This document shows, in pieces, positions 1 through 42,262 of a DNA stretch of 42,262 bases. The DNA is from an uncultured Elusimicrobia bacterium. Lineage in GTDB: Bacteria > Elusimicrobiota > Elusimicrobia > UBA1565 > UBA9628. The translations under genes and the position numbers were made by a program. The stretch is from contig CAIKVT010000010.1 of assembly GCA_903830945.1 (NCBI GenBank), positions 1-42,262 on the forward strand, written 5' to 3'. Under the pieces are notes generated by a model that made no database searches, had not been told where the DNA came from, and saw nothing but the letters and a program-made list of their open reading frames with translations. The number at the start of each line of letters is the position of its first letter. The first letter of the stretch is position 1.

Positions 1-423
1 GCCGTAGTCGCGCGCGAAGGGCACGCCCTGGGCCACGCATTGGTCGATGATGGAGTTTGAGACCTGGGCCAGGCGGTAGACGTTGGCCTCGCGGGCGCGG
101 TAGTCGCCGCCCTTGACCGTGTCGTAGAAGAGCCGCCAGACCGAGTCCCCGTCGTTTGGATAGTTCTTGGCTGCGTTGATGCCGCCCTGTGCTGCGATGG
201 AGTGCGCGCGGCGCGGGCTGTCCTGGATGCAGAAGACCTTGACGTTGTAGCCCAGTTCGGCCAGTGCGGCCGCGGCCGAGGCTCCGGCCAGGCCGGTGCC
301 GACCACGAGCACATCGTACTTTCTCTTATTGGCGGGGTTGACGAGTTTAAGGTCGAAGCGGTATTTGTCCCATTTGTCCTTGATGGGGCCGGCGGGGATC
401 TTGGCGTCGAGTTTTAGGCTCAC
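1..423 (-). CDS. sdhA: Succinate dehydrogenase/fumarate reductase flavoprotein subunit (5' part, runs off the window)
   Basis: Only the N-terminal 141 residues are inside the window. The protein starts with GTG (421-423) and soon shows the FAD dinucleotide-binding segment ([20 protein letters not shown]), then the [13 protein letters not shown] segment around the covalent-flavin/FAD-binding region, and GVPFARDYG at the cut end. These are typical of SdhA/FrdA, which oxidises succinate (or reduces fumarate) and passes electrons to an Fe-S subunit. The form with [10 protein letters not shown] after a roughly 35-residue lead is that of type B enzymes of Bacteroidetes and Epsilonproteobacteria, which agrees with the single cytochrome b gene upstream. 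Its GTG overlaps the sdhC stop by 4 bases, so the two are probably translationally coupled. The Fe-S subunit gene would be expected beyond the left edge. Confidence 0.93.
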
Positions 424-1076
424 CTTGCACCTCCCAGAAAACAGGCCCAGATCGGTATGGCGGCGAAGGTCCCCGCGACCGTGATCGCGAAGAGCAGGCC
501 GACGGTCTTGATGAGGGGGGTATACTTGGGGTGGTCGACGCCCAGGGTCTGGAAGGCGCTTTCAAATCCATGGCTCAGGTGTAGGCCCAGGCCCGCCAGG
601 GCCAGGACGTAGAAGCCGGCATACCAGGGGCTCTTGAAGAAGTCCATGACCCGCTGGAAGAGCTCCTCGTCCTTGAATTCGCTGCCCCAGCCGTACTTGA
701 AGCAAGCTACGTGGATGATGAGGAAGCCGAGCACGAGGAAGGCCGTGTAGGTCATGGTCCGGGAGCCGATGGTGCGGCCGCCCTTGGACACGACCATCTC
801 GTAGGCCATTGGCCGCGCCTGCCAGTTCTGCCAGCGTGCGTAGAGGGTAACGATGGCGTGGAGAAGGAACAGTGCCAGGAGCCCGAGCTCCGCCAGGGGC
901 GTCAGGGGGTTCTTCTGCAGGAAATGGGCATAGGCGTTGAACGGCGCCATGCCCATGAACAGGATCAGGTTGCCGCACAGGTGCGGGACCAGGAAGCCGC
1001 AGAGGAAGAGGCCGGCCAGTCCGACCGTGACCTTCTTGCCTATGGACGAGTTTAGGAAGTCGAAGAGCCAGCGCAT
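420..1076 (-). CDS. sdhC: Succinate dehydrogenase cytochrome b subunit (type B, di-haem)
   Basis: The 218-residue protein has about five hydrophobic segments and several histidines in or near them ([36 protein letters not shown]) of the kind that bind two haems b in type B succinate:quinone oxidoreductases. It anchors SdhA and the Fe-S subunit to the membrane and exchanges electrons with quinone. I place the start at ATG 1074-1076 ([11 protein letters not shown]) because AAAGGAG lies about 9 bases upstream. The open frame extends further, to 1202, but that part has no family likeness. Its stop overlaps the sdhA start. Confidence 0.92.
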
Positions 1077-1116
1077 CGCGATTCGTTCTCCTTTCCGCCA
1101 GGACGGCGGTTCTGGG

Positions 1117-1146
1117 ATTCTATAATTATTAGAAACTCTTATACAA
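1117..1146 (-). promoter_or_regulatory. Candidate sdhC-sdhA promoter
   Basis: Read on the minus strand: TTGTAT (1141-1146), an 18-base spacer and TAGAAT (1117-1122), about 40 bases upstream of the sdhC start codon, in an AT-rich pocket between two divergent operons. The -35 match is only moderate, so this is tentative. Confidence 0.4.
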
Positions 1147-1213
1147 TCGCTTCCGTTCCAAGTAGGGCAAGCATAAGAAGAAGTAAAAATTGCTACCATC
1201 AACTTCGCCCTCC

Positions 1214-2692
1214 ATGATTAAATCGCAAGGCGCTCCCATATCATTCCTCGGCAAGTTCCTGGTCCTTAAAGGCGCGGTCCGCGAGCTCTGGATCATCTTC
1301 GGCGCCAAGGTCCTGGCCATCGTGGCCTACGGTATCATGAACTCCACCTTGGTGCTCTGGCTCTCCTCGGACCTGGGCTACTCGGACACCCGGGCTGGCT
1401 TCATCGTCACGGTGTGGTCCACGGCCATGACCCTTTTCACCGTCTTGGTTGGCTCTTTGGTGGATGCCATCGGCCTGCGCAAGGCTTTCCTGCTGGGATT
1501 CGTGGTCTGCATCTGCTCGCGCGCCACCATGACCTTCCTGCCCGCCCGGCATCTGGTCCTCCTGCTGGGCCTGCTGCCGTTGGCTCTGGGCGAGGCGCTC
1601 ATGACTCCGGTGATGGTGGCCGCGGTGCGGCGCTACTCCACCACGGCCCAGCGCTCCGTCTCCTTCTCCATCTTCTACGCCATGATGAACGTGGGCTTCC
1701 TGATCGGCAGCTACATCTTTGATTACGTCCGCAAGGGACTGGGCGAATACGGCCGCTACACGGTGCCCGTTCTGGGAGTGCACCTGAGCACCTACCGGAC
1801 GCTCTTCCTGGTCAGCTTCCTGATGACGATCCCCAACCTCATCATCATGTATTTCGGGCTGCGCGACGGAGTGGAGGTCACGGACGAGGGCGTCAAAATC
1901 ACGCCGGAGCAGCCCAAGTATCCGGGGGAAGGCACGCTCAAGGCTTTGCGCCTCATGATCCGCGATACCTTGCGCGACACGGTGCGCATATTCTCCGGGC
2001 TCTGGAAGCAGCCCACCTTCTATCAGTTCCTGGCCTTCATCTCCTTGGTGGTGGCCGTGCGCCTGGTCCTGCTGCACATGTACTACACCTATCCCAAGTT
2101 CGGCATTCGCGAACTCGGCGCGGGCGCCCCCATAGGCCGATTGTGGGCGCTCAACTCCATCGTGGTCATCATCCTGGTGCCTATCGTTGGAGCGCTGACC
2201 CAGCGCATATCGGCCTACCGCATGGTGCTCTTCGGCACGGCGCTTACCGCAAGCTCAGTTTTTCTCATGGCCATGCCGCCCATCTGGTGGCAGCCTTTTG
2301 CTGACGGCCTGCCCGGACACCTCATCGCGCAGACCTGGCTGGGCGTTCCGGGCCCGGTGAACCCGTATTATGTGATGATATTCGTCTATGTTGTCGTCTA
2401 TTCGGTGGGCGAGGTGTTCTGGACCCCGCGGCTCTACGAGTACACGGCCGCCATCGCGCCCAAGGGCCAGGAAGCCTCCTACATGTCGCTTTCCTTCCTG
2501 CCATTCTTTTTGGCCAAGCTTCTGGCCGGCTCGCTCTCCGGCATACTGCTGACCCGTTATTGCCCGGCCGTGGGGCCCCGGCATTCCGAGACCATGTGGC
2601 TGATCATCGCGCTCATGGCCATGATCACGCCCATCGGATTGGTCGTGCTGCGCCGTTTCATCCAGGTCCAGGAAGCGGGCCGCGATGCGTAG
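1214..2692 (+). CDS. Major facilitator superfamily transporter
   Basis: The protein is about 492 residues with some twelve hydrophobic segments. After the first hairpin comes a loop of the MFS signature type (GSLVDAIGLRKAFLLGF), and a long cytoplasmic loop (about residues 205-255, rich in K, E and R) separates the two six-helix halves. It should be a proton-coupled secondary transporter of the inner membrane. The overall layout recalls peptide (POT/PTR-like) carriers, but I see no motif that fixes the substrate. ATG 1214 is used; an in-frame TTG at 1190 is equally open, and neither has a good Shine-Dalgarno. It abuts nth directly (stop 2690-2692, ATG 2693), so the two are co-transcribed. Confidence 0.8.
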   Translation: MIKSQGAPISFLGKFLVLKGAVRELWIIFGAKVLAIVAYGIMNSTLVLWLSSDLGYSDTRAGFIVTVWSTAMTLFTVLVGSLVDAIGLRKAFLLGFVVCICSRATMTFLPARHLVLLLGLLPLALGEALMTPVMVAAVRRYSTTAQRSVSFSIFYAMMNVGFLIGSYIFDYVRKGLGEYGRYTVPVLGVHLSTYRTLFLVSFLMTIPNLIIMYFGLRDGVEVTDEGVKITPEQPKYPGEGTLKALRLMIRDTLRDTVRIFSGLWKQPTFYQFLAFISLVVAVRLVLLHMYYTYPKFGIRELGAGAPIGRLWALNSIVVIILVPIVGALTQRISAYRMVLFGTALTASSVFLMAMPPIWWQPFADGLPGHLIAQTWLGVPGPVNPYYVMIFVYVVVYSVGEVFWTPRLYEYTAAIAPKGQEASYMSLSFLPFFLAKLLAGSLSGILLTRYCPAVGPRHSETMWLIIALMAMITPIGLVVLRRFIQVQEAGRDA

Positions 2693-3328
2693 ATGATGGA
2701 GCCGGTCGAGCGCATGCCTGCCATCATCAAGGGCCTGCGCAAGCTCTACCCCGACGCGCATTGCGAGCTGGACCACGAAACCCCTTTGGAGCTTCTGGTG
2801 GCGACCATCCTCTCCGCTCAGTGCACGGATAAGCGCGTCAACGTGGTGACCAAGGCGCTCTTCCGACGGTACCGCGCGGCTCAGGACTACGCCAAGGCCG
2901 ACCTGGACGAGCTCGAAGGTCTCATTCGCTCCACGGGCTTCTTCCGCTCCAAGGCGAAGTCCATCCAGGAGGCGGCGAAGGTCCTGGTCGCCAAGCACGG
3001 CGGCAAGGTGCCGGAGACCATGGATGAGCTGCTGCAGCTGCGCGGCGTGGCGCGCAAGACGGCCAACGTGATCATGAACACGGCCTACGGGCAGGCCTGC
3101 GGCATCGTGGTGGACACGCATATGAAGCGGCTGGCTTTCCGGATGGGACTGACGGACGAGACCGAACCCGTGGCCGTGGAGAAGGACCTTATGGCGCTTG
3201 TCCCTAAGAAGGATTGGATATTCTTCAGCCAGGGCATGGTCTGGCACGGCCGCCGGGTGTGCTTCGCGCGCAAGCCGGATTGTCCGGGCTGCGCTTTGAA
3301 TAAGGTCTGCCCCAAACGGGACGTCTGA
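2693..3328 (+). CDS. nth: Endonuclease III (DNA glycosylase/AP lyase)
   Basis: This 211-residue protein is a full-length match to Nth, which removes oxidised pyrimidines in base excision repair and cuts at the abasic site. The helix-hairpin-helix segment is LRGVARKTANVI, with the catalytic lysine at K122, and the catalytic aspartate is D141 in VVDTHMKR. The C-terminal [4Fe-4S] cluster loop has the standard spacing C-x6-C-x2-C-x5-C (CFARKPDCPGCALNKVC). The early LSAQCTDKRVN segment is also typical. It begins immediately after the MFS stop codon and is followed 10 bases later by the permease gene. Confidence 0.96.
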   Translation: MMEPVERMPAIIKGLRKLYPDAHCELDHETPLELLVATILSAQCTDKRVNVVTKALFRRYRAAQDYAKADLDELEGLIRSTGFFRSKAKSIQEAAKVLVAKHGGKVPETMDELLQLRGVARKTANVIMNTAYGQACGIVVDTHMKRLAFRMGLTDETEPVAVEKDLMALVPKKDWIFFSQGMVWHGRRVCFARKPDCPGCALNKVCPKRDV

Positions 3329-3338
3329 AGGAGAACTC

Positions 3339-4646
3339 ATGTCGACTAAACCGCTTTACATGCCGGAAGACCGCATTCCTTTGGTTCGTTTGGTCCCGAT
3401 GGGCCTTCAGCACGTGGTGGCGATGTTTGGAGCCATGGTGCTGGCGCCCATCATCATGGGATTTAACCCGCAGGTGGCGCTGTTTTTCTCGGGCATCGGG
3501 ACGCTGATCTTCGTTTTCGTCACACGCTTGAAGGTGCCGAGTTATTTAGGTTCTTCCTTCGCTTTCATCGGGCCTGTATTGGCCGTCACAGGAGGCCGGG
3601 CGGAGAACATCCCGTTCGCGCTCTGCGGCATCGCCGCCGCGGCGATCCTTTACGGCTTGGCGGCCGTCGTGACCATGAAGTGGGGCTCGGGTTGGGTGGA
3701 CCGGCTGATGCCGCCGGTCGTGACGGGCACGGTGGTGGCCATTATCGGTTTGAACTTGGCTTCTTCGGCTGTGGCCAACTCTTTGAACGACAGCTTCGCT
3801 ATCCGCGGCATGGATGACGTGGCGCGCCTGTCCATCGCGGCCGTGACCTTTTTGACCGCGGCTTTGGTCTCGGTGTATCTGAAGGGCTTCATCCGGATGC
3901 TGCCCATCCTGACGGGGGTCTTGGTGGGCTATGGCATGGCCGCATCCATGGGCCGGCTCGACCCCGACGCTCTTGCCGCTATCCATAACGCCTCCTGGAT
4001 CGGCCTGCCGCCTTTTCAGACTCCGGCTTGGAGTTGGAATGCGGTCTTGGTCATCGCGCCGATCTTCGTGGTGCTGGTGGCTGAGAATAAGGGGCATATC
4101 GCGGCCATTTCGACGTGCATCAATCGGGATTTAAGCCCGCATCTGGGGCGTGCTTATCTGGGCGATGCTTTGGCGAGCTTCGTATCGGCCATGGGCGGGG
4201 GGACTCCGCAGACGACTTATGCGGAGAATATGGGCGTGATGGCGATCACGCGTGTGTTCAGCGTGTATAACTTCATCATGGCGGCTTGTATCGCGATTGC
4301 CTTAGGCGTGAGCCCGAAGTTCGGCGCGGTGATCCTGTCGATACCGGCTCCGGTGCTGGGCGGGGTGACCTTGGTGCTCTACGGTCTGATCACGATCATG
4401 GGCGCGAAGATCTGGGTGGACGCGAAGGTTGATTTTTGCCTGCAGAAGAACCTGATCGTGGCGGGTTCCTCGATCATCGTGGCGACGGGGCTGGGCATCA
4501 AGGGCTTCTCCGTGGGCGGCCTCAACATCGCGGGCATCGCCTTCGGGACAATGCTGGCCTTGGCCCTCAACTGGCTCATGTCCTGGGGCGATCCGACTGT
4601 GGAGTGCACGCCTTGCGAGCACGCTGCGGGAGTCAAGGAGTCCTAG
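3339..4646 (+). CDS. uraA: Uracil/xanthine permease (NCS2 family, UraA-like)
   Basis: The 435-residue polytopic membrane protein belongs to the nucleobase:cation symporter 2 family. It has the early LQHVVAMFGAMVLAP segment, PSYLGSSFAFIGP in the first repeat, and GGGTPQTTYAENMGV, which corresponds to the TTYGENIGV segment of UraA that lines the pyrimidine site. Uracil uptake is therefore more likely than purine uptake. The gene has a good ribosome-binding site (AAGGAG, 7 bases before ATG) and closes the MFS-nth-uraA operon. Only 10 bases separate it from the convergent downstream gene. Confidence 0.9.
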   Translation: MSTKPLYMPEDRIPLVRLVPMGLQHVVAMFGAMVLAPIIMGFNPQVALFFSGIGTLIFVFVTRLKVPSYLGSSFAFIGPVLAVTGGRAENIPFALCGIAAAAILYGLAAVVTMKWGSGWVDRLMPPVVTGTVVAIIGLNLASSAVANSLNDSFAIRGMDDVARLSIAAVTFLTAALVSVYLKGFIRMLPILTGVLVGYGMAASMGRLDPDALAAIHNASWIGLPPFQTPAWSWNAVLVIAPIFVVLVAENKGHIAAISTCINRDLSPHLGRAYLGDALASFVSAMGGGTPQTTYAENMGVMAITRVFSVYNFIMAACIAIALGVSPKFGAVILSIPAPVLGGVTLVLYGLITIMGAKIWVDAKVDFCLQKNLIVAGSSIIVATGLGIKGFSVGGLNIAGIAFGTMLALALNWLMSWGDPTVECTPCEHAAGVKES

Positions 4647-4656
4647 GGTCGGCGGG

Positions 4657-5418
4657 TCATTTCTTAAGGCAGAGAAAAATAGTGGTCGCAGCCACCGCGG
4701 CCGAGACGATGACGAGTGCCCAGGCGGGGAACATCCGGCGTCGCGCCGGGAGGACGACGACAGCGGCCGCCATCTGCGTCGTATGCGTCAGGCTGACGGC
4801 GTGAGGCAGGCGCGTCGTGCCGTCTGTGGACCGCCGCTGGAAGAAGGTTCGTCCCGTTTTTTCTCGGATGATCTCGATATCGCCGAATGGTTCGGCGCTC
4901 AAGAGCGGGTCGCATTTTCGCAGCGCTTCTTTGGCGGCCCAGCGGGCGGCCAGGTGCATGCGGGGGTTGGCCTGGGCCGAGCAATAGGCGCGCTCCGCCT
5001 CGGTGAAGTTCAGGACGTAGAACTCATGCGTCCGATAGTCCGATGCCTCCGGCAGTGATTCCACCAGCTCTAGGTCGATCCCGCAGGCGAGGCCTTCGGC
5101 CTTCGCGTCCGCCGCGAGGGGGGCGAGCGGGGGCTGTGGCGGCAGCGCGGCAGTGTGGCCGGCGGGGAGTAGGACCACCGCCTCCGGCGTGGCTCCGACC
5201 ATCTTCTCCAACTCCGCGAAGTTTATCGCCAGGGCGGCCCGCATGCAGTCTACGCCGAGATTGCGGCGTATGGAGGCGATGAGCACCGCTTTTTTCAGCG
5301 AGCTTGCAAACGCCGGGCTTGATAGAGAAAAGGTCGGGCCGATCTGTCTCGGATCGACCTTGGCCATCTCGGCGACTATCGTCTTAAGATCTTTAGAGGC
5401 CATGGTTATGCGGGGCAT
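4657..5418 (-). CDS. Acyl carrier protein / 4'-phosphopantetheinyl transferase fusion with C-terminal membrane segment
   Basis: Three parts are visible in about 253 residues. Residues 8-78 resemble an acyl carrier protein: LKTIVAEMAKVDPRQIG, then SSLKKAVLIASI where Ser40 aligns with the phosphopantetheine-bearing DSL serine, then FAELEKMV. Residues about 110-225 are a holo-ACP synthase-type domain with GIDLE, FYVLNFTEAERAYC, LAARWAAKEALRK and a late SLTHT, which carry the Mg/CoA site residues. The last 25 residues are a hydrophobic helix ending in a basic tail. The natural reading is a PPTase fused to its own or a regulatory carrier domain, tethered to the membrane. ATG 5418 is preferred over 5403 because AGAGGG lies 11 bases before it. 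It is last in the minus-strand operon. Confidence 0.8.
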   Translation of the reverse strand: MPRITMASKDLKTIVAEMAKVDPRQIGPTFSLSSPAFASSLKKAVLIASIRRNLGVDCMRAALAINFAELEKMVGATPEAVVLLPAGHTAALPPQPPLAPLAADAKAEGLACGIDLELVESLPEASDYRTHEFYVLNFTEAERAYCSAQANPRMHLAARWAAKEALRKCDPLLSAEPFGDIEIIREKTGRTFFQRRSTDGTTRLPHAVSLTHTTQMAAAVVVLPARRRMFPAWALVIVSAAVAATTIFLCLKK

Positions 5419-5434
5419 TATAACAAAATCCCTC

Positions 5435-6238
5435 TTAGCGCAAGATCGAGAGGAAGTCGGCCATGGCCTTCTCGTAAGCCGGGCCCATATCCAAGAAGCC
5501 TTCGTTGTGGCTGCCCCGCATCTCAAAAAAGGTCTTTGGGCCGGGCGCGGCGTCGAAGAGGCGGCGGCCCATGGCGAAAGGCACGATGTCATCGTCCTGG
5601 CTGTGCATGACCAGTACGGGACAGGACAGCTTGGATATCTTGGATAGAGTGTCGTAACGGAAGCGCACGAGCAGGTTCGCGGGCAGGAAAGGGAAGGCAT
5701 GCTTGCACATATCAACTACCGACGTGAAGGTGCTCTCCAGGATCAGGCCCGAGGCTCGGCGGCGCAGAGCCAGTTCCATGGCCACGGCTCCGCCTAGGGA
5801 TTCGCCATGGATTGCGATGCGGTCGGCCGATATTTTCTTCTCCTCGGCCAGCCAACGGTAAGCCGCCTCGGCGTCCAGATAGATCCCCTGCTCGTCGGGC
5901 CTTCCGGAGCTGCGGCCGTAGCCTCGGTAGTCGAAGAGTAGCACCGAGGCTCCTGCGCGGCGCAGGATCATGAGTTTATCCAGGCGATGGCTGATGTTGC
6001 CCGCGTTGCCGTGGCAGAAGACCAGTACCGGACTCTGCGGCTTTAAAGGCACGAACCAGGCATGGATAGACGTCCCGTCGGCGGCAGTCAGGTGCAGGTC
6101 TTCGAACGCCAGCCCGCGGGCGCTCGGATCTTCGTCTAGATCCCGGCTCGGGGAGAAAAGGTTGATGCGCTCGAACCAGCGCAGGCCCAGCCAGAGCGGC
6201 GGGATGGCCAGGACCCACCAAAGGAAGGATGCATCCAT
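5435..6238 (-). CDS. Alpha/beta hydrolase, membrane-anchored (Bem46/FrsA-like)
   Basis: The 267-residue protein begins with a hydrophobic helix (about residues 4-20) that should anchor it in the inner membrane. It then shows the alpha/beta hydrolase core: oxyanion segment CHGNAGN, the DYRGYGRSSG strand-turn, the nucleophile elbow GESLGG with Ser147, an acid in the HSQDDDIVP segment and the final histidine in GSHNEGF. The substrate cannot be told; serine hydrolases of this group act on esters or peptides. It lies 13 bases downstream of the GAF gene and 16 bases upstream of the ACP/PPTase fusion in one operon. Confidence 0.85.
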   Translation of the reverse strand: MDASFLWWVLAIPPLWLGLRWFERINLFSPSRDLDEDPSARGLAFEDLHLTAADGTSIHAWFVPLKPQSPVLVFCHGNAGNISHRLDKLMILRRAGASVLLFDYRGYGRSSGRPDEQGIYLDAEAAYRWLAEEKKISADRIAIHGESLGGAVAMELALRRRASGLILESTFTSVVDMCKHAFPFLPANLLVRFRYDTLSKISKLSCPVLVMHSQDDDIVPFAMGRRLFDAAPGPKTFFEMRGSHNEGFLDMGPAYEKAMADFLSILR

Positions 6239-6251
6239 CGTTATCGGTTAT

Positions 6252-6812
6252 TCACCGATGGCTTGGACCACGAACCGCTCGCGCCGTCGGCGCCGAGCTT
6301 TCCATGCGCAGGCAGCGCAGGGCCGTAACGGTGGCGCGGCTGGCGGCCACGACGAAACGCAGGTCTTCGGGAGTGAACGGCCCGGAGCGCTTGTTGATGA
6401 ATTGCAGGACCCCGGTCAGGTCCAAGCGGTCGAGCAGGGGGACCGTCATGACGGTGCGGGTCTTGATGTGAGTCACAGTGTCGACGTCCTTGAAGAAGCG
6501 ATCGTCGTGATAGGCGTCGGCGACCAGGGCGGGCTCGCGGTGCCGGGCCGTCCAGCCGCAGATGCCGGTGGCCACGTCGATGGCTGTGGACGTGACGGCT
6601 CCGGTCGTTCCGCCCAAGGCGTAGCGAGGCAGGAGGTGGTTCTTGGCCGGTAGATAGGAGTAATAGGTCGCCGCATCGGCGTCGAGGGCCGCGGCTAGAT
6701 TTTCAAGAACGCGCGGCCAGACCTTGTCCTCGTCGGCATCCTTGAGTCTGACGTGGAAATCCAGGAGGTCGTAGAGGGCGGCGAGAAAGCGTTCCGGCCG
6801 GGGGGCGCTCAT
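6252..6812 (-). CDS. Stand-alone GAF domain protein
   Basis: The 186-residue protein is essentially one GAF domain. After a helical lead it has DADAATYYSYLP, the AIDVATGICGWTARHREPALVAD segment around the ligand pocket, and TVMTVPLLDRLDLTGVLQFINKR followed by FTPEDLRFVVAASR, the usual GAF C-terminal half. No kinase, cyclase or DNA-binding domain is attached, so it may sense a small ligand and signal through a partner. Its ATG overlaps the amidase stop by 4 bases (ATGA), so its translation is likely tied to that cell-wall enzyme. A role in envelope sensing is inference from this position. Confidence 0.82.
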   Translation of the reverse strand: MSAPRPERFLAALYDLLDFHVRLKDADEDKVWPRVLENLAAALDADAATYYSYLPAKNHLLPRYALGGTTGAVTSTAIDVATGICGWTARHREPALVADAYHDDRFFKDVDTVTHIKTRTVMTVPLLDRLDLTGVLQFINKRSGPFTPEDLRFVVAASRATVTALRCLRMESSAPTARAVRGPSHR

Positions 6813-8797
6813 GGCTTCTTCCTGGGGTTGGGAGCTTTGACCGATCCGGGCTTGGGCCTAGAGAGTCTTTTGTGGAGCATGGTCGGCCGCCGCTTCTGGC
6901 CTGTCGCGGAGGACGGAGCCTTTTTGGATGAAGGCGGGCGAGGCTTTAGGATGTTTTTTCCGGCCGGCTTTGGGAGAGGCGTTTCCGGTCGGGACAGGGA
7001 CTTGGCCTGGGGCTGTTTGGTCCGTTCCGCGTCCAGGAAGGACTCCAGACCATCCGTGATGGCCTCGGCCAGCTTGCCGCGGAAGGCCGGGTCGCTGAGA
7101 TTTTCCTCTTGGGAAGGGATGATCATGTAGGCGTTCTCGATGAGGATGGCCGGCATGGCGGAAAGGCGCGCTACGAGGAGATTCCCATAGCGCAGCGCCT
7201 CTCCCGGCAGGGGCGAATGTTTTTCGTAGGACCGGTACATGGCGCTGGCTAAAGCCAGACTGTGAGGATGGTAATAGAATATCGAGAAGCCGCGGGGCTT
7301 GGAAAAGGGGTTCTCCCCGTCGCCCAAGGCGTTGTTGTGGAGGCTGATGAAGATGTCGCCCTTGTGCTCAACGGCGAAGCGGGACCGTTCGGCCAAGCCT
7401 ACTTCGTCGTCGTTGTTCGCCCGAGTCAGGACGGGTAGGGCTCCCCGTTTGGTTAGGAGGGCGGCTGCGGCCTGCGCGATGGCGAAGTTGGCGTCCATCT
7501 CCCGGGTGCCCAACGGCCCGGTCGCTCCGGTGGCCGAGGGCATGTGGCCGGGGTCGAGTATCACGGTGAGGCCCTTGAGCGGCGAGGCCGGAGGCGGCGC
7601 CAGAGCCGGGGCCCGGCGCAGGTCCAGTTTCAGCGACGTGCCTTCATAGGAGGCCTGCCAGCCCCAAAGGGTCATGGCCGGGTTTAGGCGGATGAGGACC
7701 GCTACCGTGCCCGTGGCTTCCTGCTTCCATCGCACTTCTTCTACGAAGCGGTCGTTGGGATCGTAGATGATCCAGTTGGTATGTCCCACGCAGTTGTACA
7801 GGCGCAGGGTCAGGGCGGAGGGGTCGTCGCCTCGGTCTATCGTGAAGGCGACGCGCTCATTGAGCGCGATGCTCACCGAAGCGTCGCGGTCCGAGGCATA
7901 GGTGTGGATGGAGTCGGTCATGGCGTGCGGCGCGGACGCAGCCCCGGTCGGCAGCAGGTCGACGTCCTTGGCGTTGATCCAACCATCCAGGGCGGGGCTC
8001 AGACTCACCCGCAGCTCAGCGCCCTGTCGGCCGGTCGTGAGCAGGCGCGTGCCCGCCAGCGGGTAGGCCATGTAGCCGGCGCCCGGCCCGGAGCGTAGGA
8101 CGGCGTTGCCCTTGACGATCGCGATGGTGGGCGGCCTTGAGGTCACGGTTGCTTGCCCCCGGCTGAATGCCCGTGTTGCGGACCAGCCGTCCTTGAGACG
8201 GCATTCGATCGCGGCCGGCCCGGATTCCGAGCCGGGGACGATCGCCTGAAGTCCTTCGTAGCTCCCGGGGCCTGTCTCGCGCAGGTCCTGCCAGGGCCGT
8301 TTGGCCAAGCGGCAGCGCGCCTCGTGGCCCGGGCTGGCTCGCATCCGGAAGGTCAGCCAGTCGCCTGGGCGTAGGCCTACGTCCGATTTGGGCCAGAGCG
8401 AATCCGCGTCCACGGCCAAAGGCTTCGTCGGCAGCGGCGGCGGTGGCGCGTTGATGAGTATGTTTCGGAGGAAGGTCGTGGTGCCGGTCTTGAGGTTGAG
8501 GCTGCAGTTGAAAGTGAAGGTCCCGGGGCTGATCGGCAGCCAGGCCAAAAACGCGCCGTTGGGATGTACGGCTACGGTCGCGCCGTTGATGAAAAAGGGC
8601 GCCTTGGGGTCCGACACCGAGCCCAGGATGAACTCGCTTTCCGCCAGCGGCATGCTGAGGCCTTCCGGGGGGTATACCACGACGATGGGAGCGGTCGAGC
8701 GTTCCGGGTAGAGTGCCCCGGTGGCGACGGCTGCGGCCGAGGGGGCGCAGCGGCCCAGCGGCGCGAGCAGGCAGAGGGCCAGGACGTGAGTGATCAT
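6809..8797 (-). CDS. N-acetylmuramoyl-L-alanine amidase (Amidase_3) with SH3-like domain and basic tail
   Basis: The 662-residue secreted protein starts with a short signal peptide (MITHVLALCLLAPLGRCAP). The N-terminal part (about 25-235) looks like beta-sandwich modules. An SH3b-like domain follows (about 240-295, VLRSGPGAGYMAYPL). The C-terminal catalytic domain (about 410-595) is a zinc amidase: ligands H418 (LDPGH), E433 (TREMD) and H487 (SLHNNA) and catalytic E554 (LIENAYM). It should cleave the amide bond between MurNAc and L-Ala in peptidoglycan. The last 70 or so residues are a Lys/Pro/Arg-rich tail that may bind anionic wall polymers or nucleic acid; that role is inference. The gene is 12 bases from the upstream peptidase gene. 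Confidence 0.92.
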   Translation of the reverse strand: MITHVLALCLLAPLGRCAPSAAAVATGALYPERSTAPIVVVYPPEGLSMPLAESEFILGSVSDPKAPFFINGATVAVHPNGAFLAWLPISPGTFTFNCSLNLKTGTTTFLRNILINAPPPPLPTKPLAVDADSLWPKSDVGLRPGDWLTFRMRASPGHEARCRLAKRPWQDLRETGPGSYEGLQAIVPGSESGPAAIECRLKDGWSATRAFSRGQATVTSRPPTIAIVKGNAVLRSGPGAGYMAYPLAGTRLLTTGRQGAELRVSLSPALDGWINAKDVDLLPTGAASAPHAMTDSIHTYASDRDASVSIALNERVAFTIDRGDDPSALTLRLYNCVGHTNWIIYDPNDRFVEEVRWKQEATGTVAVLIRLNPAMTLWGWQASYEGTSLKLDLRRAPALAPPPASPLKGLTVILDPGHMPSATGATGPLGTREMDANFAIAQAAAALLTKRGALPVLTRANNDDEVGLAERSRFAVEHKGDIFISLHNNALGDGENPFSKPRGFSIFYYHPHSLALASAMYRSYEKHSPLPGEALRYGNLLVARLSAMPAILIENAYMIIPSQEENLSDPAFRGKLAEAITDGLESFLDAERTKQPQAKSLSRPETPLPKPAGKNILKPRPPSSKKAPSSATGQKRRPTMLHKRLSRPKPGSVKAPNPRKKP

Positions 8798-8809
8798 GCG
8801 GCTATTCTA

Positions 8810-10714
8810 CTAAAAGTACGAACCGAAGAAGATGCGCCGGCTTCGCGGGCGGGGGCAGGTGCGATCGTCAACGAGCCGCCCGGATTCGAGGGCCGAGAGC
8901 GGCATCCCAAAACGTTCGGTGAAGGTGCAGCGCAACACTCGGCCGGCTGTCCAGCGGGCTTCGATGAGTCCGTCGCCTCCCGTGTAGATCATTACATGCG
9001 TGACCTTACGGGAGTCGGCGGCGGCGCTCAGGAAGACGAGGTCGCCGGGCCGCAGACCCCGGCGGGTCACGGCCCGGCTTCGCAGACGCTGCTCGTGCGC
9101 GTTGTGAGGCAGGTCGAGCCCGCAGACCTGGTAGGCCAGGCTCGCGAGGCCTGAACAGTCGACTCCGATGGACGGATTCGCCTGCACGCCCGAGCGGCCG
9201 CCCCAATAGTAGCGGGTCCCTAGGAAGAGTTCCGCGGTCCGCAGGATCAGCGCGCGGCGCTGCTGGCCCGGCGGTGTCGGCACGGCGGTGAGGACGTCGG
9301 CCGCGGCATCGGCCGTGCTTCCGTCGAGCAGCCGGACCCGCGCCATGCCTCCGGTCTCGGAGATGCGCCGCAGCCGCGTGCCAACGGAGAGGGTGAGTCG
9401 TCCGCGTCCGGTCTGCAGGATGGCTTGACGCGTACGCACCACAGCGTCCGCCGCGACCGGCCAGGCGGCCGTCAGTTCCGCGGCTTTCATCCATCCCGTG
9501 CAGCCGCGCCAGCGGCCCTTGCGGCCGGGATGGGTCGGTTCGTCGGCCTGGACCTTGATCCAGGCGCCGTCCACTGCGAGCACGGTGATCCGTTCTCCAT
9601 AGATGAGTTGGGAATTGTGGTCCAGGGCCAGGAGCCCCCGACGGTGTCTTGGCTTTGGAGCGGCCCAAAGGTCCGCCGCCGGCACTCCCACCGTCAGGCG
9701 TCGGCCTCGCACCTGGGGACTGACCAGATAGCTGAGCCCCCGTTTGTTGATGCGCCAGGCTCGGTTGAACTCACGGCGGCCATAGACCCGGCTGGTGCGT
9801 CGGGCCGTGCGGCCGGCGGGGTCCATGACGATGACGTCCCCGTTCCGGGTGAATCCCGTCACGACCATGAGGTGCCCTTTGGTCTCGGAGATGGGGGCCC
9901 CCGGCAATTCTCCGGGCCCGAAAGTCAGGCTTACCACGACCGGTCGTCCGGAAGCGACTTCCGCAGCCAGGTCGTCGAGGCCGTCTAGCCGTGCCACCAG
10001 GCCATCCAGGCCTAAAGCGCCGGCTGCGGCCATGTTAAAGGTCCAGTTGCCGAAGTCGCCGGTCGTCCGGTCACGCACCCGTTCGGCCATGTCCATCGTT
10101 TTTCGGTCCACTCCCCAGTATTCCAGGACCGCGGACAAGGATGTCGGGCTGCAGATGTCATGCCGGTAGGCCTCGGGCGCGATCGCCTGAGAACGGCCCC
10201 TGACCTTGAGCCGGCGGACCCAGGGCCCAGGGCGGAAGGGCGGCGGCTCGGCCGGGGCTTCGGGAGCCGAGACCGTCAGCGCGGCTTGGCGCAGGACTAC
10301 CGGCCGCCCCGGGGCGTTGAGCCGCAGCCGGTAGCGCAGGGCCGAGGCCGGGGACTTGAGCTTGAGGGTGTCTGACGCCACCGAGGCGTGCGTGTCTTCC
10401 TGAGGACCGGGAGAGCGTAATTCCAGCCTATGGTCGGGCTGGCCCATCGCTGTGCCCAGAGAGTACCAGTCGGACCAGGATTGGCCCCAGCGCACCTGGA
10501 CCTCCAGTTCGAGGCAGGACCCCGGGGGCAGGTCTGCATTCCAGGACCCGACCACGTCATCGAATGGCGCGGGGGCGTCCAGGATGGGTGAGTTGATGAC
10601 GGCGCTGTGGCGCCGGGTGCGGAATACGCCTTTGTCGAATGGCAGGCGCTCGCAGCCCGCACCGGAATAGGCGATCGCGTCACCCGGCGTGCGCAGGACC
10701 CAGGTCTGGTTCAT
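8810..10714 (-). CDS. C39-like peptidase fused to an NlpC/P60 cell-wall peptidase
   Basis: Three regions are visible in 634 residues. The N-terminal 150 or so form a predicted beta-sandwich of the kind found before C39-like peptidases (FDDVVGSWNAD, WYSLGTAMG). Residues about 180-310 are a papain-fold C39-like domain with Cys188 (HDICSPTSLS), a histidine in KGHLMVVTGF and an aspartate in VIVMDPAG. SH3-like stretches follow (about 335-485). The C-terminal NlpC/P60 domain has Cys520 (VDCSGLASL) and His573 (VTHVMIYTG), the usual catalytic pair for cutting peptidoglycan stem peptides. No signal peptide is visible at the ATG used and an in-frame stop lies just upstream, so export is unexplained. 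It leads the operon with the amidase. Confidence 0.88.
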   Translation of the reverse strand: MNQTWVLRTPGDAIAYSGAGCERLPFDKGVFRTRRHSAVINSPILDAPAPFDDVVGSWNADLPPGSCLELEVQVRWGQSWSDWYSLGTAMGQPDHRLELRSPGPQEDTHASVASDTLKLKSPASALRYRLRLNAPGRPVVLRQAALTVSAPEAPAEPPPFRPGPWVRRLKVRGRSQAIAPEAYRHDICSPTSLSAVLEYWGVDRKTMDMAERVRDRTTGDFGNWTFNMAAAGALGLDGLVARLDGLDDLAAEVASGRPVVVSLTFGPGELPGAPISETKGHLMVVTGFTRNGDVIVMDPAGRTARRTSRVYGRREFNRAWRINKRGLSYLVSPQVRGRRLTVGVPAADLWAAPKPRHRRGLLALDHNSQLIYGERITVLAVDGAWIKVQADEPTHPGRKGRWRGCTGWMKAAELTAAWPVAADAVVRTRQAILQTGRGRLTLSVGTRLRRISETGGMARVRLLDGSTADAAADVLTAVPTPPGQQRRALILRTAELFLGTRYYWGGRSGVQANPSIGVDCSGLASLAYQVCGLDLPHNAHEQRLRSRAVTRRGLRPGDLVFLSAAADSRKVTHVMIYTGGDGLIEARWTAGRVLRCTFTERFGMPLSALESGRLVDDRTCPRPRSRRIFFGSYF

Positions 10715-10760
10715 TAGCGTTCAGGAGCTTGGCGAGGAGAATCGAGCGGTCAAAGCGTAA

Positions 10761-11075
10761 TTACCGGACCAGCTTGTGGCCGGGTTTATGCGGCGGATCA
10801 TCGGCCGGCCTGGGAGTGAGCGGCGGATTCTTCTTGAACTGCGGGGCTAGCTCGGCGTTGGTCTTTGCCCAGCCCGGGTCGGCTTCCACGGTGCTCACGA
10901 TGGCGCAGACGGGACATTCCGGGACGCAGACGTCGCAGTCGATGCAGGCTTCCGGGTCTATGACCATGAACGGCTCGCCACGCCAAGTCCCGGGGTGGAT
11001 GGCATCGACTGGGCAGACTCCGGCGCAGCGGGCGTAGGTCTCCCCCAGGCATATCCCCGTTATGACGTGCGCCAT
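10761..11075 (-). CDS. Ferredoxin, predicted [3Fe-4S][4Fe-4S] type
   Basis: The 104-residue protein has two ferredoxin cluster motifs at its N-terminus. The first is C9-x7-C17-x3-C21-P, lacking the second cysteine of a normal C-x2-C-x2-C-x3-C motif (E12 is there instead). The second is complete: C44, C47, C50, C54. This is the arrangement of seven-iron ferredoxins such as Azotobacter FdI, where C9, C17 and C54 would bind a [3Fe-4S] cluster and C21, C44, C47 and C50 a [4Fe-4S] cluster. A Pro/Lys-rich tail follows. ATG 11075 is preferred over TTG 11090 because the predicted transcript start lies only a few bases before the TTG. The C39-NlpC/P60 gene follows after 46 bases. Confidence 0.9.
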   Translation of the reverse strand: MAHVITGICLGETYARCAGVCPVDAIHPGTWRGEPFMVIDPEACIDCDVCVPECPVCAIVSTVEADPGWAKTNAELAPQFKKNPPLTPRPADDPPHKPGHKLVR

Positions 11076-11101
11076 ATTTCTTTGAGCCAAGCGACCTCTA
11101 G

Positions 11102-11130
11102 AGATTACTTCTTTGCCGGGTTCGCGTCAA
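11102..11130 (-). promoter_or_regulatory. Promoter of the ferredoxin gene
   Basis: On the minus strand TTGACG (11125-11130) is followed after 17 bases by TAATCT (11102-11107). Transcription would begin near 11095, leaving a leader of about 20 bases before ATG 11075. Confidence 0.55.
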
Positions 11131-11186
11131 CGGCCAGACGTAGCTGACCAGTTCGATAAAAAATCAATAAAAATAGGGGAAACCTC

Positions 11187-11215
11187 TTGACATTCTGGTT
11201 CTAGGGCCCTAAACT
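11187..11215 (+). promoter_or_regulatory. Promoter of the small lipoprotein gene, overlapped by a palindrome
   Basis: TTGACA (11187-11192), a 17-base spacer and TAAACT (11210-11215) make a strong sigma-70-type promoter about 30 bases before ATG 11245. The perfect palindrome TAGGGCCCTA (11202-11211) covers the end of the spacer and the first bases of the -10 box, where a bound repressor would block polymerase. The operator role is inference. Confidence 0.7.
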
Positions 11216-11244
11216 ACTTCTATGAACGTGCTTGGGGGACTCAT

Positions 11245-11448
11245 ATGAAAAGAGTGATCGCTGCGGCGTTCTTCGTCATGTTGATGGGGGCGATAAGCTG
11301 TTCCAGCGACCCGTGCTCGCAGAGCGGCGGTTGCGGAAGCTCCAGCTCGAGCAGTTCCAACTGTAATTCCACATCGAACGCGCTTAACTGTTCATCGGGT
11401 TACCATCAGGTGGGTACCGGCACCAGCGCGTCTTGCGTCAAGAACTAG
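11245..11448 (+). CDS. Small Ser/Cys-rich lipoprotein
   Basis: This 67-residue protein has a basic start, a hydrophobic stretch and a lipobox-like MGAISC, so Cys19 should be the lipidated residue after signal peptidase II cleavage. The mature part is very short and rich in serine (a run of seven), glycine, asparagine and cysteine (five more Cys, enough for two disulphides). GGGGGA before the ATG is a fair ribosome-binding site, and a strong promoter stands upstream. I do not recognise a family. It has the look of a small envelope or stress-type lipoprotein, but function is unknown. Confidence 0.72.
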   Translation: MKRVIAAAFFVMLMGAISCSSDPCSQSGGCGSSSSSSSNCNSTSNALNCSSGYHQVGTGTSASCVKN

Positions 11449-11507
11449 TCGCCGTTCGCCGGCGAGCTTAGAGAATTTGGACCGTCGTGCCCGTCTAGAG
11501 GGCGGGC
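11449..11507 (+). terminator. Two short hairpins between convergent genes (possible terminators)
   Basis: TCGCCG (11449-11454) pairs with CGGCGA (11460-11465) directly after the lipoprotein stop codon. GCCCGTC (11489-11495) pairs, with one G-U, with GGCGGGC (11501-11507). Neither is followed by a T run, so factor-independent termination is uncertain. Confidence 0.3.
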
Positions 11508-11517
11508 GTGTCCCGGC

Positions 11518-12318
11518 TTAGGGTCTTTTCCTGACGTTCGGGTCCGGCATCGCGCCTTGAAGGCTTGGGTTGCCCTGTAGTATCTGCCCTATGACCTGGT
11601 TCTGGTCGACCTTGCCACCGCTCAAGATGCCGGCAGTCAGGGCCGGCGGCAGGCCTAAGGCGGCTGCCACATTGGAGACCACGGTTTTGATGGAGTTGTC
11701 CTCCTTGAGGAGGTTCATAGCGGAAGAGGTCACTTCGCCAGGCGCCTTCGCGATGCCTTCCTTGACAAAGGACTGCACGGCCGGGTCGGGGGTGTACTTG
11801 ACCATCATTTTCGCGAAGTTCTTGGAGCGGGCTGTCCCGTGCAAGAATGTGATCGGATCATGGTCTCTCATGTAGTCGTCGTTGAGCTTTTTTAAGTCCG
11901 GATAGCTCATCCAGTCTTGGCCGAGTTTGGCGATGCTTCGGTAACGCTTGGTGTAGGCTTGGGCCAGGGCCTGGACCTTGCCTTCAGCCTTGCGGCATGC
12001 CTCGGCGAAGCTGTCCGTGGCTTTCTGGGCGAAGGGCTTGGCCGTGCCCCCGCCCTCCTCGAAGCGCATCTGGGCCAGGTCCTCGGCCTGGAACATGGTC
12101 CGGTTAATCTGCGCAGCGCTTCCGGGCGGTATCTGGGCGGTGCTTTGCACCGGGCGGCTTTCCTGTGTCTTGGTGATGTCGAAACCCGCGGTGTCCGCCG
12201 GGAGCTTCTCCTTCTGCGACAACTGATAGATGATCACACCAACGGCTGATCCGGCGACAGCCAGCAATGCCATGAGGGCTAGGACCTTGCTGCTGCGGCG
12301 TGGAGCTTTATCATCCAT
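11518..12318 (-). CDS. Membrane-anchored protein of unknown function, paralog A
   Basis: The 266-residue protein has a short basic cytoplasmic start (MDDKAPRRSSK), one hydrophobic helix (about residues 12-31) and a long polar extracytoplasmic part, so it should be anchored by an uncleaved N-terminal helix. I do not recognise a family. The C-terminal part has a repeated-looking GLPPALTAGILSGGKVDQNQ and a QGNPSLQG end. Two cysteines would be outside or absent from conserved positions. It is clearly homologous along its whole length to the next gene upstream (12419-13240). There is no Shine-Dalgarno before ATG 12316-12318, and a predicted promoter ends 6 bases before it, suggesting a leaderless message. 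Confidence 0.78.
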   Translation of the reverse strand: MDDKAPRRSSKVLALMALLAVAGSAVGVIIYQLSQKEKLPADTAGFDITKTQESRPVQSTAQIPPGSAAQINRTMFQAEDLAQMRFEEGGGTAKPFAQKATDSFAEACRKAEGKVQALAQAYTKRYRSIAKLGQDWMSYPDLKKLNDDYMRDHDPITFLHGTARSKNFAKMMVKYTPDPAVQSFVKEGIAKAPGEVTSSAMNLLKEDNSIKTVVSNVAAALGLPPALTAGILSGGKVDQNQVIGQILQGNPSLQGAMPDPNVRKRP

Positions 12319-12324
12319 GCTGTG

Positions 12325-12353
12325 ATTATTGCAGGTGGCTTGACGATAGTCAA
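12325..12353 (-). promoter_or_regulatory. Promoter of paralog A (predicted leaderless transcript)
   Basis: On the minus strand TTGACT (12348-12353), a 17-base spacer and AATAAT (12325-12330) are followed by six bases and the ATG. The transcript would start at or next to the start codon. The same arrangement precedes paralog B. Confidence 0.7.
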
Positions 12354-12418
12354 GGGGATGGATGGCCGCAGTTGATCGCGGCGTCGTGGGGATCATCGTC
12401 GCCGGAGGGATCTGTGTC

Positions 12419-13240
12419 TCAGCGGTGGTCGTCGGGGGAAGCGCCCTGCGGCGGCATCGCCTTTTGCATGTTCGGGTCCTGTATCGCGCCCTGAAGGCCC
12501 GGGTTGCCCTGCAGGATCTGTCCCATGACCTGGTTCTGGTCGACCTTGCCACCGTTCAAGATGCCGCTGGTAAGGGCCGGCGGCAGGCCCAGTGCGCCTG
12601 CTACATTGGCGATCACGGTCTTGATGGAGTTGTCCTCCGTGAGCAGGCTCATGGCGGAGGAGGTCATTCCGCCAAGCATCGGCGCGATTCCTTCCTTGAT
12701 AAAGGACTGCACGGCTGGGTCACCGGCGTACTTCACCAGCAGCTTCGCGAAGTTCTTGGAGCGGGCAACCCCATGCACAAATGCGATCGGATCGTTGTTT
12801 TTATTGTAGTCATCGTGGAGCTTCTGGAGATCCGGATAGCTCATCCACTCTGTGCCGAGGCGGTCGATGCTCGGATAACGCTTGGCATAGGCCTCGGCCA
12901 GGGCCTCTCCCTTGCGGCAGGGCTCGATGAAGTTGTCCGCGGCTTTCTGGGCTACGGGCTTGGTTTTAGCCCCGCCTTCTCCGAAGCGCATCTTCCCCAG
13001 GTCTTCGGCCTGGAACATGGTCCGGTCGGTCTGCGCCGCGCTTCCTGGCAGCGTCTGGGCGGTGCTCTGCACGGGGCGGCTTTCCTGTGTCTTGGAGATG
13101 TCGAAGCCGGTGATGTCCGCCGTGGGCTTCTCCTTCTGCGACAACTGGTAGATCACCACACCCATGGCTGATCCGGCGACGGCCAGCACAGCCATGAGGG
13201 CTGCGCCTTTGCTGCTGCGGCGAGGAGCCTGTTCATCCAT
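12419..13240 (-). CDS. Membrane-anchored protein of unknown function, paralog B
   Basis: The 273-residue protein is a tandem paralog of 11518-12318. The two share the start (MD-x2-APRRSSK), the single membrane helix, FDI-x-KTQESRPVQSTAQ, TMFQAEDL, WMSYPDL, ARSKNFAK, DPAVQSF-x-KEGIA, TSSAM-x-LL-x-EDNSIKTV, and GKVDQNQV-x-GQILQGNP. Paralog B ends with a few extra residues (KAMPPQGASPDDHR). Neither protein has an obvious catalytic motif. The absence of a Shine-Dalgarno and the promoter six bases before ATG 13238-13240 again suggest a leaderless message. It is divergent from gcvT with a 77-base gap. Confidence 0.78.
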   Translation of the reverse strand: MDEQAPRRSSKGAALMAVLAVAGSAMGVVIYQLSQKEKPTADITGFDISKTQESRPVQSTAQTLPGSAAQTDRTMFQAEDLGKMRFGEGGAKTKPVAQKAADNFIEPCRKGEALAEAYAKRYPSIDRLGTEWMSYPDLQKLHDDYNKNNDPIAFVHGVARSKNFAKLLVKYAGDPAVQSFIKEGIAPMLGGMTSSAMSLLTEDNSIKTVIANVAGALGLPPALTSGILNGGKVDQNQVMGQILQGNPGLQGAIQDPNMQKAMPPQGASPDDHR

Positions 13241-13246
13241 ACCGTG

Positions 13247-13275
13247 ATTATTGCAGGTGGTTCGAAGATAGTCAA
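13247..13275 (-). promoter_or_regulatory. Promoter of paralog B (predicted leaderless transcript)
   Basis: On the minus strand TTGACT (13270-13275), 17 bases, AATAAT (13247-13252), six bases, then ATG. It matches the paralog A promoter in both hexamers and in most spacer positions, so the duplication included the promoter. Confidence 0.7.
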
Positions 13276-13302
13276 GGGATGTGGTAAGGGTTCCAGGCAA
13301 TT

Positions 13303-13311
13303 TGCTATTTT
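13303..13311 (+). promoter_or_regulatory. Candidate extended -10 promoter of the gcv operon
   Basis: TGC-TATTTT (13303-13311) resembles an extended -10 element, and exactly six bases separate it from gcvT ATG 13318, the same spacing as at the two paralog genes on the other strand. No clear -35 box or Shine-Dalgarno is seen, so a leaderless start is possible but tentative. Confidence 0.4.
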
Positions 13312-13317
13312 GAGCTT

Positions 13318-14442
13318 ATGAGCTCAGCGATGACCCCGCGCAGGACCCCTCTTTATGAGATCCATAAGAAATACGGCGGCCGCATCGTCGATTTTCATGG
13401 ATGGGAACTCCCCGTCCAATATGAAGGCATATTAAAGGAACATCAGACCGTCCGCGGCGCCGTCGGCCTCTTCGACGTCTCCCACATGGGGCAGATCTGG
13501 GTGCGCGGACCCCAGACCCTCGAATTCCTTCAGAAGACCAACACCAACGACATCTCCCGCGTCGGGCCCGGCCAGGCTATCTACTCCCACCTGCCCAACG
13601 AGAACGGCGGGATCGTCGATGACCTCATTATCTCCTGCTTCGCCAAGGACAAGTACTTCCTTGTGGTCAACGCCGCCACATTGGAGAACGACTTCGCCTG
13701 GCTCGTAGGTCAAGCCAAAGGCTTCCAGGTCCAGCTCGCCAATGTCAGCGACGATTACGGCATGATCGCGGTCCAAGGGCCTAAGGCCCTGGAGCTGGTC
13801 GCCAAGGAGTGGCCGGCGGTGGCGGCGCTGCCCGGCCGGTTCACGGCGTTATCGATCGACGTCCTCGGCGAGCCCGGCATCGTCACCCGCACCGGCTACA
13901 CCGGCGAGGAAGGCTGCGAGTTCATCGTCCCGGCGGCCATCACGGCCCAGCTCTGGGAGCGCCTCATGAGCCTCGGCGCTCCGTTGGGCGTCAAGCCCTG
14001 CGGACTCGGCTGTCGCGATACCCTGCGCCTGGAAGCCGGCTACCTACTCTACGGCTCGGACGTGGACATGGAGCACTCCAGCTATGAGGCGAGCTATGGC
14101 TGGGTCGTCAAGCTCGACAAGGGGGATTTCATCGGCAAGCGGCACTTCGCCAAGCAGAAGGCCGAAGGCGTCAAGCGCAAGCTCTTCGGCATCAAGCTCT
14201 TGGAGCGCGGCGTGCCCCGGCCCGGCAGCACCGTCATCGTAGACGGCAAGCACGCCGGCACTTTCTCCAGCGCCACTTTCTCTCCTACCCTGGGCGTCGG
14301 GATCGGGATGGGCTATCTGGACCGGCCGGACCTCAAGCCCGGGGCCAGGGCCGCAGTCGAGATCCACGGCCGCCAAGTCCCCGCCGAGGTCGTGCGCATG
14401 CCGTTCTATGTCTCCAAGGAGCTCAAAAATGCCAAAGCCTGA
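13318..14442 (+). CDS. gcvT: Glycine cleavage system T protein (aminomethyltransferase)
   Basis: The 374-residue protein is full length for GcvT, which moves the aminomethyl carbon from lipoyl-GcvH to tetrahydrofolate and releases ammonia. Recognisable parts are [26 protein letters not shown] cut short here as the N-terminal folate-domain start, [11 protein letters not shown], the tetrahydrofolate-site [30 protein letters not shown], and a C-terminal barrel ending in [13 protein letters not shown]. It is first in the gcvT-gcvH-gcvP-lplA run. Its end overlaps the gcvH start by 14 bases. ATG 13318 is used; ATG 13330 is also possible. Confidence 0.96.
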
Positions 14443-14816
14443 GAACTGCCGCTTCACCAAAACGCACGAGTGGGCCTGCCTTGAAGGCGGGGTCGCGACC
14501 GTGGGCGTCACCGACCACGCCCAGCATGAGATCACGGACATCGTGTTCGTCGAGCCGCCCAAGCCCGGTCGCCAGCTCAAGGCCGCAGAGGCCTGCTGCG
14601 TCGTCGAATCTGTCAAGGCCGCCTTCGACATTTACTCACCTATCGCCGGCGAGGTCGTCGCTGCCAATGATGCCGTCACCAAGGATCCCGCCGTGGTCAA
14701 CCGCTCCCCGCAGGAAGAGGGCTGGCTCTTTAAGCTCAAGCCCGCCAACCCCGGCGAGGTCAACAAGCTCATGGATTGGAAGTCTTATCAGGAGTTCCTC
14801 AAGACGGCCGAAGCCC

Positions 14817-14830
<14 letters not shown>
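14429..14830 (+). CDS. gcvH: Glycine cleavage system H protein (lipoyl carrier)
   Basis: The 133-residue protein is a normal-sized GcvH. It begins with the family pattern [13 protein letters not shown], then [16 protein letters not shown], and carries the lipoylation site in [14 protein letters not shown] with the modified lysine at K63. The lipoyl arm shuttles the aminomethyl group between GcvP and GcvT. AAGGAG lies 8 bases before ATG 14429, inside the end of gcvT. It overlaps gcvP by 14 bases at its 3' end, so the three genes are tightly coupled. Confidence 0.96.
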
Positions 14831-17662
<2,832 letters not shown>

Positions 17663-17687
<25 letters not shown>

Positions 17688-18355
17688 AGCCGGTTCTCGA
17701 CGCCCCTCATCAGATGGCTCTTGATGAGGCGGTGCTGGTCTGCGCCCCGCCGGAGCGCTTCGTGCTGCGCTTCTTCCGCTGGGTTGGGCCGGCCCTGACC
17801 TTCGGCTACAGCCAGCCCTACGCGCTCGCTGAGGCTGCGGCACGGAGTCGCAGCATTCCGACCGGGCAGGTGGTCCGTCGGGCTACAGGCGGTGGAATCG
17901 TTTTTCATGACGGAGATCTGACTTTTTCTTTGGTTTTTCCCTGGCCGCGGCTGAGCCCGCCGGCCGAGATCTACGAGAAGGTCCACCGCGGGGCCCTGTC
18001 CGGTCTTCTGGATTCGGGCATGGAAGCGTCACTCTGGGCGTCTCCGGCGGGCGCGGCACGGCTCAGGCGCGCTCAGTGCTTCTTGGGGCCCGAGCCCAGC
18101 GATTTGGTGGACGGCTGCGGCCGTAAGCTCTTGGGCGGGGCTCTGCGCCGGCGCCTGAGCCGCGGTCTTTATCAGGGTTCCTTGCGTTTATCGGGGCTGG
18201 ATGAGCGCAGGACTGCTTTCGAGGCGGCTTTGGCCGCGGGCCTGGCCCGCGAGTGGGGGCGTCTGCTTTCCTGCGAGCTGGAGCCGGCTTGGATCGCGGC
18301 GGCAGAGGACTTGGCCGGGAAATATGCATCCGAGGATTGGAACAGGAGGAGATGA
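17663..18355 (+). CDS. Lipoate-protein ligase family protein (LplA/LipM-like)
   Basis: The 230-residue protein has the biotin/lipoate ligase fold signatures: MALDEAV near the start, a TFGYSQ strand, [20 protein letters not shown] that binds the lipoyl-AMP, and GRKLLGG with Lys155 at the position of the catalytic lysine. It probably attaches lipoate or octanoate to GcvH, which is encoded two genes upstream. TTG 17663 is used because the family needs the residues before MALDEA; the only in-frame ATG (17714) would cut into the domain. The start lies inside the end of gcvP. Whether it uses free lipoate (LplA) or transfers octanoate (LipM) cannot be told. Confidence 0.85.
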
Positions 18356-18356
18356 C

Positions 18357-18587
18357 ATGAAAGCATTCGTTCTATGTAAGTTGGCGCCGGGCAAGGAGCA
18401 GAGGGCCATCCAGAGCATCCGGGCCGTGCCCGGGGTGACAGACGTGTATATGGTTTTCGGAGGCTGGGATGCCATCCTGTCCGCGGACGCGGACACCATG
18501 GACAAGCTCTGCGGCCTGGTGGTGAGCAAGGTGCGGGGCGTCGACGGCGTCGACGCGACCGAGACTCTGGTCACGACGAATCTTTAG
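18357..18587 (+). CDS. Stand-alone Lrp/AsnC ligand-binding (RAM) domain protein
   Basis: This 76-residue protein consists only of the alpha-beta ligand-binding domain found at the C-terminus of Lrp/AsnC regulators: a KAFVLCKLAPGKE strand, the IRAVPGVTDVYMVFGGWDAI beta-turn and a final VDGVDATETLVTT strand. The helix-turn-helix DNA-binding domain is absent. Such proteins form ring-shaped oligomers that bind amino acids. Position directly after the glycine-cleavage and lipoate-ligase genes suggests an amino-acid-sensing or metabolic modulator role; that is inference. AGGAGG lies 5 bases before ATG 18357. Confidence 0.88.
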   Translation: MKAFVLCKLAPGKEQRAIQSIRAVPGVTDVYMVFGGWDAILSADADTMDKLCGLVVSKVRGVDGVDATETLVTTNL

Positions 18588-18601
18588 TTTGGTTCCTCGT
18601 T

Positions 18602-19060
18602 GTGGCTGATCTTCGACGGACGTTAATGACCGTTTTGGCTGGCATCCTGGCCGCCTACGGTATGGTCTACGCGGACGTCTGGTTGCGTGCCAGGTCCGCC
18701 TATCAGGAAGGGGAGAAGTATCTGGAGTGGGATCGTCGTCCAGAACTGAAGGCAGCGTACCTTGACCGGGTCTTGGTCGAGAAGCAAACGCGCCTCCAGG
18801 GTGATTGGGCGGCCCGCGGCATAACCGCTGTGGAACTCAAAGAGAGACTGGCCCTGGCGCGCTTCGAGCGCGACGAGGCCATAAAAGAGAGCTCGCTCAA
18901 GTACGCCTATGTCTGGTTTCAGACGGCCGTGGAGCTCTTCTCGCCGCCCGAGAGCCGCTGGGTGATCCGCTCCCGGCAGCGGATGGCGGCGGCCAAGGAG
19001 CTCTGGAAGAAAGAGCTCGATGCACAGAGGATCCCTCACCAGGATTATATGCTGGAGTGA
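18602..19060 (+). CDS. Small membrane-anchored protein of unknown function
   Basis: The 152-residue protein has one hydrophobic helix near the start (TVLAGILAAYGMVYADVWL), then a charged, mostly helical remainder rich in Glu, Arg and Lys (EGEKYLEWD, AVELKERLALARFERDEA, RQRMAAAKELWKKELD). It may be a helical or tetratricopeptide-like extracytoplasmic domain, but I recognise no family. GTG 18602 is used; ATG 18629 would also keep the helix. The last base triplet overlaps the GTG of the next gene by 4 bases, so the pair is translationally coupled and may form a complex with the HEFTH membrane protein. Confidence 0.65.
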   Translation: MADLRRTLMTVLAGILAAYGMVYADVWLRARSAYQEGEKYLEWDRRPELKAAYLDRVLVEKQTRLQGDWAARGITAVELKERLALARFERDEAIKESSLKYAYVWFQTAVELFSPPESRWVIRSRQRMAAAKELWKKELDAQRIPHQDYMLE

Positions 19061-19809
19061 CCCGGCTCATCCTAGGCGTGGCCTTGCTGCCTACCGCGGC
19101 ACTGACGGTATTTGCCGCGGCAGAGTCCTTGGGCTCCCTTGTGGCGAACGCGCCTTCGGCATGGTCCTTCCTGGCGGGATCCGGAGTCGCCGCTGGACTG
19201 TGGCTTTTGGGTTTGGCGGCCGAAGGCCGCGGAGAGGCCTCCGGGGCGCGGGTCTTGAGGGCCCTGCGCTGGATCTATGTGTTCGGGCATGAGTTCACCC
19301 ATGTCTTGGCCGCCTGGTCCATCGGCGCCGAGGTGCATGGTATGGAGGTTCGCAGCGACGGCGGCCATGTGGACCTCTCGCGTTCCGGAGCCTTCATTTC
19401 GCTGGCGCCCTATTGCGTGCCCATCTATACGGTCTTAGGGGTAATCGGCTATCGGATGATCCAGTGGATGGCCCCGGGTCGCGTTGGGCTGGGAGTGTTC
19501 TTGGCCTTCATGGGCGCGACCTTGGCAGGTCATTTATTCATGACCGTCGAGTGCCTCTGGCAGCGGCGGCAGCCGGACCTGGCCGCCGCCGGCGGGATGG
19601 TCTTCTCCTTGGCTGTCATTTCCCTTTGCAATGGGCTGGTCGTCATGGCGCTGACCAAGGCGTTGTTCCCGCGAGCCGTGGTCGTGGTCGAACCCCTGCG
19701 GCAGGTCCTGCACCTTTCGGCCGGTTTCTGGGCCTGGAGCTATCGGTTGCTGAAGGGAGTTCTGGGCCCTATTAAGAAGGGTTATCCTGGATTGTGGCGG
19801 TCCTCATGA
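19057..19809 (+). CDS. Polytopic membrane protein with HEFTH zinc-peptidase motif (M50-like)
   Basis: The 250-residue protein has about six hydrophobic segments. The second membrane region is followed by VFGHEFTHVLAAW, an HExxH motif (H78, E79, H82) like that of intramembrane or membrane-bound zinc peptidases of the M50 type. A second motif with the third zinc ligand, as in site-2 proteases, is not evident to me, so proteolytic activity is unproven. GTG 19057 overlaps the previous stop (GTGA), and the end overlaps the next gene (ATGA). The setting is a three-gene membrane module inside the gcv-pyrE-purB run. Confidence 0.65.
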   Translation: MTRLILGVALLPTAALTVFAAAESLGSLVANAPSAWSFLAGSGVAAGLWLLGLAAEGRGEASGARVLRALRWIYVFGHEFTHVLAAWSIGAEVHGMEVRSDGGHVDLSRSGAFISLAPYCVPIYTVLGVIGYRMIQWMAPGRVGLGVFLAFMGATLAGHLFMTVECLWQRRQPDLAAAGGMVFSLAVISLCNGLVVMALTKALFPRAVVVVEPLRQVLHLSAGFWAWSYRLLKGVLGPIKKGYPGLWRSS

Positions 19810-20396
19810 CCGATTTCCGCAGGGAGATCGGCCGCAAGGCCTTCCATATGCTCTCGCTGGTCTATCTGGCGGCTTTTCATTTCATCGGTTACCCGCGAGT
19901 GATCGTTCCCTTGGCCGCCTGGTTGGCTTTCGTGGCCGCGGTGGAGACTGAACGTTTTTCATCGGAGCGGCTCAACCGGGCGCTGACCTCGTTCTTTCGG
20001 GGCATGATGCGGGAGACGGAGCAGCGCGCTTATTCGGGCATCTTCCATACCACGGCGGGCTGCCTAGTGACGATTCTCATCGTCGGCCGCCGGCCCTGCG
20101 TGGTGACTGCGGCCTTGCTGTGTCTCGCTTTGGGCGACGCGGCCGCGGCTCTGGTCGGGAAGGCCTGGGGCCGCCATCGCTTATTTGGCTCGGCCAAATC
20201 CGTCGAGGGCAGCCTCGCGTGCCTGCTGGTCTGTCTCGGCGTCGGTTTGACGGCGGGACTGGGACCGCTGGCCGCGGCCGGCGCGGCATTCGCGGCTACT
20301 AGCGTGGAACTGATGCCCACCACGAGGTTCTTCAACGACAACCTATGGATGCCCGTGGCAGCGGCCGCGGCGGCTGCGGCTTTGGGCGCGTGTTAG
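19806..20396 (+). CDS. Dolichol kinase / CTP-dependent diacylglycerol kinase-like membrane protein
   Basis: The 196-residue polytopic membrane protein has the pattern of the SEC59/DGK1 group: an early GRKAFHMLSL, an acidic VETERF segment, YSGIFHTTAG, LALGDAAAALVGKAWGRHR and the SAKSVEGSLACL segment corresponding to the K-S-x-E-G motif. These enzymes phosphorylate a lipid alcohol, polyprenol or diacylglycerol, usually with CTP. The substrate here is unknown. ATG 19806 overlaps the stop of the upstream gene by 4 bases; GTG 19794 is a possible alternative start. Confidence 0.8.
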   Translation: MTDFRREIGRKAFHMLSLVYLAAFHFIGYPRVIVPLAAWLAFVAAVETERFSSERLNRALTSFFRGMMRETEQRAYSGIFHTTAGCLVTILIVGRRPCVVTAALLCLALGDAAAALVGKAWGRHRLFGSAKSVEGSLACLLVCLGVGLTAGLGPLAAAGAAFAATSVELMPTTRFFNDNLWMPVAAAAAAAALGAC

Positions 20397-20440
20397 TGCA
20401 GGGTTGGTGTTCCCAAACGCCGGTCTGGCTGCGACGGCGC

Positions 20441-20452
20441 ATTTGGTAGAAT
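20441..20452 (+). promoter_or_regulatory. Candidate extended -10 element before the AsmA-like gene
   Basis: TGG-TAGAAT (20444-20452) lies 14 bases before ATG 20467 in a 70-base gap. No convincing -35 box is seen. It would make asmA-pyrE-purB a separate transcription unit. Confidence 0.3.
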
Positions 20453-20466
20453 GACCGTCGATTCTT

Positions 20467-22722
20467 ATGGGTCGGCAAGGCAAAGGCGGTTTCTTCTACT
20501 ATTCCTGGAAAGGCCTGGGCTATCTTGTCCATGCCGTCCTCCGGGGGTTGGGGCTCCTCTTCTTTCTCGTCGTACTGTTGGCGGCGATCGCTTTTCTGGG
20601 GCTGCGTACCGCCTTTAATGAGGAACGTGTGCGTTCAGTTTTTGTGGACCAGCTGCAGGATCTTCTGCATCGTCCGGTCCAGATCGACAAGGTATTCCTG
20701 GGTCCGCACGGGGTCAAGCTCCAGGGCCTGCGCGTGGTGGAGCGGCTGGATATGCCGGGCCAGTACCTGCTGACCAGCGAGACGGCCTTAGTGACGGTCA
20801 AGTTCTCGGCGCTGCTGCGGCGTCGTCTGGAGCTCGACCAGGTCAGGCTGGTCGCGCCCTCGATCCAGCTTGTGCGCGACACAGCCGGGAATTGGAACCT
20901 GGCCGACATTTTCACCTCTACGTACGCCGCGCGCGGTATGCCCCTGGGCCGCTTCTCCCTGCCCTTCTCCTTGGCCGCCGACCAGATGAAGATAGATCAG
21001 GGGTTGATTACGGTCGAGGACCGGCTTAAGGACAGCAGCTACCGATTCGAGAACGTGGGCCTGTCGGTCTCCCGATTCGCCGTCGACCGGCCTTTCGACT
21101 TCACGGCCGCCTGCGATAACTCCAGCACTTTCCGCGGGCGCACGCTCAAGAGCCGGTTTTCAGTCGAGGGCATCGCGTCTGTGGCCGGCTTCGACTGGAG
21201 CCAGGCTTACCTGCGCGCCAAGCGCGTCGCTCTCACCGTGGAGGGCATCGCGGTCCGCGGCTCGGGCATCGCCACCGGGCTGCCGCCGTCGGACCTGGAC
21301 CTGGAGGCATCTCTGCCGACCCTCGGGCCCGAGGAGTGGCGGCGGCTTCTGGGCCGGGAGCTGGACCTGAGGCTGCCCGCGAGCCGCTGGCAGCTGCGCG
21401 CCGCTTTTTCGGCCGCGAGGCAGCTGCGTGTTCGGAGGTTGCGCGTGGAGGCTCCCCCACTCTCCGCCAGTGCCATGGGCCTGGTGGATTTCAGCTCGGC
21501 GACGCTCAAGGCCGAGGTCAGCGTGGCGCAGTTCCCGTTGAGCCAGGCCGGTGACGCCTATCCGGCCTGGCGGCACCTGGGTCTCAAGGGGCTCCTCAGC
21601 GGAACCATCGGCGTAGCCGGGCCTTGGAGCCGGCTCGAGGTCCGGAAGGGCAGCCTTCAGGTCAGTCACGTCGCAGGAAGTTTCCGGAATTTCACGATCG
21701 ATGGGGGAGACGTCTCAGTGGCGGCAGCGGATGGCCTTGATGATATTTCGCTATCGGTGGCGGGTGGCGAAGGGCGTTTCTACTCACATCCATTCTCGGA
21801 GCTCTCCGTCGCCGCGAGCCTCAAGAAAGACGATCTGCGGTTCGAGCGCTTGGCCCTGCGCCTGCTCGATTCCAGGGTATCCCTCAAGGCCCGGGTGCGC
21901 GACCTTAAGGATCCCAAGGAGGTGGCGATCACCGGCTCGGTCGATCGGGTGCGCTGGGAGGAGGCACAGGCCCTGGTCGGCGAGATCGCGGCTGAGGTCT
22001 CTACGCATACGGCACGTGCCTTGTCGGTTCAGCCGCGGACTTGGGTGCACACCTTTAAGTATGCCATTCCCAGGAATTTCCCCGACACGCTGGGGCATAT
22101 CACCATCCGTTCCGTGACGCACAAGAACTTCGCTTTCAACAATATGGATCTGTTGTGGGACATCCGCGGCGTGTCTCCCACCCTCAAGCACGTCAGCGGC
22201 GATGTGCGGGTGAGCTTCGGCCCGGGCCGGGTCAGCGACATCCCGGCCGTACAGGCCTCTAATAAATTTCTTAGAATAATCTTCCTTCCGTTCGTTTATA
22301 TGCACAAGATGAATAAGCTCTCCGTCTTCAGCACGGCTACCGCCTACCCCAAGAGCCTGGACTTCGCGCGCATCGAAGGCGAGTACGGCCTGCGCCAGGG
22401 CGTGGTCACCACCCGCCTGTTCCATGTGGATAGCCCGCAGATGGTGGGCTTCGCGGACGGCGTCGCGGATTTCGGTAGAGAGACGGTGGATATGATGATC
22501 CTGACTCGTCTGTCGAACTACCAGGGTCAACTGCCAGAGTGGTGGGTGGACGAGCTGGGTCGGCCGGCCATTGCTTTCCGGGTCAAGGGCGAGCTCAGCC
22601 TGCCCGATCTTGAGCCGCGGATGAGCAAGATGGCGAGCGATGAGATCGAGCGGGCCTTGGAAGAGGCGCGGGCCAAGGCCAAGAAGCGTTATGCCGTGCT
22701 GGACAAGCTCCGGCAATTATGA
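20467..22722 (+). CDS. AsmA-like envelope protein
   Basis: The 751-residue protein has one N-terminal membrane helix (about residues 20-45, LGLLFFLVVLLAAIAFLGL) and then a long, beta-rich periplasmic part. Typical AsmA features are an early RPVQIDKVFLGPHGVKLQGLRV-type repeat shown here only in part, VKFSALLRRRLELDQVRLVAPSIQLVRD, NWNLADI, and later ATLKAEVSVAQFPL and a closing DELGRPAIAFRVKGEL with a final LPDLEPRM. AsmA proteins are thought to form bridges for phospholipid transport to the outer membrane or to affect its assembly. No good Shine-Dalgarno is seen before the ATG. pyrE starts 16 bases after its stop. Confidence 0.8.
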   Translation: MGRQGKGGFFYYSWKGLGYLVHAVLRGLGLLFFLVVLLAAIAFLGLRTAFNEERVRSVFVDQLQDLLHRPVQIDKVFLGPHGVKLQGLRVVERLDMPGQYLLTSETALVTVKFSALLRRRLELDQVRLVAPSIQLVRDTAGNWNLADIFTSTYAARGMPLGRFSLPFSLAADQMKIDQGLITVEDRLKDSSYRFENVGLSVSRFAVDRPFDFTAACDNSSTFRGRTLKSRFSVEGIASVAGFDWSQAYLRAKRVALTVEGIAVRGSGIATGLPPSDLDLEASLPTLGPEEWRRLLGRELDLRLPASRWQLRAAFSAARQLRVRRLRVEAPPLSASAMGLVDFSSATLKAEVSVAQFPLSQAGDAYPAWRHLGLKGLLSGTIGVAGPWSRLEVRKGSLQVSHVAGSFRNFTIDGGDVSVAAADGLDDISLSVAGGEGRFYSHPFSELSVAASLKKDDLRFERLALRLLDSRVSLKARVRDLKDPKEVAITGSVDRVRWEEAQALVGEIAAEVSTHTARALSVQPRTWVHTFKYAIPRNFPDTLGHITIRSVTHKNFAFNNMDLLWDIRGVSPTLKHVSGDVRVSFGPGRVSDIPAVQASNKFLRIIFLPFVYMHKMNKLSVFSTATAYPKSLDFARIEGEYGLRQGVVTTRLFHVDSPQMVGFADGVADFGRETVDMMILTRLSNYQGQLPEWWVDELGRPAIAFRVKGELSLPDLEPRMSKMASDEIERALEEARAKAKKRYAVLDKLRQL

Positions 22723-22738
22723 CTCGCAGGGAGGAACC

Positions 22739-23338
22739 ATGGGTGTATTGAACAAGATGGACGTGCTGGGACTGCTGCAGGAGCATGGCGCGGTGGTGAG
22801 CGGCCATTTCCAACTGGCCTCCGGCTTGCATAGTCCGGTCTACGTGCAGACCGCCCTGGTCCTGCAATACCCGCATGTGGCCCAGCGTATCGCCAAGACC
22901 CTGGCCGCAAAGTTTCCTCAGAACGTCGACGTAGTCATCGCCCCCAATATGGTTTCCGTGGCTCTGGCCCAGGAGGTGGCGCGCGCCAAGAGATGCCGGG
23001 CGATCTTCACGGAGCGCATCGGCGGGATGATGGCTCTGCGCCGAGACTTCCGCATCGAGCGCGACGAGCGCGTCTTGATCGTCCAAGACGTCTTGACCAC
23101 CGGCCGCCTGACGGCTGAGATCGTGGTCCTGATCCAGGCGTACGGAGGCAAGGTGGCGGGAGTGGGCGCCGTGGTGGACCGTTCCGTCAAGGGCTTGGCG
23201 CTGTGCGTTCCCGTGCGCACCTTGATCTCCTATCCTCTCCAGGTCTTCTCCCCAGATTTTTGCCCGCAGTGCGCGGACCGGGTGACGCTGACCGACGCGA
23301 GCAAGAACCCGGTGGTGGGTCCAGCCGAAGGGGAATGA
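22739..23338 (+). CDS. pyrE: Orotate phosphoribosyltransferase
   Basis: The 199-residue protein matches PyrE, which makes orotidine 5'-phosphate from orotate and PRPP in pyrimidine synthesis. It has the FQLASGLHSPVYVQ start of the family, an APNMVSVALAQEVAR segment and the PRPP-binding VLIVQDVLTTGR (the usual VEDVxTTG with Gln in place of the first acid). The C-terminal region has a Cys pair (FCPQC) as in some archaeal-type or long PyrE proteins. GGGAGG lies 6 bases before ATG 22739. purB follows after 9 bases, so the pair joins pyrimidine and purine synthesis. Confidence 0.92.
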   Translation: MGVLNKMDVLGLLQEHGAVVSGHFQLASGLHSPVYVQTALVLQYPHVAQRIAKTLAAKFPQNVDVVIAPNMVSVALAQEVARAKRCRAIFTERIGGMMALRRDFRIERDERVLIVQDVLTTGRLTAEIVVLIQAYGGKVAGVGAVVDRSVKGLALCVPVRTLISYPLQVFSPDFCPQCADRVTLTDASKNPVVGPAEGE

Positions 23339-23347
23339 GGTCTTGGA

Positions 23348-24655
23348 ATGATCGAGCGCTATAGTCGTGTCGAGATGGCGCGCATCTGGGCCGAGGACAA
23401 CCGACTCAAGCTCATGCTGCGCGTCGAGGAAGCTTTCCTGGAGGTCCTGGCACCGCACAAGGCCATCCCCGCAGCCGAATTCAAGGCTTTCAAGGCCGCG
23501 GCGCACCAGGGGCTCCACGATGATGTTGTGGCTCTGGAGGCCCAGTCCGGGCATGAGGTGATCTCCCTGCTCTCGGCCGTGAGCGCGAAGATCAAGGACT
23601 CGGCTCCGACCTTGAACCGTTTCCTGCATTACGGTCTGACCTCCTCGGACATCCTGGACACGGCTCTGGCTCTGCAACTGCGGGAGGCCGCGGACCTGCT
23701 GCTCAAGGACTGGGAGGAGGTCGCCGGACGTTTGCGGACGCTATCGCGCGCGCATGCACAGACCTGGATGGTGGGACGCACGCACGGCGTGCACGCCGAA
23801 CCGATCTCTTTCGGGGTGAAGCTCGCGGGCTGGCACGCTGAGGCGCTGCGCAATATGGAGCGTCTGCGCCAGGCTCGCGAGGTCGTGGGCTTCGGCAAGC
23901 TTTCCGGCGCGGTGGGCTGCTTCACACAGGTGGGGCCTGAGCTGGAGTTCCAGGCCTTGGGCAAGCTGGATCTTAAGGCCGAGCCGGTGGCGACCCAGGT
24001 GGTCCCGCGCGATCGGCACGCGGAGTATTTCCACGCCTTAGTGCTTTCCGCCGCGGCTATCGAGCGCTTCGCTTTGGAGATCCGGCATCTGCAGCGCACC
24101 GAGGTTCTGGAGGCCGAGGAGCCTTTCGGCAAGGGGCAGAAGGGCTCATCCGCCATGCCGCACAAGCGCAATCCGATCCTTTGCGAGAACCTCTGCGGCC
24201 TGGCGCGGCTCATCCGCTCTTACGAGGGGGCGGTGGTGGAGAACATCGCCCTGTGGCACGAGCGCGACATCAGCCACTCTTCTGTCGAGCGCGTGGTGTT
24301 GCCGGACGCGCATATCCTTTTGGACTTCATGTTGGCGCGGTTCAAAAAGGTCCTGGACGGGCTGCAGGTCTACCCGGAGCGTATGAAGGAGAACATGGGC
24401 CGCTCGCTCGGGCTGGTTTTCTCTCAGACGGTCCTGCTGCGGCTGGTGGACGCGGGGCTTTCGCGAGAGGAGGCTTACGAGCTCGTGCAGCGCAATGCTA
24501 TGAAGACTTGGAAGACGCGCGAGCCGTTCCTTAAGACTTTGGAGGGGGATGCGGCGGTGACGAAGAAGCTTTCCAAGAAGGAACTGGCCGCCTGCTTCGA
24601 CCTCGATGCGTACAAGGGCGCGGTTAAGGAACTGCTCGCTCGCGGGGGCGTTTAG
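23348..24655 (+). CDS. purB: Adenylosuccinate lyase
   Basis: The 435-residue protein has all fumarase/aspartase-superfamily regions: the early YSRVEMARIW start, LTSSDILDTALALQL, the GRTHGVHAEPISFG segment with the catalytic histidine, and the signature loop GSSAMPHKRNPILCENL. It removes fumarate from SAICAR and from adenylosuccinate in purine synthesis. Its size fits the shorter bacterial form. It is the last gene of the long plus-strand run; the low-GC island begins 45 bases later. Confidence 0.96.
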   Translation: MIERYSRVEMARIWAEDNRLKLMLRVEEAFLEVLAPHKAIPAAEFKAFKAAAHQGLHDDVVALEAQSGHEVISLLSAVSAKIKDSAPTLNRFLHYGLTSSDILDTALALQLREAADLLLKDWEEVAGRLRTLSRAHAQTWMVGRTHGVHAEPISFGVKLAGWHAEALRNMERLRQAREVVGFGKLSGAVGCFTQVGPELEFQALGKLDLKAEPVATQVVPRDRHAEYFHALVLSAAAIERFALEIRHLQRTEVLEAEEPFGKGQKGSSAMPHKRNPILCENLCGLARLIRSYEGAVVENIALWHERDISHSSVERVVLPDAHILLDFMLARFKKVLDGLQVYPERMKENMGRSLGLVFSQTVLLRLVDAGLSREEAYELVQRNAMKTWKTREPFLKTLEGDAAVTKKLSKKELAACFDLDAYKGAVKELLARGGV

Positions 24656-24676
24656 TTCGGTTCCGGAGTCCTGTAG

Positions 24677-24988
<312 letters not shown>

Positions 24989-24995
24989 GGAAAAT

Positions 24996-25820
24996 ATGAG
25001 TAAAGCAAAGAAATTAACCATCGACGTCCTGGGAACGACCATTACCATCCTTTCTCAACGGGATGAGGACTACATTTCCTTGACGGATATGCTGAAGGCG
25101 AAAGACGGTGATTTTTTCATTTCAGACTGGTTGCGCAATCGCAACACCGTCGAGTTCCTCGGAATATGGGAGCGTGTTCACAACCCCGGATTCAATTATG
25201 GCGAATTCGCCATAATTAAAAGCCAAGCCGGCCTGAACAGCTACAAGATTAGCGTCAAGGAGTGGGTCGCCAAAACCCATGCCGTCGGTCTACGGGCTAC
25301 TGCGGGAAGATACGGCGGCACCTATGCCCACAAAGACATCGCCTTTGAATTCGGCATGTGGATTAGCCCCGAATTCAAGGTCTACTTGATTAAGGAGTTC
25401 CAGCGTCTCAAGGAAGACGAAAATAGACGCCTGTCACTCTCCTGGAACTTGAACCGTACCCTATCCAAACTCAACTACCACATCCACACTGACGCTATCA
25501 AGGCGCACTTGATTCCGGCCGCAGTTACGCCAGCACAGGTCGCCATCACCTACGCCAACGAGGCGGACATGCTCAATGTCGCCCTCTTTGGCCGGACAGC
25601 CAAACAATGGCGGGATGCCAACCACGCCCTGGCAGGGAACATGCGCGATTACGCCACCATCGAACAGCTGCTGGTGCTGGCCAATATCGAAGGCATGAAC
25701 GCCGAACTCATTCATATGGAATTGCCTCAAGGGAAACGCCTCAAGCGTCTCAACGAGATAGCCATCCGCCAGATACTGGTGCTCACTTCCGCTTCGGCGA
25801 TTAAAAAACTCAAGGGATAG
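24996..25820 (+). CDS. KilA-N domain protein
   Basis: The 274-residue protein has a KilA-N/APSES-like DNA-binding domain at its start (YISLTDMLKAKDGDFFISDWLRNRNTVEFL shown here only in part, then AKTHAVGLRATAGRYGGTYAHKDIAFEFGMWISPEF and LIKEFQRLKEDE). This fold is common in phages and large DNA viruses. The C-terminal half (about 150-274) is helical and I cannot name it. GGG before ATG 24996 is a weak ribosome-binding site. With the preceding GIY-YIG gene it forms a lower-GC pair set into a GC-rich housekeeping region. Confidence 0.82.
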   Translation: MSKAKKLTIDVLGTTITILSQRDEDYISLTDMLKAKDGDFFISDWLRNRNTVEFLGIWERVHNPGFNYGEFAIIKSQAGLNSYKISVKEWVAKTHAVGLRATAGRYGGTYAHKDIAFEFGMWISPEFKVYLIKEFQRLKEDENRRLSLSWNLNRTLSKLNYHIHTDAIKAHLIPAAVTPAQVAITYANEADMLNVALFGRTAKQWRDANHALAGNMRDYATIEQLLVLANIEGMNAELIHMELPQGKRLKRLNEIAIRQILVLTSASAIKKLKG

Positions 25821-25836
25821 CCAGGAGACCAAGTCC

Positions 25837-27033
25837 ATGCCCGAAACTGAAACACTCATCGCCGTGAAACTTAAGCCGGGCCAGGAAGACCGGCTTCGGG
25901 CCGGACACCTTTGGGTCTTCTCCAACGAAATCGCCCAGGTCGAAGGTAAAGCAGAGCCCGGCAGCCTCGCCCAGGTCTTTACGGCCGGCGGTGAGAGCCT
26001 TGGCTTGGCCTTCTACAACCCCAAGAGCCTTATCGCCGCGCGCATGCTGACCGCCAAGGTCGAGCCTATAGACGCCGCTTTCTTTCATAGGCGGTTCGCC
26101 GCGGCCTTGGCCTACCGCCAGAAAGTCTGCCCCGGCGAGACCTCCTTCCGACTGGCCTTCGGCGAGTCCGACGGCCTGCCCGGCCTGGTCGCGGACCGCT
26201 ACGGCGATACCATCGTCCTGCAGGTCTTCTCGGCCGGTATGGAGGCGAGGCTGCCGCTGATCGAGGCGGCCTTGAAGGAGCTCCTCGACCCCTGCGGCAT
26301 CTTTCTGAAGAACGATCACCGCCAGCGCCAGCTCGAAGGACTGCCTGGAGAATGCCGGCTGCTCTCAGGGACCGTGCCTGAGCGCGTGGCCATCAACGAA
26401 GGCGGGCTGCGTTATTGGGTCCCCATCGGGGCAGGTCAGAAGACCGGCCACTATTTCGACCAGTGCGACAACCGGGCTTTTCTGCGGCCCTATTTTTCCG
26501 GCCGCACGGTCCTGGACCTTTACTGCTACACCGGCGCCTTCGCGGTCAATGCGGCCAAGTTTGGGGCCAAGGCCGTTCTGGCCGTGGATAGCTCCGGCCC
26601 GGCCGTTGCGCTCGCTAAAGAGAACGCCAGCTTGAACGGGGTCTCGGAATTCCTTACCTGCGACGAAGCCGACGCCGAGGTCGTCTTGGAGAGCTTCGTA
26701 TCGGGCCGGCAGCCTTTCCGGCCGGACATGATACTGCTCGATCCGCCCAGCTTGGTGCCTTCCAAGAAGCACCTCTCAAAAGCCCTGCGCACCTACGCCA
26801 GGATCAACAGCCTTGCTCTCAAGGCGCTAGCCCCCGGGGGACTCCTGGCTACGTCGACCTGTTCGCACCACGTCGACCGCGAGGCTTTCGTGGGGATGCT
26901 CCGCTACGCTCAGGCCAAGGCGCGCAAGCCGGCCCGACTTGCGGCTCTCAGAGGCCAGGCCGCTGACCATCCCGTGCTCCTGGCCATGCCCGAGACCGAG
27001 TACCTGCATTTCGCTTTGCTCGAGGTCCTCTAG
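25837..27033 (+). CDS. rlmI: Class I rRNA large subunit methyltransferase (RlmI/RlmK-L type)
   Basis: The 398-residue protein has an N-terminal PUA domain (about 5-75: VKLKPGQEDRLRAGHLWVFSNE), a middle EEHD-like domain, and a C-terminal Rossmann-fold methyltransferase (about 205-398: SAM motif VLDLYCYTGAFAVNAAKFGA, acidic VDSSGPAVALAKENA, and the LLDPPSL motif). It closely follows RlmI, which makes 5-methylcytosine at 23S rRNA position 1962. AGGAGA lies 9 bases upstream of ATG. The nuclease gene begins just after its stop. Confidence 0.9.
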   Translation: MPETETLIAVKLKPGQEDRLRAGHLWVFSNEIAQVEGKAEPGSLAQVFTAGGESLGLAFYNPKSLIAARMLTAKVEPIDAAFFHRRFAAALAYRQKVCPGETSFRLAFGESDGLPGLVADRYGDTIVLQVFSAGMEARLPLIEAALKELLDPCGIFLKNDHRQRQLEGLPGECRLLSGTVPERVAINEGGLRYWVPIGAGQKTGHYFDQCDNRAFLRPYFSGRTVLDLYCYTGAFAVNAAKFGAKAVLAVDSSGPAVALAKENASLNGVSEFLTCDEADAEVVLESFVSGRQPFRPDMILLDPPSLVPSKKHLSKALRTYARINSLALKALAPGGLLATSTCSHHVDREAFVGMLRYAQAKARKPARLAALRGQAADHPVLLAMPETEYLHFALLEVL

Positions 27034-27034
27034 G

Positions 27035-28378
27035 ATGCGACGCAAGCCCGCCCCCGAGCCTCAGGGCGATGGCGGGACGCCGTCCCTGCCGGGGATGGGG
27101 CCGTCCGCTCGTCTGCCGATCGAGGCAGGGGCATCTGAACCCAGCGCCCATATCGAGTCCGATACCTCGCGCAAGTTCTCGCCTTCCAAGCTCGATACTT
27201 ACAAGGATTGCCCGCGCCGCTATCGCTTTCGCTATGTGGATGGTTTGCGGCGTCGGGTCGAAACGGCCGAGACCCTCGTGGGCTCCAGCGTGCATAAGGC
27301 TTTAGAAGGGCTCTACGCCGGCATCATCCATGGGCGCGAGTTGTCCTTGGATGAGGCGCTGGCCGTTTTCGACCAAGCTTGGACCGCCGGCTGGTCGGAT
27401 GCGGTCGTCAATCGGCACAAGGAGTACGGCCCGCAGCACCATCAATCCGCGGGCCGCGACTGCGTGCGCAATTATTTCAGCGCCTATGCGCCGTTCAAAC
27501 AGGACGCCACCTTGGCCGTGGAGAAGAGGCTGGGGTTCTCTTTGAAGGCGGATGGGGAGGACTTCCGGATCGAAGGCCTGGTCGACCGCCTGGCCCGCGT
27601 CGCTCCGGGTGTCTATGAAGTCCACGACTACAAGACCACCGCCAATCTCCCGGGACAGGCTTCTCTCGACGAGGACTGGCAGCTCGCCATCTATGACATC
27701 GCGGTCCGGGAGAACTGGCCTGATGCGCGCGAGGTCGCTCTGGTCTGGCACTTCGTGCGATTCGGGCAGACCATGAGATCGATGCGTACCGCGCCGCAGC
27801 GCGAGCAGCTGCTGGGTGATATCGCGGGGCTCATCGTACGGATCAAGCATGACCATCGCTTCCTACCCAGGCGCAGTGTTCTATGCGGCTGGTGCGAGTA
27901 TCGGGACATCTGCCCCATCTGGAAGCCGGTTCCCAGTGATGGGGGCATGTTGGCTAAGGAATATGCGGTCCAGGAATCTAAACGGCGAGGGTTACGGGAA
28001 AAGATGCATGACCTTGAGATCCAGTTTCGGCAGCTCGAGGATGACATCGTCAAGTATGCCATCGAACATGATGTCGGGCGGTTGTCCTGCTCTGAAGGTG
28101 ATGTCTTTATTACTCAGAAGGAGGACTACCACGTCCCCACCAGGACCCATGCGCCGGAGTTCTATGCGGCCCTAGAGGATCGGCTCAGGGAGACGCCGTT
28201 GTGGAAGCAGGCCGCGCATATCGACCTGCATCGGCTCTTGCAGGGCTATGACAGCGGGGAATGGGACGCCGCCGGCGCGAAGCTCGTAGAGGAAATCGTC
28301 TCAGACTGCGCCCATATCAAGCGCATCACAAAGGCGGTGGTGCGCTTTCATCTCAAGAAGGAGGAGGAACCCGAGTAA
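27035..28378 (+). CDS. PD-(D/E)XK nuclease with Fe-S cluster (RecB/Cas4-like)
   Basis: The 447-residue protein has a nuclease domain of the RecB/Cas4 type after a proline-rich lead. Key residues are H (GSSVHKALE), D184 (GLVDRLARV), and D198 and K200 (VHDYKTTA) for metal binding and catalysis, with a later Q in DEDWQLAIYDIA. Cysteines for a [4Fe-4S] cluster are one in YKDCPRRYR and three in CGWCEYRDIC. This is the arrangement of AddB/Cas4/Exo5-type nucleases. No helicase domain is present, so it is not a complete AddAB. It is adjacent to the methyltransferase gene (1-base gap) and no CRISPR array is nearby. Confidence 0.88.
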   Translation: MRRKPAPEPQGDGGTPSLPGMGPSARLPIEAGASEPSAHIESDTSRKFSPSKLDTYKDCPRRYRFRYVDGLRRRVETAETLVGSSVHKALEGLYAGIIHGRELSLDEALAVFDQAWTAGWSDAVVNRHKEYGPQHHQSAGRDCVRNYFSAYAPFKQDATLAVEKRLGFSLKADGEDFRIEGLVDRLARVAPGVYEVHDYKTTANLPGQASLDEDWQLAIYDIAVRENWPDAREVALVWHFVRFGQTMRSMRTAPQREQLLGDIAGLIVRIKHDHRFLPRRSVLCGWCEYRDICPIWKPVPSDGGMLAKEYAVQESKRRGLREKMHDLEIQFRQLEDDIVKYAIEHDVGRLSCSEGDVFITQKEDYHVPTRTHAPEFYAALEDRLRETPLWKQAAHIDLHRLLQGYDSGEWDAAGAKLVEEIVSDCAHIKRITKAVVRFHLKKEEEPE

Positions 28379-28382
28379 GAGC

Positions 28383-28586
28383 TTACGGGTCCAGCGGTTC
28401 CGCTTTGTCCTTCGAGTCCACGCCCAACTGCGCCGCGAGGCTGGAGAAGTCCATCTTCTGCCTGTCGTACTGGGCTTCCAACTCCAACCAGCCGCGGTCG
28501 AACTCGAGCGGCGTATCCTCGCCGGTCTTGCCGCCTGCGGCCTTCGTGCGCTTGCCCATCTTTTTCTTAGCGGTGATTTTCTTCAT
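28383..28586 (-). CDS. Small basic protein of unknown function
   Basis: The 67-residue protein starts with a Lys/Arg-rich segment (MKKITAKKKMGKRTKAAGGK), then has a TPLEFDRGWLELEAQYDRQKMDF stretch shown only in part and an acidic end. I recognise no family. Support for a real gene comes from an AGGGA ribosome-binding site 7 bases before ATG 28586 and a near-consensus promoter just upstream. Its basic end suggests nucleic acid or ribosome binding, which is inference. Confidence 0.65.
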   Translation of the reverse strand: MKKITAKKKMGKRTKAAGGKTGEDTPLEFDRGWLELEAQYDRQKMDFSSLAAQLGVDSKDKAEPLDP

Positions 28587-28601
28587 GGCGTCCCTGCCAA
28601 A

Positions 28602-28630
28602 AGTATAGACCTCGGAGCTCGTTTCGTCAA
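28602..28630 (-). promoter_or_regulatory. Promoter of the small basic protein gene
   Basis: On the minus strand TTGACG (28625-28630), 17 bases, TATACT (28602-28607). The ATG at 28586 follows about 15 bases after the -10 box. Confidence 0.7.
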
Positions 28631-28674
28631 TACCCCTTGCGCCCCTATTCAGCCCCGAAGACCCAGAACTCGCT

Positions 28675-28760
28675 TGGGCCTTAGGACCCAGCCTATAGGC
28701 CTTAGGGCCTATTTAATGATGGGTCTCTGGGCCCAGGTAAATTCTAGGCCAAGAGGCCTA
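28675..28760. repeat. Cluster of GGCC-centred inverted repeats upstream of the subtilase gene
   Basis: Within 86 bases: ATAGGCC (28695-28701) and GGCCTAT (28706-28712) around a TTAG loop; the palindrome CTGGGCCCAG (28727-28736); TAGGCC (28745-28750) and GGCCTA (28755-28760) around AAGA; and an outer pair GACCCA (28685-28690) with TGGGTC (28720-28725) that encloses the first hairpin. TGGGCC (28675-28680) pairs imperfectly with GGACCCA (28684-28690). They lie in the non-coding gap before ATG 28813. Confidence 0.7.
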
Positions 28761-28812
28761 ACATGATGGCATGTCCGAGTTCGTGACGTTGTTCTAGAAA
28801 GGGGATGGCACC

Positions 28813-30117
28813 ATGAAGATCATGATCGCCGCGGCCGTCGCGGTTTTTATCCTGCTTGTTTCGGGCAGCCCGCTCCTGGCGCAGGCTGAGGGAAGTCAGC
28901 GGGTCATCATCACGATGCGAGCCAAATCCACGGATGACACGCACCTGAAGGTCCTGCAGGCTCTGGGCAGCAAGGCGTCCTATAAGATTTCTTCCAACGG
29001 CAACTCCGCCAATGAGTTCGTGGCCCTGGTCGCCGAGGTCCCGGCCTCCGTGGCCGCGAAGCTGCGCAGGGGCGACTCGGCTGTCGTCAAGCGGGACGTC
29101 ATGAACCTCATCCCCATCGTGGCAGCCGGTGACGTCCTTGATGTGGAAGAGGACTTTACCACCAAGTGGATCGAGGCCATGCCCTCCTTCCAGGGCACGG
29201 CTTTCCCTTCCGTGGAGGCCGCTTTCGGCAGCCTGCCCAAGCTCAGCCTGACTTTCAAGACCAGCATGATCATGGCCGCGTTGCGTCCTGAGATACCCTG
29301 GGGAGTGGAGCGCGTGCGGGCTCCGGCGGCTTGGGACTACACGCAGGGTGAGAAGGTCCGCGTGGCCGTGCTCGACACCGGGATCTATACCGAGCATGCG
29401 GATCTTAAGGGCAAGGTGGACGGTGGCTACGACGCTTTCACCAAGACCGAGCTTAAGGTCAACTATCAAGATAGGAATGGGCACGGTACCCATGTGGCTG
29501 GCACCATCGCCGCTATTAAAGACGGCAAGGGAGTGGTGGGCGTGGCCCCTAAGGCTCGCCTCTACGCGGTGCGCGTCCTTGATGAGGACGGCAGCGGCTC
29601 GATCTCCGGCATCATCGACGGAATCATCTGGTGCGCCAACAACCATATCCAGGTGGCCAACATGAGCCTAGGTTCGGACCAGCCCAGCTCGACTTTGCAG
29701 CGGGCCCTGCGCTACGCCAAGGCTATGGGTATTGTGGTCGTGGCCGCGGCCGGCAACTCGGGCGGCGCGGTGGGCTATCCTGCCGCGTATCCGGAGACCA
29801 TCGCGGTGTCGGCCAGTGACTCCAACGACCAGATATCCTCCTTCTCCAGCCGCGGACCGGAAGTCAGGTTCATCGCCCCGGGCGTCAGCATCGTCTCCTC
29901 GGCCATGGATGGCGGCTTTGCCAACTTCAACGGCACTTCCATGGCGGCTCCCCACGTGACCGGATTGGCCGCTCTTGCGGTGGCGCAGGGCTGGGTGGGC
30001 CTGGACGGCCCGGACGGCGTCTTAGAGCAGCTTAAGAAGGCGGCCAAGAAGTTGCCGGGGCTGGCCGACACCGAGCAGGGGTTCGGCATGATCGATGCCG
30101 GGCTTTTGACGCGCTGA
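28813..30117 (+). CDS. Secreted subtilisin-like serine protease (S8)
   Basis: The 434-residue protein has a signal peptide (residues 1-25, ending LLAQA), a propeptide region (about 28-160) with an I9-type inhibitor look (RVIITMRAKSTDDTHLKVLQ shown in part), and a catalytic domain (about 165-430). The triad is D188 (AVLDTGI), H224 (GHGTHVAG) and S376 (NGTSMAAPH), with the oxyanion Asn in AAAGNSGG. It should mature by autoprocessing and act as an extracellular or periplasmic protease. GGGGA lies 8 bases before the ATG. The adjacent upstream repeats may regulate it. Confidence 0.94.
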   Translation: MKIMIAAAVAVFILLVSGSPLLAQAEGSQRVIITMRAKSTDDTHLKVLQALGSKASYKISSNGNSANEFVALVAEVPASVAAKLRRGDSAVVKRDVMNLIPIVAAGDVLDVEEDFTTKWIEAMPSFQGTAFPSVEAAFGSLPKLSLTFKTSMIMAALRPEIPWGVERVRAPAAWDYTQGEKVRVAVLDTGIYTEHADLKGKVDGGYDAFTKTELKVNYQDRNGHGTHVAGTIAAIKDGKGVVGVAPKARLYAVRVLDEDGSGSISGIIDGIIWCANNHIQVANMSLGSDQPSSTLQRALRYAKAMGIVVVAAAGNSGGAVGYPAAYPETIAVSASDSNDQISSFSSRGPEVRFIAPGVSIVSSAMDGGFANFNGTSMAAPHVTGLAALAVAQGWVGLDGPDGVLEQLKKAAKKLPGLADTEQGFGMIDAGLLTR

Positions 30118-30134
30118 ATCCCGTCAAAAAATGT

Positions 30135-30206
30135 TGGCCAGGGACAGGATCGAACTGTCGACACCCGGTTTTTCAGACCGGTGCTCTACCACTGAGCTAC
30201 CTGGCC
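30135..30206 (-). tRNA. tRNA-Phe (anticodon GAA)
   Basis: The 72-base minus-strand sequence folds as a complete cloverleaf: acceptor GGCCAGG pairs with CCTGGCC, D-stem GCTC/GAGC, anticodon stem CCGGT/ACCGG with loop CTGAAAA (anticodon GAA), T-stem GACAG/CTGTC with loop TTCGATC. The 3' end is the discriminator A; the CCA end is not encoded and must be added. It lies convergent with the subtilase gene and divergent from clpP. Confidence 0.95.
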
Positions 30207-30272
30207 AACCTGGAGAAAGTACCAAATTTCCATCCGCTTGAGTAGGGGAGAAAAAAAAGGTTAAATCTCGGC

Positions 30273-30875
30273 ATGAACCTTATACCCCAAGTCATCGAAA
30301 GGGCCAATCAGGGCTCGGTCATCGGCTACGACATCTACTCGCGCCTGCTCAAGGATCGTATCATCTTCGTAGGCGGCTATGAGGGCGAGTTCACCACGGA
30401 CTCGGCCAATATCCTCATCGCCCAGCTCCTTTACCTGGAATCCGATGACAACACCAAGGACATCAACCTCTACATCAATTCCCCCGGCGGCATGGTGACG
30501 GCGGGCCTGGCCGTCTACGACACCATGCAGTACATCAAGTCGCCTATCACGACCATCTGCATGGGCATGGCGATGTCCTTCGGCGCGGTCATCCTGGCCG
30601 CGGGCAGCAAAGGCAAGCGCTTCGCCTTGCCCCAGTCGCGTATTATGATCCACCAGCCCATGGTGGGGGGCATCTCCGGCCAAGCCACGGACATCGTAGT
30701 CGAGGCCAAGGAGATGGCTTACACGCGTAAGACCCTCGAGCAGATCGTGGCCAAGCACACCGGCCAGACCGTGGAGAGGGTCACTAAGGACATGGAGCGC
30801 AATTTTTACATGTCCGCCGAAGAGGCTAAGGCCTACGGGATCGTCGACGAAGTCATCCCCGGGGCTAAGCTCTAG
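30273..30875 (+). CDS. clpP: ClpP-family protease subunit with Asn at the catalytic Asp position
   Basis: The 200-residue protein aligns with ClpP along its whole length. The nucleophile is S102 in [10 protein letters not shown] and the histidine is H127 in MIHQPMVGG. The third residue, an aspartate in E. coli (ERDRF) and B. subtilis (DRDNF) ClpP, aligns without a gap to N177 (AAT, 30801-30803) in MERNFYMS. The same Ser-His-Asn triad is known in Listeria ClpP1. The protein should form heptameric rings with a Clp/Hsp100 ATPase, but may be poorly active alone and may act with a second ClpP. No clpX or second clpP lies nearby. A Shine-Dalgarno-like AAAGG lies about 12 bases before ATG. Confidence 0.93.
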
Positions 30876-30970
30876 CGCGCGGGAGCGCGTTGGCGCTGAG
30901 TGTCCTTGGGAGAGGCGTCGGCGGTCATGGACTAGTTCGCCCCGGTTGAATCGGCGCTCCCTTGCTGCGC

Positions 30971-30999
30971 TTGACAGCGCCGGGCTTTTGGCCTATAAT
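30971..30999 (+). promoter_or_regulatory. Consensus sigma-70-type promoter of the hrcA-dnaK operon
   Basis: TTGACA (30971-30976), exactly 17 bases, TATAAT (30994-30999): both hexamers match the vegetative consensus perfectly. The CIRCE operator begins two bases after the -10 box and covers the expected transcription start. Confidence 0.92.
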
Positions 31000-31000
31000 A

Positions 31001-31027
31001 TTAGCAGTCAAGACGCTTGATTGCTAA
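31001..31027 (+). promoter_or_regulatory. CIRCE operator (HrcA binding site)
   Basis: TTAGCAGTC (31001-31009), nine bases, GATTGCTAA (31019-31027). The arms are inverted repeats with one mismatch and match the CIRCE consensus TTAGCACTC-N9-GAGTGCTAA closely. It sits on the transcription start 22 bases before hrcA, so HrcA should repress its own operon. Confidence 0.93.
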
Positions 31028-31048
31028 TTTAGAATCCAGAGCCTAGTC

Positions 31049-32152
31049 ATGCGACAACTCAAGCCCGAGGTCGTGGAGCAACGCAAGAATGACCTGCTGC
31101 AGTGGGTCATCCACTACTACATCAAGAACTCACGGCCGGTCTCTTCTTCCCTGATCGCCGATGAGGCCGGCATGGGCCTCTCCCCGGCCACCATCCGCAA
31201 CATACTTCAGGAGCTCGAGGACGAGGGATTCCTGCACCAGCCCCATACTTCCTCCGGCCGTCAGCCTACGGACAAGGGCTATCGCTTTTTTGTGGATTAC
31301 ATCATCGACGTGCAGCGGCTGGCCTCGGGTGAGAAGGAGAGCATCGAGCGCCAATATCGCGACCGCGTCGACGCACTCGACACGCTGCTCTCCGAGACTT
31401 CTAAGCTCCTTTCCAAGGTCTCGCACGGGGCCGGCCTGGTGCTCTCCCCGCAGATGCGCGACCAGCGCCTGCGCCGCTTGGAACTCATTGCGCTCTCCGG
31501 CAAGAACGTCTTGGCCATACTTGTGACCGAGGCCGGCCTGGTGCGGCACTGGCCTATCCGGATCAACTTCGCGCCAACGACGCGGCAGATCAACGTCCTC
31601 AATCGCTTTCTTAACGACACCATCCGCGGCTGCAGCATCAAAGACGCCCAGTCCATCGTCATGTCCCATCTGCAGAAGATGGAGCGGGAGTTCCAGGAGC
31701 TTGCGGTCTTGGCCGACGAGCTTTTACGCGAGGTGGGTCGCGTCGTGACGCCCGAGGCGCTCTACGTGGATGGGGCGGACAACATCCTCTCCTATGCGGA
31801 GGATATCGGGGACATCTCCATGGTGCAATCGCTCATGAGGGTTTTCAATGAGAAGCGGCGGTTGACGGGGCTCTTGGAGCATGAGCTCGGTCTCAAGCAG
31901 AATCTACAGCAGGGGAGCGTGGCGCGTCCCCGGCCCCATGTCAGTATCGGCGCGGAGAGCGGCTTGCCTGAGCTTCGGGACCTGAGCCTGGTGACCACCA
32001 CCTATAAGTATCATGATCGCGTGGTCGGGGTGCTGGGTATCCTCGGTTCCAAACGCATGGAGTATTCGCACATGATGAGCTTGGTCGACTGCCTGGGCGA
32101 CATCGTCTCTCGTCAGATGGTGGCCTGGGAGCAGGAGGATTGCGGTGATTAA
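31049..32152 (+). CDS. hrcA: Heat-inducible transcription repressor HrcA
   Basis: The 367-residue protein has the N-terminal winged-helix region of HrcA (RKNDLLQWVIHYYIKNSRPVSS in part, then GLSPATIRNILQELEDEGFLHQPHTSSGRQPTDKGYRFFVD in part) and the dimerisation/GAF-like part. It binds CIRCE, probably with GroEL help, and represses the operon that follows. The match is strong over the whole chain. The CIRCE copy upstream makes autoregulation likely. Its stop overlaps grpE by 8 bases. Confidence 0.96.
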   Translation: MRQLKPEVVEQRKNDLLQWVIHYYIKNSRPVSSSLIADEAGMGLSPATIRNILQELEDEGFLHQPHTSSGRQPTDKGYRFFVDYIIDVQRLASGEKESIERQYRDRVDALDTLLSETSKLLSKVSHGAGLVLSPQMRDQRLRRLELIALSGKNVLAILVTEAGLVRHWPIRINFAPTTRQINVLNRFLNDTIRGCSIKDAQSIVMSHLQKMEREFQELAVLADELLREVGRVVTPEALYVDGADNILSYAEDIGDISMVQSLMRVFNEKRRLTGLLEHELGLKQNLQQGSVARPRPHVSIGAESGLPELRDLSLVTTTYKYHDRVVGVLGILGSKRMEYSHMMSLVDCLGDIVSRQMVAWEQEDCGD

Positions 32153-32711
32153 GCATAAGAACGACGCGGTCCCGCCTGAAGTTCCGGCGTCCCCTCCAGA
32201 AGGCGGAGAACAAGTTCCGCCTGCGGGGACGGCGGGTGTTTGCCCGCCGCCGGCTGTGGACTATCTCGACCAGCTCCTGCGGCTGAAAGCGGAGTTTGAG
32301 AACTACCGCAAGCGGGTGGACCGGGAGAAGCCCGAGTATGTGCGCCTGGGCCGAATCGCGGTCCTGGGCAAGCTCCTTCCACTTTACGACCTGCTGCAGA
32401 AGGCGCACCAAGAGGTTCTGGCGGCGCACAATGACACGCCTTTGGCCAAAGGGATGGATGGTATATTCAAGGAGTTCGATAAGCTCTTCCGTGAGGAAGG
32501 GGTGATCGCCATGGACCCTTTGAACAAGCCTTTCGACGCGCTTCAGCACGAGGTCTTCGGCACGGTGGACCGTGAGGATATGCCCGAGGGGGCAGTGGTG
32601 GATGTGTTGCAGAGCGGTTTTCTTTTGCAGGATCGGGTCTTGCGCACCGCCAAGGTGCGCATCGCCCGCAAGCCAAAGAAGGAAGACGGTCCAGCGACGG
32701 CTGGGAAATAG
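32145..32711 (+). CDS. grpE: Nucleotide exchange factor GrpE
   Basis: The 188-residue protein has a disordered, Pro-rich start, a long helix (YLDQLLRLKAEFENYRKRVDRE in part) that forms the dimeric coiled coil, and the C-terminal beta-wing domain (GVIAMDPLNKPFDALQHEVF in part, DRVLRTAKVRIA). It stimulates ADP release from DnaK. GTG 32145 has AGGAGG 7 bases upstream and overlaps the hrcA stop by 8 bases. Confidence 0.95.
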   Translation: MIKHKNDAVPPEVPASPPEGGEQVPPAGTAGVCPPPAVDYLDQLLRLKAEFENYRKRVDREKPEYVRLGRIAVLGKLLPLYDLLQKAHQEVLAAHNDTPLAKGMDGIFKEFDKLFREEGVIAMDPLNKPFDALQHEVFGTVDREDMPEGAVVDVLQSGFLLQDRVLRTAKVRIARKPKKEDGPATAGK

Positions 32712-32720
32712 GAGAAGAAT

Positions 32721-34592
32721 ATGAGCAAAATCATCGGAATCGATCTCGGGACTTCGAACACGGCTGCGGCGGTGATGGAGGGCGGTAAGGCCACCATCAT
32801 CCCGTCGGCTGAGGGGACGTCGGTCGGCGGCAAGGCCTTTCCGTCTTATGTGGCCTTCGCTAAGGACGGGCAGCTCCTGGTGGGCGAACCCGCCCGAAGA
32901 CAAGCCGTGGCCAACCCAGAATGCACTTTCATGGCCTTTAAGCGCAAGATGGGCACCGACCACAAGTACCAGGCCCCGGACGGCAAGACCTATACCCCGC
33001 AGCAGCTTTCCGGCTTCCTGCTCCAGAAGGTCAAGCGCGATGCCGAGGCTTTCATGGGCGACAAGGTGGAGAAGGCGGTCATCACGGTCCCGGCTTACTT
33101 CAACGACAACCAGCGCCAGGCCACCAAGGACGCCGGCACCATCGCCGGCCTGGAGGTCGTGCGCATCGTCAACGAGCCCACGGCCGCGTGCCTAGCCTAT
33201 GGACTCGATAAGAAGGGCAAGGACGAGAAGATCATGGTCTTCGACCTGGGCGGCGGGACTTTGGATGTGACCATCATGGATTTCGGCGGCGGCGTCTTCG
33301 AGGTCATCTCGACTTCGGGCGACACCCAGCTCGGCGGTACGGATATGGACAACACGCTCATCGACTTCATCGCCAATGAGTTCAAGAAGGAGACCGGCGC
33401 GGACGTGCGCAAGGATCCCATGTCCATACAGCGCTTGCGCGAGGCGGCCGAGAAGGCCAAGATCGAGCTATCCACGGTCATGGAGACCGAGCTCAACATG
33501 CCCTACCTCACCGCCGTCGACAACGTCCCTAAGCATCTGGCCATGAAGCTCACCCGGGCCAAGCTCGAGTCGCTCGTCGATCCCCTCGTCAAGCGCTGCA
33601 AGACCTCCATCGACCGGGCCTTGACCGACGCCAAACTCAAGGCCCACGACGTCACCCGCATTATCCTGGTCGGCGGCCCCACGCGCATGCCCATCGTGGC
33701 TAAGTTCGTGGAAGACTACGTGGGAAAAAAAGTCGAGCGCGGCGTCGACCCCATGGAGTGCGTGGCTAACGGCGCCGCAGTGCAGGCCGCGGTCTTGACC
33801 GGCGAGATCAAAGATGTGCTGCTCCTTGACGTGACGCCCTTGACCCTGGGCATCGAAACTTTGGGCGGGGTCATGACGCCTTTGATCGAGCGCAACACCA
33901 CCATCCCCGTTGAGAAATCAAACATATTCTCTACGGCGTCGGACAATCAGCCCGCGGTCACGGTGCACGTCCTGCAGGGCGAGCGGCCCAAGGCCTCGGA
34001 TAACGTGTCCTTGGGCAAGTTCGATCTTGACGGTATCCCGCCCGCGCCGCGGGGCATGCCGCAGGTCAAGGTCAGCTTCTCCATCGACGCCAACGGCATC
34101 CTGAGCGTGCGCGCCGAGGACCTGGGCACCAATAAGACCCAGCACATCACCATCACCGCGCCTAACAAGCTCAATAAGGAAGAGGTGGAAAAATTCGTCA
34201 AACAGGCCGAGCAGTTCGCCGAGGAGGATAAGAAATTCAAGGAGAAGGTCGCGGCCAAGAATGAGGCCGATGGCCTGCTGGCCGCCTCGGAGAAGGCCCT
34301 GCGCGACCACGGCGACAAGGTTTCACAGGAGGATCGCACGAACATCGAGCGCGGCGTCTCCGACCTCAAGGATGCCCTGAAGGGCGACGACACGGAGAGC
34401 ATCAATAAGGCCAGGGAGGCGCTGGTGAAGGCCTCCCATAAGTTGGCTGAGGAGATCTATAAGACCGAGGCGGCCAAAGCCAAGGCCTCGGACGGCAGCG
34501 GCGATCAGGTCAAGGCGGGCGCTAAGGAGGAGAAAGGGGGCGACACCGTGGTCGACGCCGAGGTCGTAGACGACGCGGGGAAGAAGGACTAG
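32721..34592 (+). CDS. dnaK: Chaperone DnaK (Hsp70)
   Basis: The 623-residue protein is full length. It has [14 protein letters not shown] at the start (phosphate 1), [20 protein letters not shown], the [14 protein letters not shown] phosphate 2 segment, [11 protein letters not shown], the linker [19 protein letters not shown], and a substrate domain followed by a charged C-terminal helical lid ending in [10 protein letters not shown]. It is an ATP-driven folding chaperone that works with DnaJ and GrpE. The NT-NGS forms at the start (GTSNTAAA) replace the usual GTTNS. AGGAGA lies 7 bases before the ATG. Confidence 0.97.
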
Positions 34593-34593
34593 C

Positions 34594-35733
34594 GTGGCCG
34601 AAGACTTTTACAACTTGCTCGGGGTGGCGCGCAATGCCTCGGAGGCCGAGATCAAGTCGGCTTACCGCAAGCTCGCCATGAAGTACCATCCGGACCGCAC
34701 CCCGGGCAACAAGGAGGCGGAGGAGAAGTTTCGTAAGATCAACTCAGCTTACGAGGCACTTTCCGACAATAAAAAGCGGCAGATCTACGATCAATACGGC
34801 GAAGCGGGCCTCTCCGGAGCCGGGGGCTTTCCTGGCGGCTTCCCCGGAGGGGAGGCTTTCGCCGGCGGCGGCGTGAACATGAATGAGGTCTTCGGCGACG
34901 TCTTCGAGCAGCTTTTCGGCGGCGAGAGGGGCGGTCGCGGCCGCGGTGGGCCTCGGCGCGGCGCAGACCTCAAATATGAGATAGATATTTCATTGGAAGA
35001 CGCATTCAAGGGCATGAAGTTCCCGCTGCATTTCGACCGTGTGGAGGCCTGTCCGGTTTGCCGCGGCACCGGCGCCAAGGACGGTTCTTCCATGAAGCGT
35101 TGCCCCACCTGCCGGGGCATGGGGAGGGTTCAGTTCTCGCAGGGCTTTTTCTCCATGACCCAGGCCTGCCCCGATTGCGGGGGGGAGGGCCAGCGCGTGG
35201 ACAACCCCTGTCAGGGGTGTCGCGGGTCCGGACGGTTACGCAAGCGCGCGGAACTCACCGTCAAGATCCCTCCCGGCATCTACGACGGTGCCACTCTTCG
35301 CATCTCCGGGGAAGGCGAGGCGGGCGGCCGCGGCGCGCCGTCGGGAGACCTTTTCGTCCTGGTGCGTCTTAAGCCGGACCCTCGCTTCGAGCGCGAGGAG
35401 GATGACCTCAAGGTGCACGCCAATCTGGACATCGTCCAGGCCGCTTTGGGCGCGACTTTGTCGGTGCCGACCCTGGACGGCGAGCCCACGCATATCCGCG
35501 TGTCTCCGGGGACCCAGCATGGCGCCACCTTGCGCGTGCGCGAAAAGGGGATGCCTAAGCTGCACGGCCGAGGCCGGGGCGACCTGCTGGTCTCGGTGCG
35601 CGTGACCGTGCCGCAGGGCCTGAACGCCAGGCAGAAGGAGCTCCTCGAGGAGCTCGCGCGCAGTCTGCATGGGGACCAGGCTCAGGTCGGGAAGGACGAC
35701 AGCGGCATCTTTAAGAAGATTTTCGGAGAGTGA
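34594..35733 (+). CDS. dnaJ: Chaperone DnaJ (Hsp40)
   Basis: The 379-residue protein is a class A DnaJ. It has the J domain (residues about 3-70, with the HPD motif in KYHPDRTPGN), a Gly/Phe-rich region (GAGGFPGGFPGGEAFAGGG in part), four zinc-binding CxxCxGxG repeats (CPVCRGTG, CPTCRGMG, CPDCGGEG, CQGCRGSG) and the C-terminal substrate-binding domains. It delivers substrates to DnaK and stimulates its ATPase. GTG 34594 starts one base after the dnaK stop. Confidence 0.97.
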   Translation: MAEDFYNLLGVARNASEAEIKSAYRKLAMKYHPDRTPGNKEAEEKFRKINSAYEALSDNKKRQIYDQYGEAGLSGAGGFPGGFPGGEAFAGGGVNMNEVFGDVFEQLFGGERGGRGRGGPRRGADLKYEIDISLEDAFKGMKFPLHFDRVEACPVCRGTGAKDGSSMKRCPTCRGMGRVQFSQGFFSMTQACPDCGGEGQRVDNPCQGCRGSGRLRKRAELTVKIPPGIYDGATLRISGEGEAGGRGAPSGDLFVLVRLKPDPRFEREEDDLKVHANLDIVQAALGATLSVPTLDGEPTHIRVSPGTQHGATLRVREKGMPKLHGRGRGDLLVSVRVTVPQGLNARQKELLEELARSLHGDQAQVGKDDSGIFKKIFGE

Positions 35734-35743
35734 GCTAAGACCC

Positions 35744-36547
35744 ATGCCCCAGTTCTTCCTGCCGCCGCAAGCTCTTAAGGATAAGGCGTTTCGTCTCACA
35801 GGTCCTGAGGCATACCACATCACCAAGGTCCTGCGTTACAAGGCGGGGCAGTCCTTGGTGCTCTTTGATGGGAAGGGTGGGCGCTTTGAGGCGGTCATCA
35901 AGGCCATCGAGCAAGACGGTTCGGTGTGCGGGTCTCTGACCGGGACCTTGCACGGCACGGAGCATCGCGCACCGGTCGATATCCGTCTCTATCAGGGTTT
36001 GCTCAAATCCAGCCATTGGGACTGGGTACTGGAGAAGGGCACTGAGCTGGGGGTGTCCTTTTTTATCCCGGTGACCACGCCGCGCACCGTGGTCCTGCTG
36101 CATGAAGCCGAGCGGGTCAAGGCCAAGGCCGAGCGCTGGGGCCGGGTCGTGATGGCCGCGGCCAAGCAGTGCGGGCGGGCTGACCTTCCGGCGGTGAAGG
36201 AGCCGGTCCAGTTCCGCGACGCGATCAGGGCCGCCACTGAAAAGCCGGAAGACGGGCCGGCGAAAAGTCCCAAGGCCCTGACGCTCCTGGCGTGGGAGGG
36301 ACTTAACGGAGCCACGGCCTGCGAGACCGTCCGCTTGAACTTGAGGGAGGCTGATCAGGGCCGGGGTTCGGAGAAGATGACGGTGAACCTTTTCATCGGG
36401 CCGGAGGGGGGATTCACCGAGGAAGAGGTGGAGCTGGCTGAGAGTCTGGGCGCGACCATTTTCGGCTTGGGCCCGCGGACTTTACGGGCGGAGACCGCCG
36501 CCCTGGCGGCCGTCGCTTTGATCCAGTACGAGTTCGGCAGCCTCTGA
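35744..36547 (+). CDS. rsmE: 16S rRNA (uracil-1498-N3)-methyltransferase RsmE
   Basis: The 267-residue protein has the N-terminal PUA-like part (FRLTGPEAYHITKVLRYKAGQ in part) and the C-terminal SPOUT methyltransferase domain with the trefoil-knot motifs FIGPEGGFTEEEVELAES, FGLGPRTLRAETA and a final ALIQYEF. It methylates U1498 of 16S rRNA. It follows dnaJ after 10 bases and is the last gene of the heat-shock operon, a common arrangement. ATG 35744 is preferred; the longer frame upstream is dnaJ shadow. Confidence 0.93.
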   Translation: MPQFFLPPQALKDKAFRLTGPEAYHITKVLRYKAGQSLVLFDGKGGRFEAVIKAIEQDGSVCGSLTGTLHGTEHRAPVDIRLYQGLLKSSHWDWVLEKGTELGVSFFIPVTTPRTVVLLHEAERVKAKAERWGRVVMAAAKQCGRADLPAVKEPVQFRDAIRAATEKPEDGPAKSPKALTLLAWEGLNGATACETVRLNLREADQGRGSEKMTVNLFIGPEGGFTEEEVELAESLGATIFGLGPRTLRAETAALAAVALIQYEFGSL

Positions 36548-36558
36548 CACCGCATTGG

Positions 36559-36580
36559 CGCGGGCATGCCTTCGCGTTCT
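36559..36580 (+). terminator. Candidate terminator hairpin downstream of rsmE, split from its T tract by the intron remnant
   Basis: CGCGGG (36559-36564) pairs with TTCGCG (36571-36576) including two G-U pairs, followed by TTCT (36577-36580). If the element 36581-36727 is removed, the tail becomes TTCTTTAG, a more typical terminator end. Group IIC introns are known to insert just after such hairpins. Confidence 0.5.
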
Positions 36581-36727
36581 GTGCGAAGTTCAGGCTGAAG
36601 GTCAACGATTGGAGGTGCCTGAACTTGCCGCGTAACCTCAACTTTTCAAACCGCCGGATGCGGGCCCGCATGTCCGGTGGTGTGGGAAGGGACGGCCGGA
36701 GCTAAACTCGGCCGCCCCTATCCCGAT
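36581..36727 (+). mobile_element. Miniature remnant of a group IIC intron (5' end, D5 and D6; no reverse transcriptase)
   Basis: The 147-base segment begins GTGCG, like the GUGYG 5' end of group II introns, and ends CCTATCCCGAT, like their 3' ends (final AY). Near the 3' end is a domain 5 hairpin (36650-36681) and a domain 6-like hairpin (about 36688-36720) with CGGCCG arms and an unpaired A region before the end. The CCGCC...GGTGGTGTG form is that of bacterial group IIC introns. Domains I-IV and the reverse transcriptase gene are missing. A perfect 10-base inverted repeat (AAGTTCAGGC 36586-36595 with GCCTGAACTT 36617-36626) lies in the 5' part. The exact 5' boundary is inference. Confidence 0.7.
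36650..36681 (+). ncRNA. Group II intron domain 5 hairpin
   Basis: A 9-base-pair lower stem (ACCGCCGGA with TCCGGTGGT, one G-U), a two-base bulge on the 3' side (TG), a 4-base-pair upper stem (TGCG with CGCA) and a four-base loop (GGCC) reproduce the fixed geometry of domain 5. The CGC in CCGCCGG sits where the catalytic triad lies; the CGC form is that of group IIC introns, with the G-U pair kept. The loop is not GNRA, which suggests decay. Confidence 0.78.
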
Positions 36728-36743
36728 TTAGTCTGACCGATGA

Positions 36744-37184
36744 CTACTTCGATGCCTCTTTTTTTGGGACGGCCGCATCGCCGGACCGCCTATTTCTCCT
36801 GCGATTGTGCCCGGCGTTACGTCTAATCGCCGCCTTGCAGGCGTCCGATAGGGATGCGCGGTCCTTGGCAAGACACTTGAGCAGGCCGGTGCCGATGTCC
36901 ATGGACTCGCACTTGTCCGCCTTGATCTCCGCCGCGCAATCCTGTTTGACGGCATCGTTGAGGGCCTGGCGTTCCTGCACGACGGCCTTGCACTCTGCAT
37001 CCTGGATCCTGTCGAATTTCGCGACGAGGCAAGCCATCGCTGTGTTGCCTTTCTCGCCCGCGCACAGCGTCTGCATGTCAGCCTTGCAGGCGCCGCCGCG
37101 CTTTTGGGCTCCGGGACCTTGGGCTTGGGCCATCACATTCAGAGCGACGCACAGCACCGCCGCCGTCAAGATGTTCTTATTCAT
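36744..37184 (-). CDS. Secreted protein with GLG1-like cysteine-rich repeats
   Basis: The 146-residue protein has a signal peptide (residues 1-21, ending VMAQA). Two Cys-rich repeats follow, each with four cysteines: C-KADMQTL-C, then C and C in the first (about 33-65), and CAAEIKADKC, KC and DAC in the second (about 82-115). This spacing resembles the GLG1/cysteine-rich FGF receptor repeat found in some secreted bacterial proteins. A Lys/Arg-rich tail follows. GGAGGG lies 7 bases before ATG 37184 and a promoter-like element upstream. Function is unknown. Confidence 0.78.
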   Translation of the reverse strand: MNKNILTAAVLCVALNVMAQAQGPGAQKRGGACKADMQTLCAGEKGNTAMACLVAKFDRIQDAECKAVVQERQALNDAVKQDCAAEIKADKCESMDIGTGLLKCLAKDRASLSDACKAAIRRNAGHNRRRNRRSGDAAVPKKEASK

Positions 37185-37204
37185 AGATTTCCCTCCACCC
37201 TGAT

Positions 37205-37213
37205 TTTATAGCA
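37205..37213 (-). promoter_or_regulatory. Extended -10 promoter of the Cys-rich protein gene
   Basis: On the minus strand TGC-TATAAA (37205-37213) lies 20 bases before ATG 37184. The -35 region (GTGAAT, 17 bases upstream) is weak, as is common with extended -10 promoters. Confidence 0.5.
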
Positions 37214-37274
37214 ATTTATTCCATTCTATTCACGGGGTTGACGATATCCGGCCAAGTTGATAAGCTGTTATATC

Positions 37275-38702
37275 ATGAATATCCGCACGATCAGTGCCCT
37301 GTGTCCCTTGGTTCTGACCCTGTTCCTTGCCCCGCGTCCAGCCGCTGCGTCTGAGGGCAAGCTCAATGTCGTTTTCCTGGACCTATGCTCCACCCGAGCC
37401 GACCATTTCGGGACCTATGGCTATCCTAAGAATACCACACCCAACATGGATGCGGCCGGCAAGAGCGGCGTGGTCTTCGAGAATGCGCTTTCCGAGGGTT
37501 CCTGGTGCCTGCCCAGTTATGCCAGCCTGCTTACCGGCCACGTGCCCGAGGTCCATGGCCAGTACACGAGCCTACCCGCCAGAAAGCTGCCCGACTTCGA
37601 GACCACTCTGGCGCAGATGCTCAAGACCAAGGGCTACAAGACGGCGCTCTTCAGCGGCGGGGTCTACCTGCTGCCGGAGTGGGGCCTGAGCAAGGGCTTC
37701 GATTCTTACGTGGACCTTTTTTCCACTTCCACCCCGAACCGCATCCCTGCCCCGTTCAAGGACAACTTCGACCAGATTCTGAGCTGGATGAAACAGAACA
37801 AAGGCCAGGACCAGCCCTTCTTCCTGTTCGCGGCCATAGACGATCTGCACGTGCCTTATCATGTCGACGCGAAGGATGATTATGACACCGGCTATCAGGG
37901 GGTGGCGCGCGACACGGACGTGTTCAGCGTCCCCTTTGCACGGGCCTACAACGGCGAGCCCAGCGGCTACCCGGAGTACATGAAGGAGAAGGTCAAGGAG
38001 TTCAAGAGCGACCCGAAGCACCTCAAGCATTTCATCGCGCGCTACGACGCGGCGCTCCACCAGGTGGACGGGAAGATCGGCGAGTTCCTCAAGGCCATGA
38101 AGGACATGGGTCTGGACCAGAACACACTGCTGGTCATCTCCGCGGACCACGGCGAGATGCTGGGCGAGAAGGGGAAGCTTAACCACACCGAGGGGCTCTA
38201 CGAGCCGGTGCTGCACGTGCCGCTGATCATCCGCCATCCGGAGTTCGCGGACCGGGCGGGTTCGCGCGTCAAGGCCCAGGTCCAGCGCATCGACCTCATG
38301 CCCACCATCCTGGACTTCGCAGACGTCCCCTACTCCGGGCTGGAACTGCAGGGCAAGAGCCTGCTGCCCCTGCTGCAGGATCCGCAGGCGCCCTGGCGGG
38401 AATATGCCTTCGCCAGGTCCAAGCGTAACCTGGCGCGCTTGACCGACCTCAACATCGACGAGCGGGTGGTGCGGACCTCCTGCTGGAAGCTGCACCACTA
38501 CCTTTATAAGAGCGCCTATGAGCTCTACGATATCTGCTCCGACCCGCTGGAGGCCTCGGATGTGAGCCGCACCCACCCGGCGGAGGTCAGCCGCCTCTCC
38601 TTCGAGCTGCTCAAGAATATGGAGTTCTCCAGACCCCATCAGCCCGGCCTGCCCTCCGGGGCGAAGAAGGCCCTCCTGGAGCCCCAGCCGCCCAAGGACT
38701 GA
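37275..38702 (+). CDS. Sulfatase-like hydrolase (alkaline phosphatase superfamily), exported
   Basis: The 475-residue protein has a signal peptide (LCPLVLTLFLAPRPAAA) and a sulfatase-type fold. The nucleophile region is GSWCLPSYASLLTG: Cys78 and Pro fit the C-x-P-x-R formylglycine motif, but Tyr replaces the Arg. Metal-site segments follow (STRADHFGTYGY, FFLFAAIDDLHVPYH, VISADHGEMLGEKG, NHTEGLYEPVLHVPLIIRHP). The missing Arg makes formylglycine conversion uncertain, so it may act on a phosphoester, or be matured differently. ATG 37275 has no Shine-Dalgarno. The next gene, 18 bases on, encodes a related protein with TPRs. Confidence 0.85.
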   Translation: MNIRTISALCPLVLTLFLAPRPAAASEGKLNVVFLDLCSTRADHFGTYGYPKNTTPNMDAAGKSGVVFENALSEGSWCLPSYASLLTGHVPEVHGQYTSLPARKLPDFETTLAQMLKTKGYKTALFSGGVYLLPEWGLSKGFDSYVDLFSTSTPNRIPAPFKDNFDQILSWMKQNKGQDQPFFLFAAIDDLHVPYHVDAKDDYDTGYQGVARDTDVFSVPFARAYNGEPSGYPEYMKEKVKEFKSDPKHLKHFIARYDAALHQVDGKIGEFLKAMKDMGLDQNTLLVISADHGEMLGEKGKLNHTEGLYEPVLHVPLIIRHPEFADRAGSRVKAQVQRIDLMPTILDFADVPYSGLELQGKSLLPLLQDPQAPWREYAFARSKRNLARLTDLNIDERVVRTSCWKLHHYLYKSAYELYDICSDPLEASDVSRTHPAEVSRLSFELLKNMEFSRPHQPGLPSGAKKALLEPQPPKD

Positions 38703-38720
38703 CGGCGCCACGCCAAGCCG

Positions 38721-41180
38721 ATGCTGTCCCGGATCCTCCTCCTGGCCGCAGCGTTCTCCGTCGCCGGCATGGTCCAGGCCAAGGATTTGCGTCCGACTAA
38801 CCTGCTGGTCATCACTCTCGACACACTCCGGGCCGACCATCTCCCCGTCTACGGTTACCGGCACGTGGAGACCCCGGCCATCGATCAACTGGCACGGGAA
38901 GGGGTGCTGTTCAAATGGGCCGTGTCCCAGGCGCCGCTGACCTTGGTCTCTCATGCCTCCATCTTGACCGGCCTCTATCCCCCGACCCACGGAGTGCGCA
39001 ACAACGGCGATTTCCGCGTGCCGGACGAGCAGGTCACCCTGGCCGGGCTGCTCAAGGCCGCGGGCTATAAGACCGCGGCGTTCGTCGGAACCTTCATCCT
39101 GGACGCTCGATTCGGTCTCGCCAAAGGCTTCGACGTTTATGACGACGAGATGCGCGTCAAGAAAGTCATGCATGACAGCGACTCCATCAGGATGCGCCTG
39201 GCCGAGGAGACGACGAGGAGGGCGATACGATGGCTGGAGTCCAATTACGGACCCGACGCCAAGGGCCGGGAACCATTTTTCATCTGGACGCACTTCTACG
39301 ACCCCCATCAGCCCTACCAGCCCCCCGAACCCTTCAGATCCCGCTATCCCCACAACCTTTATGACGGGGCCATCGCTTATACCGACTCCCAGTTGAAGGA
39401 GTTGTTCGACGAGCTCAAGCGTCTGGGACACTACGACGACACCTTGATCGTATTGACCGCCGACCACGGCCAGAGTTTCGGTGAGCATGGGGAATCGACC
39501 CACGGGGTATTCATCTACGAATCGACGATGCGCATTCCCCTGATGTTCAAGCTGCCGCAGGGCCTGCGCGCGGGGATCGCCCTGGACGGCCTGGCCCGAC
39601 ATGTGGACATCGTGCCCACGGTGGCCGACCTGCTGGGGCTCAAGGGCATCGCGAAGCAGACGACGCGGTCCTGGGCGGGACGCTCCCTGCGGCGTCGGAT
39701 CATGGGCAATGAGCCCAAGCCTCCCGAGGTCCTCGCTTACGCGGAAGCCTACCTGCCCCATGACCAGTACGGATGGAGCCTGCTGCGATCGATATTCGAT
39801 GGACGCTATAAATACATTCTGGCGCCGCGGCCGGAGCTCTACGACCTCTCCCTTGACCCACATGAGCGGGAGAACCTGGCCGGACAGGAGGATGCCCTGG
39901 CCGCGCGCCTTCATGCGCGGCTTGAGGCCTTGACTAAGAAAATCGAGTCCAAGTCCGCGCAGGAGCGCGCGGGCTTCGCGCCGAACGCGGGGGTCGTGGC
40001 GTTCCTGCAGGCGGCCGGTTATATGGGTGGAGGTTCCGCGGCCGGCGTCGATCTGGGCTCGGACCCTAAAGACATGATCGGTCTCCATGAGCGCATGAAC
40101 ACCGTCCGGAGCTTCGTCCGCAAGCGCGATTTCGACCAGGCACTGTCCCTGCTTGAGGATCTGATCAAGGAGGATCCGGGCAACGGCGCCTTGCTCGTCA
40201 TGAAGGCCACTACACTGAGCAAGGCCGGCCGGGTGGATGGGGCCATGCTGGCGTGGAGGCAGGTGCTCGAGCGCGACCCCAAGTCCCTGGCGGCCAAAGC
40301 CTCCTTGGCACGGATCCACATCCTTGATAAACCAGACATCAAGGCGGCGGAAAAGGAAGTCGAAGAGGCTTCTTCCATGGCGCCCAAAGACCCGGAGCTG
40401 TGGGCGCTGCGCGCGGACCTCGCCCAGGCCAGCGGCAACCTGCCGCTCGCCCTGGAGCTCTACCGGAAGGCCGATGCCATGGGCGACCACTCCAGCGCCA
40501 TGCTCGTGGGCTGGGGCAGCGCCCTCAATAAGGTTGACAAGATCGCCGAGGCCCGGGAGAAGTTGAGTGAAGCCCTGGAGGACGAACCGGACAACGACCG
40601 GGCCCACTACAACCTCGGCGTGGTCCGGGAACGCGGGGGCGAGCTCTCCGAAGCTGAGAAGGAGTACCGCCTGGCGGTCCAATACAATCCTAAAAGCAAC
40701 CTGAGTCTTGAAAATCTGGGGGCCCTGTATGACAAGCAGGGTCGCGTCCAAGAGGCCGAGGTGGTCCTGAAGGAAGCCCTGCAGGCCAACCCGGATTCCC
40801 CGGTGGCGCTTTATAATCTAGGCTCTCTCTATCTGAAATCCGGGAGGCTTGAAGAGGCGCTGCGTCTAATGAAAAATGTGGTGGCGAACGATCCGTCGTC
40901 CGCGTTTAGTCTCAACAAGCTGGGATCGATTTATTTTTCGCTCAACAAACTCGACGACTCCTATGGCCAATATGAGCGAGTTACCCACCTGGAGCAGGCC
41001 GAGCCACAGAAACGGGCCCAGGCATGGTCTGGAATGGCACGCGCCCGCGCCGCGCAGGGCCGCTTCGATGAATCGGCGGGCTGCCTTAAACAGGCCATCG
41101 CGGCCGGGGGAGAGGACTTCCGGAAATCCGCTGCGGAAGAGCCGCTGTTCCGAAATATCCTGCCACGGATTGATAAATAA
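38721..41180 (+). CDS. Sulfatase-like protein with C-terminal TPR repeats, exported
   Basis: The 819-residue protein has a signal peptide (residues 1-20, ending MVQA), a sulfatase/phosphotransferase domain (about 25-430) and at least eight TPR-like helical pairs (about 455-800, with ARVHYNLGVV-type and VALYNLGSLYLKSGRLEEAL patterns). At the nucleophile position it has Thr74 in LTLVSHASILTG instead of Cys/Ser, as in Thr-using members of the superfamily such as phosphoethanolamine or glycerol-phosphate transferases. Metal-site parts are LDTLRADHLPVYGY, FFIWTHFYDPHQPY and VLTADHGQSFGEHG. The TPRs suggest binding of a protein partner. It probably forms an operon with the previous gene. Confidence 0.87.
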   Translation: MLSRILLLAAAFSVAGMVQAKDLRPTNLLVITLDTLRADHLPVYGYRHVETPAIDQLAREGVLFKWAVSQAPLTLVSHASILTGLYPPTHGVRNNGDFRVPDEQVTLAGLLKAAGYKTAAFVGTFILDARFGLAKGFDVYDDEMRVKKVMHDSDSIRMRLAEETTRRAIRWLESNYGPDAKGREPFFIWTHFYDPHQPYQPPEPFRSRYPHNLYDGAIAYTDSQLKELFDELKRLGHYDDTLIVLTADHGQSFGEHGESTHGVFIYESTMRIPLMFKLPQGLRAGIALDGLARHVDIVPTVADLLGLKGIAKQTTRSWAGRSLRRRIMGNEPKPPEVLAYAEAYLPHDQYGWSLLRSIFDGRYKYILAPRPELYDLSLDPHERENLAGQEDALAARLHARLEALTKKIESKSAQERAGFAPNAGVVAFLQAAGYMGGGSAAGVDLGSDPKDMIGLHERMNTVRSFVRKRDFDQALSLLEDLIKEDPGNGALLVMKATTLSKAGRVDGAMLAWRQVLERDPKSLAAKASLARIHILDKPDIKAAEKEVEEASSMAPKDPELWALRADLAQASGNLPLALELYRKADAMGDHSSAMLVGWGSALNKVDKIAEAREKLSEALEDEPDNDRAHYNLGVVRERGGELSEAEKEYRLAVQYNPKSNLSLENLGALYDKQGRVQEAEVVLKEALQANPDSPVALYNLGSLYLKSGRLEEALRLMKNVVANDPSSAFSLNKLGSIYFSLNKLDDSYGQYERVTHLEQAEPQKRAQAWSGMARARAAQGRFDESAGCLKQAIAAGGEDFRKSAAEEPLFRNILPRIDK

Positions 41181-41218
41181 TCGCGAGGTTTTTGTATACT
41201 TATTTTCTACTCTAATCC

Positions 41219-42262
41219 ATGTCTTGCCATTGGATGACTAAGTTCGGTCTAGTTGCCGCGGCTTTTGTCTTGGCCGCGGCGCCTCTCATGGCCGGTCTCA
41301 GTGCCGGCCAGGGTAGTCCGAATGGCAGCGACCTCATCAGCAACACGACCGTTATTTCGCGGGCGCACGGTAATCCTCATTCCTTATCTTCTCCGACGTG
41401 CGCGACTCAGTATCCAACAACCTGTTTTAGCCCTACGACCCCCACGACTCCCACGACTCCCACGACTCCCACGACCCCCACGACTCCCACGACCCCCACG
41501 ACTCCCACGACTCCCACGACCCCCACGACTACAGGGGGAGGCAGTCCTCCAAGTACGCCTACGGGACTGATTGGGACTGCGCAAGGCATCTCTTCCATCA
41601 CCTGGAATTGGGATTCCAACGGCGCGGACGGCTACTATTTCTATCCTTCGACCGGAGGATTGCCCATCGATCTGCCGACGAACGTGTTGATACAGACGGG
41701 GCTAACTCCCAATACGACCTATGCAGCGCAGGTATCCGCGTACAACACCAATGGAGAGAGTTCGTTAAGCGGCTATGCCACGTCCTATACCCTGGCTGCC
41801 CCGCCCAGCGACACGGCCTTCACCGCGGTGTACTTCACCTCGGCCACGCTGTCCTGGACGGAGAACAATCCAGCGGGCACGTTGTACCAGGTGTCCACCT
41901 GGACGGCCGGTGGGAGCACGAGTACGGTTGTGGTCGCGACGAATTCGGCGACTTTGACCGGGCTCAGTGCGGCCACGGTGTACTTTGTCTCGGTGGAGGC
42001 CGTGAACTGGGAAGGCATTCCCAGCGCGCCGGACCAGACGGTGTCCACGGTCACGGCTCAGCCCCAGATCTGGGTGACGCCCTCGACAGCCGCTTTTACG
42101 GCATCGGGCGTGGGCATCTCCACGGCGCAGTTCAACTGGACCAGCTCGTCGCCGGGGCCTTATCTGGCCCAGGTGAGCTCGACGAACTTCTCGTCGATCA
42201 TCGACAGCTCTATTACGGCCAACACCTACATGGTCTTCGGCACGACCCTGGCTCTGTCCCCC
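41219..42262 (+). CDS. Secreted fibronectin type III domain protein (5' part, runs off the window)
   Basis: The first 348 residues are in the window with no stop. A signal peptide (MTKFGLVAAAFVLAAAPLMA from ATG 41234, or from ATG 41219) is followed by a short Ser/Asn-rich part with two cysteines, a (Pro-Thr-Thr)x11 linker encoded at 41432-41530, and then FN3-like domains: SITWNWDSNGADGYYFYP...LTPNTTYAAQVSAYNTNGESS and TSATLSWTENNPAGTLYQV...LSAATVYFVSVEAVNWEG, then a third. This is a large surface or secreted protein; FN3 domains usually bind polysaccharide or other proteins. TATACT at 41195-41200 may be its -10 box. Confidence 0.85.
   Translation, partial: MSCHWMTKFGLVAAAFVLAAAPLMAGLSAGQGSPNGSDLISNTTVISRAHGNPHSLSSPTCATQYPTTCFSPTTPTTPTTPTTPTTPTTPTTPTTPTTPTTPTTTGGGSPPSTPTGLIGTAQGISSITWNWDSNGADGYYFYPSTGGLPIDLPTNVLIQTGLTPNTTYAAQVSAYNTNGESSLSGYATSYTLAAPPSDTAFTAVYFTSATLSWTENNPAGTLYQVSTWTAGGSTSTVVVATNSATLTGLSAATVYFVSVEAVNWEGIPSAPDQTVSTVTAQPQIWVTPSTAAFTASGVGISTAQFNWTSSSPGPYLAQVSSTNFSSIIDSSITANTYMVFGTTLALSP
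41432..41530 (+). repeat. Eleven 9-base tandem repeats encoding Pro-Thr-Thr
   Basis: The unit CC(C/T)-ACG-AC(C/T) is repeated 11 times in frame. It encodes a rigid, probably glycosylated linker between the N-terminal part and the FN3 domains. Copy number could vary by slippage without breaking the frame. Confidence 0.9.

Follow-up and report, generated by a model that had tools for sequence, protein, structure and literature searches.

A very probable 3' fragment of a group IIC intron downstream of rsmE in an Elusimicrobia genome

Positions 36558-36727 (about 170 bases) of the window, by which we mean the whole 42,262-nucleotide stretch of DNA analysed here, almost certainly represent a 3' fragment left by a formerly mobile group IIC intron, truncated at its 5' side and internally deleted. 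Each of its pieces is homologous to intact introns, the order of the pieces is directly visible, and neither an RT nor D1-D4 nor any other copy is detectable in the genome. A group IIC intron would have inserted downstream of rsmE, or would have come in already 5'-truncated. Its 5' part, comprising domains I to III, the beginning of domain IV and the N-terminal half of the reverse transcriptase (RT), would have been lost, as would two internal stretches of the RT gene, leaving three RT scraps, D5, D6 and the 3' end. The order of the truncation relative to the deletions can only be inferred. The original prediction of a group IIC remnant that keeps D5 and D6 but has no ribozyme body or RT left is borne out by a match to RF00029 and by a homologous intron at locus L042 with a GsI-IIC-like RT. 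The features are as follows.

35744..36547, + strand: rsmE, intact (267 aa), the upstream neighbour, outside the intron; 87% identical protein in the congener G002
36558..36576, + strand: RT-gene scrap 1, codons RGHAFA, which directly precede the YADD motif; left limit of what can be recognised as intron; compared with the L038 and L042 RT genes
36577..36608, + strand: RT-gene scrap 2, codons FCAKFRLKVN(D), containing GTGCG; compared with the L038 and L041 RT genes
36609..36648, + strand: last RT codons, stop codon and linker to D5; aligned to LGVPQLAA-stop and the subsequent linker in L041 and L042
36649..36682, + strand: group II intron D5 and flanking bases, CGC triad, 13 pairs, 2-base bulge; RF00029, pairs present in 10 of 10 sequences
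36683..36727, + strand: D6 and intron 3' end CCTATCCCGAT, with a bulged A; RF00029 to model position 77, pairing as in relatives

The two hairpins are the best preserved part of the segment. In a cmscan search of 36500-36800, RF00029 (group II catalytic intron D5/D6) matched 36649-36727 over its full length (model positions 1-77; 38.7 bits, E 2.1e-6), so that the covariance-model check proposed for D5/D6 came out positive. This score lies 1.3 bits below the RF00029 gathering score of 40, which is why a whole-window Rfam scan at the gathering threshold remained silent. D5 (~36650-36681) consists of a lower stem of 9 pairs, a 2-base bulge on the 3' side, an upper stem of 4 pairs and a 4-base loop; its triad position reads CGC, as is usual in group IIC, where the RF00029 consensus has AGC. 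D6 (~36683-36725) has CGGCCG arms and a bulged A where the branch point usually sits. The intron 3' end at 36717-36727 is the same as in L041, lines up in the alignment with the 3' ends of intact introns, and is one base longer than the 3' part of the extended IIC consensus (5' GUNYGCCNRGCAUGG, 3' CCUACYCGAU; PMC4028801). The D5 geometry, the triad, the D6 arms and the 3' end at 36727 were thus all placed correctly from the outset.

The predicted fold of 36581-36727 (-69 kcal/mol) beats 200 of 200 shuffles (z -3.95). In an alignment of ten D5/D6 copies (that of the window and nine from related genomes), wherever a sequence has letters at both positions the pair is a standard one, and this holds for 29 of 29 pairs. 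The 13 pairs of D5 are kept in 10 of 10 sequences; being invariant, they add no covariation evidence, which comes from D6, where 16 of 16 pairs are kept and five have changed on both sides among the relatives. When partners were shifted by one base, pairing fell from 100% to at most 52%, a contrast that is in part expected, since the structure tested was taken from the window's own fold. The D6 of the window carries one G-U to A-U change, and its D5/D6 show no structural decay, with every pair holding. Such undecayed hairpins fit a recent loss but would equally fit hairpins retained for some use, and the observation is counted against the decay reading.

It is very unlikely, nonetheless, that D5/D6 persist because they serve as a functional structured RNA, for instance a hairpin that forms a 3' end or stabilises RNA between convergent genes. 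The fully intact pairs and the position of the site between rsmE and the convergent gene at 36744-37184 speak for such a role, but a recent remnant would show intact pairing too, and the surroundings argue in the other direction. There is no terminator-like site at 36400-36900, and the remnant is absent downstream of rsmE in every congener where rsmE was found. Also unsupported is the proposal that joining the flanks restores a terminator tail, for which a wrong boundary had been used. DNA similarity to the congeners ends at the rsmE stop codon or a few bases before it; beyond that point every genome differs, and no empty site downstream of rsmE is readable in the congeners. The left edge of the recognisable intron (~36558) lies about 10 bases past the rsmE stop, and nothing is left of the original 5' exon junction. 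The gene at 36744-37184 (- strand) encodes a small secreted-looking protein of 146 aa with several cysteines; it has only weak relatives in related genomes and is of no help in reading the flank.

Returning to the intron fragment, its part upstream of D5 consists of RT-gene scraps and not of a shortened domain I. The stretch CGCGGGCATGCCTTCGCG is the same as in the RT gene of L038 (18 bases) and one base off that of L042, and scrap 1 translates as RGHAFA, as in the relatives' RTs. Scrap 2 follows in the same order as in the relatives, with 92% identity to the L038 RT gene over 36584-36608 and 88% to that of L041 over 36583-36608. For the 62 bases at 36548-36609, none of 1000 dinucleotide shuffles matched the real chained score against any of the three RT genes; the score exceeds the shuffle maximum widely for L038 (62 vs 33) and narrowly for L041 (44 vs 41) and L042 (46 vs 45). 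The first deletion, between scraps 1 and 2, is in-frame and removed RYADD and some two dozen codons, including the YADD active site. The second, before the last RT codons, spans ~0.45 kb in L041 coordinates and broke the frame. The exact deletion junctions are unreadable, as the species has no intact parent copy. Neither RF02001 nor RF01998 (D1-D4) reaches its cut-off anywhere in the window.

These comparisons bear on the 5' boundary first assigned to the element. The GTGCG 147 bases upstream of the 3' end is indeed present at 36581; it falls within scrap 2, in the codons TGT GCG, and because RT-derived sequence flanks it (36559-36576 and 36584-36608) it is coding sequence of the lost RT and no intron end. 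On the + strand of the window GTGYG turns up 1.6 times per kb, and the first 14 letters of the IIC 5' consensus are absent from this strand at up to one mismatch and from 36500-36660 at up to three. A GTGCG upstream of D5 is insufficient to call an intron 5' end, and the 147-base unit cannot be upheld, as RT-derived sequence runs upstream of 36581 to ~36558. The window copy is a fragment of a group IIC intron and not an intact member, its IIC 5' part being lost.

The genome itself (3.24 Mb, 99.3% complete, 84 contigs, which leaves some room for a copy lost in an assembly gap) yielded no second copy of the element, no other D5, no group II RT and no match to RF02001 (D1-D4). Other pieces of a full-length intron gave only short matches at or near chance there (best E 0.02), so that the search for further copies or a full-length IIC intron in the same genome came back empty. 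It is therefore extremely unlikely that 36581-36727 is a non-autonomous 147-base miniature group IIC intron moved by a helper RT: the GTGCG at 36581 agrees with the short GUGYG consensus and D5, D6 and the 3' end are intact, but RT coding sequence around and upstream of 36581 strongly contradicts that boundary, the extended IIC 5' consensus is missing, there is one copy, with neither a helper RT nor D1-D4 found in the genome, and the loss of domain I leaves the element with no exon-binding sites.

The assignment of the fragment to group IIC comes from its intact relatives. A complete copy of ~1833 bases (~1.83 kb) is found in a genome of the same genus (L042 of G004, positions 2621-4453), with the 5' end GTGTGCCCAGCATG, D1-D4 RNA (RF02001, RF01998), an RT, D5, D6 and the end CCTATGCCGAT. 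Its RT (452 aa; TIGR04416, 412 bits) has the GsI-IIC RT as the closest solved structure (E 2e-130), followed by other group II intron RTs, with LtrA far behind (E 6e-38). The intron also fits the extended IIC consensus of PMC4028801 closely, and the family is therefore group IIC. Read from the sequence, the L042 intron is preceded by a GC-rich hairpin; in the window copy the 5' exon junction is lost. The window's intact relatives share a class C-like RT and the IIC 5' end with introns of the GsI-IIC and Oceanobacillus iheyensis type. The window copy resembles these group IIC (class C) introns, presumably those of the O. iheyensis type as well, in the CGC triad of D5, in D6 and in a 3' end near CCUACYCGAU; unlike them, it has no domains I-III, has lost most of domain IV and has no usable RT gene.

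Group II introns lacking domain I have no exon-binding sites, and those lacking an RT cannot retrohome. Since the remnant has no domain I (and hence no EBS sites) and no RT, it should be inert, able neither to splice nor to move. It is also ordinary, because truncation affects the majority of group II intron copies in bacteria, according to the survey in PMC4028801. Like the truncated copies described there, it is a 3' fragment whose 5' part and IEP are lost, and it differs from them not in kind but in having two internal deletions besides. We conclude that the remnant is a dead fossil of a common type rather than a new miniature element. Its own importance is slight: it records that group IIC introns once invaded an Elusimicrobia genome in which no intact intron can now be detected, whereas close relatives have kept copies.

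These copies were traced by DNA search in 57 genomes (the genome itself and 56 relatives). A D5/D6 region 84-90% identical to that of the window occurs in three congeners (G002, G003 and G004) and in G030, which belongs to another genus of the family; more distant D5/D6 copies occur in one genome of another family. G030 has 14 D5/D6 matches, the majority of them at contig ends, a pattern to be expected when a multicopy element interrupts assembly. Counted by locus (L015, L021, L024 and L027-L037), G030 shows at least 14 3' ends of group II introns, most of them at or near contig ends and falling into two sequence types, ~86-88% and 85% identical to the window copy; they probably reflect a multicopy expansion. 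At L038 of G003 (~2200 to 1585, - strand), the letters themselves suggest an intron copy without its 5' half and with an internally deleted RT gene, joined upstream to a seemingly unrelated transposase-like frame. It appears to be another decayed copy of the same kind as the one in the window.

A D5 pattern scan of genome records returned at least 117 stretches from many phyla. Five loci (L129, L137, L156, L117 and L139; Gemmatimonadota, Binataceae and Acidobacteria) share the D5 core sequence and have little or no RT, and in them an IIC-type 5' consensus stands only 387-673 bases before D5. They are candidate ORF-less group IIC introns and offer a place to look for true non-autonomous forms.
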